Shown piece after piece: positions 1 to 64,000 of a DNA stretch of 64,000 nucleotides; the stretch's first letter is position 1; every line of letters starts with the position of its first letter. Origin of the DNA: Candidatus Aminicenantota bacterium (GTDB taxonomy: Bacteria; Acidobacteriota; Aminicenantia; S016-38); assembly GCA_027068075.1 (NCBI GenBank), contig JAMOUJ010000002.1, forward strand, positions 124,001-188,000, read 5' to 3'. The notes under the pieces were generated by a model. The model was not told the DNA's origin. It ran no database searches and was given only the letters and a program-made list of their open reading frames with translations. The position numbers and the translations under genes are program-made.

Positions 1-150
1 TTCCCCCGCCACCTGGGCTATTACATTGGGTCCTCCCCCAGAGATCCTTCCGGAACCCCAGGCCACGAAAACGAAGAGGATGAAGACCCCTATAACCGCC
101 CAGAGGATTATATTTTTCATCACCTTGCTTTTTCTGAATTTCCTCAGCAT
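1..150 (-). CDS. PpiD/SurA_N-like peptidyl-prolyl isomerase, N-terminal fragment
   Basis: Only the first 50 codons are in the window; the gene continues past position 1. The visible protein begins MLRKFRKSKVMKNI, followed by one hydrophobic helix (about residues 13-32) and the sequence WGSG, then the start of a soluble region (ANVIAQV-like, residues 41-48). A short basic N-terminus, one signal-anchor helix and this WGSG/'VIAQVAGE' pattern are typical of membrane-anchored SurA_N/PpiD chaperone-isomerases that help exported proteins fold in the periplasm. An AGGAGG ribosome site lies just upstream. The ATG overlaps the stop codon of the propeller gene (TAATG), so it is the last visible gene of the operon. 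The catalytic domain is not visible, so the isomerase call rests on the N-terminus alone. Confidence 0.65.
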   Translation of the reverse strand, partial: MLRKFRKSKVMKNIILWAVIGVFILFVFVAWGSGRISGGGPNVIAQVAGE

Positions 151-2168
151 TATTTACCTCCTAAGGGAAGTGTTCTGGCGTTGCCGTGACGGTCCACCGC
201 CCGCAATGCCATTATGTCGTTTTTATTGAAGTTGAACTTTTCCTCCAGACCATCGTATAGGCCATCCTGGGGCCTGGCCAGGACCCAATGTTTTCCATCG
301 GTGGTGTAGTAGACTCCCTTCACCCCGCTTCCCCGATCCCTTACCACCACCACAAGCCCCTTGGAAGAGGAAGTCACCGAGATTTCAGGGGGGGTGTTGT
401 CCACCAGAAAACTTTCAGAGGTCCTGCTTACTTCCTGAGCCTCCTGGGAAGGATTGGAGGGAAGGTCCGAAGCCACCACCTCCACCCTGTACTCCCCGTC
501 GGGTAGAAAGGTAGTGTCCAGGGCGTAGTAGTTATCCTTCCATTCCTTTTCCATGGTGATTTTCGTTTTCTCTCCCTTAACGATTACTGTGTAAACCAGA
601 CCATCCCCATCGGGGTCCGAGGCTTTCCACATCACCGTCCGGTAACCCCGGCGGTAGGCCCTTTTCACCGCCAGTCCGGAGGTGGAAGGCCTGTCTCCCC
701 GCTCGTCGGAAAGCCCCCTTATCTTTTCCCGGGAATACTCCTTGAAAACCACATTGGGGGGATATAGTTTTATGGATTCTATCCTGGGGGGAAGGTTCAT
801 CTTCTTGTAAAAAACCTTGAGGGAGGTTAAAAAACCGTTGGGCGGTATTTTAACTTTCACCTGAAGATAACGGGCCGGGGAAGAAAGGATTTTTTCCCCG
901 GAGGAAATTCCAGGGGTCCATCCTTCCCAGGTGGAATCCGGGGTGGCCGAGTTTCCGCTCCTGGTGTAAACCTCCACGCCCTGGCCCCGGAAGTAGATTC
1001 TTCCCCATCGGCTCTGACCTCCCCCATCCAGAACATCAGAGAGGTAGTATCCTCCCTCCTTTACGGACTCCATCCTATAAATTCCCGTAGGGGTGGAGGT
1101 GATTATGTAGAGCCTGTCGGCGGGATGGAGCAACCGGACTTCCCTGGCCTCCACCTCTTCCACCAGATCTCCCTTGTAGAAGTCCACCATCTTAAAAACC
1201 CTGGCCCTGTCTCCCCCGGTGGCTGCATAGAGGTCTCCCCTGTAAACGGCCAGGGAGGATACATACTTATGGGGATTTTCCCAGAACACCAGGGCCTTCC
1301 TGGTGGCAGGGTCTATCTGATATACATAACTTCCCCCCTGCCTGAAAATCCGACTCCTCGGTTTTTTACCGGAGGATTTGGGGGTGACGGTTATCTCCAC
1401 GGCAGAGGTGTTAGAGCGCTGCGGAAGTATTATTTTTTCCCTTCCGGATACTCTTCCCTGGGTGGCGGCGTATATCTTTCCCTTCCAGAAGGTTATGGAA
1501 CTCACTTCTTCGTATGGGGATTCCCACAAAAGGGTGGTTCCCTTGCCGTCGTAAAGATAAACCCTGCCTCTGCCGGAGGTGGCAAGGTATATGTTTCCGC
1601 CTTCAAATACGAAATCAAGAATCTGGCTGTCGGGAAGTTCCGCTATTTTCTGCCCGGCCCCCTGGAGGTCTATTTTATACAGGGTGGAGGGTTTCCCCGT
1701 GGCAGCGTACAAAAACCCGTTGTGAAATTTGAGTTTCCATATAAACCTCCCCTCGGGGTCAAAAAACTCCTCCACTTTATCTCCCTTGACCTGATAGATT
1801 TTCCCCCGGGGAGATGTGGCGAAATAAATGTAGCCCCGGGAATCCCTGGCCACGGTGTAGATGTCCAGTTCCGGAGCATCGTAAACCAGGTGAACCTTTC
1901 CGTCGGGGTCTATCCGGTAAAATCGGCCCTCGTGGCCCGTTCCCACCCAGAAGCGGGAACCATCCTGAAGAAAACTCAGGACAAAATCCTCCTTAACATC
2001 CGCCAGCCTGGTGAGTTTAAAGGAGGGCCTCAACACGCCATCCCAGGAGAGGGAAACCCCCTCCAGGGTGCCCTTGAGAAAATGGGAGGCATCCTCCCTC
2101 TTCCACACCCTGGTGGTGCTGGCCACCACCGAAAAATAAACAAAAAACAAAATCCATATTCTTCTCAT
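150..2168 (-). CDS. Exported beta-propeller-like protein
   Basis: 672 residues with an N-terminal signal peptide (MRRIWILFFVYFSVVAST). Residues about 60-350 contain repeated short motifs of the form 'G.IY.AT..G.VY..D' (for example GYIYFATSPRGKIYQV and GNIYLATSGRGRVYLY), as expected for a beta-propeller of six or seven blades. The C-terminal third (about 500-672) has Ig/FN3-like strands, including SDPDGD-type and 'DNTPPEISV' motifs. No catalytic motif is evident. It probably acts in the periplasm or at the cell surface as a binding or scaffold protein. It overlaps the S55 gene by 4 nt (ATGA) and the ppiD-like gene at its stop, so the three appear co-translated. The substrate or partner is unknown. 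Confidence 0.7.
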   Translation of the reverse strand: MRRIWILFFVYFSVVASTTRVWKREDASHFLKGTLEGVSLSWDGVLRPSFKLTRLADVKEDFVLSFLQDGSRFWVGTGHEGRFYRIDPDGKVHLVYDAPELDIYTVARDSRGYIYFATSPRGKIYQVKGDKVEEFFDPEGRFIWKLKFHNGFLYAATGKPSTLYKIDLQGAGQKIAELPDSQILDFVFEGGNIYLATSGRGRVYLYDGKGTTLLWESPYEEVSSITFWKGKIYAATQGRVSGREKIILPQRSNTSAVEITVTPKSSGKKPRSRIFRQGGSYVYQIDPATRKALVFWENPHKYVSSLAVYRGDLYAATGGDRARVFKMVDFYKGDLVEEVEAREVRLLHPADRLYIITSTPTGIYRMESVKEGGYYLSDVLDGGGQSRWGRIYFRGQGVEVYTRSGNSATPDSTWEGWTPGISSGEKILSSPARYLQVKVKIPPNGFLTSLKVFYKKMNLPPRIESIKLYPPNVVFKEYSREKIRGLSDERGDRPSTSGLAVKRAYRRGYRTVMWKASDPDGDGLVYTVIVKGEKTKITMEKEWKDNYYALDTTFLPDGEYRVEVVASDLPSNPSQEAQEVSRTSESFLVDNTPPEISVTSSSKGLVVVVRDRGSGVKGVYYTTDGKHWVLARPQDGLYDGLEEKFNFNKNDIMALRAVDRHGNARTLPLGGK

Positions 2169-3889
2169 TCCCGTCTCCTTGTGGAGAATTTAATCAGTTT
2201 GTTTCCCCGAAGGAACCAGGGAAGTTCCGCGGTGTACTCTATCACCGTGCTCATGGGGGTTTTTCTTCCGGTGTAGGATGTGTAGGGTGAGGTGTACAGT
2301 TCCATGAGGGTGGGGGGCAGGGAGGGCAATTCTTCTCCCTTGAGAAACACGGAGGGTTTCTTCACGAAGAACTTAAAATACAGGCGGTTGTTTTTCCTCA
2401 GGTTGTTCAAAACCCTGAGTAACCTCTGAAAAGACGGTGGGTAAACCCCGGCACCTTTGTAATACCTGGCCTCCCATTTTAGCAGGTCCTGGGCCGAAGA
2501 GACCAGGAGGTACAGGTCCTGGCCCGGGGCAACTTCGGGGATTTTAACCGGATAGGTCTTAGATATCAGTTTGCCGTTCTTGGGCTGAATGAAAACGGTG
2601 ATGGGAACCCTTTCCCCGGCCTTTACCCGGTATTCAGGGGCCCATATCCTGGAAATGGTGGCGGTTCTGTCCTCCTCAAAGACCTCGTAGTTGAGGTTTA
2701 TGGAATCTATGTCCGCCCTTTTGTAAGGATTGTTCACCAGGTAATAAAGTACTGCGGCATCCAGGCCCAGCACCTCGCTGGAGTTCTTCCCCACGAATAT
2801 GTCGTTTACGAAAACATTGTGGCCCTCCTTCAGGGCTATGTTTCCCTTCACCCTCAGGGTAATGTTTCCGTAATCCTTGGCCTCGGTGGTGAGAAGGTAC
2901 TGCTCTATCACCATCATCAAAGCCGGGGAAAGAAGGGGGTCGGAGGTCAGCCAGAAGTTGAACTCCTTATCAAGCCTTTCGGAGGAGAATTTGAACCTCA
3001 CCGGTATGTAGCGGGGAAGTTTTCCCAGTTCACCCACCACGGCCCTGCTTCTATCCTCAAAGGCTCCTCCCACCAGGTAAAGGGGCTGAATGATCTTAAA
3101 GGGGGAGGAATAGGACTTCACCACGGCCACCACCCTGGACCTGGAAAGGAAATAATTGACCCGGCCCAGGTTGTAAAGGGGATGCCCGAATATGTAAACC
3201 CTGTCCCCCTTCCGGTAAACCACGGTCCCTCCGGCGGAAATCTCTATATCTCCGGCGGTCAAAAGGACCGAAACGGCGTCCCCGGGGTCCAGCACCCGCT
3301 GCTTCATGGAGAGGTCCATGGAAGGGCCGGTGGATGGGGCAAGGGTGAAATTGGCCCTTTCCGCCAGGGCCTTAAGGTAAGGAGATGAAAAATTGGCGGA
3401 AAGGGGAAGGGGCAGGGGACTCATGCCTCCCACCTTCTCCGGAGGCTCCAGGGCCCTGGTGAGTTCAGCAAAACTCATCCTCTTTTTAATGAGGTTGGGG
3501 GAACCCTTCCCGTCCCTGGAAGGAAGCCTACCTTCCCTAACCACCGCTTCAACGGGAACTATTCCAGCAATGGGTTCTCTGGAAAACTGAAATCCGTAGG
3601 CCACCGCCCCCAGAAGTTTTCCATCAATGTAAACCGGGCTTCCGCTCATGCCGGCGATCACCCCTCCGCCTTCCACATATTCCCCGTCCAGGCGGGCAAT
3701 AATCAGGGGAAAATCGCTGCTGATGTTGTTTACAATCCCCAGGATTTCCACCCCGAATTTTACAGGTTTTTCCCCTTTAAAAACCGAATAGCCGTATCCC
3801 TTGAGGCCCGGCTTTACGCTGGAGAGGGGAAAAAATTCTGACGAAACCAGAAAAAAGGCCAAAAACAGAAGAACGAAAAATTTCTTCAT
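2165..3889 (-). CDS. SpoIVB/S55-type exported serine peptidase-like protein
   Basis: 574 residues with a signal peptide (first about 20 residues). Residues 25-120 hold the S55 signature: KPGLKGYG, then GVIAGMSGSPVYIDGK (Ser near residue 82), followed by GAVAYGF and 'PIAGIVPVEAV'. A second conserved motif, YIFGHPLYNLG, is near residue 236. In Bacillus SpoIVB, the family founder, the catalytic His lies before the GMSGSP serine; here the candidate His (GHP) lies after it. The family assignment is secure from GMSGSP, but whether the protein is an active protease is inference. It is probably periplasmic. It sits 33 nt after lepA and overlaps the propeller gene by 4 nt. SpoIVB itself serves sporulation, but nothing else here suggests spores. 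Confidence 0.8.
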   Translation of the reverse strand: MKKFFVLLFLAFFLVSSEFFPLSSVKPGLKGYGYSVFKGEKPVKFGVEILGIVNNISSDFPLIIARLDGEYVEGGGVIAGMSGSPVYIDGKLLGAVAYGFQFSREPIAGIVPVEAVVREGRLPSRDGKGSPNLIKKRMSFAELTRALEPPEKVGGMSPLPLPLSANFSSPYLKALAERANFTLAPSTGPSMDLSMKQRVLDPGDAVSVLLTAGDIEISAGGTVVYRKGDRVYIFGHPLYNLGRVNYFLSRSRVVAVVKSYSSPFKIIQPLYLVGGAFEDRSRAVVGELGKLPRYIPVRFKFSSERLDKEFNFWLTSDPLLSPALMMVIEQYLLTTEAKDYGNITLRVKGNIALKEGHNVFVNDIFVGKNSSEVLGLDAAVLYYLVNNPYKRADIDSINLNYEVFEEDRTATISRIWAPEYRVKAGERVPITVFIQPKNGKLISKTYPVKIPEVAPGQDLYLLVSSAQDLLKWEARYYKGAGVYPPSFQRLLRVLNNLRKNNRLYFKFFVKKPSVFLKGEELPSLPPTLMELYTSPYTSYTGRKTPMSTVIEYTAELPWFLRGNKLIKFSTRRRE

Positions 3890-3922
3890 AGGAAGTAAAT
3901 TTTAAACCCTGAGTATTTTTTG

Positions 3923-5722
3923 TCAATCTTCATCGGAAGCCATTATGGTAAGGAAGGCCTCCTGGGGGATGTCCACCCTCCCGATCCTCTTCATCCGCTT
4001 TTTTCCCTCCTTCTGCTTTTCCAGGAGTTTTCTTTTACGGGTCACATCTCCCCCGTAGCACTTGGCCAGGACATCCTTGCGGACCGGTTTTACCGTCTCC
4101 CGGGCTATCACCTTCTTCCCCACCGCCGCCTGGATCACCACCTCAAACAACTGGCGGGGGATTATCTTCCTCAGTTTTGAGACCACCTCTCGGCCCTTCT
4201 CGTAGGCCTTGCTCTTTTCCACGATGAAGGAAAGGGCCTCCACAGGCTCGCCGTTTATCAAAATGTCCAGTTTCACCAGGTTTCCCGGTCTGAACCCTAT
4301 GAATTCGTAATCCATGGAGGCGTATCCTCTGGTCAGGGACTTAAGTTTGTTGAAGAAGTCGTAGATGATCTCCGAAAGGGGAATTTCGTAGGTCATCATG
4401 ACCCGATGAGGGGAAATGTATTCCATTTTCTTTTGAATTCCCCTCCGGTCCAGGGCCAGTTTCATCACCGCCCCCACATATTCGTCCGGGGTTATGATTA
4501 TGAGGTTCACATAGGGCTCCTCTATCCTCTCTATTTTTTCCCGGGGGGGAAGTTGTGAAGGACTCTCTATCTCCAGTTCCCGCCCATCGGTGGTGTAAAC
4601 CCTGTAACTCACCGAGGGGGCCGTGGTAATAACCTTAACCCCGTATTCCCTTTCCAACCGCTCCTGGACTATTTCCCTGTGGAGCATGCCCAGGAAACCG
4701 CAGCGAAAACCCATGCCCAGGGCCTGGCTTTTTTCCACCTCAAAGGTCAGGGAGGAATCGTTCAGGGCCAGTTTTTCCAGGGCATCCCTCAGGTCTTCAA
4801 AGGTGTAACCGTCGGCGGGATAAAGGCCGGCGTAAACCATGGGTTTCATCCTCCGGAATCCCGGTAGGGGCTCCGCCGCAGGCCTTTTCTCCTCGGTGAT
4901 GGTATCCCCTATCATCACCTCTCTTATGTTCTTTATGCTGGCGATAACCAGTCCGGCCTCCCCCGTGGAAATGGCCTCCACCTTTTTGTACTTGGGCGTT
5001 AAAACCCCAAGTTCCGTAACTTCCCTTACCGCTCCGCCCTGCATAAATTTAATTCTCATGCCCGGACGAATTTCTCCGTCCACCACCCTGACTAAGGTTA
5101 TCACCCCCCGGTAGTTATCAAACCAGGAATCAAAAACCAGGGCCCTGAGGGGTCCCCTGGCCTCTCCCCCGGGAGGAGGGATCCGCTCCACTATGGCCTG
5201 CAAAACCTTGTCCACATTGGTGCCGTACTTGGCGCTGACCATAATGGCCTCCTCCGCCGGAATGCCTATTAGGTTTTCCAGTTGAGAAAGGACCCTGTCC
5301 ACATCGGCGTTGGGGAGGTCTATCTTGTTGACGACCGGGATCAAAACCAGGTCGTTTTCCAGGGCCAGATAGGTGTTGGCCAAGGTCTGAGCCTCCACCC
5401 CCTGGGTGGCGTCTATGACCAGCAGGGCCCCTTCGCAGGCGGCCAGGGACCGGGAAACCTCGTAACTGAAGTCCACATGACCAGGGGTATCAATGAGGTT
5501 AAGTTGATATTCCTTGCCCTGATGCCTGTATTTTAGACGGACGAAATGGGCCTTTATGGTGATGCCCTTTTCCCTTTCCAGGTCCATGGAATCCAGGACC
5601 TGATCCTCCATTTCCCTCTTGGAAAGGGCACCGGTAATTTCCAGGAAACGGTCCGCCAGGGTGGACTTCCCGTGGTCAATGTGGGCTATTATGGAAAAAT
5701 TCCTTATCCTTTCCCTTTCCAT
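3923..5722 (-). CDS. lepA: Elongation factor 4 (LepA), ribosomal back-translocase GTPase
   Basis: 599 residues, the normal length of LepA. The GTPase motifs are complete: [10 protein letters not shown] (G1, residues 12-21), DTPGHVDFS (G3, about 78) and NKIDLPNAD (G4, about 132). The LepA-specific C-terminal region is present ([19 protein letters not shown]; ending [18 protein letters not shown]). LepA binds the ribosome and acts on stalled or mis-translocated complexes and initiation. The gene overlaps the end of the ROK gene by 19 nt and is followed by the S55 gene after 33 nt, so it lies in the envelope operon. Confidence 0.97.
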
Positions 5723-6585
5723 CCGTAGGCCGCCGCCCCCACAACCCCTGCCTTTTTAAGCAGGAGTGCGGGCATTATTTTTGGACGAGAGTAACGGTAA
5801 ACATAGGAATTGGCTTCCAGAAAGGCCAACATGGGCTCCCGGAGGAGTTCAAAGGAGAGGGAAAGACCTCCCCCAAGAATCACCGCCTGGGGATCAAGGA
5901 CATTTATCAGGGAAGCGAGACCCACCCCCAGCCACCGTCCCACATCCTCAAAGACCTCCTGGGCCTCCTTTTCCCCCTCCCTGGCCCTCTTGGAAATTTC
6001 CCTGCCGGTGAGGCTCAAGCCGGTCCTCTCTCTGTATTTGCGCACCAGGGCCGAAACCGAGGCCTCCGTCTCCCAGCACCCATGGGAGCCACAACCGCAC
6101 TTCACCCCCATGGAATTCACCCTTATGTGGCCCACCTCCCAGGCGAATCCCCGGGCACCGGTGGGAACCTCGCTCCGCAGGAAAAAACCTCCTCCGATGC
6201 CCGTTCCCAGGGTGACCATAAGAAAATTATCCAGGCCCCTTCCGTTTCCGAAAAAGGCCTCCCCGAAGGTGGCCACCGTGGCGTCGTTGTGTATTCTGGC
6301 CCCGGGAAAAACTTCCCTCACCACCTCCCCCACCCTCGCCTCCTGAAGGAAGGGGATGTTGGGGGCGAAGCGTATGGTCTGGGTTTCTTCCTCCCACAGG
6401 CCGGGAACCCCCACCCCCACGCTGTGGTAGACGGGGAATTTTTCCTTTATTTCCATGAGAATCCCCTGAAATTCCACCAGGGTGGAAGGGGTCTTCCAGG
6501 AAGAGGTTTCCTTAAGTTCTCCGGTTTCCGTAACTATTCCTGCGTCTATGTCCGTTCCACCTACATCTATTCCCAGCAAGTTCAT
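5704..6585 (-). CDS. ROK family sugar kinase (glucokinase-like)
   Basis: 293 residues. The N-terminus has the phosphate-binding motif [17 protein letters not shown] second glycine-rich ATP motif, [12 protein letters not shown], is near residue 125. The ROK zinc motif is intact: EVGHIRV (His about 152) and [14 protein letters not shown] (Cys about 160-167). [11 protein letters not shown] carries the expected catalytic Asp. ROK enzymes phosphorylate glucose, N-acetylmannosamine and similar sugars in the cytoplasm; the substrate cannot be read here, and glucokinase is the commonest role for stand-alone proteins of this size without an HTH domain. It starts within the tatA stop (ATGA) and overlaps lepA by 19 nt. 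Confidence 0.88.
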
Positions 6586-6734
6586 TTCTTCTTTTCATCT
6601 TCCCCTGAAAGTCCTTTCTTGAAGTTTCTTATGGCCTCGCCGATACCCCTTCCCAGGGCCGGCAGTTTTCTTCCGCCGAATATAACGAGAACTATGAGGA
6701 GTATTAATAGAATTTCCCCTAAGCCCAAACTCAT
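6582..6734 (-). CDS. tatA: Twin-arginine translocase subunit TatA/E
   Basis: A 50-residue protein. It begins MSLGLGEILLILLIVLVIFG: a short periplasmic end, one transmembrane helix (about residues 6-19) and the invariant FG hinge (residues 19-20). The amphipathic helix GRKLPALGRGIGEAIRNFKK follows, then a short charged tail. This is the full TatA/E architecture, at the short end of the family. TatA oligomers form the protein-conducting pore for folded substrates. Both ends overlap neighbours by ATGA junctions, coupling it to the coiled-coil gene upstream and the ROK gene downstream. No tatC is in the window. Confidence 0.92.
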   Translation of the reverse strand: MSLGLGEILLILLIVLVIFGGRKLPALGRGIGEAIRNFKKGLSGEDEKKK

Positions 6735-7996
6735 TTCAGAACTATTACTATTTTGTTGTTTTTAAATTTTTCTGGCTTCAGTATCTGGATCTGGATTTGC
6801 TGCCCATCGGGGGAAGGTATCACCATGTAGTCCACCCCTAACTGGTAGAAATCCTTGGGAAGAATCCAGGCTCCCTTTATTTTCGGAACCCCGAAATCGG
6901 AGGCTTTGAGAACTATTATGGTGGAGTTTCTGAGGTCCAGCCTGTTGGGGAAAAGGGAGGGGGAAAGGTTTTTGATCTTGGTGGAGGTGAGAAAGCCTCC
7001 TTTGATAATCCCCGCCTTTTTCAACTGGGCCTTGGTCCCCACCGCATACCACACGGAGTTCAGCCGGGACTCCAGGTCCGCCACCCTGGAGGAAAGTTCC
7101 GCCAGTTGTCGGGAAAGGCGGTTTCTCTCCTCCTGGAGCATCACCACATCCTCCTGGAGTTGTTTTTTCCGGGATTCCAGTTCCGCCACCTGGGCTTCCA
7201 GGCTTTTTTTCACCTGGGCCAGTTGTTCCGCCTTCTTCTCGGCCTTCTCCTTGGCGCTGACCAGTTCCTGTTTTTTCCTCCGTTTAATTTCGTTGGGGCT
7301 TATGGGAGCATCCCCCTGGGTCACGAAGGTTCCGAACACATCCGCCTCAGGGTCGTAGAAATTCCAGACCTTAAACCCGGGAACCAGATAATCAAATATG
7401 TTCACCCGACTTATCAGTTTGGAGGCCTTGTCCGGAGGAAGGTTGTATTGCTTCGTCAGAAAGTCCATGGCTATTTTCATGTGGGTATCTCCCCTCTTCA
7501 CCACCACGGGCCGGGGAAGTTTTTTCTCAATGTTGGCAAGTTCCTCCTTCATCTTCTGGATGTCCTTTTCCTTCTCCACGATGGACTTCAAAAGCCCCTT
7601 GTAAGAAACATCTTCCTCCTTCTCCAGCCTTTCCTCCAGGGCCTTGACTTCTTCGGGCCCCAGGTCCATGGACTGGTAGATTTCCGGGGGAATTTCCACG
7701 CCCTGGGCCTTGGCGGTCTTTATGAGTTCAAACACTTCGTTCTGCTTTTTCTTTATCTGCTGCTCTATTTTATCCACCTTGGCCGCCATTTTTTTCATGT
7801 CCTCAAATTTCAACTGGGCACCCTTCTTTATCTTGAGGGAAGGCCCGGAAAGGAAGAGATAGGCCGCCACCGCGGCTATTATAACCAGGGCCGCCACCAG
7901 GGCTATCCATATAATAGCCCGGTTGGAACTTCTGGGGGCTTTCATATACCTGGTGCTATCGTTGACCTTTTCTTCGTCGTCAAATATGTTGGCCAT
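6731..7996 (-). CDS. Membrane-anchored coiled-coil protein with LysM-like segment
   Basis: 421 residues from the ATG at 7996, chosen because AAGGAGG lies 5 nt upstream; an earlier in-frame TTG at 8011 would place the SD inside the gene. Layout: cytoplasmic head (MANIFDDEEK), one transmembrane helix (about 28-50), a charged coiled coil (about 58-160), a segment starting VVVKRGDTHMKIAMDFL (about 163-200) that resembles a LysM motif, a second long coiled coil (about 230-310), and a C-terminal beta-rich region with 'WYAVGTKAQLKKAGII'. The last pattern is common in uncharacterised anchored coiled-coil proteins. Most of the protein should face the periplasm. It heads the operon with tatA; the function is unknown. 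Confidence 0.7.
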   Translation of the reverse strand: MANIFDDEEKVNDSTRYMKAPRSSNRAIIWIALVAALVIIAAVAAYLFLSGPSLKIKKGAQLKFEDMKKMAAKVDKIEQQIKKKQNEVFELIKTAKAQGVEIPPEIYQSMDLGPEEVKALEERLEKEEDVSYKGLLKSIVEKEKDIQKMKEELANIEKKLPRPVVVKRGDTHMKIAMDFLTKQYNLPPDKASKLISRVNIFDYLVPGFKVWNFYDPEADVFGTFVTQGDAPISPNEIKRRKKQELVSAKEKAEKKAEQLAQVKKSLEAQVAELESRKKQLQEDVVMLQEERNRLSRQLAELSSRVADLESRLNSVWYAVGTKAQLKKAGIIKGGFLTSTKIKNLSPSLFPNRLDLRNSTIIVLKASDFGVPKIKGAWILPKDFYQLGVDYMVIPSPDGQQIQIQILKPEKFKNNKIVIVLK

Positions 7997-8068
7997 TTTA
8001 ACCTCCTTCAAGGTTGCTAAGAAATTTTAACACACTGAGGGCAGGAAGGGAAATGCTCATGAGAGAAA

Positions 8069-8097
8069 TTGACCTCCGGGGAGGTTTCTGATAAAAT
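8069..8097 (+). promoter_or_regulatory. tRNA operon promoter (-35/-10)
   Basis: TTGACC at 8069-8074 and TAAAAT at 8092-8097, with a 17-nt spacer. The expected start site is about 8104, only 3 nt before the tRNA-Pro gene. This is one of the best housekeeping-type promoters in the window. Confidence 0.8.
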
Positions 8098-8106
8098 CTG
8101 CTTTTG

Positions 8107-8181
8107 CGGGGCGTGGCGCAGCCTGGTTAGCGCACCTGCCTTGGGAGCAGGGGGTCGGAGGTTCAAATCCTCTCGCCCCGA
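8107..8181 (+). tRNA. tRNA-Pro (anticodon TGG)
   Basis: Acceptor stem CGGGGCG (8107-8113) pairs with CGCCCCG (8174-8180), with discriminator A at 8181. The anticodon stem CCTGC/GCAGG encloses loop CTTGGGA, giving anticodon TGG (8142-8144). The T-arm contains GGTTCAAAT. CCA is not encoded and must be added enzymatically. The next tRNA follows after 5 nt, so the two are almost certainly cotranscribed. Confidence 0.95.
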
Positions 8182-8186
8182 GGGCG

Positions 8187-8260
8187 GCGCCCGTAGCTCA
8201 ACAGGATAGAGCAGCGGATTTCTAATCCGCCGGTTGGGGGTTCGAGTCCCTCCGGGCGCG
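8187..8260 (+). tRNA. tRNA-Arg (anticodon TCT)
   Basis: Acceptor stem GCGCCCG (8187-8193) pairs with CGGGCGC (8253-8259), with discriminator G at 8260. The anticodon stem GCGGA/TCCGC encloses loop TTTCTAA, giving anticodon TCT (8221-8223), which reads AGA/AGG, the arginine codons favoured here. The T-loop is GGTTCGAGTCC. CCA is not encoded. The opposing GH127 reading frame ends inside this gene, its stop codon overlapping the anticodon. Confidence 0.95.
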
Positions 8261-10189
8261 TTCTTTAACCCCTATCCACACCTTCATAAGGGATTTTCCC
8301 CTATTGGCCCAGGTGTAGTAGGGAACTGCCGTAAGACCCTCTCCCTTCAGCACCACCACCCCTTCTAATAGATCAGGCTCGTATTTCGGCACAAAGAGGG
8401 CATTTTTGGGGACTTTCCTTTTCAAAATCTTCGGTCCGTTGTCCACGGACTCAAAGCAGTAAACCACAGGCCCCCGCTGGAGGGCAATTTTTCCCCGGTC
8501 ATCCTTAACCTCAGGGCGGGCCTTTACCTTCAAAACAGGCATGGGAAGGAAGAGTTCTATCCGGTCCCCTGCCTGCCATTTTCTTTCTATCTTCAGAAAG
8601 CCTTTTTTAATTTCGAGGGGAATTTTCCTTCCGTTTAACTTAACCGTGGGCTTTTGCTGCGGAGGATTGGCAAAGGTATAGAGGGAAGAAGGGGTGGCCT
8701 TTCCTGAGGCCCAGCCTGGAATTCTAAGGTAAAGGGAAAAATCAAGGGGTTTTTCGGGAAAAATCTTTATTTCCACCCTACCGTCCCAGGGGTAAAGGGT
8801 TTTCTCCTCCACCCTCACTCTTTTTCCGGAAACTTCTAATTGGGCGGAGTTTTCACCGTAAAGGGTTATGTAAAGGGAATTTTTCCCCGTGGCGTAAAAA
8901 TACCTGCCCAGAGTGGGAAGGAAGCGGGAGAGGTTGGTGGGACAGCAGGCGCAGGAATACCAGGGTTTCCTCTCCAATTTTCCGTCGGATTCCAGGGGGT
9001 TCACATAGAAAAATCGGTTTCCGGAAAGGGAAATCCCTGCCAAAAGGCCGTTATAAAGGGTTCTTTCAAGAACATCCAGGTATTTCCCGTGGCCGGTAAG
9101 GAGAAAAAGCCGATGATTGAAAAAGACATTGGCTATGGAGGCGCAAGTTTCGCAGTAGGCTTCCTTGTTGGGAAGTTGGAAGGGTCTTCCAAAGGCTTCC
9201 CCTTCGGTCAGGGAACCCACCCCTCCGGTTATGTAAATTTTTCCTGAAACTATATCCTTCCAGACGGCAAAGGCCGTTTCTATGTAGGGACGATAACCCG
9301 TGATGGTTCCCACATCCAGGAGGGCGGAATACATGTAAAGGGCCCTTACCGCATGCCCCACCGCTTCTCGCTGCCTCTCCACCGGAAGGTGGGCCTGCAT
9401 GTATCGGGGGTCGTTGTAAACCCTGAAATCCGATTCTCTGGCGAACATTGCCCTGAAGGGGCATCTTCCCCGGTTGTGGAGGAAGTAGTCGGCCAGTTTA
9501 AGGTATTTTTCCCTGCCGGTTACCCTGTAAAGTTTTACCAAACCGATTTCTACTTCCTGATGGCCGGGATATGCGCATCTTCTCCCCTGGTAAAAAACCC
9601 TGTAGATGAGGTCGGCGTTTTTAAGGGCAATTTTGAGGAAATTCTTTTTCCCTGTGGCCAAGTAGTAAGCCACCGCCGCCTCGTACATGTGCCCCACATT
9701 GTAGAGTTCGTGGCTGGTAAAGAGGTTGGACCACCTTCGGGGACCAGTTCCAGGAGGAAGTTTTCGGGGATTAACCTGTCTGGCGGTGTAAAGGTATCCG
9801 TCGGGGGCCTGGGCCTTTGCTATTACGGAAATGAGCCGGTCCATATAGGCCTCCAGGTTAGGGTCCTTTTTTATCATGAGGGAATAGGCAGCCCCTTCCA
9901 TAATCTTAAAGACATCGGAGTCGTTGTATCTCCTTCCCTCAAAATCACCCTTTTTGAGGCCGGCGGCCTTTTCAAAATTGGCAATCCTTCCGGTCTGCTC
10001 CGCCATGCGAAAGTTGTGGGGAATCGTCACATCTATGGCCACCTGAACCCGGTTTCCAGGAAGGGACTTAGGGGAGAACTTCACCCTGTAAAATTCCACG
10101 GGTTTGATGGGGTATCCTGCCGCACAGAGGAAGGATAGAAACCCCACGAAAAAGGCGAACTTCCTCAAGGCCTCCCCCTTCAGTCGCAC
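8222..10189 (-). CDS. GH127 (DUF1680) beta-L-arabinofuranosidase-like, exported
   Basis: 655 residues from the GTG at 10189. A TTG at 10168, right after GGGGGAGG and starting LRKFAFFVGF, is a plausible alternative that gives a cleaner signal peptide. An alpha/alpha-barrel dominates. The zinc and catalytic residues described for Bifidobacterium HypBA1 have counterparts: AYCETCASIANVFFNHRLF (about 345) and YSCACCPTNLSRFLPT (about 410, with the Cys pair). The signal peptide places it in the periplasm or outside. The substrate is probably L-arabinofuranosides, but GH127 relatives vary. The last residues (RARRDSNPQPAD) are the antisense translation of tRNA-Arg, so the gene ends within the tRNA. 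It overlaps the aminotransferase gene by 10 nt if the GTG is used. Confidence 0.82.
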   Translation of the reverse strand: MRLKGEALRKFAFFVGFLSFLCAAGYPIKPVEFYRVKFSPKSLPGNRVQVAIDVTIPHNFRMAEQTGRIANFEKAAGLKKGDFEGRRYNDSDVFKIMEGAAYSLMIKKDPNLEAYMDRLISVIAKAQAPDGYLYTARQVNPRKLPPGTGPRRWSNLFTSHELYNVGHMYEAAVAYYLATGKKNFLKIALKNADLIYRVFYQGRRCAYPGHQEVEIGLVKLYRVTGREKYLKLADYFLHNRGRCPFRAMFARESDFRVYNDPRYMQAHLPVERQREAVGHAVRALYMYSALLDVGTITGYRPYIETAFAVWKDIVSGKIYITGGVGSLTEGEAFGRPFQLPNKEAYCETCASIANVFFNHRLFLLTGHGKYLDVLERTLYNGLLAGISLSGNRFFYVNPLESDGKLERKPWYSCACCPTNLSRFLPTLGRYFYATGKNSLYITLYGENSAQLEVSGKRVRVEEKTLYPWDGRVEIKIFPEKPLDFSLYLRIPGWASGKATPSSLYTFANPPQQKPTVKLNGRKIPLEIKKGFLKIERKWQAGDRIELFLPMPVLKVKARPEVKDDRGKIALQRGPVVYCFESVDNGPKILKRKVPKNALFVPKYEPDLLEGVVVLKGEGLTAVPYYTWANRGKSLMKVWIGVKERARRDSNPQPAD

Positions 10190-11379
10190 TGGGACCCCGG
10201 GTATTTCTCCAGGGCATCCAGGAGCATATCCATGGCCCTCTCCAGTTTTTCCGTCTCAAGGACATAGGCTATCCTCACTTCGTCCTTTCCCTTCCCCGGG
10301 GTGGCGTAGAATCCCGGTGCAGGGGCCACCATGAGGGTCTCTCCCTTGTTCCTGTAATCGGTAAGCAACCACTTGGAGAAGGCCTCGGAGTCGTCCACCG
10401 GAAGTTTCACAACGGTGTAGAAGGCCCCTTCAGGTTTTTCTAAGACTATTCCCTCCTTCCCGCTGAGGGCGTTCCAGACCACATCCCGCCTCCTCTGGTA
10501 TTCCTGTCTGACGGTTTCAAAGTATTCCATGGGGAGGTTGTAGGCGGCCACCGCCAGGTGCTGTTCCACCGTGGGAGGACAAAGCCTTGCCTGGGCGAAT
10601 TTTATGGCTTCGGTCACTATCTCCCGGTTCTTGGAAATTATGTTCCCTATCCTGGCCCCACACAGGGAAAACCGCTTGGAGACGGAGTCCACCACTATTA
10701 TGTGATCCCAGGCATCCCTGAAACGGAGGGCTCCGGTGTGCTTTCTTCCGTCAAAGGTGAATTCCCGGTAAACTTCGTCGGTTATGAGGAAAATTCCCTT
10801 TTTCTTGACGAAGTCAACCACCATCCTCATCTCCTCCTCCCGAAGGACCGTCCCCGTGGGGTTGTTGGGAGTACAAAGGAGAACCGCCCGGGTCCTTTCG
10901 CTGAAGGCCTTTTCAAATTCCTCAACGGGAGGAAGGTGAAATCCCTCCTCTGCCCTGGTGGTCACCGGAACAAGTTTTACCCCCAGGATCTGGGCTATGC
11001 CGTTGTAGTTGGTGTAGAAGGGCTCCGGAACTATGATTTCGTCGCCGTCGTCCGCCACTATGGAGAAAACGAAGAGCAGGGCTTCGCTTCCCCCGTTGGA
11101 AATCACCACCTCGTCGGGATCCACCGGGTATCCGTAGTTCCCCATGTATCTTGCGATGGCCTCCCTGAGTTCCTTTATCCCCTGGGAAGGCCCGTAACTT
11201 ATTATATCCGCCTTAAACTCCTTCAGGGCTAAGAGAACTTCAGGAGGGGTTTTTATGTCCGGCTGTCCTATGTTAAGGTGGTAAACTCTGACCCCTTCCT
11301 GCTTGGCCCTGTTGGCGTAGGGGATCAATTTTCTTATGGGGGACCATTGAAGCCTCTTGGCCCTCTGGGAAATACGCAT
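10180..11379 (-). CDS. Class I/II PLP-dependent aminotransferase (AspC-like)
   Basis: 399 residues. Fold-type I signatures are all present: NGGSEALLFVFS, TPNNPTGTVLREEE (about 170), ITDEVYREF (about 200), and the PLP lysine in VDSVSKRFSLCGARIGN (about 235). The Arg that binds the substrate carboxylate is likely in VRIAYVLETEKL near the C-terminus. These enzymes transfer amino groups between aspartate, alanine, aromatic or similar amino acids and 2-oxoglutarate; the exact substrate is not readable. GGAGGTG lies just upstream. It sits after the DUF5362 gene and overlaps the GH127 start, within the fumarase operon, where an aspartate-type enzyme would fit with oxaloacetate/fumarate metabolism. 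Confidence 0.88.
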   Translation of the reverse strand: MRISQRAKRLQWSPIRKLIPYANRAKQEGVRVYHLNIGQPDIKTPPEVLLALKEFKADIISYGPSQGIKELREAIARYMGNYGYPVDPDEVVISNGGSEALLFVFSIVADDGDEIIVPEPFYTNYNGIAQILGVKLVPVTTRAEEGFHLPPVEEFEKAFSERTRAVLLCTPNNPTGTVLREEEMRMVVDFVKKKGIFLITDEVYREFTFDGRKHTGALRFRDAWDHIIVVDSVSKRFSLCGARIGNIISKNREIVTEAIKFAQARLCPPTVEQHLAVAAYNLPMEYFETVRQEYQRRRDVVWNALSGKEGIVLEKPEGAFYTVVKLPVDDSEAFSKWLLTDYRNKGETLMVAPAPGFYATPGKGKDEVRIAYVLETEKLERAMDMLLDALEKYPGSQCD

Positions 11380-11408
11380 TTTACACCTCCAGGAGAGTGT
11401 TTATTTCT

Positions 11409-11750
11409 TCACTCAAAGTTCAGGTGGGGAAGGCTTATACCCACGACCACCAGAAGTACGATCACGAACACCACCAGGACGATCCCCGCCAGGATGAGCA
11501 AACCCTTAATTATGAAATAAGTGTTGAGTTTTCCCATAAATTCCGTCAGTTGTTGCTCGTCCTTCTTAAGCAGGTATTGCTCAGCCCTCTCCCCTGCCTG
11601 ATAAAGGAGAAGACCCATCCATATGGGAACCCAGGCCACTATAATACCCACTATGGTCAAGGCCTGAAGGGCACCGCCCACGATGGTAACTATTCCAACG
11701 AATTTAAGCCATCCCTTCATGGACTTCAGTTTTTCTTCCAACGGCGTCAT
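11409..11750 (-). CDS. DUF5362-like small membrane protein
   Basis: 113 residues. Two hydrophobic regions flank a charged loop: about 15-50 (KFVGIVTIVGG then WVPIWMGLLLYQAG), and about 82-105 (KGLLILAGIVLVVFVIVLL). The central segment ERAEQYLLKKDEQQLTEFMGKLNTYF and the WxxxWMGxxLYQAG pattern match the DUF5362 family as I recall it. The function is unknown. It is preceded by AGGAGG and follows fumB after 13 nt. Confidence 0.68.
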   Translation of the reverse strand: MTPLEEKLKSMKGWLKFVGIVTIVGGALQALTIVGIIVAWVPIWMGLLLYQAGERAEQYLLKKDEQQLTEFMGKLNTYFIIKGLLILAGIVLVVFVIVLLVVVGISLPHLNFE

Positions 11751-11763
11751 AAAAACCTCCTAC

Positions 11764-12351
11764 TTATTTGAGACCCACCAGACGGAGAAATCTTTCCTTG
11801 GATTTCTCCAGGACCTTTTCGTGGATGCTTTCCCCGTGGGAATCCATGGTAACCACCAGGGGAAGATCCTCCACTTCTATGACCCAGAAGGCCTCTGGGG
11901 TGCCGAATTCTTCCAGCATAAAAACATCCACCACCCTCTTTACCGAGTTGGCTATGAGGGTTCCGGCTCCTCCCACCGCATGAAAGTAAACGGCGCCGCA
12001 TTTTTTGAGGGCCTCCAGGGTTTTCTTTCCCATTCCTCCCTTTCCTATAACCCCCCGGACCTTGTATTCGCATATAACCTCACCCTGATAAGGTTCCTCC
12101 CTTATGGAAGTGGTGGGACCGGCGGAGATGAAGGTCCAGGTTCCATCGGGGTTTTTTCTCACCACGGGACCGCAATGATATATAACGGAGCCCTCCAGGT
12201 AGGGCCTGATGAAATCGGGTTTCTTTTCCACCATGAGTTTATGGGCCTGATCCCTGGCGGTTACTATAATTCCCGAGAGAAGAACCTCGTCGCCCATCCG
12301 GAGTTTCCTTATTTCCTCCTCGGAAATGGGGGTCTTAAGTTTAATCGTCAT
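11764..12351 (-). CDS. Class I fumarase, beta subunit
   Basis: 195 residues matching the C-terminal domain of two-subunit class I fumarate hydratases. Visible motifs are LSGIIVTARDQAHK, YHCGPVV, AGPTTSIREEPYQ, VIGKGGMGKKTLEALKKCGAVYFHAVGGA and EEFGTPEAFWVIEVEDLPLVVTMDSHG (each given as short pieces of a continuous domain). It forms the active enzyme with the alpha subunit encoded upstream, interconverting fumarate and malate in the TCA cycle. L(+)-tartrate dehydratase is a close relative and cannot be excluded. The start overlaps the alpha gene by 11 nt, implying coupled translation. Confidence 0.92.
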   Translation of the reverse strand: MTIKLKTPISEEEIRKLRMGDEVLLSGIIVTARDQAHKLMVEKKPDFIRPYLEGSVIYHCGPVVRKNPDGTWTFISAGPTTSIREEPYQGEVICEYKVRGVIGKGGMGKKTLEALKKCGAVYFHAVGGAGTLIANSVKRVVDVFMLEEFGTPEAFWVIEVEDLPLVVTMDSHGESIHEKVLEKSKERFLRLVGLK

Positions 12352-13210
12352 AACTCACCTCCCCGTTTCTTATGTAAAGGGTTTTTCGCCGGAAGGCCCA
12401 GCAGTTATAGGTGATGGCCACGAAAAAGGTGGCAGGGTGACGGTGCTGCCAATCAACGAAAACCTCCAGGACCGTGGTTTTTCCTCCGAAGCCCATGGGA
12501 CCTATGCCCAACTGGTTCAATTCCCTATAAAGTTTCCTTTCAAATTCAGCGATTTCCGGCTCCGGATGCCTCTCCCCAATTTTCCTGAAGAGGAGTTCCT
12601 TGGATAACATGTAGGAGGTTACCCGATCCCCTCCTATGGCCACGGCCACGGTGCCCGGGGAACATCCCTTGCCCTGGGCCTTAAAAACCGCATCCAGAAC
12701 AACCTTTCTTACCCCCTCCAGGTCCCTTCCCGCCTTAAGGCCGGCGTCGGGAAGTTTGTATTGGGCCCCCACATTCTCGCTCCCCCCTCCCTTGAGAAGA
12801 AGCCTTATTCTGACCTCATCCCTGTCCCACTGATGAAAGTGGATGAAGGGATGATTCTTTCCCACATTGTTTCCGGAATTCTTCCCGGTTATGAGGTTCA
12901 CGGCGTTGGGCCGAAGATACTGCCTACGGGTCGCCTCCTCGGCGGCGGCGTTTATGGCCCGGATGTAAGTATCCTCCCTCTGGCCCACGGGATAATCCAC
13001 ATAGAAAATCAAGGAGCCGGTATCCTGACAGATGGGGGTTGATTTTTCCCTGGCCATCCTGACATTCTCCAGGATGGTCCTGAAAACCGCCTTGGCAGGG
13101 GTGCCTTCGTCCTCCCTTTCGTAGGCCTCCCTCAGGGCCTTCTCCACATCCGGAGGAAGGTCCGTGGCAGCCCTGCGGAGAAGTTCTACCAGAGCGTCCT
13201 TTAATTCCAT
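12341..13210 (-). CDS. Class I fumarase, alpha subunit ([4Fe-4S])
   Basis: 289 residues. The three cysteines expected to hold the [4Fe-4S] cluster are visible in STPICQDTGSLIFYV (about 60), GKGCSPGTVAVAIGGDR (about 187) and ITYNCWAFRRKTL (about 275). GPMGFGGKTTVLEVFVDW is also a conserved alpha-subunit motif. With the beta subunit it catalyses reversible hydration of fumarate; such oxygen-sensitive enzymes are common in anaerobes and thermophiles. AAGGAG precedes the ATG. This gene heads the operon ending with GH127. Divergent from the nuclease gene at 13279. Confidence 0.92.
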   Translation of the reverse strand: MELKDALVELLRRAATDLPPDVEKALREAYEREDEGTPAKAVFRTILENVRMAREKSTPICQDTGSLIFYVDYPVGQREDTYIRAINAAAEEATRRQYLRPNAVNLITGKNSGNNVGKNHPFIHFHQWDRDEVRIRLLLKGGGSENVGAQYKLPDAGLKAGRDLEGVRKVVLDAVFKAQGKGCSPGTVAVAIGGDRVTSYMLSKELLFRKIGERHPEPEIAEFERKLYRELNQLGIGPMGFGGKTTVLEVFVDWQHRHPATFFVAITYNCWAFRRKTLYIRNGEVSYDD

Positions 13211-13266
13211 GGCATTCTCCTTGTGTGTTCTTTGGGTTAAAATTATATAACTAACGGAGAAGGAAG

Positions 13267-13272
13267 TATAAT
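13267..13272 (+). promoter_or_regulatory. -10 element of a likely leaderless nuclease mRNA
   Basis: TATAAT at 13267-13272 ends 6 nt before the ATG at 13279, so transcription should start at or next to the start codon. No convincing -35 box at the normal spacing. Confidence 0.55.
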
Positions 13273-13278
13273 AAAAGC

Positions 13279-13791
13279 ATGAAAAGAGCGGTTCTGGTAT
13301 TTTTTCTAAGTTTTTTATATTTGTGGGCCGGCCGTTTCCCCGGTCAATGCATCTCCGTAATTGACGGAGACACCATTTACGGCTGGGTGGAGGGTTTCGG
13401 CAAAAAGAAAATACGGCTTACGGGAATAGACGCCCCGGAGAAGGGCCTGGGAAGACACGCCCTCCGTCAGGCCAGAAAATGGCACCTGCTCCCCTACCAG
13501 GTAACCAGCCTCGGCTGGAGGGCGAAACTATACCTGAAAAGACTCCTGCCCCGGGGGTCCCATTTCGTTCTGGAAACGGACATCCAAATTTACGACGACT
13601 ACGGCAGGCTCCTGGGGTACATATGGAAGGGCAACAAACTCATCAACGAAGAAATGATCCTTCGGGGATACGCCACCGTCTACACCTTTCCCCCCAATGT
13701 GAAGTATGTAAAACGGTTCATAAGGGCCCAGAGGATAGCCAGGGAAAAACGCCGGGGAATATGGGCCTATCATCGCCTCAGATATCATTAA
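13279..13791 (+). CDS. Thermonuclease (SNase) family protein, exported
   Basis: 170 residues with a signal peptide (MKRAVLVFFLSFLYLWAG). The SNase fold is recognised from CISVIDGDTIYGWV (catalytic Asp region), KKIRLTGIDAPEKG (Arg and Asp, about 45-58), and YDDYGRLLGYIWKGNKLINEEMILRGYATVY-type motifs in pieces, ending AREKRRGIWAY. These enzymes cut DNA or RNA with Ca2+; an exported copy would act in the periplasm or medium. The start is fixed by the -10 box 6 nt upstream. The glycosyltransferase gene follows after 4 nt. Confidence 0.9.
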   Translation: MKRAVLVFFLSFLYLWAGRFPGQCISVIDGDTIYGWVEGFGKKKIRLTGIDAPEKGLGRHALRQARKWHLLPYQVTSLGWRAKLYLKRLLPRGSHFVLETDIQIYDDYGRLLGYIWKGNKLINEEMILRGYATVYTFPPNVKYVKRFIRAQRIAREKRRGIWAYHRLRYH

Positions 13792-13795
13792 AACC

Positions 13796-14848
13796 ATGAG
13801 GATTCTGGTTCTATCCTCGGACATTCCCTTTGTGGAAGGCGGACACAGGAAAATAGCCCGCTCCGTCTGGAAAGCCCTCCAGGAGGCCGGGGAGGAAACC
13901 GAACTCTGGTTTACCCCCCAAAACCCCTTCTCCAGATACCTTTTATCCTATTTCTCCCACAGCCTCATGGACCTCCGGGAGGACGGACTGGGAAGGAAGG
14001 TGGACGGAGTCCTTTCCCTTCGCTTCCCCACCTATTGTGTAAAATCCCACAAAACCGTGGTCTGGCTCACCCACAGGATAAGGGAATACTACGACCTGTG
14101 GGAAAAGTTCAAGGTGGGCCTTGGGCTCAAGGGAAAGGCGGTGGAGAGGTTGAAAAGGGCGGCGGTGAAATTCCTGGACGGAAGATGCCTGGGGAGGGCC
14201 CACAAAATCTTCACTATCTCCGCCGAAGTCAAAAACCGGTTGAAAAAATGGGGAGGCCTGGAGGCAGAAGTCCTCTATCCCCCACCGCCCCCCAGACCTT
14301 ACCGCTCGGAGGAATACGGAGATTATTTTCTATTTCCCTCCAGGCTGGCTCCCTTGAAAAGACAGGAAATCGCCATAAGGGCCCTGGCCAGGGTTCCGGA
14401 GGCCAGGCTCGTAATCGCCGGGGACGGGGAGAAAAGGAGGGAACTGGAAGGTCTGGCGGAGAGATTAGGCTTAACCTCCAGGGTAAAATTCACCGGATAC
14501 TTGAGGGACGAAGAACTGGTGGAGTTATACTCCAGGGCCCTGGCGGTGGTGTTCATACCCTACCGGGAGGACTACGGGTTCGTGACTGCGGAAGCCTTCT
14601 TCTCGGCGAAACCCGTCATCACCTTCCAGGACAGCGGAGGAGCCAGAGAACTGGTGGAACACGAAAAAAACGGCCTCATTCTCCCTCCCTCTGAAGAGGC
14701 TCTGGCGGAGGCCATGGCCCTCCTTCTTTCCCGAAGGGAAATGGCAAAGAAAATGGGGGAGGAAGCGGTGCGCGTGAAATCCTGGCTGAGGTGGGACCGG
14801 GTGGCGGGAAAAATAAGGGAGGCCTTCGGTGAAGAGGGTTCTCCTTGA
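13796..14848 (+). CDS. Group 1 (GT4-type) glycosyltransferase
   Basis: 350 residues. The C-terminal GT-B domain is clear: FPSRLAPLKRQEIAIRAL (about 180), LVIAGDGEKRREL (about 203), VKFTGYLRDEELVELY and the E-x7-E motif EDYGFVTAEAFFS (about 257), then ENGLILPPSEE-like KNGLILPPSEEALAEA. The N-terminus (MRILVLSSDIPFVEGGHRKIA) is the acceptor-binding half. It probably adds a sugar from an NDP-sugar to an envelope glycan or lipid, at the inner membrane; donor and acceptor are unknown. It begins 4 nt after the nuclease stop and overlaps the next small gene by 20 nt. Confidence 0.88.
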   Translation: MRILVLSSDIPFVEGGHRKIARSVWKALQEAGEETELWFTPQNPFSRYLLSYFSHSLMDLREDGLGRKVDGVLSLRFPTYCVKSHKTVVWLTHRIREYYDLWEKFKVGLGLKGKAVERLKRAAVKFLDGRCLGRAHKIFTISAEVKNRLKKWGGLEAEVLYPPPPPRPYRSEEYGDYFLFPSRLAPLKRQEIAIRALARVPEARLVIAGDGEKRRELEGLAERLGLTSRVKFTGYLRDEELVELYSRALAVVFIPYREDYGFVTAEAFFSAKPVITFQDSGGARELVEHEKNGLILPPSEEALAEAMALLLSRREMAKKMGEEAVRVKSWLRWDRVAGKIREAFGEEGSP

Positions 14849-15053
14849 AAACGCCCGGGTCCTGTGGATGGAGGGAGGGAAGGGGATGGAAAGACCCCTG
14901 TGGATTGAACTGAGATACGGAAGAATACCTGTCCTGGACTGGGAGGGGAAAATCCTCCCCCAGGGAAGGGAATTCAGGGTAAAAACTCCCCGGGGAGATT
15001 TTTTCGTGGAAATCCAGGGGGAGGAGGTCAAAGTTTACTTCCTGGAGCGGTGA
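14829..15053 (+). CDS. Hypothetical 74-residue protein
   Basis: 74 residues from a GTG start inside the end of the glycosyltransferase gene (20-nt overlap). The sequence is balanced and beta-rich (LLENARVLWMEGGKG, WIELRYGRIPVLDWEGK, RVKTPRGDFFVEIQGEEVKVYF), with no membrane segment. Its codon use matches its neighbours, which favours a real gene over chance. It ends 19 nt inside the convergent M1 peptidase gene. I do not recognise the family. Confidence 0.5.
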   Translation: MKRVLLENARVLWMEGGKGMERPLWIELRYGRIPVLDWEGKILPQGREFRVKTPRGDFFVEIQGEEVKVYFLER

Positions 15054-17254
15054 AAAACCGCCGGAAGAACTTTGTCTTCAATCTTGAACTTCCCGGAAAC
15101 ATAGAGACTCCCCCGACCATTCACCCAGAGAATTTTCCTTCCTCCACGGGTTTTCACGGGAACGGGAATTTGAAAATGGACTTCCCTATCCCCTATCTTC
15201 AAGGCCCTCCTCTCGTTCACCACCAGCACCCCGTCTTCGTAGTAGTAATTGAACTCCGGGATAAAATCGGTTTGAACCCACGGCAGGAAAAAGCCAGGTC
15301 GTCCCATCCTTTTCTCCAGGAAGGAGGTGAACTTACCCCACCTATACTCCCTGAAACGGTTTTCCCGGAGAAATTCCTTCACCACATTGAGAAATTCCTC
15401 CTCTCCCAGGGCCAGCCTGGCCATGTTCAGCACCAGGGCGGAGCGGTAGTGAAGGTGGGCGAAAACATTCCTGATGGAACTGCGATAATAGCCTATCCTG
15501 CCCCCCATAACCAGGGGTGGAAGGGTGACATCCTCTATAAAGGTCTTCCTAAACTTTTCCTCAAAGCCCCCGCAGGAAAGCATACCCGCCATCAGGGAAG
15601 TGAGGCCCTCGTTGACCCAGTAATCGGAAAAGGTGGTGGGAGAAATCAAGCCCCCCACCCACTGATGGACCATCTCGTGGTATATCAAATATTTTTTCCC
15701 GCAGGGCATGGGTCCCGGGGAGTATATGTTCCTGTCAACGGGAAGGATCCTCAGCATGACCAGGCCAGGGGATGAGGCACCGAAATAAAAAATACCCCGG
15801 GCCAAAATTACCTTCACCTTCCAGGGAAGCGGACCCAGGAACTTCTCAACCCTTTCAAGGGCACGCTTCACCGCATAGGCGTCTTTCAAACTCTTCCTTT
15901 CCCAGAACACTTCAAGATTTTCCCACTGAAATTTTCCTTTGAACCTTCCAAACCCCAGACCCACATAAGGAACCGGAACTTCCGAGCGATAGGTCTCCCC
16001 CGCCCTCTTGCCGGGGACAAGGAGGTCTCCTCCCCTGGTTTTAAGCCTCACGGAATACCGGTAAAATCCGTTGAGGCTGGGATACCAGGATGTGGGATAA
16101 AAATACCCTCCTGCCAGGGAAGAATACGATTCTATGGGCTTTATTTCTCCGCTGTACTTAATCCTGAAGCCCCTCAGGGACCCGTTGGGATAAATTTCGT
16201 AGGTGCCTCCGCTTCCCTTCTGAAAGACCACCGGCAATCCCCTATCGTCCCTCACCTTCCCCACCTTCAATCCCGGGGCCAGGTAAAAATAAAATTTTCT
16301 CTCCACCGGCTCGGAAAAAAGGACCTCGGCCTCCGCCTCCACCGTGCCGGTTTCGGTGTTTAACTCCCCGTTTATCCGGAGAAACTCCGGGGAGGGAGGT
16401 TTTAAAATTATCATGATTTTTCCCGGAGGGGAATACAGGGAAAGGTATTTTCCCGCCTTGAGGTCCGCCAGGTAAATTTCCCTTTCGGAGGAGGGATCGT
16501 AAATGTACTTGTAAAGCCTGCCTCCACCGAGAAGTGCCACGGCACCGGCCCGGGGAACCGAGGGTAGAACCTCCGCCTCCAGCAGGGGGGAATAGTAGAG
16601 TCCGAAGTTCGCCAAATGTTTTCTAAAAAGCATCCTTTCCCTCTGACCCAGGGGGACCTCAGAACCTATGGTGAACTTCACCGAAGCCCCGGGGTCGTGC
16701 TGGATTCTCAGGGCCAGGAAGGAAATCCGTTCCTCCAATTTTTCCTCCCCGATTTGATACCTCAGAGCCCGGGCCTCGGCGGGATCCGAGGGTGAAAAGG
16801 TGAAACTTCCCCTGCCCAGGAACATGAAGATGTCGGGCCATTGACAGAACTTGCCTCCGGTGAAGAGGATTTTGAGGTCCGGCAGGGATACTGTGGCCTG
16901 TTTCAAAAGGTAACACCGGCAATCTTCCTCCCCGTAATAAGCGTTGGCCCTGATGGTGAAAAGCACCTCCTTCCTCACGATTCTTTCCCCGTCCTCCTGT
17001 ATTTTCCAGGCCTCAATGAGGGGAAAGGGCTTCCTCAGTATGCCGATGGTTAAAACATTCCCCTGGCGAAGGATCTTCACCCTTATGGGTTTGAAGCGGA
17101 AAATCTCCTGGAGGCCGCTCATGGAAGGGTCCGCAAACAGGGCCAGATAGGCCTCTTTGTCCAGGTTTTCAATGGAGGCCTTCAGTTTGGAAACCAGGGA
17201 GGCCCTCAGGGAAAGGGCCACCAGAAGAAAGACCCCCAGCCCCCTCCACTTCAT
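15035..17254 (-). CDS. M1-family metallopeptidase-like protein, exported
   Basis: 739 residues with a signal peptide (MKWRGLGVFLLVALSLRAS). The zinc site is intact: HEMVHQW near residue 525, with the third ligand in NEGLTSLMAGM 18 residues later. The usual exopeptidase motif GxMEN is not recognisable; at that place I see FYFGASSPGLVML, so exopeptidase activity is doubtful. About 270 N-terminal residues have no family I can name. It is probably periplasmic. It follows the SPT-like gene after 11 nt and has GAGAG rather than a full SD. Confidence 0.78.
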   Translation of the reverse strand: MKWRGLGVFLLVALSLRASLVSKLKASIENLDKEAYLALFADPSMSGLQEIFRFKPIRVKILRQGNVLTIGILRKPFPLIEAWKIQEDGERIVRKEVLFTIRANAYYGEEDCRCYLLKQATVSLPDLKILFTGGKFCQWPDIFMFLGRGSFTFSPSDPAEARALRYQIGEEKLEERISFLALRIQHDPGASVKFTIGSEVPLGQRERMLFRKHLANFGLYYSPLLEAEVLPSVPRAGAVALLGGGRLYKYIYDPSSEREIYLADLKAGKYLSLYSPPGKIMIILKPPSPEFLRINGELNTETGTVEAEAEVLFSEPVERKFYFYLAPGLKVGKVRDDRGLPVVFQKGSGGTYEIYPNGSLRGFRIKYSGEIKPIESYSSLAGGYFYPTSWYPSLNGFYRYSVRLKTRGGDLLVPGKRAGETYRSEVPVPYVGLGFGRFKGKFQWENLEVFWERKSLKDAYAVKRALERVEKFLGPLPWKVKVILARGIFYFGASSPGLVMLRILPVDRNIYSPGPMPCGKKYLIYHEMVHQWVGGLISPTTFSDYWVNEGLTSLMAGMLSCGGFEEKFRKTFIEDVTLPPLVMGGRIGYYRSSIRNVFAHLHYRSALVLNMARLALGEEEFLNVVKEFLRENRFREYRWGKFTSFLEKRMGRPGFFLPWVQTDFIPEFNYYYEDGVLVVNERRALKIGDREVHFQIPVPVKTRGGRKILWVNGRGSLYVSGKFKIEDKVLPAVFHRSRK

Positions 17255-17265
17255 GGCCGCTCTCT

Positions 17266-18450
17266 TTATATGATCCCTATGGTCTTTCCAGCCTTCTCAA
17301 AGGCACGAAGAACCTGCTGGAGTTCCTCGTCGGTGTGGGTGGCGGTATAGGAAGTTCTTATGAGGGTTCTGTCCGGGGGAACCGCCGGCGGAAGAACGGG
17401 ATTGGCAAAAACCCCTTCTTCCCGGAGTATTTTCCACAGCATGAGAAGTTGTTCGTCGGTCCCCACCAGGAGGGGAATTATGGGGCTCTGGGTATTGCCC
17501 GTATCGTAGCCCATGTCCTCAAAGGCCTTCTTCATGTTTTTGCTTATTTCCCAGAGGCGATGCCTCCTTTCCGGCTCAGACCTGATTATCTCCAGGGCTG
17601 CCCTGGCCGCCGCCACAGAGGCCGGGGTCACGCTGGCGGAGAAAATGAGGGAGCGGGCAAAGTGTTTAATGTAGTCTATAACCTTCTTTTTCCCGGCCAC
17701 AAAACCTCCCAGGGAAGCGAAGGACTTGGAAAAGGTGGCCATGACGATGTCCACCTCGTGGAGCATTCCGAAGTGCTCCACCACCCCCCTTCCTCCTTCC
17801 CCGAAAACCCCCATGCCGTGGGCATCGTCCACCATGAACCTGGCTCCGTATTTTTTCGCAATGGGAACCAGTTTGGGAAGGTCCGCCAGATCCCCTTCCA
17901 TGGAGAAGACGCCGTCCACCACCACCAATTTGCCAGCCTCCGGTGGGATCTGTTTCAAAACCCTTTCCAGATCCTCCGGGTCGTTGTGGCGAAATTTCAC
18001 CATCTTTCCGAAACTCAGCCTGGCGGCATCGTAGATGGAGGCGTGGTCCATGTTGTCCAGGATCACATAATCCTTCCTACCCACCAGGGCCGAAATAATA
18101 CCGAGATTCGTCTGATAGCCGGTGGAAAATACCAGGGCGGCTTCCATTTCCATGAAGTCGGCGAGTTCCGCCTCCAGTTCCTCGTGAATGGTGAGGGTTC
18201 CGTTAAGAAACCTGGAACCGCATGTGGAGGATCCATACCTGTCAATGGCCTCCTTCATGGCGGCTATTACCCTGGGATGGTCAATAAGCCCAAGATAATT
18301 ATTGGAACCCACCATGATAAGTTCTCTTCCGTCGGCGGTTATTACCTTGTTTCCGCGGACTTCTTTAATGGGATTGAAATAAGGATAGAGGCCCATGCTC
18401 TGGGCTTCCTCGCTTCTGGTAAAACTAAAGCACTTCTCAAAAAGGTCCAT
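17266..18450 (-). CDS. Serine palmitoyltransferase-like alpha-oxoamine synthase
   Basis: 394 residues, PLP fold-type I. The PLP lysine is in ATFSKSFASLGGFVAG (about 243). Other motifs are YPYFNPIKEVRGNKV, VGSNNYLGLIDHP, GSRFLNGTLTIHEELE, DNMDHASIYDAARLSFGKM, VVDGVFSMEGDLADLP, DDAHGMGVFG and SLIFSASVTPAS. All members condense an amino acid with an acyl-CoA. The YPYF N-terminus, 'DEMDHASI'-like segment and 'SRSLIFSASMTPAS'-like segment match bacterial serine palmitoyltransferase better, in my reading, than BioF or Kbl. Activity on palmitoyl-CoA is inference. The promoter TTGAAA-17-TATCCT and GGAGGG SD lie upstream; it is divergent from the SDR gene. Confidence 0.7.
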   Translation of the reverse strand: MDLFEKCFSFTRSEEAQSMGLYPYFNPIKEVRGNKVITADGRELIMVGSNNYLGLIDHPRVIAAMKEAIDRYGSSTCGSRFLNGTLTIHEELEAELADFMEMEAALVFSTGYQTNLGIISALVGRKDYVILDNMDHASIYDAARLSFGKMVKFRHNDPEDLERVLKQIPPEAGKLVVVDGVFSMEGDLADLPKLVPIAKKYGARFMVDDAHGMGVFGEGGRGVVEHFGMLHEVDIVMATFSKSFASLGGFVAGKKKVIDYIKHFARSLIFSASVTPASVAAARAALEIIRSEPERRHRLWEISKNMKKAFEDMGYDTGNTQSPIIPLLVGTDEQLLMLWKILREEGVFANPVLPPAVPPDRTLIRTSYTATHTDEELQQVLRAFEKAGKTIGII

Positions 18451-18503
18451 GTTTCCCTCCTTGCGTTGATAAGGATAAGACTTTCCGATAAAATTTTCAA
18501 GTC
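18451..18503. promoter_or_regulatory. Divergent promoter region, SPT-like / SDR genes
   Basis: Plus strand: TTGATA (18466-18471), 17-nt spacer, TAAAAT (18489-18494), 9 nt before the SDR ATG. Minus strand: TTGAAA (18500-18495), 17-nt spacer, TATCCT (18477-18472), giving a short leader with GGAGGG before the SPT-like ATG. The two promoters overlap completely in 53 nt, so they may compete. Confidence 0.7.
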
Positions 18504-19412
18504 ATGAAAAGCATAGTTACAGGGGGTACGGGATTTATCGGAAAGGCCCTGGTGAAAAACCTCCTGGAGAAGGGATGGAAGGTATGGGTCCTGACCAGAA
18601 CGGAGGGAAAGGCACAAAAAACCTTCCCGGAGGCGGAAGAACTCCTTCCCGGAGACCCCTTCCCCCGGGCGGAGGTCCTCTTCAACCTGGCCGGGGCGGT
18701 GAAGGGGAAAACCTACCACGACTTCGCCAGGGCCAATGTGGAGTTTATAAAAAACATCCTGGAAAAATCCCGGGGAAAGGTGGATAAAATAGTCCACCTG
18801 AGTTCCCAGGCGGCGGGGGGGCCTTCCCCGAACTGTCAGCCTATCAAGGAGGATGCAGAAAATCCCGTATCCCTCTACGGAAAAAGCAAACTGGAGGGGG
18901 AGCGGCTGGTAAAGACCTTCCCCGGAGAATGGGTGGTGCTGAGGCCCCCGGCGGTCTTCGGGGAGGAAGATTACGCCTTCACTGACCTCTACAAACTTAT
19001 AAAAAGGGGCTTCGCCCCCTGGATGGGCCCCAGGAAGTTTTCGGTTATCTATGTGAAGGACCTGGCCTATTCCCTGGAGGTGGCGGTGGAAAAAGGGAAA
19101 AGGGAGGTTTTTAATGTTGCCTCCCAGGAGGAGGTGGACTACTGGGATTTCGTCATGGAGATAGCGGACATTCTGGGGAGAAAACGGGTAAGGAAGATCC
19201 CGGTTCCCCTTTCCCTGGCCGGGGCAATAGCCAGGGCCGCCCAGGCCTTCAGTGCCTCCATGTTTACGGTGGACAAGATAAGGGAATTAAGGTATCCCTG
19301 CTGGATCCTGGATGTATCCAGGGCAGAACAAAGGGGAATTTTGAGGAGAACGCCCCTGAGGAAGGCCCTGGAAAACACCCTGGCCTGGGCCCGAACCCAG
19401 GGAATTATTTAA
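18504..19412 (+). CDS. Extended SDR (NAD-dependent epimerase/dehydratase family)
   Basis: 302 residues. The nucleotide-binding motif is MKSIVTGGTGFIGKAL (TGGxGFIG), followed by LFNLAGAVKG, HLSSQAAGG and the catalytic YGKSK (about 130-134). The C-terminal half includes VLRPPAVFGEED and FNVASQEEVDYWDF. This pattern fits NAD(P)-dependent oxidoreductases of the kind used for sterols, ceramide precursors or cinnamoyl-type substrates, not typical sugar-nucleotide epimerases. It is divergent from the SPT-like gene, which is suggestive of a lipid role (for example 3-oxo reduction), but this is inference. There is no SD; the -10 lies 9 nt before the ATG. It overlaps the Memo-like gene by 8 nt tail to tail. 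Confidence 0.75.
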   Translation: MKSIVTGGTGFIGKALVKNLLEKGWKVWVLTRTEGKAQKTFPEAEELLPGDPFPRAEVLFNLAGAVKGKTYHDFARANVEFIKNILEKSRGKVDKIVHLSSQAAGGPSPNCQPIKEDAENPVSLYGKSKLEGERLVKTFPGEWVVLRPPAVFGEEDYAFTDLYKLIKRGFAPWMGPRKFSVIYVKDLAYSLEVAVEKGKREVFNVASQEEVDYWDFVMEIADILGRKRVRKIPVPLSLAGAIARAAQAFSASMFTVDKIRELRYPCWILDVSRAEQRGILRRTPLRKALENTLAWARTQGII

Positions 19413-20436
19413 GGCGATATCCTATGGCCCAGTATCCTACCCAGTGCTTCAGGGAGAAGGGCGCCGTGGTTCCTATGCCCATGCGAAAGGCCGGGAGAAC
19501 TCCCAGGCTGTAACTATCCCCGTATTTAAAGGCCACCCCCTCCAGGTTCCTTCCCCAAAGTTCCGCCAGCCTTCTCAGGGTAAGAAGGCCGAAGGGGACC
19601 GAGAACCTGCCGCACCAGGTAATCCCCTCACCCCAGACCCTGTCGGCGAATCCCCTAATCTTCTCTACAGTAATTCTGCCGGAGAGGAATTTTCTTCCCA
19701 GTTCCCTGTCCTGGTCCGTGGCCCTCCGGTGGGATTCCTCGTCAAGGCCGAAGGGGGAAAAATCAAAATCCGGTCCGTAGTGGGTGTTGTCCGAGGATAT
19801 CACGAAGGAGATGTCCTTCCCGGGTTTCAACCCCCTCTCCTTCATGTAGGAGTAAATGACCTCCGCCAGTTTATCGGAAACCCCCTTCATCCTCCAGAAA
19901 TCCATACCGGTGACCATGATGGCCAGGATTTTAACCTTCCTATTGTAATACTGAAGGAAGGGAACCATGGCCTCGGCGGAGTGCTCCAACGCATGGGCCC
20001 TGTTGGAAACCATGTAGTACTTGGAGGGTAATTTCCTCTTTATGTAATTTCTGAGTTCCCCGTCCACCTCCACGGGGCCGTAGGGAGCCTCCCACCTATC
20101 GTAATCGTCCAGGATAATTATTCCCCGGGGGTCCTTCAATTCCACCCTGGCCCGGTGATGGGTAACGGCGAAGATAACCACGGTTTTTGCCCTGGCCACC
20201 CTGGGGATGGCATAAATGTAAACTCTGCCGGCGTACATGTGGTCGTCGTGGGGAGAGACCACCGCAAGCCAATCCCCACGGATTCGGGAAGCCTCCGGTT
20301 CCAGTTTCCGGGAAAGTTCCACGATTTTCTCAATCTGATGGGGCCGGGTACAAAATCCCACATCGTCAAAGAAATTCCTCACTCCGGCCCCCACCACAAA
20401 GGATAAAGTCATAAACAAAGTTAAAACCTTCTTCAT
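19405..20436 (-). CDS. Memo-like (AmmeMemoRadiSam protein B) with signal peptide
   Basis: 343 residues. Family motifs: VSPHDDHMYAGR (about 63-74; the usual form is APHAGYxYSG), VSNRAHALEHSAEAMVPFLQYY (about 140-160), and ISSDNTHYGPDF (about 205). These His and Asp residues resemble the metal site of the Memo/class III dioxygenase fold. Most Memo proteins are cytoplasmic, but this one starts with a hydrophobic export-like segment (MKKVLTLFMTLSFVVGAGV). It follows lptD by 2 nt and has a GGAGG SD. Its reaction is not known. Confidence 0.78.
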   Translation of the reverse strand: MKKVLTLFMTLSFVVGAGVRNFFDDVGFCTRPHQIEKIVELSRKLEPEASRIRGDWLAVVSPHDDHMYAGRVYIYAIPRVARAKTVVIFAVTHHRARVELKDPRGIIILDDYDRWEAPYGPVEVDGELRNYIKRKLPSKYYMVSNRAHALEHSAEAMVPFLQYYNRKVKILAIMVTGMDFWRMKGVSDKLAEVIYSYMKERGLKPGKDISFVISSDNTHYGPDFDFSPFGLDEESHRRATDQDRELGRKFLSGRITVEKIRGFADRVWGEGITWCGRFSVPFGLLTLRRLAELWGRNLEGVAFKYGDSYSLGVLPAFRMGIGTTAPFSLKHWVGYWAIGYRLK

Positions 20437-20438
20437 TT

Positions 20439-22502
20439 TTATCCTCCAAATCTATCAATTCCAAAGCCCACCTGGGGAAGGGAGAAGGAAATGTTGAAGA
20501 AGTAGTGCTCCCGCCGGAAGGGCATGTAGGCAAACCTCAGGATGAACCTGACGCACTGAAGGTTCAAAACCCCTATCACGGTGTATTGCCTGGTCATCCG
20601 GTTTTTTATATCGTAATCCCAGAATCCCCGGAGGCTCAAACCCAGTGGGGATATGTTCAATCCCCCGGCCAGCCTCATCTGGTTGGAGATAAAGGACTGT
20701 TCCTCAAAAACCGACCTGGTGGTGAAGTAATTTCCAGAAAGGTAAAAGGGCATTCCCCGGGGCCTGAGGCCCAAACTTATGGAGTTGAAAAGAAAGTACT
20801 TGTCGTAGGGTTCGTATTGTCCCATCCAGTATATGGAAACGGTCTCGTCCGGGGAGAACCTCAGGTCCAGGTTCACCGAGGAAAAATTGTGGCTTACCGG
20901 AAGTCCCAGGGGGGTTATCACATTCTCCGTCCTGGGATAATAACTTCCCCCCACCGAAAAACTCAGGATCTCCGTGGGAACCCTCTCCTCTCCTATTTTC
21001 TTCTTGGCCAGGAGGCGGTGGGTCAAGGAGAAGTTCACATGGGAAGACGAAGGGAAGTAGTCGTAACCGTCGTAGGAAATTATCCTGGAGAAATAATCGT
21101 AATTGGGGCTCAAAATCAGGGAAAGGGAAGGCTCAATTATGTGTTTGAATCTGGGGGAATATTTGAATCCAGGGGTCTTGAAAATCCTGTAAAATATGGG
21201 CCCGGTTAAGGTGGCGGAGTAAGAATAGGAAAAAAGGCGGAGGGGCTCGTCTATTCTCTCCTCTTCCCTTTTTTGCCGGGAGTAATAGGCCATGTGAAAA
21301 CCGAGTTTGTTGTCAATGCTAAACCAGGGGACCGGCGATAGGGTGTAAACCAGATAGGGCTTCCAGATAACCCTCTGCAACCCATCTCTTTTTTTCTTGT
21401 AGATCTCCTGGATATTGCTGGCCACCAGGGTCTGGGTAAAATACAGGTTTCCCAGAATCCTCTTCCGGGTGAGGGTGAAGTTTACCTCCGGAAGGTGGCG
21501 GAATATCACCTCCCTCCCCCAGAAATAACTTTTCTGCTCGTCGGCCCGGACCACCACGCTGCCGTCCTCCCAGGACTTCGTAAGGTAAACGGAGGAGTAA
21601 AAAAGCCTCTGAACTATTCTGAAGTAATTGGTGGAAATGTTCCACAGAAATTTATACGAACTCACCAGATCAGCGTTGGCGGTAAGCCTCCAGCCCCTGC
21701 CCATCTGGTGGACTTCCCTTCCCTTTATCAGGTAGTCGGACTTGCCGTCCCAATACCTGAAAAAGGAGGTTCTGAAACTTCCGTAATTCCCCTCGTCCCA
21801 CACATACCTGTACTCTCCGGTGAGCATGTAGCCCAGTTGGGACATGTAATCGTAGGACAGGGTAAGGTCAAACCAATCCACCGGGGCCCAGAAGAAATCC
21901 TCTCCTATGTAGTAGCCCTTGTTGGAACTGTGGCCGAACTTCGGCATCAGGAAGCCGGTTTTCCTCTTCTCCTTGGGCATGGGATAGTAGAGATAGGGCA
22001 GGTAAAGGACCGGGACTCCCTTTATCCTGAGAACGGTTCCCCAGAGGGAGACATGGTCGTCCCTGTAGTACTTTCCCTTCCTGGCCCGGGTCTCCCATAT
22101 GGGACAGGTCTGGTTGCAGGGGGTAAACCAGATTTTCTTAAAGGTAAATTCTTTCTTTGAGGAAGCCTCTATCTCCTCGGCCTGAAAGAAGAACCTCTCC
22201 TGAAGCCATCCCCAGACATTCTTGAACCGCATCCTCCCGGTTTTGTAATTGTATTCCCCCTGGGTGGCAGCGATGAAGCCCCGATCAAACACCACGGAGA
22301 CATTTCCCTTGAGGTAAACCTCGCCGGTTTTGAGGTTTGCCCGGAGTTCGTCGGCGTAAACCTTCCCCAGGTCGGAACTTACCTCCACATCCCCACGGGC
22401 CATGAGGATGTCCCCCTCTATCTTCTGATAATCGGCGGTTATTTTAGGAAACTCCTGGGCTGCCAGGAACCAGACCAGGAGAAGGGGAAGGAGTTTTTTC
22501 AT
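20439..22502 (-). CDS. lptD: LPS-assembly outer membrane protein LptD
   Basis: 687 residues with a signal peptide (MKKLLPLLLVWFLAAQ). Residues about 20-110 form the OstA/LptA-like jellyroll (ITADYQKIEGDILMARGDVEVSS, YADELRANLKTGEVYLKGNV), given here in pieces, followed by a long beta-barrel rich in aromatic, alternating strands such as YYSRQKREE and FSLTHRLL. Two cysteines near 127-131 (TPCNQTCPIW) and one near the C-terminus (NLQCVRF) could form the disulfides known in LptD. It inserts lipopolysaccharide at the outer leaflet, so this cell has an LPS-type outer membrane, in agreement with lpxD. It starts inside the DUF1015 stop (ATGA). Confidence 0.92.
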   Translation of the reverse strand: MKKLLPLLLVWFLAAQEFPKITADYQKIEGDILMARGDVEVSSDLGKVYADELRANLKTGEVYLKGNVSVVFDRGFIAATQGEYNYKTGRMRFKNVWGWLQERFFFQAEEIEASSKKEFTFKKIWFTPCNQTCPIWETRARKGKYYRDDHVSLWGTVLRIKGVPVLYLPYLYYPMPKEKRKTGFLMPKFGHSSNKGYYIGEDFFWAPVDWFDLTLSYDYMSQLGYMLTGEYRYVWDEGNYGSFRTSFFRYWDGKSDYLIKGREVHQMGRGWRLTANADLVSSYKFLWNISTNYFRIVQRLFYSSVYLTKSWEDGSVVVRADEQKSYFWGREVIFRHLPEVNFTLTRKRILGNLYFTQTLVASNIQEIYKKKRDGLQRVIWKPYLVYTLSPVPWFSIDNKLGFHMAYYSRQKREEERIDEPLRLFSYSYSATLTGPIFYRIFKTPGFKYSPRFKHIIEPSLSLILSPNYDYFSRIISYDGYDYFPSSSHVNFSLTHRLLAKKKIGEERVPTEILSFSVGGSYYPRTENVITPLGLPVSHNFSSVNLDLRFSPDETVSIYWMGQYEPYDKYFLFNSISLGLRPRGMPFYLSGNYFTTRSVFEEQSFISNQMRLAGGLNISPLGLSLRGFWDYDIKNRMTRQYTVIGVLNLQCVRFILRFAYMPFRREHYFFNISFSLPQVGFGIDRFGG

Positions 22503-23734
22503 GAAAGCAGGTGAACCACCAGTCCGCTCTTCAATTTGGGCTCAAACCATGTGGACTTGGGGGGCATGATTTTCCCCTGATCCGCCACCTCAAGAAGTTC
22601 TTCCACGGAGGTGGGATACATGGAGAAGGCCACGGCGTACTTCCCGCTCCTGACCAGTTCTTCCAGGTAATCGGTTCCCTTAATTCCACCTATAAAACTT
22701 ATCCTCGGGTCCTTCCTTGGGTTTTCTATGCCAAGAATGGGACCCAGAAGGTTCTCCTGCAGTATGGCCACATCCAGGGAAGAAACCGGGTCCGAAGGAT
22801 CGTAGGTTCCTTCTCTGGGAACCAGAAAATACCACTTCCCTCCCAGAAACATGGAGATTTGGTGTTTTCTTCGGGGCACGGGCTCCCCTTCGGAGAGGTG
22901 AAATTTTTCCTTCACCTTTTCCAGAAATTCCTCCGGCGAAAGTCCTCCCAGATCCTTTACCGCCCGGTTGTAGGGCAAAATCTGCATTTCGTCGTGGGGA
23001 AAGACCACCGCCAGGAAGAAGTTGTATTCCTCGTTGCCCGTGTGGCCAGGGTTCTCCCTTTTCTTAATTTCCATAACCCTGTGGGCTGCCGCCGCCCTGT
23101 GGTGGCCGTCGGCTATGTAAAGATGGGAAATACCTTCAAAAATTTCCTTTATCTTTTTTATGACCCCCTCATCCCTCACCACCCAGAAACTGTGTCGGAC
23201 TCCACCGGATTCAAAATCGTATTCCGGCTCGTTTTCCTGAGTATAGTTCCCGACAATTTCCTTCAGGGGAGAACCCCCGTTCCTGTAAAGGAGAAAAACC
23301 GGACCGGTGTTGGCGTTGGTGTAAAGGATGTGTTTGGTCCTGTCCAGTTCCTTGGCCTCCCGGGTAAGTTCGTGGCGTTTTATTTTCCCTTCTGCGTAGT
23401 CCTGGCACGAGGCCGCCACCACCAGACCGGTCTGAACATGGTCCCCCATTTTTTGACGGTAGATGTAAAAATAATCCCTGGGGTCCTGCTTCAAAATCCC
23501 CTCCTGGATAAACCTTTTTAGGTTCTCCGCCCCCTTTTCGTAAACCCTCTCATCGTAAAGGTCCACATCCGGAGGCAGATCAATCTCCGGTTTTATTACA
23601 TGAAGAAAGGAATACGGGTTGTTTCTGGCAATCTCCAGGGCCTCCTCCCGATCCAGGACATCGTAGGGTGGAGAGGCCACCTTTTCCACCAGGTTTTTGT
23701 CGGGTCTAAGTCCACGAAAGGGTTTAACTCTCAT
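22499..23734 (-). CDS. DUF1015 family protein
   Basis: 411 residues. It begins MRVKPFRGLRPDKNLVEKVASPPYDVL, the hallmark of DUF1015 (often annotated as SerC-adjacent HTH or 'conserved hypothetical'). A second hallmark, LYIADGHHRAAAAHRV, is near residue 200, followed by YNFFLAVVFPHDEMQILPYNRAV. The C-terminus has MPPKSTWFEPKLKSGLVVHLL. The DGHHR motif suggests an active site, but the reaction is not established. A GGGAGG SD precedes it, with a likely promoter in the 36-nt gap after the lipoprotein gene. It is coupled to lptD. Confidence 0.9.
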   Translation of the reverse strand: MRVKPFRGLRPDKNLVEKVASPPYDVLDREEALEIARNNPYSFLHVIKPEIDLPPDVDLYDERVYEKGAENLKRFIQEGILKQDPRDYFYIYRQKMGDHVQTGLVVAASCQDYAEGKIKRHELTREAKELDRTKHILYTNANTGPVFLLYRNGGSPLKEIVGNYTQENEPEYDFESGGVRHSFWVVRDEGVIKKIKEIFEGISHLYIADGHHRAAAAHRVMEIKKRENPGHTGNEEYNFFLAVVFPHDEMQILPYNRAVKDLGGLSPEEFLEKVKEKFHLSEGEPVPRRKHQISMFLGGKWYFLVPREGTYDPSDPVSSLDVAILQENLLGPILGIENPRKDPRISFIGGIKGTDYLEELVRSGKYAVAFSMYPTSVEELLEVADQGKIMPPKSTWFEPKLKSGLVVHLLS

Positions 23735-23770
23735 AATGACAACCTCCCTATGATATTTAACAAACTAATT

Positions 23771-24808
23771 TTACGAAGGTTTTCGGAAAAAGGAAAGGAG
23801 GTGGAGGGGTCGGTAAAGGGCCAATTTTCCCTTCCTTTCCACTGCCAGCCAACCGTTGGAAAGAACTTTCCTGAGTTTATACCCCCGGGGAAGGTTAAAG
23901 CGGTAAAGGTACTCCCCCTTCTCCGAAAGAAGGTCAAAATGGGTCCTTCCTGGGGCCTCGTTTACTTCCACCAGAAAATACCCCGAAGGAAGGGGATAAA
24001 TCCCAGCCAGGACAGGAAGACGGGAAGGAAGTTTCCGGGCTATTTCTTCCAGGGCTCTCTGGCGGTCCCGGGGCTTCCATATGAGAAAGGTTGGGGCAAT
24101 CTTCAGCCTCTCGCTCAGGGGCAATTCCGGTGCTTCCACCTTGAACGCAAAACTCCTCAGAATCTTCCCCTCCAGGTTCAGTATCCTGATGCCGTATTTC
24201 TGACTCTCTGCGGTTATCAGGTGGTCCGTGTATGGGGAATAGGCCCACAGAAGGGAGGGAAGCACCTCCGGAGCGGAAACAGCGGAAACTCCCCGGGGGG
24301 ATTTTATTACAAGGGTTCCCAGACTGGCGCTGACAATCAACAATCTTTCCGGTTCCTTTCCATCCGCTATCAAAACCAATTTTCTGACGGCCTTTTCCCT
24401 GCCTATCTCCAGGTAATCCCCCACCAGCCTCCCTTCCCGGGTGGGAACCACCCTCTGATAAAACCTGTCCAGAATCCCCTTCCTGGGAACCTCCCCGGGA
24501 CAGATCTTCACCACCTCCCTGGAAGCGGTGGCCCAGAGACAACCGGCCGTATAGAAGAGGTCAGGGGAATAGGTGAACACTCCGGGCTTAAGCACCTCCT
24601 CCTCTCCTCCCGAAGGTTTTATTTTTACAATGCCTTTTCCTTTCCCGGCCACGAAAACCTCGCCCCGGGGAGATATAGCCACCGAAAGTTTGCCCGGAGG
24701 AAGGTTCATCTCCCTTTCAATCTTAAGTTCCAGTTCCCCCCGGGCCGGATTATACCCACCACATCCTGAAAACAAAACCACAAGGAGCAGGGGCCAGAAT
24801 TTTCTCAA
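23771..24808 (-). CDS. Predicted lipoprotein, propeller-like
   Basis: 345 residues. The N-terminus MRKFWPLLLVVLFSGCGGY has a lipobox ending at Cys16. The mature part has repeated beta-rich segments such as LSVAISPRGEVFVAGKGKG, FTYSPDLFYTAGCLWATAS and 'LLWAYSPYTDHLITA', which suggests a beta-propeller. I do not recognise a family. It overlaps the methyltransferase-NifX gene by 4 nt (ATGA). Probable location is the periplasmic face of the inner or outer membrane. Confidence 0.65.
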   Translation of the reverse strand: MRKFWPLLLVVLFSGCGGYNPARGELELKIEREMNLPPGKLSVAISPRGEVFVAGKGKGIVKIKPSGGEEEVLKPGVFTYSPDLFYTAGCLWATASREVVKICPGEVPRKGILDRFYQRVVPTREGRLVGDYLEIGREKAVRKLVLIADGKEPERLLIVSASLGTLVIKSPRGVSAVSAPEVLPSLLWAYSPYTDHLITAESQKYGIRILNLEGKILRSFAFKVEAPELPLSERLKIAPTFLIWKPRDRQRALEEIARKLPSRLPVLAGIYPLPSGYFLVEVNEAPGRTHFDLLSEKGEYLYRFNLPRGYKLRKVLSNGWLAVERKGKLALYRPLHLLSFFRKPS

Positions 24809-25587
24809 CGCCGTGCCTCCTTCAGTTTTTCCAGGGCATCGTTAAGTTTCCCTTTGAATTTTATTATATTTACCCCCAGGGCCTCCAGCCTGGCCTCCCC
24901 CTTCTTCCCTATGTTCCCCGTTATTATGGTATTGCAGTCCTCCACCAAGCGGTAAACATCGTAGGTTTTAAGGTGCTGAAAATTATCCCTGTGGATGTTC
25001 CTCCTCTTACCTTCAAACTCAACAACTCCTTCCCCCCACCTGTAAACATAAAAAAAGGAAGCCCGGCCGAACATCTTCGGAAAAACCGTTTCCCCATCGT
25101 CGGTGGCCACCGCCACCCTATGCCATCGGGCGCCCGCCTCCACGAGGTTCTCCTCTCCAAAACCTTCAAGTCTCATCACCTTCAGACCTGCGGCAAGGGC
25201 CATGTCCCTGAGTTCTTCCCTGGAAAAATACCTTTCCGGGATGCCAGTTCTGGCTCCGTAATCCCAATCCCAGATCAAAACCCTCCCCCCCACCGCCAGT
25301 TTTTCTCCGGCCTTTCTCAGAAACTCCCCGGGGAATGAAAAATGATGGAGGGAGTGCACCGAAAATATCAGGTGAAACCACCCCGGAATACGCTCCACCT
25401 CCTCGGCCCGGCCTGGAATCAGAAGGAGGTTGCCCTCTTCCACCCGCTCCACATAAGGGTCCACCCCCACGAAATTGGTCCGGGGAAACTCCCTGGCCAG
25501 AGACCTGAGCAGGGCGCCGCTTCCGCATCCCACCTCCAGGACCCTGCCCTCCTCCGATATAAGGGATTTGAGAACTTCCTCAAACAT
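24805..25587 (-). CDS. SAM methyltransferase fused to a NifX-like (FeMo-cofactor-binding-type) domain
   Basis: 260 residues. Residues 1-145 are a class I methyltransferase: RVLEVGCGSGALLRSLA (motif I), TNFVGVDPYVERVEEG, IFSVHSLHHFSFPGEFL and VLIWDWDYGART. Residues about 155-255 match the dinitrogenase iron-molybdenum cofactor biosynthesis (NifX/NafY/MTH1175) fold: RVAVATDDGETVFPKMFGRASFF, VEDCNTIITGNIGKKGEARLEALGV and 'LNDALEKL'. That domain usually stands alone or joins NifB. No nitrogenase genes are visible. The partner metal or substrate is unknown. Upstream, GAAGGAG and a TAAACT 6 nt before the ATG make the start mode uncertain. Confidence 0.75.
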   Translation of the reverse strand: MFEEVLKSLISEEGRVLEVGCGSGALLRSLAREFPRTNFVGVDPYVERVEEGNLLLIPGRAEEVERIPGWFHLIFSVHSLHHFSFPGEFLRKAGEKLAVGGRVLIWDWDYGARTGIPERYFSREELRDMALAAGLKVMRLEGFGEENLVEAGARWHRVAVATDDGETVFPKMFGRASFFYVYRWGEGVVEFEGKRRNIHRDNFQHLKTYDVYRLVEDCNTIITGNIGKKGEARLEALGVNIIKFKGKLNDALEKLKEARR

Positions 25588-25635
25588 AAGATAAGTTTAC
25601 TATCTCCTTCAAGGGAGTCTCCTCAACCCCGGTGT

Positions 25636-25641
25636 TAGAAT
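25636..25641 (+). promoter_or_regulatory. -10 element of a likely leaderless mnmA mRNA
   Basis: TAGAAT at 25636-25641 ends 7 nt before the mnmA ATG. There is no SD and no good -35 at 17 nt. Confidence 0.5.
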
Positions 25642-25648
25642 TAAAGGG

Positions 25649-26659
25649 ATGAAAAAAGTGGTGGTAGGTCTAAGCGGGGGGTTAGATTCGGCGGTGGCCG
25701 CCCTTCTCCTCAAGGAAAGAAAATACCAGGTCCTGGGTCTCAGTTTGTTCATCCACCGCCAGGAGGACATACCCGCTGCGGAGAAGGTGGCAAAAGTTCT
25801 GGGCATCCCCCTGGAGACGGTGGACATAAGGGAGGAGTTCAGGAAGGAAATAATAGATTACTTCGCCCGGGAATACCTCCGGGGCAGAACCCCTAATCCC
25901 TGCGTCCTCTGTAATCCTAAGATAAAATTTAGGTGGCTGGAAGAAAAGGCCCGGGAAAGGGGTTACGAGTTCGTGGCCACGGGCCATTACGCCAGGATAA
26001 GATGGGCAGGGGAAGAGCCCTTTTTGGCCCCTGCCAGGGACCCCAGAAAATCTCAGGAATACTTCCTGGCTCTTCTCTCTCCCGAAACCCTGAAAAAAAC
26101 CCTCTTCCCCCTGGGGGAATACACCAAGGATGAGGTGAGGAAGATGGCCTCCCTCGCCGGGCTGCCCGTCCTGGAAAGAGATGAAAGTCAGGATGTCTGC
26201 TTCATCCAGGGCGAGTCTTACAATTCCTTCCTGGAAAGGGAATTCAATCTAACTCCCATTCCGGGGAAAATACTGTCCACCTCAGGACGGGTTCTGGGCA
26301 CCCATCAGGGCTTTCACAGGTTCACCATCGGGCAGAGGAAGGGCCTGGGTCTGCCATCCGGTCCCTTTTATGTAGTCAAAATTACCCCGGAAAGAAACGA
26401 AGTGGTAGTGGGCTCCAGGGAAGAGGCCCTCAGGAAACAGGTCCGGGTAAGCCTCAAAGTATGGAGGGGAAACCCCACGGGGGGCTTTTATAAAGTGAGG
26501 CTCCGATATCGGCATCCAGGGGCCGGAGCAGAGGTGAAGGTCAGGAAGAAGGAGGCGATGGTGGAATTTGAAACCCCGCAGTTCGCCCCTACCCCTGGGC
26601 AACTGGCGGTCTTTTACGACGAAGAAGACCTGGTGGTGGGTGCTGGTTTTATCTCTTAG
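25649..26659 (+). CDS. mnmA: tRNA-specific 2-thiouridylase MnmA
   Basis: 336 residues. The PP-loop is GLSGGLDSAVAALLL (residues 8-22). The two reactive cysteines are in NPCVLCNPKIKF (about 91) and SQDVCFIQGESY (about 185). GQRKGLGLPSGPFYV is another family motif. The enzyme makes 2-thiouridine at the wobble position of tRNAs for Lys, Glu and Gln, an important modification for heat-stable codon pairing. It is transcribed divergently from the methyltransferase-NifX gene, and its end overlaps queG, another wobble-modification gene, by 11 nt. Confidence 0.95.
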   Translation: MKKVVVGLSGGLDSAVAALLLKERKYQVLGLSLFIHRQEDIPAAEKVAKVLGIPLETVDIREEFRKEIIDYFAREYLRGRTPNPCVLCNPKIKFRWLEEKARERGYEFVATGHYARIRWAGEEPFLAPARDPRKSQEYFLALLSPETLKKTLFPLGEYTKDEVRKMASLAGLPVLERDESQDVCFIQGESYNSFLEREFNLTPIPGKILSTSGRVLGTHQGFHRFTIGQRKGLGLPSGPFYVVKITPERNEVVVGSREEALRKQVRVSLKVWRGNPTGGFYKVRLRYRHPGAGAEVKVRKKEAMVEFETPQFAPTPGQLAVFYDEEDLVVGAGFIS

Positions 26660-27536
26660 CCCAAAAAAGCAATTCCTTGAATTTCTCGTACCCAGCCCTT
26701 AGCACCGGAGTCCCCCGGTAAATTTCCCGGAACTCCTCCTCTGAACCCACTTCCCCGGGAGATGGGTCAATGCGGGGGAGAAGGTCCGATAAGGAGGTGG
26801 ACCTTGCCTTCCGGTTCCAGGGACAAACCTCCTGGCAGACATCGCACCCGAAAACCCACCCCCCATTTTTTCTTCGGTACACCTCCGGAATCTCCCCCTT
26901 GTGTTCAACGGTTATGTAGGAAAGGCAGAGGCGGGCATCCAGAAAATATGGTTTTAAGGCTCCGGTGGGGCAGGCATCCACGCAGCGGTTGCAGGTTCCG
27001 CAGTGATTTTCCTGGAAGGGCTCGTCCGGGGGTAGGGAAACGGAGATGAAAATTTCCCCCAGAAAAACCCAGGAGCCGTATTCCCGGGTAATCAAAAGGG
27101 TGTTCTTCCCTATCCATCCGAGCCCGGCCCTCCTGGCCAGTTCCTTTTCCATCACCGGGGCGGAATCCACGAAAAACCTACCCTGAACACCGGGGAACTC
27201 TTCCTTTACGAAGTCAAAAAGTCGTCGCATCATCTTCTTCAACACCCTGTGGTAATCCCGGCCCAGGGCGTATCGGGAAATTTTCACTCTCCCGTATTCA
27301 ATTTTCCCTGGATAATAGTTCGCTGCCAGGACAATAATGGTTTTTACCGGAGGGAAAAGAGCCCGGGGGTTCAGCCTTAACTCCGGATTCCTTCTCATGT
27401 AGGCCATGGTTCCTTCGGCCTTCCGGAAAAGCCAATCCATGAGGAACTTCCCGGGGATTCTCTCCGGGGTGGTGAAGCCAACCCTGGAAAATCCAAGTTC
27501 CAGGGCCTTATTCCTTATCCTTTCCTTTTTTCCCAA
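26649..27536 (-). CDS. queG: Epoxyqueuosine reductase QueG
   Basis: 295 residues. Two [4Fe-4S] motifs are visible: [16 protein letters not shown] (about 176) and [11 protein letters not shown] (about 225). The N-terminus has the expected GFTTPERIP and a pattern for cobalamin binding ([12 protein letters not shown]). QueG reduces epoxyqueuosine to queuosine in tRNA, using cobalamin. The preceding enzyme of the pathway, QueA, is encoded at 41964. This shortened form (about 295 versus 350-380 residues) lacks the extra C-terminal domain found in some homologues. It starts 29 nt inside lpxD and overlaps mnmA tail to tail. Confidence 0.93.
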
Positions 27537-28476
27537 GTCGGTATAGCCGTGCCATGGCCCTCTTCCACCGGGTGAGGTTGGTGTTGGGGCATCCTCCCAC
27601 CACTTCCCCGGGGGCCACGGGCCTGAACACGCAGGTTTTGGCGGCTATTATGGCTCCGTCCCCCACCTCCAGGTTATCCCTGATGCCCACCATTCCTCCG
27701 CATATTACCCCCTTGCCTATCCGAGCACTCCCTCCGATGGCTATCATTCCAGCGAACATGCTCCCTTCTCCTATTCTGGTGCCGTGGGCAATGAGACAGA
27801 GGTTTCCTATCTTAACCCCGGTCCCGATTTTGGTGTATCCCAGGGCCGCCCGGTCTATGACGGTGTTGGCTCCGATCTCCACATCGTCCCCCACGAGCAC
27901 CCCTCCCACCTGAGGGATTTTCTCCCCTGCCTCAAATCCAAAACCGTCGCAACCGATGACCACTCCGGGATGGATGATGCATCCCTCACCTATCCGGGTC
28001 CCCTCCCTTATGACGACATTGGAGTAAATTTTGGTGCGAGAACCTATCTCCACATCGTGGTAAATTACAGTTCCGGCGTGAATCTCCACTCCATCACCGA
28101 CGACCGCGTTTTCCCCTATTTTCACGAAATCCCCTATGTAAACTCCCTTGCCAATCCTGGCGGTGGGATGAATCACCGCCGTGGAGGCGATCCCCTCCCT
28201 GCGTGGCTCCTCTGGATGGAAAAGTTTAATCAGTCTTATGAGGTCCGCCCTGGGATTTTTGGAAACCAAAAGGTTTTTTCCCGCCAGACGGGTATCTGGT
28301 CCCACCAGAAAGGCCGAAGCCCTGGAAGAACCCACCAGTTTCTCAAAGGCCTTCCTGTAAAGGGGAGCGATTTCCCCCTTCCGGGCATCCTCCAGGGAGG
28401 AAACCCCGGTAATCTCCAACTCACCGTCCCCCACCAACTCAAGCCCCAGGGACTTCGCTATTTCCTTCAGTTTCAT
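27508..28476 (-). CDS. lpxD: UDP-3-O-acylglucosamine N-acyltransferase LpxD
   Basis: 322 residues. A short uridine-binding N-terminal domain ([28 protein letters not shown]) is followed by a left-handed parallel beta-helix of hexapeptide repeats ([27 protein letters not shown] and so on). The catalytic His is probably in [17 protein letters not shown]. LpxD adds the second acyl chain in lipid A synthesis. Together with lptD this indicates LPS. The start overlaps the upstream yihY-like gene by 4 nt (ATGA). Confidence 0.93.
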
Positions 28477-29300
28477 TCTCCCTCGTTGAGAAGGGCGGAA
28501 ATCTCAGCCCCTAGGAGCAGGATGAGGGAGGAAATTTCCACCCAGAATATGAAAATTATAACGGTGGATAGGGTTCCAAAAACCTTGCTGGCCAGGGATA
28601 TATTCTCTATGTACCACATGAAAACATGGGTTCCGGCAATCCAGAGAACCGAAGCCAGAATGGAACTCTTCAGGGCGGCGGAGGTTTTAACCTTTTTCTC
28701 CGGAATCCACTTGTAAAGGGCGAAAAAATAGAAGGTAGCCAGGAGAAAGGGGATGAGAACCCTCACCAGGAAATTGTTTACTATGGCCATGGTGTAGGGG
28801 TTTAAGTATTGAGAAAAGGCCTGATTGGTGGCCACCAGGCGGTTAAAGGCGCTTATGATCCCCATGAGCCCGAAGGCCCCGAATAGGAAGAAACCGGAAA
28901 ACAGCAGGATGAGCATTTCCTTGAGCCTCTTCCAGAAAAAGGATTTGCGGGATTCCACCTCGTAGATCTCCTGGATGGCGCTTATCACCCTGGAAATGAG
29001 CATGAGTCCCAGCACCACCGCCAGGTATATTCCCAGAACCCCCACCTCCTTTATTTTGGAGGCGTATATCTTCATGTTGGTGAAAAACCTGGGGTTGATG
29101 GAGGAGAAGAACTCCTGGGAGAAGAGGTTGAGATCGTTTATTACCTTCTCCGAAGAGCCGATTATGTAGGTGGAAATGTAGAGAAGAAAACCGGCCAGGG
29201 GGACAGAGGCCCATAGGGCATAATAGGAAATTATGGCCGCCTTATCATCTATCCGATGCTTTGCCAAGCGTCGGAACAGTTTTTTCAGCCAGGCCCACAA
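28473..29300 (-). CDS. YihY/BrkB-family membrane protein
   Basis: 275 residues from a TTG start (after GGGGGA). At least six hydrophobic segments are visible, among them [27 protein letters not shown] and '[22 protein letters not shown]' in pieces. The loop [30 protein letters not shown] is the recognised BrkB pattern. The family is sometimes called ribonuclease BN by mistake; its function is not established. It is downstream of atpE with a 30-nt gap and overlaps lpxD. Confidence 0.85.
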
Positions 29301-29330
29301 GGCCTAAATCCCCCTGGCATCCCTCATAGG

Positions 29331-29651
29331 TCAGAGTTTAATCTTCCCCACGAGGAGAATTTCAATGAGCAGGGTGTAGATAACCAGGGATTCAATGAGA
29401 ACCAATCCCAGGATGAGGCCGAACCTGATGTGGGGCGCTGTGCCCGGGTTGCGGGCTATGGCCTCGGAGGCCCGATGAACTACCCTGGACTGGGCGATGG
29501 CGCCAACGGCCGATGCGATGGCTATGCCCAGACCTGCGGCTATGGCTATCCAGCCGTAAACGGAAGTGCCCGCTGCCGCCACCGCAGGGCCCTCACTGGC
29601 GAACAGAGAGGAGCCCACGAGCAACAGGGCCAGACTGAAAAGATACCTCAT
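29331..29651 (-). CDS. atpE: ATP synthase subunit c, with signal peptide and Na+-type ligands
   Basis: 106 residues, longer than the usual 75-85. Residues 1-20 (MRYLFSLALLLVGSSLFASE) look like a cleavable signal peptide. Two transmembrane helices follow, with the polar loop RASEAIARNPG. The ion-binding carboxylate is Glu87 in LIESLVIY. By my alignment with the Ilyobacter tartaricus Na+ c subunit, Gln54, Glu87, Ser88 and Tyr92 match its Q32, E65, S66 and Y70, which coordinate Na+. The c ring rotates with ion flow to drive ATP synthesis. It is separated from atpB by 13 nt, with an AAGGAGG SD. Confidence 0.95.
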   Translation of the reverse strand: MRYLFSLALLLVGSSLFASEGPAVAAAGTSVYGWIAIAAGLGIAIASAVGAIAQSRVVHRASEAIARNPGTAPHIRFGLILGLVLIESLVIYTLLIEILLVGKIKL

Positions 29652-29664
29652 AGTTTACCTCCTT

Positions 29665-30393
29665 TTAATGTTCTTCGCCGACCGCTCCGGAGAGGTAAAC
29701 GGCGGTCAGCATGGAGAATATATAGGCCTGCAGGCCTCCTGTTATTATGGCCAGTGCCATCAACGGGACTGGCAACAGGGGAGCAAAAAGGCCCGCAAGC
29801 ACCAATATAAGCGTTTCCTCGGCGGTTATGTTTCCAAAGAGACGAATGGATAGGGAAAGGGGTCGGGAAAGATGGCTCAAAAACTCTATGGGGGCCATGA
29901 GGGGAGCGATGAAGAGGTACTCCCCGGTGAACTGCTTTATGTAACCCAATTTGTGCTTTTTAATTCCCTGAAGGTTGTAGTAAAGGAAAACAAATATGGC
30001 CATCCCCGCCGGGACATTGATGTTCATGGTGGGGGCAGAAAGACCGGGGAAAAGCCCAAAATAATTCATGACTATGATGAAGAGGAAAAGACTCCCCACT
30101 ATGGGGATGTACTTCCTCCCCTCTTCTCCTATGATTTCCCGGTTCAAGGAGTCAAAGAAGAGGAAAACCTGCTCAAAAAAGGCCTGGCGTCGGTCGGGAT
30201 GGAATTTTGGCCTGGGGGCCAGGAACCCGAAGATCAATATCACCACCAGGGAAGCCAGAAGGGCCAGCACCACATGCTGGGGGACGGGTTCGTGGGGATC
30301 CAGGTGAATTCCCAGGTAGGCAAAGGCCTTCAGTATAAACGGTCCCAATATGCGGTTGAACTCTTTAACTATCCATAAACTCTCTTCGTGCAT
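29665..30393 (-). CDS. atpB: ATP synthase subunit a
   Basis: 242 residues from the ATG at 30393, which has GGGGGAG 6 nt upstream; an in-frame TTG at 30408 is less likely. The conserved Arg that faces the c ring lies in LSLSIRLFGNITAEETLILVLAGL (pieces). Other typical segments are PIVGSLFLFIIVMNYFGLFPG and 'LQAYIFSMLTAVYL'. Several membrane helices. Subunit a carries the two half-channels. It overlaps the upstream atpI gene by 29 nt and is followed by atpE; atpF/H/A/G/D/C are not in the window. Confidence 0.95.
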   Translation of the reverse strand: MHEESLWIVKEFNRILGPFILKAFAYLGIHLDPHEPVPQHVVLALLASLVVILIFGFLAPRPKFHPDRRQAFFEQVFLFFDSLNREIIGEEGRKYIPIVGSLFLFIIVMNYFGLFPGLSAPTMNINVPAGMAIFVFLYYNLQGIKKHKLGYIKQFTGEYLFIAPLMAPIEFLSHLSRPLSLSIRLFGNITAEETLILVLAGLFAPLLPVPLMALAIITGGLQAYIFSMLTAVYLSGAVGEEH

Positions 30394-30754
30394 CCTTGTC
30401 TCCCCCAAGAAGAACTTTTATCATGACCACATTGGCCGCCAGTGCCAGGGTTAAAGTCCCTGAGAGGAAGTATATTACCATAAGTTTTCCGAGTTTCAAA
30501 AGATAGAAGGTGATGAGAACCACCGCCCCTATGGTGATCATGAAGGCGAGGATGTATAGGGCTCCCCTTCCCCCTTTTCCCCCGGTGAGTTTTCCCGCTA
30601 TGCCGGTGATGGCCACGAAATGCAGTAGCATGATTCCGCCGCCGGCCAGGAACAAAAAGGCGTTCACGGATCCGGATAGGAGCAGAACGGAAATAAACCC
30701 TAACACGGTAAAGGCCAGGGCGAGGAAAAAGATGAGTCTAATTTCCCTTTTCAT
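30365..30754 (-). CDS. ATP synthase assembly/accessory protein AtpI-like
   Basis: 129 residues with four predicted membrane helices: IRLIFFLALAFTVLGFISVLLL, FLFLAGGGIMLLHFVAITGI, LYILAFMITIGAVVLITFYLL and 'MVIYFLSGTLTLALAANVVMI' (short pieces). This, its position next to atpB and the 'ATP synthase I chain' pattern support AtpI, an accessory membrane protein linked to c-ring assembly and Mg2+. The start overlaps atpZ by 17 nt. Confidence 0.75.
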   Translation of the reverse strand: MKREIRLIFFLALAFTVLGFISVLLLSGSVNAFLFLAGGGIMLLHFVAITGIAGKLTGGKGGRGALYILAFMITIGAVVLITFYLLKLGKLMVIYFLSGTLTLALAANVVMIKVLLGGDKDARREFMDS

Positions 30755-30962
30755 CCAGGTTCTTGTTGTATTTTAAGATTTCCTTCACCAGTTCGTAGAA
30801 ACCAGCCACTATCCCCAGAAAAAGCCCCACCATCCTTATGCTCTGCGAGGAGAAGACCTTGTCCAGGAGGTATCCCAAGCCATATCCCACAAGCATGCTG
30901 GAGGGAACGATGAAGGCCAGACTGGTGAGACGGAGAAGTTTTTTGTCAAAAAGAGGAATCAT
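30738..30962 (-). CDS. AtpZ-type ATP synthase accessory protein
   Basis: 74 residues with two hydrophobic helices (LTSLAFIVPSSMLVGYGLGYLLD and 'MVGLFLGIVAGFYELVKEIL'). The glycine/Leu-Asp pattern GYGLGYLLDKVF is characteristic of the AtpZ family found ahead of bacterial atp operons, often with AtpI, as a complex that transports Mg2+/Ca2+. Overlaps its upstream neighbour by 4 nt and atpI by 17 nt. Confidence 0.8.
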   Translation of the reverse strand: MIPLFDKKLLRLTSLAFIVPSSMLVGYGLGYLLDKVFSSQSIRMVGLFLGIVAGFYELVKEILKYNKNLDEKGN

Positions 30963-31246
30963 TCAAACAAGTCCTCAAAGTCGGAACCCTCCCGGCGGTC
31001 CAGGATGCCAAATTCCTCCCTCCTCTTCTCAATGGCCCTGAGGAACCTGCATTCGTCGGGATAATGTCTTATGTAATTTCCTTCGGTGTCGCTGTAAATA
31101 AGTTCAAAATAATCCTCCCCTATACGGCAAAACACCGACATGGAAGGAAACTGATCCAGGTCCCCTATCTCCTCCACAATCTCCGCCTTATCCTTCAGGG
31201 CATCCAGGGATTCCCAGTCGTAAACTTCAATTTCCTGTATCCTCAT
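30959..31246 (-). CDS. Hypothetical 95-residue protein, first gene of atp operon
   Basis: 95 residues from the ATG at 31246. An in-frame TTG at 31267 would place the -10 inside the gene. The protein is acidic and has no membrane segment: MRIQEIEVYDWESLDALK, YFELIYSDTEGNYIRHYPDECRFLRAI (in pieces), ending FEDLFE. I do not recognise the family. It heads the atp operon and is followed by atpZ with a 4-nt overlap. The promoter TTGACT-17-TACCTT is 9 nt upstream. Confidence 0.6.
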   Translation of the reverse strand: MRIQEIEVYDWESLDALKDKAEIVEEIGDLDQFPSMSVFCRIGEDYFELIYSDTEGNYIRHYPDECRFLRAIEKRREEFGILDRREGSDFEDLFE

Positions 31247-31255
31247 TTCAAAAAC

Positions 31256-31284
31256 AAGGTAGAGCAAATTTTCCCGAAAGTCAA
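31256..31284 (-). promoter_or_regulatory. Promoter of the small gene heading the atp operon
   Basis: TTGACT (31284-31279) and TACCTT (31261-31256) with a 17-nt spacer, 9 nt before the ATG. The -35 is strong, the -10 weak. The rest of the 120-nt gap (31285-31366) holds the end of mutS; I see a GC-rich stretch but no clear terminator. Confidence 0.55.
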
Positions 31285-31366
31285 CACCTTAATGGTAAAA
31301 AATCGTGAAAGAACACTATCCTGAGATTCCCCCGGTTCCCCTCCGGGAAAAGGGGACCTCTTCGGC

Positions 31367-33802
31367 CTATCCAAGTTTTTTGAGGTTGTAGAGCAATTCC
31401 AGGGCCTGAAGGGGGGTCAATTTATCGGGGTCTATTCCCTTGAGAACTTCCCGGAGTGGGTCCTTTTCCTCAAACAGGGAGGGCTGAACCCCGGCCTTTC
31501 TCCTTCCCCCCTCCCTGGACTTCTCCAGTTCCTCCAGGACCTCCCAGGCCCTTTTTATAACCTCCTCCGGAATCCTGGCCAGACTCGCCACATGTATGCC
31601 GTAGGATTTTTCGGACCTTCCCCTTTCCAACTGGTAAAGAAAAACCACATTGCCCTGCCACTCCGCCACTTTAATGTGGTAGTTTACCACCCCGGAAAGT
31701 TCCTCCTCCAGGTCCGTAAGTTCGTAATAATGGGTGGCAAAGAGGGTTTTTGCCTTTATCTTATTGTGAATGTATTCCACCACCGCCCAGGCGATGGAAA
31801 TGCCGTCGTAGGTGGAAGTTCCCCTGCCTATTTCGTCCAGAATAATGAGACTTCTGGATGTGGCCCTGGATAAAATCTCCGCCGTTTCCTTCATTTCCAC
31901 CATGAAGGTGGACTCACCCCCGGCCAGGAAATCCGAGGCCCCTATCCTGGTAAAGATCCTGTCCATAACAGGGATCTCCGCCTCCTCGGCCGGGACGAAA
32001 CTTCCGCAGTGGGCAAGAAGGCTTATCAGGGCCACCTGACGGAGATATGTGGATTTTCCCCCCATGTTGGGACCTGTGATTATAAGGACCCTATCCCGGT
32101 CGTCCATGTAGGTATCGTTGGGCACGAAGGCCTCGCCTTTTTTTAAAAATTCCACCACCGGATGACGGCCCTGCTTTATGATAAGGCGGGAATCCCTCCT
32201 GAGTTTGGGCCTCACATACCCCCGCAGGGCTGCCACCTCGGCAAAATTGGCCAGAAGGTCCAGTTCACCCAGGGCCCGGGCGTTCTCCCTGAGGTCCTCC
32301 AGGTGCTGAGCCACCTTAGCCCTCATCTCCTTGAAGAGATGCTCCTCCAGTTCCTTTATCCTCTCCTCTGCGTGGAGGATTTTTTCCTCCATCTCCTTGA
32401 TCTTCTGAGTAACGAACCTCTCACTGCCCACCAGGGTCTGCTTTCTTATGTAATCTCCAGGGACCAAGGAAGCCTGGGACCTGGGAACTTCAATGTAGTA
32501 GCCGAAAACCTTGTTGTATCCTATCCTGAGTTTTTTTATGCCGGTCCTTCTTCTTTCCTCCTTCTCCAGGGCCATGATGACCCCCTTGGCATCCCTGGCC
32601 ACCATCCTCAATTCGTCCAGTTCGGGGTTGAAACCTTCCCTTATTATCCCCCCCTGGGAAATCAAGTAGGGGGGCTCGTCGGTAAGCCCATCCTGAAGGA
32701 GTGCAAGAAGGGAAGGCAGGGGATGGAGCCTATCCCTTATTTTTTTAAGGACCGAAGAATAAACCCCCGCCATCCTTTCCTTTATTTCAGGAAGAATCCG
32801 GAGGTATTCCCTCAGGGAGGCCAGGTCCCTGGGGGTAGCCACCTCAAACCTGGCCCGGGTAGCCACCCGGTCCACATCCCCCACCCCCTCCAGAAGATCC
32901 CTCAGGTCCCGTCTCATTTCGTCATCGGCCAGAAGTTCCTCCACCCCGTCAAGCCTTTCCTCCACATCGTCCGGTTTTCTCAGAGGAAACCTCAAGGTCT
33001 GGCGAAGGAATCGGGCTCCCATGGGGGTCACGGTCTGGTCAAGGACCTGTATCAAACTTCCCCTCCGGCTCCCATCCCTCAGGTTTTTAAATATTTCCAG
33101 GTTCCTTATGGAGGCTCCATCCATAAAAAAACCTTCCTTCAGGGAAACCATGGGAAGGAGATGGGGCCTCCTGCCCCGGAGTCCCTCCACATAGGCTAAG
33201 GAGGAATTGTAGGCCCTTTCCAGGGGGGTTTTGCCCTCGGAGCGGGATATCCGGTAAGACTTCCTTCCCCGGAGGTCAAAATTGGCGATTATTTCCCGGG
33301 GTTCCATAACCTCAAGGAAGTGCTCCAGTTCCTCCTCCCTGAGTTCGTCCCCCAGGACCTCGCCGGTGGAAAGGTTGAGGAAAACCGTCCCCACCTTCTC
33401 CCCTTCCCTCCACAGGCTGGCCAGAAATTCTCCCTCCCCCCTTTCCCCCTCCATCTCTATGGCGGTGGAAGGGGTTATGACCCTCACCACATCCCTCTTA
33501 ACTATACCCCTGGCCTTCCTGGGGTCCTCCAGTTGTTCGGCCACGGCCACCTTGTAGCCTGCCTTGAGGAGTTTTTCTATGTAGGCATCCACCGAATGGT
33601 AGGGGACCCCGCACATGGGAATGGGGTCCTCCTTTCCCTTATCCCTGGTGGTAAGGGCTATGTCAAGAATTCTGGAGGCTATTTTGGCATCCTCAAAGAA
33701 GAGTTCGTAGAAATCTCCCATCCTGAGCAGAAGGAGACTATCGGGATAGCGGGCCTTAAGTTCCACATACTGCCTCATGGCAGGGGTAAGTTCTCTGGCC
33801 AT
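31367..33802 (-). CDS. mutS: DNA mismatch repair protein MutS
   Basis: 811 residues. Mismatch-binding GxFYE is in RMGDFYELFFEDA (about 29). ATPase motifs are Walker A GPNMGGKSTYLRQVAL (about 600) and the Walker B region ILDEIGRGTSTYDG. MutS detects mismatches and small loops. MutL is not encoded here, so MutS2 was considered, but the N-terminal mismatch domain excludes it. Preceded by AAGGGAA; follows the S9 peptidase gene by 6 nt. Confidence 0.97.
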   Translation of the reverse strand: MARELTPAMRQYVELKARYPDSLLLLRMGDFYELFFEDAKIASRILDIALTTRDKGKEDPIPMCGVPYHSVDAYIEKLLKAGYKVAVAEQLEDPRKARGIVKRDVVRVITPSTAIEMEGERGEGEFLASLWREGEKVGTVFLNLSTGEVLGDELREEELEHFLEVMEPREIIANFDLRGRKSYRISRSEGKTPLERAYNSSLAYVEGLRGRRPHLLPMVSLKEGFFMDGASIRNLEIFKNLRDGSRRGSLIQVLDQTVTPMGARFLRQTLRFPLRKPDDVEERLDGVEELLADDEMRRDLRDLLEGVGDVDRVATRARFEVATPRDLASLREYLRILPEIKERMAGVYSSVLKKIRDRLHPLPSLLALLQDGLTDEPPYLISQGGIIREGFNPELDELRMVARDAKGVIMALEKEERRRTGIKKLRIGYNKVFGYYIEVPRSQASLVPGDYIRKQTLVGSERFVTQKIKEMEEKILHAEERIKELEEHLFKEMRAKVAQHLEDLRENARALGELDLLANFAEVAALRGYVRPKLRRDSRLIIKQGRHPVVEFLKKGEAFVPNDTYMDDRDRVLIITGPNMGGKSTYLRQVALISLLAHCGSFVPAEEAEIPVMDRIFTRIGASDFLAGGESTFMVEMKETAEILSRATSRSLIILDEIGRGTSTYDGISIAWAVVEYIHNKIKAKTLFATHYYELTDLEEELSGVVNYHIKVAEWQGNVVFLYQLERGRSEKSYGIHVASLARIPEEVIKRAWEVLEELEKSREGGRRKAGVQPSLFEEKDPLREVLKGIDPDKLTPLQALELLYNLKKLG

Positions 33803-33808
33803 GTTCCC

Positions 33809-35854
33809 TTAAAGGTTTTTAACGAAAAATTCCGCCACCCTTCTCAGGACATCTTTCCTGTAGGCGGAGATTCCGTGGCTCTGCCGGGGATAGATCATCA
33901 CCTCAAATTTTTTACCGGAATCCAGAAGGGCCTTTATCATGGCCACAGTGTTTTGAAAATGGACATTGTCGTCGCTGGTGCCGTGGATTATCAGAAGTTT
34001 TCCCTCCAGGCCAGAGGCAAAGTTTACCGGAGAAGAATCTTTGTATCCTTCCGAGTTTTCTCCTGGAGTCAACATATACCTCTCGGTATAGATGGTATCG
34101 TAATACCTCCAATCGGTAACCGGGGCCACCGCCACCCCGGCCCTGTAGGCTCCCCTACCCTTCAGCATGGCGGTAAGGGTCATGAAGCCCCCGTAACTCC
34201 AGCCCCATATTCCTATTCTCCCGGGATCCACGAAGGGGAGTTTCTTCAGGTAGGAGACCCAGAGGAGTTGATCTTCAAGTTCGTAGCGGCCGAACCTCCT
34301 GTAAATCCAGTCCTCCCACTTCTTTCCCCTTCCGAAACTTCCCCGGTTGTCAATGCTGGTCACTATGTATCCCCGGGAGGCCAGGTATTGGTGAAACAGG
34401 CCAAAACTGCCCATCCAGGCCCGTCTAACCACCTGGGCATGGGGTCCTCCGTAAACATACACGATGACCGGGTATTTCTTCTGAGGGGAAAAATCGGGGG
34501 GCTTCACGGTCATGGTGTAGTACTCCCTGCCCTCCAGAACCACCTTTTTTATCTCAGGGGGATTGAGGGCGAGGCCCGCCAGGCCCTTCCCCTTCTCCAG
34601 GAGTTTCCTGCCGCCGGAGGTTTTAAACAGGTAAACCTCCGTAGGGGTCAACACATCGGAGTAAAAATCCACGAAGTATCTGTACCCGGGGGAAAAAACC
34701 GCCCTGTGGCTACCCTCCATAGGAGTAAGGACCTTAAACTTTCCCCGGAAACTGGAGGAACAAATCCTCCTTTCGGTGGGGGAAGGGAAATTGGCCTGGA
34801 AGTATATCCTCTTCCCGTCGGTACCGTAGAGTCTGGTAACCTCCCAGGTTCCACGGGTTATGCGGCGCTTGAACTTCAGCCGAAGGCCCTTGAGTTTGTA
34901 GAGGTAAAGGTGCATGTGGCCGTCCCTTTCACTTCCCCACACGAGCATGTCCCTGTGGAAGAGAAAGTTGTCGGTTACATTAAGCCATGTGGACCACGAC
35001 TCCTCCAGGGCCAGGACCCTTTCGCCGGTGGATACCCTGTAGAGCCACAGCCTCAAGCGGTTCTGGTGGCGGTTGAGGGTTATGAAGTAAAGGCGGTCCC
35101 GGTCAACCCATCCGGCCCTGGCAAGGTATTCGTCCTTGAAGGGAATCCAGAGGGTTTTCTTTCCGAAAATATCCGTCACTCCCAGGGAAACCACCGGGTT
35201 TTTCTCGCCGGCCTTGGGGTATTTCTGGGGGTAGATTTTTCCGTAAAGGGGAATGAAGTCCAGGATGGGATAGGATTTCACCCGGGTTTCGTCAAATTTG
35301 AGGAATAGGATTTTCCTGGAATCCGGTGCCCACCATATTCCCCGGCAAAGTTCCAGTTCCTCGCAGTAAACCCAGTCGGTCTTTCCGTAGAAAACCTCCT
35401 GGCCTCCATCCGTCGTAAGGCTTCTCTCCTCCCCGGACCTCAACACCGCCAGTTTAAGGTTTCCCCCTCCGGAGAAGGCCATCATGGTTCCATCGGGGGA
35501 GAGAATTCCAGCCCCCTCCGTCTTAACTTCCCGCCAGTCCCCGGCGGAGGTATCGTAAAGGTAGAGACGCTTTCCAGCCGGGAAAAGAAGGAGGGAACCC
35601 TTCCCCAGAAAAAACCTGAGTTTGAACTCCTTACCGAATTTTTCCTGGAAACTTCGGCCCAGGTCCGAAAGTTCCACCGAAGAACTGGAGTTGAGGTCGT
35701 AGCGGTAGAACCTCCCTTCCCTCTGATAGACGAAGGCCCCTGAATTTATCCAGTGAACATTCCTTATCTGCGCCCCGTATTTTTTAAACACCTGATCCCA
35801 CTGGATGGCCAGGAGAGCCGTGGCGATGAGAAGGGAGAGGGCGATCTTCTTCAT
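33809..35854 (-). CDS. S9 family (dipeptidyl-peptidase IV-like) serine peptidase, exported
   Basis: 681 residues from the ATG at 35854 with a signal peptide (MKKIALSLLIATALLA); an upstream in-frame start would run into the Yip1 gene. The N-terminal two-thirds are a beta-propeller (repeated KRLYLYDTS, GDWREVK and similar). The catalytic domain has GWSYGGFMTLTAM (Ser about 552), LIIHGTSDDNVHFQN (Asp about 626) and RQSHGISAY (His about 660). DPP IV-type enzymes remove X-Pro dipeptides; the exact specificity is not readable. It probably acts in the periplasm. Between Yip1 (10 nt) and mutS (6 nt). Confidence 0.9.
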   Translation of the reverse strand: MKKIALSLLIATALLAIQWDQVFKKYGAQIRNVHWINSGAFVYQREGRFYRYDLNSSSSVELSDLGRSFQEKFGKEFKLRFFLGKGSLLLFPAGKRLYLYDTSAGDWREVKTEGAGILSPDGTMMAFSGGGNLKLAVLRSGEERSLTTDGGQEVFYGKTDWVYCEELELCRGIWWAPDSRKILFLKFDETRVKSYPILDFIPLYGKIYPQKYPKAGEKNPVVSLGVTDIFGKKTLWIPFKDEYLARAGWVDRDRLYFITLNRHQNRLRLWLYRVSTGERVLALEESWSTWLNVTDNFLFHRDMLVWGSERDGHMHLYLYKLKGLRLKFKRRITRGTWEVTRLYGTDGKRIYFQANFPSPTERRICSSSFRGKFKVLTPMEGSHRAVFSPGYRYFVDFYSDVLTPTEVYLFKTSGGRKLLEKGKGLAGLALNPPEIKKVVLEGREYYTMTVKPPDFSPQKKYPVIVYVYGGPHAQVVRRAWMGSFGLFHQYLASRGYIVTSIDNRGSFGRGKKWEDWIYRRFGRYELEDQLLWVSYLKKLPFVDPGRIGIWGWSYGGFMTLTAMLKGRGAYRAGVAVAPVTDWRYYDTIYTERYMLTPGENSEGYKDSSPVNFASGLEGKLLIIHGTSDDNVHFQNTVAMIKALLDSGKKFEVMIYPRQSHGISAYRKDVLRRVAEFFVKNL

Positions 35855-35864
35855 GGCAGAAATT

Positions 35865-36449
35865 TCAAACGGCAAACCTTCCTGCCAGCATGAAACTTCC
35901 AACGATGAGTCCCACCACCCAGTAAATCACTATGGAAATCAGGATGACCACCAGGGTGAAAACTGCAGATTTGTCGGAGGGAACCTTCTTCACCGGGGTA
36001 GCGCCCAGGTAGAACACATATATGCCGTAAAGGGCAAAGAGGATGCCCAGCAGTCCCAGGGGCGGAATGATCATCAAAAGCCCTCCCACCCATGCAGGGG
36101 TGGAGGAGTAAACCGCCAGTTTGTGGGAGGCGATTATGTCCTTTTCTCCGCCAAAACTGGGGGCCAGGGCATCAATGATGTAGGCCAGGACGAAGACCCC
36201 GGCAAGGGTAAGGACGATCCTGAGAATGAAACCCACCAGGGCGGACCCCATGGGCGTCCTGAAATGGGCTCCCAGAACGGAAAATCCCACCATGGACCTT
36301 CCGATAAACTCCGCCAGGGCCGCCGCCGCCACCAGGATCAAAGCGTAATTCACATAGAGATCCTGAACCGTGGACTTTTCGGCGGCTATAACCTCCCATT
36401 CGCTCTTTGGGGAAAGGATAATATTCTTCACCCTTTCAATTAAGTTCAT
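35865..36449 (-). CDS. Yip1-domain membrane protein
   Basis: 194 residues with about five hydrophobic segments. The N-terminus MNLIERVKNIILSPKSEWEVIAAE is the signature of bacterial Yip1-domain proteins. Further segments are YALILVAAAALAEFIG, 'LVGFILRIVLTLAGVFVLAYIID' and 'LLMIIPPLGLLGILFALYGIYVF' (pieces). The bacterial function is unknown. It has a GGAGG SD and its own promoter upstream with a palindrome at the predicted start site. It heads the operon with the S9 peptidase and mutS. Confidence 0.85.
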   Translation of the reverse strand: MNLIERVKNIILSPKSEWEVIAAEKSTVQDLYVNYALILVAAAALAEFIGRSMVGFSVLGAHFRTPMGSALVGFILRIVLTLAGVFVLAYIIDALAPSFGGEKDIIASHKLAVYSSTPAWVGGLLMIIPPLGLLGILFALYGIYVFYLGATPVKKVPSDKSAVFTLVVILISIVIYWVVGLIVGSFMLAGRFAV

Positions 36450-36473
36450 AGTAACCTCCTTGTTTTTGACTTA

Positions 36474-36517
36474 CTTGTCGGACAAGGTAATTTTAACCCA
36501 AATTGAATTTCGTTCAA
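36474..36517 (-). promoter_or_regulatory. Yip1 promoter with palindromic operator candidate
   Basis: TTGAAC (36517-36512), 16-nt spacer, TAAAAT (36495-36490). A perfect palindrome CTTGTC-G-GACAAG (36474-36486, plus-strand reading) covers the predicted start site near 36483, a usual place for a repressor. The regulator is unknown. Confidence 0.65.
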
Positions 36518-36523
36518 AGAATT

Positions 36524-37651
36524 TCAGGGCTTGACGGCCACCACGGCGTAGTCCTGATGGGCAAAGAGGAAGCCGTTTATCCTCCTCAAACTTTCCCTTA
36601 TGATGGCCTCCCTCTCGTTGTGGGCAGGAAATTCGGGAAGTTGCCGGGGAAAATTAAGTTTCAAAACCTCTTCCACCCGCCAGCCCGAGGATTCCAGTAG
36701 AAACTTCAGGGTTTCAGGATGGAGGGGTGTTATGTGGGTGGGATCCAGAAGAAAGGCCCCGTGGAAGGCTGCAGGAGAAGCCACATTCACCGTCTCGGCA
36801 ATGAAGTATCCTCCGGCCCTGACCTTTTCGTAGGAGAGATAGATAATTTTCTCTATGTCTTCGTAGGGAAAATGCTCTAAGACCTGGGCAGAGAACACGG
36901 CCCCCAGGGACCCGTCGTCCAGGGAGGAGAGGAATTCTATCCCATCCCCAAGATGGCATTTAAGGTCTTTACTTTTACATTCTTCAATGAATTCAGAATT
37001 TACATCCACCCCCAAGGCCTCCACCCCCTCTTCCCTTAAAACTTCCAGCATCTCGCCCCTGCCGCATCCAAAGTCCAGAACCGGCTGGGATTTTTTAAGA
37101 TACGGAAGGTAAACCCTGAAACCCTCCTTATCAACCCCGGTCCTGAACCTCCTCTCAAACCACCGGTAAAAGGAAGAGGACAACTTCCCGGGCTTCCCCT
37201 CCTGAAGGGAAATCCCCCTGGCGGAGTGAACCACCCGGGAGAGGGCATCCACCAGTTCCTGGAACCTCTCCTCCCGGGCCTCCACCTCCTTTACGGCTCT
37301 GGAAAACCACTCCTGGTCCTTGGCGTCCATAAGGGGTATCAGGGTCATGTAAAGTTTTCGGTGGAGTTCCCAAACCTGGGAAATCTTCTGGGTGAGTTCT
37401 GCCAGGTAGGGAATCAACACATTGAAGAGTTCCACCGTCAAGGCGCTGAGGTCCGCCTGGGGACCGAGGAGTTTCAACCTCCAAGAAGAAGAGAAGATCT
37501 CCTTGACCTTTTCGTTAATCCTGGCCCTGATTTCCTCTGCCTTTCCCTCCAGGGGTTTTAAATGCTCCTCCCTGTCCAGGTCCCCGTGGAGTTTCTCAAA
37601 CCGGGCGCTGGCCTGGGCCCGGAGCAATTCCAGTTCTTCAGGCTTTTTCAT
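36524..37651 (-). CDS. SAM-dependent methyltransferase with long helical N-terminus
   Basis: 375 residues. Residues 1-170 are charged and helical (coiled-coil-like), with ARINEKVKEIFSSSWRLK and 'WFSRAVKEVEAREERFQELVDAL' pieces. The C-terminal half is a class I methyltransferase: QPVLDFGCGRGEMLEVLREEG (motif I, pieces), ALGVDVNSEF, and GAVFSAQVLEHFPYEDIEKI. Similar coiled-coil-plus-methyltransferase proteins act in polysaccharide chain capping (WbdD-like); that role here is a guess. It overlaps the symporter gene by 14 nt. Confidence 0.72.
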   Translation of the reverse strand: MKKPEELELLRAQASARFEKLHGDLDREEHLKPLEGKAEEIRARINEKVKEIFSSSWRLKLLGPQADLSALTVELFNVLIPYLAELTQKISQVWELHRKLYMTLIPLMDAKDQEWFSRAVKEVEAREERFQELVDALSRVVHSARGISLQEGKPGKLSSSFYRWFERRFRTGVDKEGFRVYLPYLKKSQPVLDFGCGRGEMLEVLREEGVEALGVDVNSEFIEECKSKDLKCHLGDGIEFLSSLDDGSLGAVFSAQVLEHFPYEDIEKIIYLSYEKVRAGGYFIAETVNVASPAAFHGAFLLDPTHITPLHPETLKFLLESSGWRVEEVLKLNFPRQLPEFPAHNEREAIIRESLRRINGFLFAHQDYAVVAVKP

Positions 37652-39125
37652 CGGGGAAAAGGGGTGCCAGTTCCTCCCTGGAGGGCGGCCTGTCCAGGTA
37701 ACTTATAAAGACCAGAGCCCCCAGGGAAATAAGGAAGGCCGGGTAAATCAGCGGAACTCCGAAGGGATCCCCTTCGGGAGCCATGGAGGGATAAAGGGAG
37801 GCGAATACCTTGAGACCCACTGCCGTCAAACTCCCCAGAATAATGGACCACAGACCGGCCCTTCTGGTGGCCCTCTTCCAGGCCAGGGCCGCTATGAGGG
37901 CCGGGGTAATGGAAACTCCGTAAATGGTGTAAGCAAAGTATGCCATGTTCAGCACGGACTGCATCTTAACCGCCAGGTAATAGGCCACCACACCCAGAAT
38001 CAAAACCATAATCCTTTGAAGGGCCACCATCTCCCTCTGGGTGGTCTCCTTCTTTATAAACCTCTGATAAATGTCCCTCATTATGTTGGTGGTTGGGGAA
38101 AGAAGGTAGTTCATCCCGGTGGAAAGCACCACCACCGAGGCGGCTCCCATGAGAAGAAGGCCAATAATAGGCGGCACCATGTATTTGGCCGCCACAAGGA
38201 CGATGGAGGCCGGATCCAATCCCTCCTTTCCTCCGCTGCTCATCCAGGCCTGGATTTGAGGCCAATACTTAGCGGAGGCGAAAACGGCTATCACCACCAC
38301 TATGGTCTCCACCACTACAGTGCCCACCACCCAGAGGGCCACGGCTTCCTTGGCATCCTTGGGGGTTTTGGCGGAGTAAAATTTCTGATACATGCTTTGA
38401 ACCCCCAGGAGCAGAAGCATGGTGGCCAGGAAATATCCCCCGGCCTTCAAATAAGGGTGGGCTCCAAAACTTTGATTCACGATGGCGAAATGGCTTGCAG
38501 GGAGGATCTCCCTTATGGTATGCCATCCCCCCGCCGTGTGTATGACGAAGGGGACCGCCGCTATGGTGGCTATGAGGATGATGATCCCGTTGGGAAGGTC
38601 CGTGTAGGCCACGGCTATCATTCCCCCCAGGGCCGTAAAGAGTATGACGAAAACGGCGGTGAGGAACTGCCCCGTGCCCACGCTGACCTTTCCGTCGGTG
38701 ATGACATTGAGTATGTACCCCCCGGCTCTGAACTGGTAGGAAACGATGGCGGTGAAACTCACGATGAGGGCCAGGGCTCCGAAAAGCCTGGCGAATTTTC
38801 CGTAGCGGACCTCCAGAATATCACCCACGGTGTACTGACCGAAGGTCCTTATTTTGGCCGCCAGGAAGTAGATGATTATTATCCCCACCCAGGCCCCCGC
38901 GGGCATCCAGAGGGAGGAAAAACCGGCCCGGGCGGCGTATTCCGCCCCGGCTATAAAGGTCCCGGAGCCTATCCAGGTACATATGAGGGTAAAGACCATC
39001 ACCCGGATGCTCAAACTCCTGCCCGCCACCATGAAGTCTTCCTGGGTCTTTACCTTTTTAGCCCTGAGAAAGTTCAGACCCGTCAGGACGAGGAAGTACA
39101 GGATTATTATGTATAAAGCCCACAT
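37638..39125 (-). CDS. Sodium:solute symporter (SSS family)
   Basis: 495 residues with about 13 hydrophobic helices. Family marks include CTWIGSGTFIAGAEYAARAGFS, VSYQFRAGGYIL, and GGMIAVAYTDLPNGIIIL. The family (PutP, SglT, PanF) couples Na+ entry to uptake of sugars, proline, pantothenate and others; the substrate cannot be read. Expected in the inner membrane. It lies between the basic-protein gene (18 nt upstream, no strong SD) and the methyltransferase gene. Confidence 0.9.
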   Translation of the reverse strand: MWALYIIILYFLVLTGLNFLRAKKVKTQEDFMVAGRSLSIRVMVFTLICTWIGSGTFIAGAEYAARAGFSSLWMPAGAWVGIIIIYFLAAKIRTFGQYTVGDILEVRYGKFARLFGALALIVSFTAIVSYQFRAGGYILNVITDGKVSVGTGQFLTAVFVILFTALGGMIAVAYTDLPNGIIILIATIAAVPFVIHTAGGWHTIREILPASHFAIVNQSFGAHPYLKAGGYFLATMLLLLGVQSMYQKFYSAKTPKDAKEAVALWVVGTVVVETIVVVIAVFASAKYWPQIQAWMSSGGKEGLDPASIVLVAAKYMVPPIIGLLLMGAASVVVLSTGMNYLLSPTTNIMRDIYQRFIKKETTQREMVALQRIMVLILGVVAYYLAVKMQSVLNMAYFAYTIYGVSITPALIAALAWKRATRRAGLWSIILGSLTAVGLKVFASLYPSMAPEGDPFGVPLIYPAFLISLGALVFISYLDRPPSREELAPLFPDEKA

Positions 39126-39142
39126 GGCTTCTGCCGTTTTCC

Positions 39143-39661
39143 TCAGGAGGAGGGTTTTTCCTCAGAGAACTTCTTCTCTCCCTGTTCCGTGAGTTTCCAC
39201 TCTCCCCTCCCCACCTTCTCCATCAAGGGCACTTCCATTTTCTTGAATTTATTCAGGTGGAAGTAGATGTTTTTAATTCTCAGGCCGAGTTTTTTCACGG
39301 CATCGGCAATTTCCCTGGTCTTAAAACTGGCCCTCCCCAGGTTCTTACTGAGGTAGTAAACCACCGCCGCAAGTTTTTCCTCGGGTTTAACCTTCTGCTT
39401 CTTTAACCAGGCCTTGGCTTCCTCCACATTAAATTCCAGGCCCTTGGGCTCCTGCTTTTTGGCCTTTTTAACCTTCTTCGCTGCGGGTTTCTTCGCCACC
39501 GTTGCCGTGGTGGTTCTGGAGGGCTTTTTCTCCTCCACGAAGAGGGACTTAAACTCCTTGAACTTTTTCTCCACGAATTCCCTGTCTCCCTCCACCTCTA
39601 TCTCCAGCCTGTCTCCGGTTTTAATAAAACGGATTTTGTAAAAATTGGTCTTCTGAATCAT
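39143..39661 (-). CDS. Basic protein with Lys/Ala linker and winged-helix-like C-terminus
   Basis: 172 residues from the ATG at 39661 (AAGGAGG 6 nt upstream). Residues about 1-42 are beta/alpha (KTNFYKIRFIKTGDRLEIEV), with an EFVEKKFKEFKSLF helix. A lysine/alanine linker follows (KKPAAKKVKKAKK, about 56-70). The C-terminal 100 residues (LAAVVYYLSKNLG, TREIADAVKKLGLRIKN, LMEKVGRGEWKLTEQGEKKF) look like a winged helix. A DNA- or RNA-binding role is plausible, but I cannot name a family. Confidence 0.6.
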   Translation of the reverse strand: MIQKTNFYKIRFIKTGDRLEIEVEGDREFVEKKFKEFKSLFVEEKKPSRTTTATVAKKPAAKKVKKAKKQEPKGLEFNVEEAKAWLKKQKVKPEEKLAAVVYYLSKNLGRASFKTREIADAVKKLGLRIKNIYFHLNKFKKMEVPLMEKVGRGEWKLTEQGEKKFSEEKPSS

Positions 39662-39719
39662 AATTTCCTCCTTCAAATTTTAAACTTCAAAATCAGTTTA
39701 AACTAAAAAGTAAAAATTG

Positions 39720-40346
39720 TCAATATTCCTCCACCACGAAATTTTTAAGGTGAGCCGTTTGGTTCAGAAGATAAAGGGTAAAACCCCTCTCCCTTTTAAA
39801 TTTCAAAATTGAATAGGAAGCGGTATCCACATGAATTTTCCAGAAGAAGGGAGGTCTCATGTCCAGAATTCCGGCTATCAAAGGCTTTAAAACCGCCCGA
39901 TGGGTCACCACGGCTATGGATTCCTCCTGAACTTCCTCCACTATTCTCTTCAAGGTGGCCACCGCCCGCTCCATGACCTCCATTACCGTTTCCGCCCCCG
40001 GAAGTTTCAATTCTTCGGGCCTGGTAATCCACAACTGAAATTCCCGGGGAAACTCCCTTTTGATGTCCTCCTTTTTCTTCCCTTCCCAGGGGCCCAGGTT
40101 TATGTTGTTGAACCCCTCCTCCACCACCACGGGCACCCCCAGTTTATCCGCCAGGATCTCCGCAGTCTGCCTGGCCCTGGTGAGGGGGCCCGAGTAAATC
40201 CTGGTAATGCCGGAATCCTTGAGGGCCTCGGCCAGGAGCCGGGCCTGTTCTTTGCCGTTTTCGTTCAGGGGGAAATCGGACCTTCCCCGGAAATACCCCT
40301 CCCGGTTGCCCTGGGTTTCCCCGTGTCTTATGAGGTAAATCTTCAT
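39720..40346 (-). CDS. Histidine phosphatase (phosphoglycerate-mutase-like)
   Basis: 208 residues from the ATG at 40346 (GGAGG SD). The catalytic motif is [15 protein letters not shown] (LIRHGET, residues 3-10), followed by [33 protein letters not shown], and [13 protein letters not shown] with the second His. The family includes cobalamin phosphatase CobC, phosphoglycerate mutase and other phosphatases; the substrate is unresolved. An in-frame upstream extension exists but lacks an SD and has implausible composition. Divergent from ribBA. Confidence 0.88.
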
Positions 40347-40404
40347 AATTGCCTCCTGGTTTTTATTGAGAAAATATAATAAAATATTCCTTTCGGAGGT
40401 GAAA

Positions 40405-41607
40405 ATGTTTGCGAGCATAGAAGAGGCCCTGGAAGACATAAAGCAGGGGAAAATGGTGGTGGTGGTGGACAGCGAAGACCGGGAGAACGAGGGGGATCTG
40501 GTCATGGCGGCGGAAAAAATTACCCCGGAAGCCGTTAATTTCATGGCCAGCAAGGCCCGGGGACTCATCTGCGTTTCCATAACCCGGGAAAGGGCCGAAG
40601 AACTCAAACTTTCCCCCATGGTGGTGGAAAACACGGCCCCCTACAAAACCGCCTTCACCATTTCCGTGGACGCCGTGGACGGAATTACCACGGGCATTTC
40701 CGCCTACGACAGAGCGCTAACCATAAAAAAACTGGCGGACCCCCGGGCAAAGGCCGAGGATTTTGCAAGGCCGGGACACATCTTTCCCATAATAGCCCGC
40801 AAGGGAGGGGTTCTTGAAAGAACCGGCCACACCGAAGCCTCCCTGGACTTAGCCCGTCTGGCCGGACTTTATCCGACGGGGGTTATGTGCGAGATAATGA
40901 ACGAGGACGGCACCATGGCCCGCCTACCTCAACTCCAGGAATTCGCCAGAAAATACGGCCTGAAAATCGTCAAGATAGAGGACCTGGTCCGCTACAGAAT
41001 GGCCAGGGAATCTTTAGTAAGGGAGGTGGCCAAGGCGGACCTGCCCACCAAATACGGCCACTTCACCATCCACCTTTTCAAGGACATTATCCACGGCCAC
41101 GAGTATGTGGCCCTGGTCAAGGGAGAAATAAATCCGGAGGAACCCATCCTGGTCAGGGCCCACTCCCAGTGCCTTACCGGAGACACCTTCGGATCCCTGC
41201 GTTGCGACTGCGGTGAACAACTTCACCGATCCATGGAGATGATAGAAAAGGAGGGCAAGGGGGTGGTGCTCTACATCCTTGACCACGAGGGGAGGGGAAT
41301 CGGACTGGAAAACAAGATAAAGGCCTATGCCCTCCAGGACCAGGGCCTTGATACGGTGGAGGCCAACCGAAAACTGGGTTTCAAACCCGACGAAAGGGAC
41401 TTCGGCATGGGAGCCCAGGTTCTGAGGGCCCTGGGGGTGAGAAAAATGCGTCTTCTCACCAACAACATGAGAAAATTCGTGGCCCTGGCCGGTTACGGAC
41501 TGGAAATAGTGGAAAGGGTCCCCATAGAAATTCCCCCCAACAGAATCAACAGGGATTACCTGAAAACCAAGAAGGAAAAACTGGGGCACGACCTCCACAT
41601 GGTATAA
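40405..41607 (+). CDS. ribBA: Bifunctional DHBP synthase / GTP cyclohydrolase II RibBA
   Basis: 400 residues from the ATG at 40405 (GGAGG 5 nt before; an upstream in-frame ATG has no SD). The N-terminal half is Rib[17 protein letters not shown] (metal-binding Glu) and [22 protein letters not shown]. The C-terminal half is RibA: zinc cysteines in [18 protein letters not shown] (about 254), plus [15 protein letters not shown]. Both start branches of riboflavin synthesis. Its stop codon lies inside the -10 of rnpB. Confidence 0.96.
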
Positions 41608-41608
41608 T
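41603..41608 (+). promoter_or_regulatory. -10 element of rnpB, overlapping the ribBA stop codon
   Basis: TATAAT at 41603-41608 contains the ribBA stop codon TAA (41605-41607). It ends 6 nt before the RNase P RNA start at 41615. No convincing -35. Confidence 0.7.
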
Positions 41609-41614
41609 ATTAAT

Positions 41615-41951
41615 CGGGAGCGGGCGGGCCACCGCTCGCCGTGAGGCGGGAGGAAAGTCCGAACTCCGCAGGGCAGGGTGGTCCCTAACGGGGACCGGGC
41701 GTAAGCCCAGGGAAAGTGCCACAGAAAATAGACCGCCCCGTCCCTTCAGGGCGGGGTAAGGGTGAAAAGGTGGGGTAAGAGCCCACCGCTTCGGTGGCGA
41801 CACCGGAGGCACGGCAAACCCCACCCGGAGCAATGCCAAAAGGGGTGGCTTGCCCGGCCACAACCCCTGGTGGGCAGCACGAGGGAAGAGGCAACCCTTC
41901 TCCCAGATAAATGGTGGCCCACGACAGAATTCGGCTTACAGCCCGCTCCCG
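41615..41951 (+). ncRNA. rnpB: RNase P RNA (bacterial class A)
   Basis: About 337 nt. The 5' strand CGGGAGCGGGC (41615-41625) pairs with GCCCGCTCCCG (41941-41951) as P1. Conserved bacterial elements include GAGGAAAGTCCGAACTCC (41651 region), GGAAAGTGCCACAGAAA (41711 region), the AAGGGTGAAA..GGTAAGAGCCCACCG block and the final CAGATAAATGGTGGCCCACG/GACAGAATTCGGCTTACA region. It processes tRNA 5' ends. Its own -10 is inside the ribBA stop. Confidence 0.97.
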
Positions 41952-41963
41952 ATTAAAGAAAAA

Positions 41964-42974
41964 ATGAAACTGGAAGATTTTGATTTCTACCTTCCACCGG
42001 AACTCATCGCCCAGACTCCCCCTCCCATCCGGGGAAGTTCCAGGATGATGGTCCTGAAGAGGAGGGGGCAGAAAATCCTCCACGACAATTTCAAAAATTT
42101 CCCGGATTACATAGAGGAAGGAGACCTCATCGTAATCAATGTAACCAGGGTAATAAAGGCAAGGCTCTACGGGAGGAAGAGCACCGGGGCCAAAATAGAG
42201 GTCCTGCTCCTGCGAAAAAGGGAAGAGAACCTCTGGGAAGCCCTGGTTAGGCCGGCCAGAAGGTTGAAAAGAGGCGACAGACTTACCTTCGCACCGGGCC
42301 TGGAGGCGGAGATAACCAAAGAAGAGGAAGGAGGCAAAAGGGTGGTGAAGTTCCACTTTCCCTTGGAAAGGGAACTGGACAAAATCGGACGGGTTCCCCT
42401 TCCTCCTTACATTAAAAGGGAACCCCTGCCCGAGGACGAAGAGAGATATCAAACCGTCTTCGCCAGGGAAGGGGCCTCGGTGGCGGCCCCCACCGCCGGA
42501 CTTCACTTCACCCGAGAAGTTCTTGAAAAGGTCAGGGAGAAGGCCCAGGTGGTGGAGATAGTTCACAATGTAGGAGAGGCCACCTTCAGACCCCTCACCC
42601 GCCAAAAGGTGGAGGAGAACGAACTTCCGGCAGAGGAATACTACATATCCGAGGAAAGTTCCCGGATCCTGAAAAAGGCCGTGGAGGAAAAAAGAAGGAT
42701 TATAACCGTGGGAACCACCGTGGTCAGGGCCCTGGAATCCGCCGCATCCCACGGCTTCGCCCCGGGAGCACATTTTACCGACCTTTTCATATATCCCGGA
42801 TACCAGTTTCAGGTGGTGGACGCCCTACTCACCAATTTTCACCTGCCCCGCTCCTCGCTAATTCTCCTGGTTTCTGCCTTCGCAGGCAGGGACTTCCTGT
42901 TAAGGGCCTATCGGGAAGGCGTGGAGAAAAAATACAGGTTTTACTCCTATGGGGATTGCATGCTAATCCTTTAG
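41964..42974 (+). CDS. queA: S-adenosylmethionine:tRNA ribosyltransferase-isomerase QueA
   Basis: 336 residues from the ATG at 41964; a longer in-frame reading through rnpB is an artefact. It begins MKLEDFDFYLPPELIAQ with TPPPIRGSSRMMV. YQTVFAREGASVAAPTAGLHFT (pieces) and LLTNFHLPRSSLILLVSAFAG are typical. QueA builds the epoxycyclopentanediol ring in queuosine synthesis; queG at 26649 performs the last step. No SD, only 12 nt after the rnpB 3' end, so expression is probably as part of the same transcript. Confidence 0.95.
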   Translation: MKLEDFDFYLPPELIAQTPPPIRGSSRMMVLKRRGQKILHDNFKNFPDYIEEGDLIVINVTRVIKARLYGRKSTGAKIEVLLLRKREENLWEALVRPARRLKRGDRLTFAPGLEAEITKEEEGGKRVVKFHFPLERELDKIGRVPLPPYIKREPLPEDEERYQTVFAREGASVAAPTAGLHFTREVLEKVREKAQVVEIVHNVGEATFRPLTRQKVEENELPAEEYYISEESSRILKKAVEEKRRIITVGTTVVRALESAASHGFAPGAHFTDLFIYPGYQFQVVDALLTNFHLPRSSLILLVSAFAGRDFLLRAYREGVEKKYRFYSYGDCMLIL

Positions 42975-43735
42975 GATAAAATCAGTTTCACGGCAAAGAT
43001 CACTATGAGGACCGTTACGAACCTGCGGATGAATTTGTTTCCCCGCCGCACGGAGGCCAGGGCCCCCAGTTGACCTCCCAGGGTGGTCCCCAGGGCCAGG
43101 GCAAGGCCGGCCTTCCACAGAACCAGGCCCCGGGACATAAAAACCCCCAGGGCGAAAACGGTGAAAACCAGTACCACAAATATCTTCACTGCATTTCCCC
43201 TGACCAGGTCGTAGCCCGCCAGGACCACGGCGGAAAGAATGAAAAACCCCACGCCGGCCTGAACGAAGCCCCCGTAAATCCCTATGAAGAAGAACAAAAC
43301 CAGAACGAACGCCCATTTTTTAAGGGAAAGTTCGGGAAGGGAAAGGTCCTCCCGACCTCCCTCAAGCCTTCCTATGGGCTTGAAATACAGAGTTACCACG
43401 GTAACCACCACCATCAGAAGGGCCAGGGCCCTTTTGAAGACCTCCTGGGGTATTACGGTGGCCAGATGGGCCCCTAAAAGGGCTCCCAAAACCGCCGGGC
43501 CTACCACGGCCACGGAAAACTTCCACGGAAACACCCTAAGGCGCTGAAACCTCCAGAGGGCAAAGATGTTCTGAATCAAAATCCCCACCCGGTTTGTTCC
43601 GTTGGCCACGGCGGGGGGAAGTCCCATAAAGATGAGGACGGGAAGGGTTATGAAGGAGCCACCCCCGGCCACCACATTTATAAATCCGGAGAAAAGCCCC
43701 ACCAGGACCAGAAGGACCAATTTCCAGGCGGGCAT
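42971..43735 (-). CDS. TauE/SafE-family membrane transporter
   Basis: 254 residues with about eight membrane helices. Typical marks: LVGLFSGFINVVAGGGSFITLPVLIFMGLPPAVANGTNRVGI, quoted here only as the short motifs VAGGGSF and VANGTNRVG, and the central repeat IGIYGGFVQAGVGFFIL. The family exports sulfite, sulfoacetate or related anions in some bacteria; the substrate here is unknown. Its start abuts the SufS-like gene, which is a sulfur-transfer enzyme, consistent with a sulfur role. It ends 4 nt inside queA. Confidence 0.88.
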   Translation of the reverse strand: MPAWKLVLLVLVGLFSGFINVVAGGGSFITLPVLIFMGLPPAVANGTNRVGILIQNIFALWRFQRLRVFPWKFSVAVVGPAVLGALLGAHLATVIPQEVFKRALALLMVVVTVVTLYFKPIGRLEGGREDLSLPELSLKKWAFVLVLFFFIGIYGGFVQAGVGFFILSAVVLAGYDLVRGNAVKIFVVLVFTVFALGVFMSRGLVLWKAGLALALGTTLGGQLGALASVRRGNKFIRRFVTVLIVIFAVKLILS

Positions 43736-45066
43736 CAGAAGGGAAGGGTGAACTTGAACCCCCTGGGCACATAGGCCTTCAGGTTTTCGTCGTAATCGTA
43801 ATCAAAACTGTTTCTTCCGAAGATATCGTGGAGGGCGATGTTTAAAACATCTATTTCCTTCTCCGTGTTGTAGAAACTGAGGCTGGTTCTTATGGCCCCC
43901 AGTCCCGGAAGTTTGCCCTTCAATAGGTTCTCTTTAACCCGGGCTGCCTCTTCATCCCCCACACCCAGAAGTTTTTTCACATAGGGCTGAGCGCAAAAAC
44001 ATCCGGTTCTCACCCCAATTCCGTATTCAAAGGAAAGAACCGAAGAAAAAAGATAGGGGGACATGTTTTTGGGGACGAAGGAAATCACAGGAAAATCCTC
44101 TGCTCTCCTTTCTCCTCCCAGGATTTCCAACCCATCAAAGGAAGACAAAACCTCGTAAAGTCTGGCGTGAAGTTTCTCCTCTGCCTTTTCAAGATTGTCC
44201 ATCCCCCACTTGCTGAAGGCCTCCATGGCCGCCGCCAGGGCGATGGCCCCCAGGATAACCGGGGTTCCGGCCTCCTCCCTCTCCGGAAGTTCTGCCCAGA
44301 CCACCTCATCCAGAGAAACGAACTTCACGGTACCTCCTCCTACGGACTCCGGCCTGCCCCGGGAAAGCAGGTCCTTTCTCCCAATAAGGGCGCCGGAACC
44401 GAAGGGGGCGTAAAATTTGTGGGCGGAAAAGGAGAGAAAGTCTATCCCCCGGGAAACATCCACTTTTTTATGAGGAACCAACTGAGCCCCATCCACCGCC
44501 ACCAGGGCACCGTATTTATGGGCCAGGTCCGCAATTTCGTATATGGGATTGGTGAATCCGGTAACATTGGAGGCCCCGGAGACGGCCACCAGTTTCACCT
44601 TACCGCCCTCCCTTTTGAGCAAATCCTCCATCCTGTTGAGGTCCAGGCGGCCGTTCTCCTCCACGGGAACCACCACCGTGTCGTAGTTCTCCCTCCAGGG
44701 CAGGAAGTTGGAGTGATGTTCCATCTCCGTGGTGAGAACCTTACCATCTCCTATAAAATCCCGGAGTTTCCTGGCCAGTTTGTTTATGGCCTCGGTGGTG
44801 TTTTTGGTGAATATTACCGTGTGGGAAGGGGGAACATTCAAAAACTCCGCCACCGTTTCCCTGGCCTCTTCGTACAATTCCGTGGACACGAAGGACTTGT
44901 AGCCAATCCCCCTTTCCACATTGGAATAATAGGGTACCACCTTTTCCAGCGTGTCCATCACCGCCTTCAACGCCGGGGTGGAGGCGGCGTTGTCAAAGAA
45001 AATATAAGGCCTATTACCGTATAAAACCCTTACTTCAGTATCAATTCCTATTACTTCTGGTCTCAT
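43735..45066 (-). CDS. SufS-like cysteine desulfurase (class V aminotransferase)
   Basis: 443 residues. FFDNAASTPALKAVMDTL, FTKNTTEAINKLA, TTEMEHHSNFLPW and VDGAQLVPHKKVDV are the SufS pattern. The PLP lysine is in LSFSAHKFYAPFGSGALIG (about 220). RTGCFCAQPYVKKLL (about 349) holds a Cys at the place of the catalytic Cys in SufS (normally RxGHHCA). The C-terminal extension is unusual. It could be a desulfurase that supplies sulfur to Fe-S assembly or tRNA thiolation (for example MnmA), but selenocysteine lyase is possible. It has its own promoter and no SD. Confidence 0.82.
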   Translation of the reverse strand: MRPEVIGIDTEVRVLYGNRPYIFFDNAASTPALKAVMDTLEKVVPYYSNVERGIGYKSFVSTELYEEARETVAEFLNVPPSHTVIFTKNTTEAINKLARKLRDFIGDGKVLTTEMEHHSNFLPWRENYDTVVVPVEENGRLDLNRMEDLLKREGGKVKLVAVSGASNVTGFTNPIYEIADLAHKYGALVAVDGAQLVPHKKVDVSRGIDFLSFSAHKFYAPFGSGALIGRKDLLSRGRPESVGGGTVKFVSLDEVVWAELPEREEAGTPVILGAIALAAAMEAFSKWGMDNLEKAEEKLHARLYEVLSSFDGLEILGGERRAEDFPVISFVPKNMSPYLFSSVLSFEYGIGVRTGCFCAQPYVKKLLGVGDEEAARVKENLLKGKLPGLGAIRTSLSFYNTEKEIDVLNIALHDIFGRNSFDYDYDENLKAYVPRGFKFTLPF

Positions 45067-45072
45067 GCTACC

Positions 45073-45101
45073 ATTTTGCCTTATTTAAAAGGGAATTTCA
45101 A
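45073..45101 (-). promoter_or_regulatory. Promoter of SufS-like gene (leaderless-type)
   Basis: TTGAAA (45101-45096), 17-nt spacer, CAAAAT (45078-45073), ending 6 nt before the ATG. No SD is visible. Confidence 0.6.
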
Positions 45102-45173
45102 CTCTCCCGGTCAGGTCTTTGGCCACGAAGAATTCGGGAAAACCGCCCGTAAAAGAACCCTTGGGTGGTGAGC

Positions 45174-45272
45174 CTACTTCCTCTCCCGGCCGTGTATGTA
45201 AAGGGAAATAACGAAGCCTCCCAGGCAAACGGAAAGGGTAAAAACCATGAAAACCAGCGATTCAGGGCTCAT
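45174..45272 (-). CDS. MetS-type small subunit of NSS transporter
   Basis: A 32-residue protein too short for most gene finders. Sequence begins MSPESLVFMVFTLSVCLGG and ends HGRERK: one transmembrane helix and a basic tail, the form of MetS, the small partner of MetP-type amino-acid transporters in Corynebacterium. It overlaps the end of the NSS transporter gene by 11 nt and has a GGAAGG ribosome site. Probably associates with that transporter in the inner membrane. Confidence 0.75.
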   Translation of the reverse strand: MSPESLVFMVFTLSVCLGGFVISLYIHGRERK

Positions 45273-46680
45273 CCTTCCACCTCTTGAATAAAATCCAGAG
45301 AAAGCCTCCCACCACCAGCCATTGAAGGATAACGGTGGCAGGTGAATATGTGGAAAAGGGGTTCCAGAACCTTCCCTTGCTCACTGAAGCCATCCACCAG
45401 AAGAAGAGAACCCCGAACTCCAAAGGCACCAGGTATTTTACAACTCCGTAGACATATCTGCCCACGGGATAGGAGGTGGAGATTTTCACATACTCCTGGA
45501 TGTAGGTCTCCCCCAGTTTCCACAGGAGGATGGAGAAAAGAAAACCGTTGAGGAGAAGGGCCAATCCCCATACCAGGTCCTGATTGTTCAGGAAGTCAAG
45601 ACTCAGGGCCGAGGGAATCCCCAGGATAAAGGCCACCGCCGAGACTCCCAGGGCAGCCCTGACTCTGCTCAGCCCCATGTCCATGAGGACCCTGACCTCC
45701 AGTTCCATGAGGGAGATCAGGGAGGAAAAGGCGGCCAGAAACAGGGAGAAAAAGAACATGAAGGAGAGAACCCTGGGCCACGGAAGGTGGGAGAAAAGCC
45801 TGGGGATCCACAGGAAGGTAAGGCCCACATTGCCTGAGGATAGGATTTCCCCGGCCTGGGCAGGGGAGGAGGTGAAGGTGAAAATCGTCCCCACCACGGC
45901 CATGGCCGCCAGAATGGAGGCCGTGTAATCGCCGAAGACCAGAACGGCGCTGTTGGTGAACCCGTCCTCGTCCCTTCTGGCGTAAAGGGAATAGGTCAGC
46001 ACCAGCCCCCAGCCGGCTCCGGTGGACCAGGCGGCCTGGGTAAGGGCTTCTATCCATATTTTGGGCCTTGATAATTTTGAAAAATCGGGGTAAAAAAGAA
46101 AATCCAGTCCCTTTATTCCCCCGGGAAGAAACACCACCCTCAGCGCCAGAAGAAACAGAAGAACGAAGAGGGAGGGGACGATGAGGGATGTGGCCCTTTC
46201 AATTCCTCCGGAGACCCCCCGGGAAATTATGTAGGCCACGGCAAAAATTGAAACCAAATGAAAAAGGAGGGGCAGGTGAGAACCGTGGAACCCTTCCCAG
46301 AAACTTCGGGGAGAGGTAAAAAGCGAATGGGAAAAAAGGGAACCCAGACTGTAAAACAGGGCCCATCCTGTAATCACCGAGTAGTAAAACATTATGCCCC
46401 CGGTAACGGCCGCCACGAATCCTCCAGGAAAGCCCCTCCTTTTGCCGAGGATGTCCTGAAAAACGCCCACCACTCCCTTGCCGTGTTTTCTTCCCAGGGA
46501 GTATTCAAAGAACATCAGGGGAAGGGCCCATACGAAAAGCCCGGCCAGCCAGGGAATCACGAAGGCTCCCCCTCCGTTCTGGGAAACCACCCGGGGAAAC
46601 CTCCAGATGTTTCCGGTGCCTATGGCCATGCCCAGGCCGGCCAGAACAAAGCCCCACCGGGTTTTGAACTTCTCCTTCAT
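45262..46680 (-). CDS. Neurotransmitter:sodium symporter (NSS/SNF family)
   Basis: 472 residues with about 12 membrane helices. Family mark: WGFVLAGLGMAIGTGNIWRFPRVVSQNGGG (motif quoted as GLGMAIGTGNIWRFP), with the Na+/substrate region; also GVSGGIERATSL. Such proteins take up amino acids, often with Na+ (LeuT type). The 32-residue MetS-type gene follows, as in bacterial MetP-MetS pairs, which favours methionine, alanine or similar substrates. It overlaps truB by 4 nt, an odd position in a translation operon. Confidence 0.93.
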   Translation of the reverse strand: MKEKFKTRWGFVLAGLGMAIGTGNIWRFPRVVSQNGGGAFVIPWLAGLFVWALPLMFFEYSLGRKHGKGVVGVFQDILGKRRGFPGGFVAAVTGGIMFYYSVITGWALFYSLGSLFSHSLFTSPRSFWEGFHGSHLPLLFHLVSIFAVAYIISRGVSGGIERATSLIVPSLFVLLFLLALRVVFLPGGIKGLDFLFYPDFSKLSRPKIWIEALTQAAWSTGAGWGLVLTYSLYARRDEDGFTNSAVLVFGDYTASILAAMAVVGTIFTFTSSPAQAGEILSSGNVGLTFLWIPRLFSHLPWPRVLSFMFFFSLFLAAFSSLISLMELEVRVLMDMGLSRVRAALGVSAVAFILGIPSALSLDFLNNQDLVWGLALLLNGFLFSILLWKLGETYIQEYVKISTSYPVGRYVYGVVKYLVPLEFGVLFFWWMASVSKGRFWNPFSTYSPATVILQWLVVGGFLWILFKRWKDEP

Positions 46681-47591
46681 TCTCCCAGGATTAAAACGGG
46701 CTTTATCCCGAGTTCTCCCCCCTCCTTGCCCGGCTTGCCGATACCGATGAAGTTGGAACGGAAATCCATGAGCCGAAAGAAATCGTTTCTCCTTCCCCCT
46801 TCCTTGCCGCCCACCATTTTAAGGGAGATAAAATTGCCGTGCCTGGCCCTCCGAACCCCCTCCTCCCTCAAATACACCACGGGGTATTCCGTCAGAACCC
46901 TGTTCAGGGGGATGATTATCTCGTCCAGCCTATCCGCCTCCGCCGCCTCCTTTATCTCCTCCAGGGTGTGGGCATCGTCTACGGAAAATTCGCCGCTTCT
47001 CAACCTTTTCAGGTAATCAAGATACCCTCCCACGCCGAGTTTCTGACCCAGATCGTGGGCGATGGACCTGACATAGGTGCCGGCGGAGCATTTTATGTCA
47101 AAGTGAATGTAGGGAGGATCGTAGGCCTTGAGGGTAAAGTAATGAATTTCCACCTTCACCGGCCTGGGTTCCACCTTCTTTCCCTTCCTGGCCAGTTCGT
47201 ACAACCTCTTGCCTCCGGTTTTTTTAGCGGAAAAGGGAGGGGGCACCTGAACTATCTGCCCCACGAATTCCTCCATGGCCTGCCTGACCTCCTCCTCCGA
47301 AATATTGAAGTCCTCCACCCGGGAGATCACTTCGCCGTCCCTATCGTAGGTATTGGTTTCCGCTCCCAGCCTTATTATTCCAGTGTAAACCTTCACCCCT
47401 TTGACCAGAAAGGGAAACAGCCGGGTGGCCCTGCCCACCCCCAGCACCAGAAGGCCCTCGGCCTGGGGATCCAGGGTGCCCATGTGGCCCACCTTCTTCT
47501 GGTGAAGGATTTTTCTGATTTCGTCCACCACATCGTGGGAGGTCATCCCACGGCGTTTGTTGACTAAAATTATTCCGGTTTTTTCACCCAC
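46677..47591 (-). CDS. truB: tRNA pseudouridine(55) synthase TruB
   Basis: 304 residues. The catalytic Asp is in HMGTLDPQAEGLLVLGVGRATRL (GTLDP motif, about 40). Also GRDGEVIS-like DRDGEVISRVED and QVPPPFSAKKTGGKRLYELAR. TruB makes pseudouridine at position 55 in the T-loop of nearly all tRNAs. It is in the nusA-infB-rbfA translation operon, where truB is commonly found, overlapping nrnA by 22 nt. Confidence 0.96.
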   Translation of the reverse strand: MGEKTGIILVNKRRGMTSHDVVDEIRKILHQKKVGHMGTLDPQAEGLLVLGVGRATRLFPFLVKGVKVYTGIIRLGAETNTYDRDGEVISRVEDFNISEEEVRQAMEEFVGQIVQVPPPFSAKKTGGKRLYELARKGKKVEPRPVKVEIHYFTLKAYDPPYIHFDIKCSAGTYVRSIAHDLGQKLGVGGYLDYLKRLRSGEFSVDDAHTLEEIKEAAEADRLDEIIIPLNRVLTEYPVVYLREEGVRRARHGNFISLKMVGGKEGGRRNDFFRLMDFRSNFIGIGKPGKEGGELGIKPVLILGE

Positions 47592-48559
47592 GGAAACATC
47601 TCCTCTATTTTCTTGTAAACGGCCTCAAGGGCCTCCTCGGCAGGCAGGTCTATGTTAAACCCTGCGGCCTGGGGATGTCCACCCCCACCGTAGGCCTCCG
47701 CCAACCTCCCCACATCCGCCCTTCCCTTGGAGCGGAGACTCACCCTAAACCCCCTTTCCATCTCCTTGAAAATCATGGCTATCTCCACCTCCTCCACGGA
47801 CCTGAGAATGTTCATGACGGTCTCGGTTTCCACATCGTGGAGACTGAGATTCAACTCCTGGAGAAACCTTCTCAGGAGAAACACCGTTACGATCCTTCCC
47901 GAGGGGTGAAACCTCAGGGTGGAAAGCATCTTCTGCAAAAGGTATATCTCCTCCCTGCGGTGGCTTTCCAGGATTATCCTGCTTATCCGAGCGGGATCCG
48001 CCCCGGCCTGGACCAGAAAGGAGGCGTATTTGAGAGATAGGGCGCTGGTGTTGGAAAATCTGAAGCCTCCGGTGTCCGAGAATATGGCGGCGTAAAGGCA
48101 GGTGGCCACCTTATCGTCAATGGGAAAATTGTACTCCATCAGGAGTTCAAAGATCATTTCCCCCACGGAGGAACGGTGGGGCTCTATCCAGTTCAGGTCG
48201 GCAAATTCCTCCGAGGTCCTGTGGTGGTCAATGTGGATGGAAAATTTGCCCTTGCGGCTTTGCCCGCTTCTTTCCAGGGCCGAAGTTTCCACGAAGACCA
48301 CGCAGTCAAAATCCGGAGGAATTTCCCCGGATTTTATCTCATGGGCCCCGGGGAGTTTTTTCAAAAAATAAGGGGTGGGGTCCATGTTGTAAATTTCGGC
48401 CCTCTTTCCAGCGAGACGGAGGGAATGCATGAGCCCCAGGGCAGAGCCTATGCAGTCACCATCAGGGCGAAGATGACAGGTGATGGCAACGCTGGAGCAC
48501 TCCTTAAGTCTCCTGGCTATCTCCTTTTTCTTCCCTGAGTTTTCTGAGGATCTCATCAA
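47570..48559 (-). CDS. DHH-family nanoRNase/pAp phosphatase NrnA-like
   Basis: 329 residues. DHH motifs: CHLRPDGDCIGSALGL (near residue 31), FIVDHHRT-like SIHIDHHRTSEEF (about 108), and the DHHA1 domain GGGGHPQAAGF at the C-terminus (about 300). NrnA-type enzymes degrade short oligoribonucleotides and pAp. Common near rbfA and truB. The start (48556-48559) overlaps rbfA by 53-56 nt, larger than other overlaps here; no better in-frame start was seen. Confidence 0.85.
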   Translation of the reverse strand: MMRSSENSGKKKEIARRLKECSSVAITCHLRPDGDCIGSALGLMHSLRLAGKRAEIYNMDPTPYFLKKLPGAHEIKSGEIPPDFDCVVFVETSALERSGQSRKGKFSIHIDHHRTSEEFADLNWIEPHRSSVGEMIFELLMEYNFPIDDKVATCLYAAIFSDTGGFRFSNTSALSLKYASFLVQAGADPARISRIILESHRREEIYLLQKMLSTLRFHPSGRIVTVFLLRRFLQELNLSLHDVETETVMNILRSVEEVEIAMIFKEMERGFRVSLRSKGRADVGRLAEAYGGGGHPQAAGFNIDLPAEEALEAVYKKIEEMFPWVKKPE

Positions 48560-48857
48560 CCCGTTTTGCCCTCTCCTCTTCTTCGTCCTTGAAAAAACTT
48601 AGTCTGGGAGTATATCTCAAATTAAGGTTGGTTGCAAGTAATCTCCTGAGATAGCCCGTCCTCGCCCGGAGAACCTCCAGGACCTTATCCACATCCTCCA
48701 GGGCGGTTATGTAAACCCTGGCTGAAGAAAGGTCCCGGGAAAGAACCACCCTGGTTACCGAAACTACGCTGTCAGAAAGGTCGTATATGGTCTGAATGTC
48801 CCCGGCCAATTGCTCCAGAAGGAGTTTTTCCAGCCTTTCCTTCCTCCTATCCTTCAC
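48504..48857 (-). CDS. rbfA: 30S ribosome-binding factor RbfA
   Basis: 117 residues. Typical elements are RLEKLLLEQLAGDIQTIYDL, VVSVTRVVLSRDLSSARVYIT and TGYLRRLLATNLNLRYTPRLSFF, each given only in part here. RbfA helps 30S maturation. It overlaps DUF503 by 4 nt (ATGA) and nrnA by 56 nt. Confidence 0.93.
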   Translation of the reverse strand: MKDRRKERLEKLLLEQLAGDIQTIYDLSDSVVSVTRVVLSRDLSSARVYITALEDVDKVLEVLRARTGYLRRLLATNLNLRYTPRLSFFKDEEEERAKRVDEILRKLREEKGDSQET

Positions 48858-49132
48858 AGGTACTCCACCTCCTGTTTCAATATTTGAGCGTCCAGAAAGG
48901 AGGCGTCCTTCAGAACCCTTTCAAAGGTGTTTTCCAGGGCCGACCTTTCCGATGCAATGGAAACGAGGCCCAGGCCCACCCTTTGCCAGAGACCTTGAAA
49001 GTCCACCTCCGCCACGGCCACATTGTAATGATTTCTAACCCTGTTCTTGAAACTGGTGATGAACTTCCTCTTTTCCTTCAAGGAGTGGCTCCAGGGAATG
49101 TAGAACTCTATGTAAAGGTAACCTATCACCAT
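48854..49132 (-). CDS. DUF503 family protein
   Basis: 92 residues. The pattern MVIGYLYIEFYIPWSHSLKEKR, followed by NVAVAEVDFQGLWQRVGLGLVSIAS, is that of DUF503, which is regularly found next to rbfA and infB (ylxP-type). A role in ribosome assembly or translation is suspected from this context only. Confidence 0.92.
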   Translation of the reverse strand: MVIGYLYIEFYIPWSHSLKEKRKFITSFKNRVRNHYNVAVAEVDFQGLWQRVGLGLVSIASERSALENTFERVLKDASFLDAQILKQEVEYL

Positions 49133-49141
49133 GGTCCAATG

Positions 49142-51358
49142 CTACACCTGCCTTCTCTCGTAAACTTCTATAATGTCGCCCTTCTTCACATCGTTGAAAC
49201 TTTCAAGTCTGATCCCGCACTCGCTTCCCATCCTCACCTCCTCCACATCGTCCTTGTAGTGCTTGAGGGAGGCTATTTTCCCGTCAAACAGAACTTCTCC
49301 ATCCCTTATGAGCCTGGCCCGGAGGTCCTTCCGGACCTTTCCTTCCACCACCACGCATCCTGCCACCACTCCCACCTTCGCAATCCGGAAGGTTTGCTTC
49401 ACCTCGGCCCTTCCCACCACCGTCTCCTCTATCTTGGGCTTGAGCATTCCCTTGAGGGCCTTCTTGACATCCTCCAGGAGTTCGTAAATGACGCGATAGA
49501 GCCTTATCTGAACATTTTCCGCCGCCGCAGAGGCCAGGGCCTTTTTCTCCGCTTTGACATTGAAACCTATTATTATGGCCTTGGAGGCAGAAGCCAGGAG
49601 AACATCGCTTTCGCTCACCGGCCCCGTGGCCGCATGGAGTATTCTGACCTTAACCTCCTCGGTGGAAAGTTTCTCCAGGGAATCCCGGATAGCCTCCAGG
49701 GAGCCTATGACATCGGCTTTAAGGATTATGAGAAGTTCCTTTTCCTCCTCCCCCTCCAGTTCCTTCAGCAGGTCTTCCAGGGTTATCTTCCTTTCCACCC
49801 GCCGGGCCCCGGTCTTCAACCTCTCCTTCCGTATTTCAACTATTTCCTTGGCTTTATCCACATCGTGGACCACATACAACCGATCCCCCTCCTGGGGAAC
49901 TTCCTCAAAGCCCAGGATCTCCACCGGATCCGAAGGACCGGCTTCCTTAATGGGTTTGCCGAATTCGTCAAAAAGCCCCCGGACTTTCCCCCAGGTGAGA
50001 CCGGCAACAAAGGCCTCCCGGGGCTTCAATACGCCCTTTTGTATTATGGCCTTAACGGTGGGTCCCTTTCTGGGGTCCAGTTTTGCCACCAGGATGGTGC
50101 CCTGGGCGGGAACATCAATCGGGGCCTTGAGTTCCAGCATTTCCCCTACCAGAACTATCATTTCCAGAAGTTCGTCCACTCCCTTCCCGGTTTTTGCCGA
50201 TATTTCCACCGCCACGGTATCCCCTCCCCACTCCTCCACCAGGACGCCGTGCTCCGCCAGTTGCTGTTTTACCTTCATGGGGTCTGCTTCGGGCTTGTCA
50301 ATCTTGTTGATGGCCACTATCATCTGAACTCCGGCGGCCTTGGCGTGGTTTATGGCCTCCACGGTCTGGGGCATGACCCCGTCGTCGGCGGCCACCACCA
50401 GGACCACTATATCCGTGACCTGGGCTCCCCGGGCTCTGAGTTTGGTGAAGGCCTCGTGTCCGGGGGTGTCTATGAAGGTAATCCATTTATCCCCCACCTT
50501 CACCTTGTAAGCCCCTATGTGCTGGGTAATTCCCCCGGCCTCCCTTTCCGCCACCCGGGTTCTCCTTATGTAATCCAGAAGGGTGGTTTTCCCGTGGTCC
50601 ACATGCCCCATGACCGTGACGATGGGGGCCCTGTCCACGAACTTAGTGCCCTTCCCGTGGAGTTCCTCCAGACTCTCCTCAAAGGTTTTAAACTCTATGC
50701 TGACATGAAGTATCCTACCGATTTCCTGGGCCAGGGTGGCGTCTATCTTGGTGTTGGAAGAAACGAGGAGGCCTCCTTCCCGAAGTTTCTCCTCCACCTG
50801 AGAGACTTTAACGCCCAGTTTTTCCGCCAGGTCCTTAAGGGTATCGCCCTCCACCACGGTGGCGCTTTCGGGAAACTTAACCTCCTCCTTCTTCTTCTTT
50901 ATCATCTCAAATCTTCGGGAACTTATCTTCTTGTGGTCCACCCGGCCCTTTTTGGGATGGGGTGGCCTTCTTGAAGGGGGACTCTGGCGGGGCCTGGGCT
51001 TAGGTCTGGGAGGTGAAGGCCTTGAGGGAGGCTTTTCCTCCTTCTTCTCCTTCTTCTCCTTCTTCTCTTCCTTCTTCGCCTCCTTCTTAGTTTCCTTTTT
51101 TATCTCTTTTTTAACCTCTTTTTTCGCTTCCTTTGCCTCGGCCTTTTCCTTCTTTTCCTTCTTTTCAACCCTGGGGGCAGGTCTTTTTCCGGTTTTTTTG
51201 TACTCCTCAATCCTCTCCTTTATCCTTATAAGTTCCTCCTCGTTTATGGTGCTGCTGGCGCTCTTTACTTCTATACCTATGTCCCTGAGCAGATCTATAA
51301 CCAACTTGCTTTCCAGGCCAAACTCCTTGGCAACTTGATATATTCTGAACTTGGCCAT
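49142..51358 (-). CDS. infB: Translation initiation factor IF-2
   Basis: 738 residues. An N-terminal IF2_N domain ([18 protein letters not shown]) is followed by a very charged Lys/Glu and Pro/Arg linker (about 60-150), then a second IF2_N-like segment ([18 protein letters not shown]). The GTPase has [20 protein letters not shown] (G1, about 248), [11 protein letters not shown] (G3) and NKIDKPEAD (G4). IF-2 places initiator tRNA on the 30S subunit. Only 2 nt separates it from nusA. Confidence 0.97.
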
Positions 51359-51359
51359 G

Positions 51360-52613
51360 CTACCTCCTTAGCGTATAGCCCCTTATATTCAATTCTTCTT
51401 TTATTCTCTCCAAAAACTTTCCCGTTATCCCCGGAAGTTCCTTGAGTTCCTTCTCAGATAGGTTCTGAAGTTGTTCCCAGGTCAGTATGTTTTTTCTCTT
51501 CAGGGCCAGGGCCAGAGGCTTGGGAAATTCTGCAAAGGGCAGGCTTTCGTCCACTTCCTTGAGTATTTCCTCCCTCCTTTCGCTTTCGGTCTTCAGGATT
51601 ATTCTCCAGCGGGTAAGCCTGGAGGCCAACCTTATGTTGGTTCCCTTCCTGCCCACGGCCACGGAATAATTGTCGTCTGGGACTATTACCTCCGCCACCA
51701 TCCCCTCCGGGTCCAGGATTCTGACTTCACTTACCCTGGCGGGGCTCATGGCGTTGGCTATGAATTTCTCCGGCTCCTCGTTCCAGAGGATCACATCTAT
51801 CCTCTCCCCGGAAAGTTCCTTGGTCACTGCCAGGACCCTGTTTCCCTTCATCCCAATACAGGAACCCAGGGGGTCTATGGCGGGATCCTCCGAATACACC
51901 GCTATTTTAGTTCTTATTCCGGGTTCTCTAACTATCCCCTTTATCTCTATTTTTCCCTCGGCCAACTCGGGGATCTCCCTCTCCAGGAGCCTTACCACCA
52001 GTTCAGGCCTGCTCCTGGAAAGAATGAGTTGAACGGGCCTGGCGTAACGGTGGACTTTAAGAAGGAGGGCCTTTATTTCCCTGCCGGGCCTGTAAACATC
52101 CCCGTGGACCTGCTCCTTTCTCGGGAGCAAGGCCTCATCCCTCCCTATGAAAAGGTAAACATCACCGTCGCTTATCCTGTGAACCCGGGCCGTCACCACC
52201 TGACCCTCCAGGTCCTTGTACCTATTGAAAACCCGGTCTTCTTCTGCTTCTTTAACCCTGGAGAAAAGGACATTTTTGGCCGCCTGGGCCGCAATCCTTC
52301 CCAGGGTCTGCGGAGGAAGGGTAAGTTCTACCTCATCCCCCTCCTTTATGTCCTCGCTGAAGAGTTTTCTGGCCTTCTCTATGTGTATTTCCTTGGTGGG
52401 GTCCTGAACCCGGGAAACCACCTTCTTCCTCACGATAACCTTAACTTCCCCGCTTTCCCTGTCAAAAAACACCTCTATCTTCTCTCCTTCCCCAAAATAT
52501 TTCCTGGAGGCGGTCCTCACCGCATCCTCTATGGCTTTGATTAGATAGTCCTCGTCTATTCCCTTCTCTTTAGACAGGGCTTCCAGCGCTTTTAAAATCC
52601 TTTCTTTTTCCAT
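51360..52613 (-). CDS. nusA: Transcription factor NusA
   Basis: 417 residues. An N-terminal RNA-polymerase-binding domain is followed by S1 (GQVVTARVHRISDGDVYLFIG, in pieces) and two KH domains with GVREPGIRTKIAV-like REPGIRTKIAVYS and IGRKGTNIRLASRLT; a helix-hairpin-helix-like tail (LPGITGKFLERIKEEL) ends the protein. NusA affects pausing, termination and antitermination. It heads the operon. The start codon is 8 nt after a -10 box with no SD. rimP, often upstream, is not present. Confidence 0.95.
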   Translation of the reverse strand: MEKERILKALEALSKEKGIDEDYLIKAIEDAVRTASRKYFGEGEKIEVFFDRESGEVKVIVRKKVVSRVQDPTKEIHIEKARKLFSEDIKEGDEVELTLPPQTLGRIAAQAAKNVLFSRVKEAEEDRVFNRYKDLEGQVVTARVHRISDGDVYLFIGRDEALLPRKEQVHGDVYRPGREIKALLLKVHRYARPVQLILSRSRPELVVRLLEREIPELAEGKIEIKGIVREPGIRTKIAVYSEDPAIDPLGSCIGMKGNRVLAVTKELSGERIDVILWNEEPEKFIANAMSPARVSEVRILDPEGMVAEVIVPDDNYSVAVGRKGTNIRLASRLTRWRIILKTESERREEILKEVDESLPFAEFPKPLALALKRKNILTWEQLQNLSEKELKELPGITGKFLERIKEELNIRGYTLRR

Positions 52614-52621
52614 AAGGAAAG

Positions 52622-52651
52622 ATTATATCAGAAACTCCTCTAATTTGTTAA
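52622..52651 (-). promoter_or_regulatory. nusA operon promoter (leaderless-type)
   Basis: TTAACA (52651-52646), 18-nt spacer, TATAAT (52627-52622), ending 8 nt before the nusA ATG. Overlaps the PilZ -10 on the other strand (TAAAAT, 52649-52654), which in turn ends 8 nt before the PilZ ATG at 52663. Confidence 0.75.
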
Positions 52652-52662
52652 AATAAACCAGT

Positions 52663-53154
52663 ATGAGGGTTTTATGCTGCATCATCATAGCCGTTCTTCT
52701 GGCTCTGGACATCTATCTTTTGCTCATGTTTCTGAGGGCAAGGAAGTTTTTTCAGAGGCAGATTGAGATTCTCAAGATCCGGGGAACCCTGCCCAAGGAG
52801 TTCCGGGACAAAAGGGCCTTTCCCAGGGTTCCGGGCTTTACCGATAAGCCCATAATCGTCAGGTTTCTTGAAGAACCTCTTAAGGACTTTGAAGCAGTGG
52901 TGGACAACATTTCCAACGGAGGGGTGGCCCTGCTCCCCAAATTTCCCATCTCAAAAATTCGTCTGGATCAGGTGGTGGGTCCCCTGGAATTAATATTCCC
53001 CGACGGGACCTACACCGTAAGTTCCGCTAAAGTGGTAAGAATAGCCCATCTGGGAAACGACAAAATCGTCGCTCTCAAATGGCTGAACCTTCCCCACGAA
53101 ACCAGAAAGAGAATCCAGAGGCACATTGACGAATACTTTGCCAGGCACTCCTGA
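52663..53154 (+). CDS. Membrane-anchored PilZ-like protein
   Basis: 163 residues. One N-terminal membrane helix (CCIIIAVLLALDIYLLLMFL) is followed by a cytoplasmic domain with KRAFPRVPG (R-x3-R-like) and VVDNISNGGVALLP, the second PilZ motif (D/NxSxxG). These motifs bind cyclic-di-GMP in canonical members; here the first motif is degenerate (KRAFPRV), so binding is uncertain. Divergent from nusA, with no SD. Confidence 0.65.
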   Translation: MRVLCCIIIAVLLALDIYLLLMFLRARKFFQRQIEILKIRGTLPKEFRDKRAFPRVPGFTDKPIIVRFLEEPLKDFEAVVDNISNGGVALLPKFPISKIRLDQVVGPLELIFPDGTYTVSSAKVVRIAHLGNDKIVALKWLNLPHETRKRIQRHIDEYFARHS

Positions 53155-53290
53155 GCCGCCCTGGATGTCCATCCGCCTTTAGAGCCAGAAGAAAAACACG
53201 GGTTTTCCCGGAAGAGAAAGGGGAGTTCTGTCCGAAGAAGTTTACCTGAAACCATCCCGAAAGAAGACGGGTTTCTGTTAGAATATTCCT
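53155..53290 (+). other. 136-nt gap before rtcB
   Basis: I see no gene or clear terminator. A weak possible hairpin CCCG...CGGG is near 53255-53271. A TAGAAT hexamer at 53279-53284 lies 6 nt before the rtcB ATG and could be its -10 (leaderless). Confidence 0.5.
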
Positions 53291-54727
53291 ATGAAGGAAA
53301 TGTTGAAAAAAATCGGTCCCTTCAAATGGGAAATACCCAGACACGGAAAGATGAGGGTCCCTGGAATAGTTTACGGGTCGGAGGAGATAATAAAGGATGT
53401 GGAGGATGGGGCCCTTCAGCAGGTAGCCAACGCCGCCACCCTGCCGGGGGTGGTAAAGGCTTCCATGGCCATGCCCGACATCCACTACGGCTACGGACTT
53501 CCCATAGGAGGGGTCATTGCCACCGACTGGAACGAGGGCATAGTATCCCCCGGAGGGGTGGGCTTTGACATAAATTGCGGAGTGAGACTCATAAGAAGCA
53601 ACCTAACCCTGAAGGACCTGGAGGGGAAGAAGGAAAAATTGCTCAACGCCCTTTTCAGAAAAATCCCCACCGGCGTGGGTTCCACGGGAAAACTCAAATT
53701 ATCCCCCGCTGAACTCAGGGAGGTCCTGGCCGAAGGTTCCCACTGGGCCGTAAGGAAGGGCTTTGGAAGAAAAGAGGACCTGGAAAACACCGAAAGTCAG
53801 GGCCGACTCCCCTGGGCCAATCCCCTGGAGGTTTCCACCAGGGCCCTGGAGCGGGGGAAAAACCAACTGGGAACCCTGGGTTCAGGGAATCACTTTGCCG
53901 AAGTTCAGGTGGTGGAGGAGATATACGACGAAAAAACCGCCGGGGAATTTGGTCTGGAAGCGGGAAGCATAACTCTGATGATCCACACCGGTTCCCGGGG
54001 ACTGGGCCATCAGGTGGCCACGGATTTTCTGGTGGTCATGGAAAGGGCCCTGGCCAGATACAAAATCTGGCTCCCGGACAAACAACTCGCATGCGCTCCG
54101 GTTCAGTCCAGAGAAGGGGAAAGATACCTGGGGGCCATGGCCTCGGCAGCCAACTTCGCCTGGGCCAACCGTCAGATAATAATGCACTGGGCCCGGGAGG
54201 CCTTCCGGGAAGTTCTGGGACTCACCTACGAGGACCTGGGCCTGGAATTGATTTACGACCACGCCCACAACATAGTAAAAAAGGAAGAGCATCTGGTGGA
54301 CGGCAGGAAGTTAACCCTGGCCGTCCACCGCAAGGGCGCCACCAGGGCCTTTCCGCCGGAACATCCAGAGTTGCCCGTCCGGTACAGAAAAACAGGTCAG
54401 CCTGTGATAATCCCCGGAGACATGGGCAGGTATTCGTACCTCCTGGTGGGAACCCCCCGGGCCATGGAGGAAACCTTCGGCTCCTCCTGTCACGGGGCCG
54501 GAAGGGTTATGAGCAGGCACAGGGCTATAAAGGCCGCCCGGGGACGCTCCATTGAAAGGGAGTTGAGAAACGAGGGTATCCTGGTGAAATCCGCCAGCAG
54601 AAGAACCGTCATGGAAGAAATGCCCGAGGCCTACAAGGATGTATCGCTGGTGGTGGAATCTATAGAAGGGGCCGGCATCTCCCGAAAGGTAGCCAGGATG
54701 AGGCCCCTTCTTGTAATTAAAGGTTAA
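53291..54727 (+). CDS. rtcB: RNA-splicing ligase RtcB
   Basis: 478 residues. Family motifs are MAMPDIHYGYGLPIGGV, GVGFDINCGVRLIRS (active-site Cys), GTLGSGNHFAEVQVV, HTGSRGLGHQVATDF and SSCHGAGRVMSRHRAI, which holds the His that is GMP-linked in catalysis. It joins RNA 2',3'-cyclic phosphate or 3'-phosphate ends to 5'-OH ends using GTP and Mn2+. No archease is seen beside it. It ends 4 nt inside the convergent gene at 54724 (TTAA shared by both stops). Confidence 0.96.
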   Translation: MKEMLKKIGPFKWEIPRHGKMRVPGIVYGSEEIIKDVEDGALQQVANAATLPGVVKASMAMPDIHYGYGLPIGGVIATDWNEGIVSPGGVGFDINCGVRLIRSNLTLKDLEGKKEKLLNALFRKIPTGVGSTGKLKLSPAELREVLAEGSHWAVRKGFGRKEDLENTESQGRLPWANPLEVSTRALERGKNQLGTLGSGNHFAEVQVVEEIYDEKTAGEFGLEAGSITLMIHTGSRGLGHQVATDFLVVMERALARYKIWLPDKQLACAPVQSREGERYLGAMASAANFAWANRQIIMHWAREAFREVLGLTYEDLGLELIYDHAHNIVKKEEHLVDGRKLTLAVHRKGATRAFPPEHPELPVRYRKTGQPVIIPGDMGRYSYLLVGTPRAMEETFGSSCHGAGRVMSRHRAIKAARGRSIERELRNEGILVKSASRRTVMEEMPEAYKDVSLVVESIEGAGISRKVARMRPLLVIKG

Positions 54728-55491
54728 CGGACATAGCGGAAGAACATCCAGGGGCTCTTGGGACCGGGCCTTCCCTGGGCATCCACAGCCCACACCCGCC
54801 ATTTTCCAGGCTGGGCTCCCACGAAATTGAAGGTATAGGTGGTGTTTCTTATTCCCTCTACCCTCTTCCAGAGAACGGCCCGGCAGGTCTCTATTCTTCT
54901 CATGGGTCCGCAGGGTTCAATGTAGTATATTTCCACGGTGTAGGAGGCCGCTCCGGGCACCGGACGCCAGCGGAGGGTGGTGGTCCTGGGAAAATGGGTA
55001 AAAACCTTCCCGTTGGGAGGGAATATGGGCTCTGGAGCCTGGGTTATCCTGTGGGGTTGAATGGAAGCGGCCCTCTTCATGATATAGGAAAGGGCTGCAT
55101 TTTTGTTCTCATCGGAAGGATATCTGGAAAGGATCTTAAGTTTGAGACGCTCTCCAGCGGGACGGTTTATTATGAAGTATTTTTCAGAATCCCTGAACCG
55201 ATATATCACCAGGAGGGCCTTGAAATGCCTGGCAGGGTCCCGACGGGGATTGGCTCCGAAGGCATACGCCTCCTTTTCACCGAAGGCGCAGTCCGTGGGA
55301 TGACACTTTCCCCAGGCCTTAACATAAACCCTTCCTCTTCTGGAGGTTATAACCAATTTGGTGATCCCCCGGGTATTGGGGTTCACATTCACCCAGGTTC
55401 CCATGACATCTTCAATTCCCGGGAAGTTGTAGGCTGCCAGTTGAAAAATCCCGAAAAACATGCCGAAGGCTAAAGCCAAGAGTTTTCTCAT
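54724..55491 (-). CDS. Exported hypothetical protein with C-terminal FN3-like domain
   Basis: 255 residues with a signal peptide (MRKLLALAFGMFFGIFQLAA). Residues about 30-130 form a beta-rich domain starting MGTWVNVNPNTRGITKLVIT and including WGKCHPTDCAFGEKEAYAF (two cysteines). The last 90 residues (TTLRWRPVPGAASYTVEIYY, 'WRVWAVDAQGRPGPKSPWMFF') have a fibronectin-III-like pattern. An AGGAGG SD precedes it. No enzyme motif was recognised. Confidence 0.65.
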   Translation of the reverse strand: MRKLLALAFGMFFGIFQLAAYNFPGIEDVMGTWVNVNPNTRGITKLVITSRRGRVYVKAWGKCHPTDCAFGEKEAYAFGANPRRDPARHFKALLVIYRFRDSEKYFIINRPAGERLKLKILSRYPSDENKNAALSYIMKRAASIQPHRITQAPEPIFPPNGKVFTHFPRTTTLRWRPVPGAASYTVEIYYIEPCGPMRRIETCRAVLWKRVEGIRNTTYTFNFVGAQPGKWRVWAVDAQGRPGPKSPWMFFRYVR

Positions 55492-55525
55492 ACTTCCTCC
55501 TCTTAAATTTTTAACTGACTAAATT

Positions 55526-56302
55526 CTAAGGGTTTTCCATCACCCTGTCAAAATTGAGGGTAAAGCCGTCGTAGGCTGCCCTTATTTCCACCCCGGTTCT
55601 GGCGGATAGTTCTTCCGCCACTTCCCAGGGCTTCGCCCGGAGCATGCCCATGCCGAAATGAGTCATTATTAAAAGTTCCGGCCTCAGACTCAAGGCCAGG
55701 GCCTCCACATTCTCCACGCAAAGGTGTTTTATCTTAGGATTGCACTCTCTTAACACGGTGTTTACCACCAGGTGGGTGCAGTCGGAATAACAGGACTTAA
55801 GGTCCTCAAAAAAGGCGGTGTCCACCAGGAAGCACATCTTTCCGCCCTCAAAGGGAATTTTTATCCCATAGGTTTCCACCCCGTGACGATGAGGACACGA
55901 AGTTTCAACCTTAACACCTCCTATTTCGTGGACCCCTTCCGGTTCCATCCTGAGCACTTCCACAGCCCCAAGGAGATACCTGAAAACCACACGGTCCTCC
56001 CCCTCCACCGCCTCCGAAGGCGCCAGCAGTACTCCTCTTTTCCTCTTGGCCCCCTCGGTGACGGCATCCAGAAGGGCGTTTACATCTCCGCTGTGGTCCA
56101 GGTGGATGTGGGAAAGTATCACCGCATCAAGTTTAGAAGGGGCCAGCCTGGGCCTTGATTTAGCCATGCGAACCAGGGTCCCAGGTCCTGGATCCAGAAC
56201 CATTTTTTTCCCGCCTTCTTCAAGGTAAATCCCGGCAGAGGAACGGAGTTGCGTGGCCATAACATACCTGGCCCCCGCCGTTCCCAAAAATTTGACCTTC
56301 AT
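55526..56302 (-). CDS. Metallo-beta-lactamase-fold hydrolase (RNase Z-like)
   Basis: 258 residues. Zinc motif ILSHIHLDHSGDVNALLDA (HxHxDH, about 62), VLDPGPGTLVRM before it, CPHRHGVETYGIKI (His), FLVDTAFFEDL and LLIMTHFGMGML (last His). This matches the RNase Z/beta-CASP-like MBL group or cyclic-nucleotide phosphodiesterases; the substrate is unknown. Overlaps the CDF gene by 4 nt (ATGA). Confidence 0.85.
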   Translation of the reverse strand: MKVKFLGTAGARYVMATQLRSSAGIYLEEGGKKMVLDPGPGTLVRMAKSRPRLAPSKLDAVILSHIHLDHSGDVNALLDAVTEGAKRKRGVLLAPSEAVEGEDRVVFRYLLGAVEVLRMEPEGVHEIGGVKVETSCPHRHGVETYGIKIPFEGGKMCFLVDTAFFEDLKSCYSDCTHLVVNTVLRECNPKIKHLCVENVEALALSLRPELLIMTHFGMGMLRAKPWEVAEELSARTGVEIRAAYDGFTLNFDRVMENP

Positions 56303-57204
56303 TTCAGAACATCCGCCTCCATAAATATCTTTCTCACCTCGGGATATTTTTTCCTTATCTCCTCCTCGGCCCTGTCTATGGCCCGACTCACCGTATCCAT
56401 GGTGGCGGTGGGGGAAAATCCCAACTTTCCCACCAACAGGATGTAGTCGTCCCCCAGAACCATGGACTTCAGGTATATCACCCTCTCCACCCCGGGCTGG
56501 GACTCAAAGGCCTTCCAGGCAAACTCCATAACCTCCCGGGGAGCCGATTCCCCCACTATAAGGGAATGCATCTCGTTGCCCAGGAAAATGGCAACCCCCA
56601 CCAGAAGAAGACCTATGAGCAGGGAACCCATCCCGTCAAAAACCGGGTTGGAGGTGAAGTGGGCCAGGAGAATGGCCACCAGGGCAAAAACGAGACCCAG
56701 GAGGGCGGCCAGGTCCTCCAGGTAAACCACCACCAGTTCCGTTCTGGTGGTTTTCTTGAGAAAACTCATCGTAGGCTGGTTTCCCTTTTCCCTCAATATG
56801 GCCTTCCTGGCCTTCATGAAGGAAAACCCCTCCGCCGCCATGGCGAAGAGGAGGAGTCCCACGGCCAGGGCGGGGTTTTCTATGGGATGGGGATGAAGGA
56901 TTTTTTTGATCCCCTCTATGATGGAATAAAGACCTCCCAGGGCGAACAGTTGAACTGCCACCAGGAAGGCCCAGAAGAATTTTTCCCTGCTGTAGCCGAA
57001 GGAATGGAGTTCGTCTTCGGGTTTGGCACTCCTCTTCAATCCCACCAGAAGGAGAATTTGATTGCCGGTATCCGCCGCCGAATGTATGGCCTCCGAAAGC
57101 ATGGAGGCAGACCTGGTGAAAAAATAAACCACCAGTTTTGAAAGGGCTATGGCCAGGTTGGCGGCCAGGGCAAAAAAGACCACCTTTTTTCCTTCGTGTC
57201 TCAT
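56299..57204 (-). CDS. Cation diffusion facilitator (CDF) family transporter
   Basis: 301 residues with six membrane helices. LSEAIHSAADTGNQILLLVGL is the first metal-site motif, and VYLEDLAALLGLVFAL the second, ED in place of the HxxxD of YiiP, as in ZnT9-type relatives. A soluble C-terminal domain (FESQPGVERVIYLKSMVLG) follows. Such proteins export Zn2+, Fe2+, Co2+ or similar ions. It sits next to the metal-importer operon. A TATAAT ends 6 nt before the ATG, with no SD, inside the end of the cbiO gene, so it likely has an internal promoter. Confidence 0.88.
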   Translation of the reverse strand: MRHEGKKVVFFALAANLAIALSKLVVYFFTRSASMLSEAIHSAADTGNQILLLVGLKRSAKPEDELHSFGYSREKFFWAFLVAVQLFALGGLYSIIEGIKKILHPHPIENPALAVGLLLFAMAAEGFSFMKARKAILREKGNQPTMSFLKKTTRTELVVVYLEDLAALLGLVFALVAILLAHFTSNPVFDGMGSLLIGLLLVGVAIFLGNEMHSLIVGESAPREVMEFAWKAFESQPGVERVIYLKSMVLGDDYILLVGKLGFSPTATMDTVSRAIDRAEEEIRKKYPEVRKIFMEADVLK

Positions 57205-57210
57205 GGTGTA

Positions 57211-57216
57211 ATTATA
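57211..57216 (-). promoter_or_regulatory. -10 element of CDF gene (leaderless-type)
   Basis: TATAAT (57216-57211), 6 nt before the CDF ATG and immediately downstream of the cbiO stop codon. No clear -35. Confidence 0.55.
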
Positions 57217-57218
57217 CT

Positions 57219-57986
57219 TTACTCCCAGTCGTGGGGATGGAAATGGCGGTGAACCATCCCTCCGTGCCGATGACGGTGGGTGTGGAGGAGGTTTGCCTCC
57301 AGGAGGAGTTTCTCCCGGGAAAACAGGTCCTCAAAATCCCCGTCGTAAATTACCCTGTGGTCCTCGGAAAGGAGAATAGCCCTCTCCCCCAGTTCTGGAG
57401 CCAGACTCAGGTTCTGGGTGGCCACCACGGTGGTGGCCCGGTAATCCCACAGGAGGTCTATTATTTCCCCGGTGCTCCTGGGATCAAGGTTGGAAAGGGG
57501 CTCGTCCAGGAGTAAAACCTCGGGCTCCACCACCAGAATGGAAGCCAGGGCTACCTTTTTCTTCTCCCCTATGCTCAGTTCCGCCGGAGACCTCCTGAAA
57601 AACGGTAAAATTCCCAGTTTTTTTCCCCATTTTTTCACACGATCCTCCACATCCTCCAGGCCCAGTTGCCGGGGACCAAAGGCTATCTCGTCCTCCACCG
57701 TGGGGTTAAACAACATCACCTCCACATCCTGGAATAGAAGGGCCACGGCCCTGCGGAATTCCCCTTCCATTTTTTTCAAACTCCGGGGGGTCAAATCTCT
57801 CCCCTTCCAAAGAACCCGCCCTTTCTTCGGGAAAATCAGCCCGTCCATCATCTTCAATAGGGTGGACTTCCCGCATCCGTTTCCCCCCATGAGCACCACC
57901 CTCTCGCCTTTCCTCACCTCCAGGTCTATCCCTTGAAGCACATACTCCTTTCCGTAGGAAAACCAAACCCCTTCAATCTTAAACAT
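57219..57986 (-). CDS. Energy-coupling ABC ATPase CbiO/NikO with His-rich tail
   Basis: 255 residues. Walker A MGGNGCGKSTLLKMM (about 36), Q-loop LLFQDVEVMLFNPTVEDEIAFG, signature ELSIGEKKKVALASIL and Walker B VLLLDEPLSNLD are complete. The last 20 residues (LLHTHRHRHGGMVHRHFHPH) carry eight histidines, which may bind metal. It energises the CbiM/Q importer for Ni2+ or Co2+. Starts 8 nt inside the cbiQ stop. Confidence 0.9.
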   Translation of the reverse strand: MFKIEGVWFSYGKEYVLQGIDLEVRKGERVVLMGGNGCGKSTLLKMMDGLIFPKKGRVLWKGRDLTPRSLKKMEGEFRRAVALLFQDVEVMLFNPTVEDEIAFGPRQLGLEDVEDRVKKWGKKLGILPFFRRSPAELSIGEKKKVALASILVVEPEVLLLDEPLSNLDPRSTGEIIDLLWDYRATTVVATQNLSLAPELGERAILLSEDHRVIYDGDFEDLFSREKLLLEANLLHTHRHRHGGMVHRHFHPHDWE

Positions 57987-58503
57987 AAAACCCCCTGGAC
58001 CTCAGAGCCCGGGCCATTTCCGCAGATCTCCTCTCGGAAAGTTTGTAAAAATACCCGAACACCGCCCCGGCATAGGGAAAGAAGGCCTTGCCCAATCTCC
58101 TTTTCAGGGTCCTTGAGCGAAGGGCCTGGAAGAAGGAAGCGTAGGTTCTCTTGTAAGAGGAAAACTGAGCGTAGGCCAGGGAAAAAAGGGCCCTAAGTTC
58201 CCTGGAAAAGGAAAGGGCCTTCAGGGGGTTCACCAGGGAAAAAAAGGCCGCCGAGGAAAAGGCCATGGCAAGGGCCCTCAAATTGAACATCAGAATCCAC
58301 CGTCCCGGTGAAACCCCGCGGGGATGAAAAAATAGGTACGGAACGGAAATGACCAAGAGAAGGGCAAACAAAAGAAGCATCCTCCTCCACTTTACGAAGG
58401 GCAGCGAAATCAATATCACCGGAGCGAAGATGCGCCAATCGCCGGTAAAGGAAAGAAGGAAAAGGAAGACCAGGAAGGCCAGAAACATCAAACTTTCCCT
58501 CAC
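57979..58503 (-). CDS. ECF transporter transmembrane protein CbiQ/NikQ
   Basis: About 174 residues from the GTG at 58503 (GTGA overlap with the upstream gene); an ATG at 58488 preceded by GAGGG is an alternative. Four or five membrane helices are visible, and the coupling motif LRSRTLKRRLGKAFFP and 'MARALRSRGFYV' resemble the two A-R-x-G helices that contact the ATPase. It is the T component joining CbiM to CbiO. Confidence 0.82.
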   Translation of the reverse strand: MRESLMFLAFLVFLFLLSFTGDWRIFAPVILISLPFVKWRRMLLLFALLLVISVPYLFFHPRGVSPGRWILMFNLRALAMAFSSAAFFSLVNPLKALSFSRELRALFSLAYAQFSSYKRTYASFFQALRSRTLKRRLGKAFFPYAGAVFGYFYKLSERRSAEMARALRSRGFYV

Positions 58504-58778
58504 TTCCTGAGCCTCCCCATGAGGTAAATTGAAAGAAAAACCGCCCCGGCCCCCAGAAGTGCGGAAACAAGATAAGAGGGAAGATCTCCTGCGTGGGGGA
58601 GAGAATAATCGGATAAGGGGGCTTTCCACAGTCCGTAGATCTTTTCAAGTCCCGCCGGGACGAAGCCCAGCATTTTCTTCAACTCCTCCAGCCCCCATTC
58701 TCCCCAGGCTTCCCCACCCAGAAGGCCCAGGGGAACCATGAGCAAAAAGATCAAGAGGAGTTTAATTTCCCTTTTCAT
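58500..58778 (-). CDS. PDGLE/CbiN-like small membrane subunit
   Basis: 92 residues: an N-terminal hydrophobic helix (IKLLLIFLLMVPLGLLGG), a periplasmic loop with AGLEKIYGLW and LSDYSLP (a PDGLE-type pattern), and a C-terminal helix (LVSALLGAGAVFLSIYLMG). Such proteins accompany CbiM/NikM in Co/Ni ECF importers. It overlaps cbiM by 17 nt and cbiQ by 4. Confidence 0.75.
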   Translation of the reverse strand: MKREIKLLLIFLLMVPLGLLGGEAWGEWGLEELKKMLGFVPAGLEKIYGLWKAPLSDYSLPHAGDLPSYLVSALLGAGAVFLSIYLMGRLRK

Positions 58779-59391
58779 CCTTCATCAAATAACTCAACAC
58801 GGCCAAATTGAAAATCCCCTCCAGGGGGCCGAAGAAAATCAGGGAGGGTACCCCCATGGCGGCCAGGGTGGTTTTTAATCCGTAGGGAAAATAAAGGGGT
58901 TCCCCGCCGTGGGAAAAAAACAAGGGTTGGATTCCGAGGATCAGGGAAGCCGCCAGGGCCGAAGAAACCAGGGAAAGATAACCGCTGAGAAAATACCCGG
59001 CATACCTCCACCTCCCGAAAAGTTTCCACACTCCAAATCCCACGAAGGCAGGCACTATTCCCATGGTTATGAGGTTCGCCCCGTAGGTGGTTATCCCACC
59101 GTCTCCGAAAAGAACGGCCTGAATGGCGAGAACCACCGAAAGGGAAGAGATCGCCTCCCACGGTCCGAAAACCACCGCCAGCAGGGAAGTTCCCAGGGCA
59201 TGCCCTGAGGTCCCACCGGGGATGGGAATATTTATCATCATCGCTAAGAAGGACAGAGCGGAAAGGGCCGCCAATTTGGCCAGGGATTCTTCCCTCAGAA
59301 CCTTCTTAATTCCCCGGTAGAGGAAGGGCAGAGCCACCCCGTAGGAGGCCACGCAGGTCTGGGGAGAAAGAAAACCGTCCGGAATGTGCAT
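58762..59391 (-). CDS. CbiM/NikM-type Co2+/Ni2+ substrate-binding membrane subunit
   Basis: 209 residues. The N-terminus MHIPDGFLSPQTC is the metal-binding hook (Met1, His2) of CbiM/NikM; the start is therefore exact. GGTSGHALGTSLLAVVFGPWEA and 'LVLAIQAVLFGDGGITTYGANLITMG' are also typical. It recognises the metal; cobalt versus nickel cannot be decided from these motifs alone. QueG needs cobalamin, so cobalt supply would make sense. The promoter TTGACC-17-TAAAAT lies upstream, 9 nt before the ATG and no SD. Confidence 0.93.
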   Translation of the reverse strand: MHIPDGFLSPQTCVASYGVALPFLYRGIKKVLREESLAKLAALSALSFLAMMINIPIPGGTSGHALGTSLLAVVFGPWEAISSLSVVLAIQAVLFGDGGITTYGANLITMGIVPAFVGFGVWKLFGRWRYAGYFLSGYLSLVSSALAASLILGIQPLFFSHGGEPLYFPYGLKTTLAAMGVPSLIFFGPLEGIFNLAVLSYLMKDEKGN

Positions 59392-59400
59392 GCAGTAAAA

Positions 59401-59429
59401 ATTTTAGACCCTGACCCCGGGACGGTCAA
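59401..59429 (-). promoter_or_regulatory. cbiM operon promoter (leaderless-type)
   Basis: TTGACC (59429-59424), 17-nt spacer, TAAAAT (59406-59401), ending 9 nt before the cbiM ATG. The 98-nt gap to purC is too short for a cobalamin riboswitch and I see no such structure. Confidence 0.75.
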
Positions 59430-59455
59430 GTGGAGATGCCCCCTGATGCCCTTGC

Positions 59456-59483
59456 TTGGATTTCAGGGATTTTTTGTTAATAT
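59456..59483 (+). promoter_or_regulatory. purC operon promoter (leaderless-type)
   Basis: TTGGAT (59456-59461), 16-nt spacer, TAATAT (59478-59483), ending 6 nt before the purC ATG. There is no SD. Confidence 0.6.
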
Positions 59484-59489
59484 TTTTTC

Positions 59490-60335
59490 ATGGAAAAACT
59501 GGAACTCATCAGAAAAGGCAAAGTAAGGGATATTTATCGGTATTCTAAGGGCAAACTCATACTCCTGGCCACCGACAGAATCTCCGCCTTTGACTTCGTT
59601 CTCCCCACGGAAATTCCGGACAAGGGGAAAATTCTGACCAAAATGTCCGTCCTCTGGTTCAAGTTCTTCCCGGAGGTGCCCAATCACCTGATAGAGTGGA
59701 GATACGAAAGGGTGGAGGGCCTACCCGAAAACTTCAAGGACAGGTTCATGCTGGTAAAGGAGACCCGACCAATCCCCGTGGAGTTCATAGTCAGGGGTTA
59801 CCTTGCGGGCAGCGGATGGAAGGAATACAAAAAGACGGGAAAACTGTTCGGTCAGGATGTGGGGGAAGGCCTCAGGGAAAGCGAAAAACTCCCCCATCCC
59901 ATATTTACCCCCACCACCAAGGCCGAAGAGGGCCACGACATGCCCATCACCTTAGAGCAGTACAGAAGCATAGTGGGCCCCCACGCGGACTACCTCATGG
60001 AAACCTCCATTTCCATTTATAAAAAGGCCCACGATTACGCCCTGGAAAGGGGAATAATCATTGCGGATACCAAATTTGAGTTCGGGCTTCTGGACGGCAA
60101 ACCCATACTCATAGATGAACTCCTTACCCCGGATTCTTCCAGGTTCTGGCCCGCCGAGGAATACGAGCCCGGAAGGTCCCAGCGCAGTTTTGACAAGCAG
60201 TATGTGAGGGACTACCTTCTGAGCACCGATTGGGACAGAAAATCCACTCCTCCTCCCCTGCCCCCGGAGGTGGTTAGGAAAACCCAGGAAAAATACCGGG
60301 AGGCCCTCAGGAGACTCTTCGGTGAGGAAGGTTGA
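59490..60335 (+). CDS. purC: SAICAR synthetase PurC
   Basis: 281 residues, of the longer, thermophile/plant-like class. KLELIRKGKVRDIYRY, LLATDRISAFDFVLPTEIPDKG (pieces), VEFIVRGYLAGSGWKEY and 'IIADTKFEFGLLDGKPILIDE' are typical. It joins aspartate to CAIR in purine synthesis. It starts with no SD near a -10, and overlaps the PHP gene by 14 nt. Confidence 0.96.
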   Translation: MEKLELIRKGKVRDIYRYSKGKLILLATDRISAFDFVLPTEIPDKGKILTKMSVLWFKFFPEVPNHLIEWRYERVEGLPENFKDRFMLVKETRPIPVEFIVRGYLAGSGWKEYKKTGKLFGQDVGEGLRESEKLPHPIFTPTTKAEEGHDMPITLEQYRSIVGPHADYLMETSISIYKKAHDYALERGIIIADTKFEFGLLDGKPILIDELLTPDSSRFWPAEEYEPGRSQRSFDKQYVRDYLLSTDWDRKSTPPPLPPEVVRKTQEKYREALRRLFGEEG

Positions 60336-61173
60336 CCTCCACATCCACTCAAAATACAGTTCCGACGGAGAACTCTCCCCCGGGGACATAGCCGCAAAAC
60401 TGGCCCGGTTGAACTACGCCGCCCTTTCCATTACCGACCACGACTCCATGGGGGCGTATCCAGAAATAGAGGAAGAGGGAAAAAAACTGGGGCTGGAGGT
60501 TATCCCCGGCGTGGAAATCACCACGGGATACAGGGGAAGGGAAACTCACCTACTGGGATATTTTCTTTCCCCTGAAGTGGCCCCCCTCGTTCTAAATCCC
60601 GTACTCCAGAGCCGCCTGGAACTCACCCGGAAAAGGGTAGAAAAACTGAAGAGACTGGGATTCAACATTGAAATGGAGGAGGTCCTCCGCCGGTCCAGCC
60701 CCTCCCCTCCCACGGCCCCGATAATCATAGAAATTCTCATGGAGAGGCACCCTGAGAAATTTGAGGGGATGGAAGACCCCATAAGGGAATTTTACAGGGC
60801 CTATTTTCTTCCCCCGGGTCCCGCCTATGTGGAAAGGGTTTATGTTCCCATAGAGACCATGGTGGAAAAACTCCGGCAAAGGGGCGCTGTGCCGGTGCTG
60901 GCCCACCCCGGGGCTTATTTTCCCCTGGAAGAGGAGGACATAAAATACTTGAAAAAGGAAGGACTCCAGGGAATTGAAGTGAAAAACACATACCACAGTC
61001 CGGAGCAGGAGTACTTTTACAGGGAATTGGCGAAAAAATACTCCCTGGTTCCCACCTGTGGGAGCGATTTTCACGGCAGTCGGAAGCCGGAGGTTCACCT
61101 GGGGGATGTGGCCTGTGATTATCGCGTGGTGGAGGAGTTAAAATTAAGGAGGGGGGTAAGCGGTGAATTTTGA
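60322..61173 (+). CDS. PHP-domain phosphoesterase (RNase AM/TrpH-like)
   Basis: 283 residues from GTG at 60322. The metal site starts VDLHIHSKYSSDG (HxH), with SITDHDSMGAYPEI, VIPGVEITTGYRG, PVLAHPGAYF and PTCGSDFHGS near the C-terminus. YciV/TrpH-type enzymes trim nucleotides or dephosphorylate 3',5'-bisphosphates. It overlaps purC by 14 nt and cvpA by 11 nt. Confidence 0.9.
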   Translation: MRKVDLHIHSKYSSDGELSPGDIAAKLARLNYAALSITDHDSMGAYPEIEEEGKKLGLEVIPGVEITTGYRGRETHLLGYFLSPEVAPLVLNPVLQSRLELTRKRVEKLKRLGFNIEMEEVLRRSSPSPPTAPIIIEILMERHPEKFEGMEDPIREFYRAYFLPPGPAYVERVYVPIETMVEKLRQRGAVPVLAHPGAYFPLEEEDIKYLKKEGLQGIEVKNTYHSPEQEYFYRELAKKYSLVPTCGSDFHGSRKPEVHLGDVACDYRVVEELKLRRGVSGEF

Positions 61174-61663
61174 TGCCTTGTTTTTGTTCCTCACAGCGGT
61201 GGCTTTCCTCTACGGTTTCATGAGGGGCTTTCTCCGCCAGGTTCTTTCCCTGGCAGGCCTTCTGGCCGCCTTCTACGCCGCCCTCAACCACTCTGGAAAG
61301 GCGGAGTCCCTGCTGTCCTCCCAAATCAGAAACCCTCACCTTCTCAAGATAGCCGGAATGGTCCTCACCTTTATAGCGGTTTACCTGGCCTTTGCCCTGG
61401 TCTCCGTTATCCTCTCCTTCCTCATAAAAGGAGCCATCGGTCTGGCGGACCGGTTGCTGGGTGGAGCCTTCGCCGTCCTTAAGGCCTTCGTGCTTCTCCT
61501 GGCCCTTTCCCTGCTGATGGTTTCCTTTGACAGCACCAGGAACTTCGTCCTCAGTTCCAGAACAGGACCCCACATGGTCTACCTGGGAAGCAAACTTTTT
61601 GCCCGGGGGAAAAACTTTCTGGAGGGAAAATGGAACTCCGCCACAAACTGGAAGAAGAAATAA
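61163..61663 (+). CDS. CvpA family membrane protein
   Basis: 166 residues from a GTG start with GGAGG upstream. Four membrane helices: ALFLFLTAVAFLYGFMRGFLRQ with the VLSLAGLLAAFY segment, 'KIAGMVLTFIAVYLAFALVSVIL' and 'FAVLKAFVLLLALSLLMV' (pieces). CvpA is linked to purine/colicin V phenotypes and envelope homeostasis, and purC is upstream here. It overlaps the PHP gene and, by 34 nt, the Fis-like gene. Confidence 0.87.
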   Translation: MNFDALFLFLTAVAFLYGFMRGFLRQVLSLAGLLAAFYAALNHSGKAESLLSSQIRNPHLLKIAGMVLTFIAVYLAFALVSVILSFLIKGAIGLADRLLGGAFAVLKAFVLLLALSLLMVSFDSTRNFVLSSRTGPHMVYLGSKLFARGKNFLEGKWNSATNWKKK

Positions 61664-61842
61664 GGTTTCTGATATCCTCCGGAATCACCCTGAGGGAATT
61701 CCTGGAGGAGGTGGAGAAAATAGCCATCACCGAAGCCCTGAAACTTTCCCGGGGCAGGTTGAACCGGGCAGCGGAAATCCTCGGAATACACAGAAACACC
61801 CTTTCCCAAAAGATTCGCAAATACAAAATCAAAAGAAAATAA
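61630..61842 (+). CDS. Small Fis-type HTH protein
   Basis: 70 residues from ATG at 61630, preceded by GGAGGG within cvpA. The last 40 residues match the Fis/HTH_8 helix-turn-helix: AITEALKLSRGRLNRAAEILGIHRNTLSQKIRKY (shown here as pieces 'LNRAAEILGIHRNTL'), the pattern seen at the C-terminus of NtrC-type sigma-54 activators. No AAA+ domain is attached. A DNA-binding, nucleoid-type regulator is likely. Confidence 0.82.
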   Translation: MELRHKLEEEIRFLISSGITLREFLEEVEKIAITEALKLSRGRLNRAAEILGIHRNTLSQKIRKYKIKRK

Positions 61843-61885
61843 GCAAAAAACACAAAAAAATCAAAAAAATAAATAAAATGTAGTC

Positions 61886-61955
61886 ATATTCTGGGATATT
61901 CTCGCTTGAGTTAATATATGTCATTTTTGGTATAATTAAAACGCAAAAAATGACA
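61886..61955 (+). promoter_or_regulatory. groESL promoter with flanking inverted repeat and direct repeat
   Basis: TATAAT (61931-61936) with TTGAGT at 61906 (19-nt spacing) or GAGTTA at 61908 (17-nt). The perfect inverted repeat TGTCATTTTT (61919-61928) / AAAAATGACA (61946-61955) brackets the -10. A direct repeat ATATTCT recurs 10 nt apart at 61886 and 61896, just upstream of the -35. No CIRCE sequence is seen. The rest of 61843-61971 is A-rich and holds no gene. Confidence 0.75.
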
Positions 61956-61971
61956 ACAAAGGAGGTGAGGA

Positions 61972-62262
61972 ATGAAATTGAAACCGTTACACGATAGGGT
62001 AATCCTCAAGAGGATTGAGGAAGAAGAGGTTAAAAAGGGAGGGATCATAATCCCCGACACCGCCAAGGAAAAACCTCAGAAGGCTGAGGTCATAGCGGTG
62101 GGCGAGGGGAAGATACTGGAAAACGGCCAGAAAATTCCCCTTACCGTAAAACCCGGAGACACGGTTCTCATCGGCAAATACGCCGGAACCGAGGTTAAGA
62201 TAGACGACGAGGAATTCGTCATCGTCCGCGAGGACGAAATCCTGGCAATAATTGAAAAATAA
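61972..62262 (+). CDS. groES: Co-chaperonin GroES
   Basis: 96 residues. [29 protein letters not shown] (opening motif DRVILKR and mobile loop GGIIIPDTA) and '[15 protein letters not shown]' fit the family. It caps the GroEL ring. Preceded by GGAGGTGAGG and a leader of about 29 nt. groEL follows after 12 nt. Confidence 0.97.
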
Positions 62263-62274
62263 AGGAGGTGAGCC

Positions 62275-63888
62275 ATGGCGAAGGACATTAGATTAGGAGA
62301 TGAGGTATTTGAATACATCAGGAAAGGACTGGACAAACTGGCCAACACCGTAAAGGTTACCCTGGGTCCCAAGGGGAGGAATGTAATCATTGAGAGGAAG
62401 TTTGGAGCCCCCAATGTGACCAAGGACGGGGTTACCGTGGCCAAGGAGATAGACCTCAAGGACCCCTGGGAAAACATGGGGGCCCAGATGGTCAAGGAAG
62501 TGGCCACCAAAACCTCTGATGTGGCCGGTGACGGGACCACCACCGCCACGGTGCTGGCCCAGTCCATCTTCCACGAGGGACTCCGCTACATAGTGGCCGG
62601 AGCCAACCCCACCCTGGTAAAGAGGGGAATTGATAAAACCGTGGAAAAGGCCGTGGAAGCCCTGAAGGGATTTTCCAGGGAAGTCAAAGAGGACGAGATA
62701 GCATATGTGGCCGCCATTTCCGCCAACAACGACATGGAAATCGGCGAAATCATCGCCGAGGCCATGAAGAAGGTGGGCAAGGACGGCGTCATAACCGTGG
62801 AGGAAGGAAAATCCAACAAGATTGAGATGGAAGTTGTGGAGGGAATGCAGTTTGACCGGGGATACCTTTCCCCCTACTTCGTAACCGACCCTGAAAGGAT
62901 GGAGGCCGTCTTAGAGAATCCCTACATCCTCATCCACGAAAAGAAAATATCCTCCATCCGGGAGTTCCTTCCCCTGCTGGAACAGGTAGCCAAGACCGGA
63001 AGACCCCTTCTGGTCATAGCCGAGGATGTAGAAGGCGAAGCCCTGGCCACTCTGGTGGTTAACAAAATCAAGGGGATCTTCACCTCCTGCGCCGTTAAGG
63101 CACCGGGATTTGGAGAAAGGCGGAAGGCCATGCTTCAGGACATCGCCATCCTCACCGGAGGCAAGGTGGTGTCCGAAGACCTGGGCGTGAAACTGGACAA
63201 GATAGACCTTAGTTGGCTGGGACAGGCCGAAAAGGTGGTGGTGGACAAGGAGACCACCACTATAATCGGCGGAAAGGGAAAGGAAGAGGACATCAAGGCC
63301 AGGATTGAGCAGATCCGCCGGGAGATTGAGGAAACCACCTCCGACTACGACCGGGAAAAACTCCAAGAAAGGCTGGCTAAACTGGTGGGAGGCGTGGCCG
63401 TCATCAAGGTAGGAGCCTCCACCGAGCCCGAAATGAAGGAGAAGAAGGCCAGGGTGGAAGACGCCATGCACGCCACCAAGGCAGCCGTGGAGGAAGGGAT
63501 TGTTCCCGGAGGTGGAGTGGCCTACCTCAGGATGCTCAAAAAGATCAAGGACTTCAAACTGGAGGGCGACGAAAACCTGGGTGCCGAAATCATAAAGAAG
63601 GTTCTCAGGGTTCCTGCCCAGCAGATAGCCGAAAACGCCGGCTACGAAGGCTCCGTCATAGTGGAAAAAATCCTGGAAAACGACAATCCCAACTTCGGAT
63701 TCAACGCCCTCAAGGGCGAGTTTGAGGACCTCATAAAGGCCGGGGTCATTGACCCTGCCAAGGTCACCAGAATCGCCCTGGAAAACGCCGCTTCCGTGGC
63801 AGGACTTCTCCTCATGACCAACGCCCTGGTGGCGGAAATTCCGGAGAAGGAGGAGAAGACCCCGGGAGCAGGCATGGACATGTACTAA
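62275..63888 (+). CDS. groEL: Chaperonin GroEL
   Basis: 537 residues, near the family length. ATP-binding [14 protein letters not shown] (about 86), [13 protein letters not shown] and the [13 protein letters not shown] region are clear; [14 protein letters not shown] is the late conserved block. The C-terminus ends TPGAGMDMY, without the repeated GGM tail of E. coli GroEL. GroEL folds substrate proteins in an ATP-driven chamber. Preceded by AAAGGAGGTGAGCC; ends before an intrinsic terminator. Confidence 0.98.
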
Positions 63889-63895
63889 AGAAAAT

Positions 63896-63912
63896 CGGGT
63901 AAATTTTACCCG
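63896..63912. repeat. 17-nt perfect palindrome after groEL
   Basis: CGGGTAAA-T-TTTACCCG, 7 nt after the groEL stop codon. Too AT-rich in the middle for a terminator, and without a U tract. Confidence 0.6.
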
Positions 63913-63922
63913 CTAAATTTCA

Positions 63923-63949
63923 AGGGGAGGCTTCGGCCTCCCCTTTTTT
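63923..63949 (+). terminator. Intrinsic terminator of groESL
   Basis: A perfect 7-bp stem GGGGAGG (63924-63930) and CCTCCCC (63937-63943) with loop CTTCGG and a following run of T. This is the only clear intrinsic terminator in the window. Confidence 0.92.
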
Positions 63950-63964
63950 ATTTGAAAAGAAAAA

Positions 63965-63982
63965 CTGGCACGGTTCTTGCTT
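63965..63982 (+). promoter_or_regulatory. Sigma-54 promoter (-24/-12)
   Basis: CTGGCACGGTTCTTGCTT: the consensus TGGCAC...TTGCT with GG at -24 and GC at -12, spaced 10 nt apart, pointing out of the window. The gene it drives lies outside. Confidence 0.75.
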
Positions 63983-64000
63983 CCTTTTAAAGGAATTTTC

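Follow-up and report, generated by a model that had tools for sequence, protein, structure and literature searches.

Carrying nitrogenase clusters is the best-known role of NifX-type domains, but they are also found in genomes free of nitrogenase, as is the case here. The stretch of DNA analyzed (64,000 nucleotides, called the window from here on) encodes a methyltransferase followed by such a domain, which raises the question of what a NifX-type module does when it is joined to this enzyme. The initial annotation had noticed that nitrogenase genes were missing; this holds for the whole genome and not just for the window, with no match to PF00148 (nitrogenase alpha/beta) in a search that was positive in 4 of 14 control genomes. 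Genomes are referred to by our own labels, G000 being that of the window.

The gene consists of a single intact open reading frame of 260 codons, from ATG to TGA, located at exactly 24805-25587 of the minus strand, and its features are collected in Table 1. The protein encoded matches Methyltransf_23 over residues 10-137 with 54.8 bits (Pfam, hmmscan; cut-off 27), and Nitro_FeMo-Co (PF02579) over residues 172-256 with 46.7 bits (cut-off 26.3). None of the best 25 of 30 NCBIfam families reached its own cut-off; the best match of the methyltransferase half was to the DVU_1556 methyltransferase (NF045667), with 29.8 bits against an equivalog cut-off of 155, the likeness being limited to this half. 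Positions L17, E18, G20 and G22 of SAM motif I are invariant across the six proteins of the same architecture (type A), and the 260 residues include only two cysteines, C21 and C218. A promoter scan upstream of the gene returned 0 sites.

An AlphaFold2 model was obtained from two sequences, the window protein and L014; its mean pLDDT of 66 corresponds to modest confidence, with values below 50 at residues 108-119, 134-154 and 200-213, where the linker, QHLKT and some of the active site are located. The model has a class I methyltransferase fold at around residues 1-152 and a NafY/NifX fold at 149-260. The two top Foldseek matches were 9ian_F, the NifX of the NifEN-NifX complex (E 2.5e-6), and 1p90, the NafY core (E 1.3e-5), many methyltransferases appearing below them. 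VIA-align superimposed the model on 1p90 with Z 14.2 and rmsd 2.9 (110 aligned, over 149-260), on 9ian_F with Z 13.4 and rmsd 2.0 (106 aligned, over 154-260), and on methyltransferases with Z up to 14.6 over approximately 1-144, in agreement with a predicted NifX/NafY fold in the C-terminal half. The window encodes one protein whose N-terminal half is a class I SAM methyltransferase and whose C-terminal half is a NifX-type domain, as had been proposed from the sequence: Pfam, reading frame, model fold and homologues all bear it out, and the similarity to NifX, for which a check had been suggested, appears both by profile and by fold. The alternative raised at the time, a frameshift or misassembly of two genes, is ruled out because the same junction is present in independent genomes.

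Table 1. Coordinates, within the window, of the fusion gene, its domains and sites, and the neighboring genes.
Feature	Position	Strand	Basis
Fusion gene, 260-aa protein, type A	24805..25587	(-)	ORF, Pfam, NCBIfam, homologues
Methyltransferase domain, residues 10-137	25177..25560	(-)	Methyltransf_23, 54.8 bits
SAM motif I LEVGCGSG, residues 17-24	25516..25539	(-)	Type A alignment
NifX-type domain, residues 156-256, of which Pfam matches 172-256	24820..25122	(-)	PF02579, NafY/NifX fold
Met172, at the place of the NafY/NifX cluster-ligand His	25072..25074	(-)	Profile alignment to 1p90
QHLKT, residues 204-208, start of QH-x-KT-x-DVY	24964..24978	(-)	Subfamily alignment
Cys218, invariant in the subfamily	24934..24936	(-)	Aligns with NafY C166
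Putative lipoprotein gene, downstream of the fusion	23771..24808	(-)	Lipobox by eye, no Pfam match
DUF1015 gene	22499..23734	(-)	PF06245, 385.8 bits
lptD	20439..22502	(-)	PF19838, 66.3 bits
Memo-like gene	19405..20436		Context of the fusion operon

Type A fusions were detected in six genomes of the class, from two families (G000, G001, G002, G005, G006 and G330). Within the window's family they are present in five of seven genomes (the first five of these), the G006 copy ending at a contig edge inside the NifX half; G002 is a Candidatus Aminicenantes MAG, with the gene on contig JALXBI010000095.1. The G330 protein, from the other family, shares 39% identity with that of the window over 254 aligned positions. 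The fusion is absent from G004, where both known places are assembled without it and the whole-genome search was empty, and the contig of G003 stops inside DUF1015, short of the expected fusion start, so that absence there is uninformative. When the class was searched with a fusion profile at 1e-15, 12 of 142 genomes matched: the six with type A, two with a different fusion called type B (G301 and G311), one with a remnant (G328), two with a stand-alone NifX domain (G389 and G124), and G291, which was left out of the fusion count as its protein is a methyltransferase of another kind, without the DW--GA-TG motif and without a NifX half.

Between the window and G002, NG86 estimates of dN and dS were 0.26 and 1.68 for the whole gene, 0.26 and 1.61 (ratio around 0.16) for the methyltransferase half, and 0.25 and 1.48 (around 0.17) for the NifX half, ratios that are rough with dS above 1 and near saturation; YN00 gave a dN/dS of 0.26 for the methyltransferase half. 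On these rough estimates, constraint appears to act on both halves.

In two overlapping samples of the phylum, the whole protein matched 7 of 297 genomes at E 1e-10 (G000, G001 and G002 in full length, G124 in the NifX part only, and G060, G083 and G187 in the methyltransferase part only), and the NifX profile at 1e-12 matched 5 of 396, every one inside the class. The G083 protein is a stand-alone type A-like methyltransferase of 169 aa, 31% identical and with the HH and DW--GT-TG motifs, and at E 1e-3 G001 yielded a second match, methyltransferase-only, with 30% identity. A pattern-based scan of genome_contigs, which extended beyond the phylum and detects close relatives only, returned one locus, JALXBI010000095.1, the same gene as in G002. 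Among plasmids, the 13 records matched by the whole protein covered no more than 80% of the query and reached residue 172 at most, leaving the NifX half unmatched, and the viral contigs gave none with the NifX subfamily and seven distant ones with the methyltransferase, none of which extended past residue 161. A search of the open-access literature found no description of a methyltransferase-NifX fusion. The domain pairing is real and conserved, and apparently recurrent.

The genomic context was then compared among the type A genes. In G000, G001 and G002, the fusion is divergent from mnmA and comes first in a lipoprotein-DUF1015-lptD-Memo run with several overlapping ends; in the window the TTG start of the lipoprotein gene overlaps the fusion stop by 4 bases, and the fusion-lipoprotein order is the same in G001 and G002. 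The lipoprotein-DUF1015-lptD operon of the initial annotation thus has the genes as claimed, but it is seen in one genus only, and in the sister genus (G005 and G006) the fusion lies elsewhere, downstream of serS and a DnaJ/TPR-type gene (read by eye). DUF1015-lptD without an adjoining fusion occurs in G004 and G006, of the sister genus, and the serS/DnaJ-type locus of the window's own genome also lacks it, both of which weaken the idea of a role dictated by the lptD operon. Being confined to one genus, the lptD context gives little functional clue. In G330, an Fe-S assembly gene (PF01883) directly follows the fusion. The type A context moves, and among the contexts seen it is metal-linked in G330 only, the immediate neighbors in the window being envelope genes and not metal genes.

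What the NifX half could bind was approached by aligning the subfamily profile with 1p90, where NafY numbering was set by chain count, placing H, C and C on 121, 125 and 166 as in PMC8496260. Met172 aligns with NafY H121, reported there as a cluster ligand, as is H35 of NifX in PMC13128457; the VIA-align ranges are consistent with the latter position to within one residue. The His of the HFG motif is Met in all ten subfamily domains that cover the place, in the form Met-Phe-Gly or Met-Leu-Gly, the cut-off G006 copy also having Met there and the eleventh domain lacking the HFG place. The motif QH-x-KT-x-DVY is present in 11 of 11 subfamily domains, and aligns with approximately NafY 152-160, in a low-confidence region of the model, within the helical lobe 149-162 whose NMR signals are described as broadened by FeMo-co (PMC8496260). 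The DC...IG stretch of the window protein also aligns with NafY. Other PF02579 proteins differ at the ligand place: the six others of the same genome have His in two cases (HFG and HLG), Arg in three (RFG) and neither in one, and a Chlorohelix plasmid protein has His. As far as these alignments go, His is not universal in PF02579, and Met is seen in the QH-x-KT-x-DVY subfamily only. The union of a catalytic and a NifX-type module, as first put forward, is real and recurrent, but the NifX-type cluster-ligand His is replaced by Met, and therefore binding of a FeMo-co-like cluster is not to be assumed.

The same NifX subfamily is found on a second methyltransferase. With the NifX half of the window protein as query at 1e-6, 10 of 142 class genomes matched, and two of the proteins are type B, in which the subfamily domain follows a different enzyme (332 aa in G301 and 335 aa in G311). 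The methyltransferase of the G311 protein is best matched by UbiE/MenG models (67 of 235 bits; PF01209, 66.9 bits), and in BLASTP against the window protein the NifX halves alone align (41% over 100 positions), the methyltransferase halves being without similarity. Two further cases are not counted as intact type B: in G330 the methyltransferase and NifX pieces lie apart, with a stop inside one match, and in G328 most of the methyltransferase is missing beside the NifX domain. The type B protein as query matched 20 plasmid records, always up to residue 227 at most and in the methyltransferase half only.

The type B gene of G311 is surrounded by genes for an MFS transporter, ZIP, ArsP_2 (a 10TM heavy-metal exporter), OsmC, DUF134, CGGC and a second methyltransferase, as well as a radical SAM gene read by eye. 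The part of this locus between 3105 and 9959 (L043), with ZIP, ArsP_2, CGGC and DUF134 beside the fusion, is in itself a candidate metal-handling island. The gene before the fusion of G301 looks of MetF type, by eye. Regarding the stand-alone domains, that of G124 is separated by 12 bases from an ArsP_2 gene that follows it, and has on its other side a gene with sub-threshold matches to the metallo-beta-lactamase fold, and that of G389 adjoins a metallo-beta-lactamase-fold gene and a sirtuin (both by eye).

In a tree of the NifX domain (15 rows and 115 columns, with weak supports and long outgroup branches), type A rows formed a group in 62% of the bootstrap replicates (support 64/53), and type B rows were mixed with stand-alone copies. 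The pairing of NifX with a methyltransferase probably arose more than once, mainly because the methyltransferase halves of types A and B are dissimilar, the tree being no proof of it. Both of these halves are class I enzymes, and may have a remote common source.

With this evidence, we favor a tentative reading, at a probability of roughly 0.4, in which the product of the window gene is a soluble methyltransferase, dependent on SAM, with a re-tooled domain of its own for binding a metal or metallocofactor. The C-terminal half, predicted by profile and model to be a NifX/NafY chaperone fold with an altered site (Met172 and the constant QHLKTYDVY, the latter putatively in the lobe that lies near the cofactor in NafY), would capture a species of soft-metal or metal-sulfur type, either free or borne by a small molecule, and would present it to the N-terminal half or sense it for that half. 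The N-terminal half, expected to bind SAM because motif I is intact, would move the methyl group to the captured species or to a partner. Both domains score above curated cut-offs, the fusion is kept in six genomes, and the altered NifX domain is also joined to another, dissimilar methyltransferase, a sign that both parts may act together on a metal-linked compound. Relatives have metal-linked neighbors (the G311 type B run, ArsP_2 in G124, PF01883 in G330), and related domains are described as binding FeMo-co in NafY (PMC8496260), NifB-co in NifX (PMC13128457), Fe-S in MrpORP (PMC6345978) and thioferrate in IssA (PMC5524996). Counting against it are the absence of the ligand His in 10 of 10 subfamily members, the modest model, the non-metal neighbors in the window and the counterpart of Cys218, NafY C166, which PMC8496260 reports as unimportant for FeMo-co. 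No evidence in the analysis points to a corrinoid, as had been suggested for assay, or to any other named substrate.

The NifX-type half could instead be metal-free, a dimerization or regulatory add-on to an enzyme whose substrate would be an ordinary one (small molecule, RNA or protein), which we consider possible, if doubtful. The ligand His is absent in 10 of 10 members and PMC13128457 describes NifY and NafX as NifX-like proteins without the cofactor-binding His, so that the domain may bind no cluster, and the envelope genes around the window fusion go in the same direction; however, Met, His and Cys are invariant in the subfamily, as would be expected of a site more than of a passive add-on, and the neighbors of relatives are metal-linked.

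A detoxifying enzyme, whose NifX half would sequester a soft metal or metalloid for methylation and export through the exporters found near some relatives, seems unlikely. It draws on the ArsP_2 and ZIP genes beside the G311 fusion, on the presence of ArsP_2 in 3 of 11 subfamily genomes (the ten from the NifX-half search plus G006) versus 5 of the 131 others (8 of 142 in the class; one-sided P 0.016, kinship ignored), and on a weak similarity of type B to the models for ArsM (NF008823, an arsenite methyltransferase; 50.3 of 263 bits) and TehB (tehB, 31.3 of 219.5 bits). Yet UbiE and CpaM models score above ArsM for type B, all of them far under their cut-offs, and ArsP_2 is missing from all seven genomes in the family of the window, therefore the exporter link is not transferable to the window protein, which has two cysteines and no ArsM-level match among the best 25 of 30 NCBIfam families (NF040539, 13.2 of 240 bits). 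Equally improbable is an accessory role in the assembly of Fe-S or heterometal clusters, with the methyltransferase half modifying a partner protein or serving as a non-catalytic scaffold: the PF01883 gene straight after the G330 fusion, the PF02579 domain joined to an assembly ATPase in MrpORP (PMC6345978) and the six further PF02579 genes of the genome speak for it, but SAM motif I is retained in all six type A proteins, against a non-catalytic half, and the fusion has no assembly genes next to it in either genus of the window's family.

Comparison with known systems places the favored reading, a methyltransferase with a built-in binding domain, among several relatives. The C-terminal half shares domain family (PF02579) and fold with the NifX/NafY core; unlike those chaperones, it is fused to a class I methyltransferase, has Met and the constant QH-x-KT-x-DVY instead of the HFG ligand His, and belongs to a genome with no PF00148 match. 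MrpORP, which unites a Mrp/NBP35 ATPase and a PF02579-type domain, and the orange protein are likewise examples of an enzyme fused to such a domain outside nitrogen fixation, but the MrpORP partner is a P-loop NTPase and that of the window protein a methyltransferase, with no Pfam match to a Mrp/NBP35-type ATPase domain. NifB resembles the window protein in order, with SAM-using methyl transfer followed by a C-terminal NifX-like domain, and its methyl group is believed to be passed to a sulfide of the cluster in an SN2 reaction (PMC9692996). NifB, however, belongs to the radical SAM enzymes, whereas the window protein is of the Rossmann-type class I, lacks CX3CX2C with its two cysteines, and scores 21.3 bits against the NifB model TIGR01290 (cut-off 343.65); the analogy is one of plan and not of enzyme class.

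A bolder version of the favored reading would make the protein an analogue of NifB that works without radical chemistry, its class I methyltransferase acting on a metal-sulfur or metalloid species, such as a cluster sulfide, at its own Met/His site in nitrogenase-free organisms. We regard it as a long shot; if true, metallocofactors or metallothiolates would be modified in a new way, and two different methyltransferases would have been recruited to it. What seems new from the sequence comparisons is the QH-x-KT-x-DVY/Met subfamily and its fusion also to a dissimilar, UbiE-like methyltransferase; with an altered-ligand NifX subfamily on two kinds of methyltransferase, methyl transfer could serve as a readout for the ligand of the NifX half.

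Finally, other PF02579 genes were recorded. The NifX domain of type B as query matched one plasmid record, from Chlorohelix (NZ_CP128401.1), at two places, and the one examined has HFG, lacks QHLKT and lies near nif-like genes. Near the HFG-type NifX and an O-acetylhomoserine sulfhydrylase-type gene, this plasmid has nifH, nifB and two genes for nitrogenase component 1; our guess is that the locus perhaps encodes a nitrogenase-like sulfur enzyme rather than a nitrogenase.

The window's own genome has seven PF02579 matches including the fusion, three of them clustered at G000:C5:461640-461909 and neighbors (L002/L024). At this locus, a 177-aa PF02579 protein ends in a 67-aa tail with 36 Gly, 8 Pro, 7 Arg and 5 Trp. 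Its layout is close to that of IssA, described as a thioferrate-storing protein of Pyrococcus furiosus with 179 aa and a 70-aa tail (PMC5524996), which makes it a candidate bacterial IssA-like protein. At another locus (G000:C6, L026, 5709-8161), a PF02579 gene comes before a pair of ATPase genes, whose products have cysteine motifs of ferredoxin type, and a MIP18-like gene (these last three by eye), a run that is likely a metal-cluster assembly operon.
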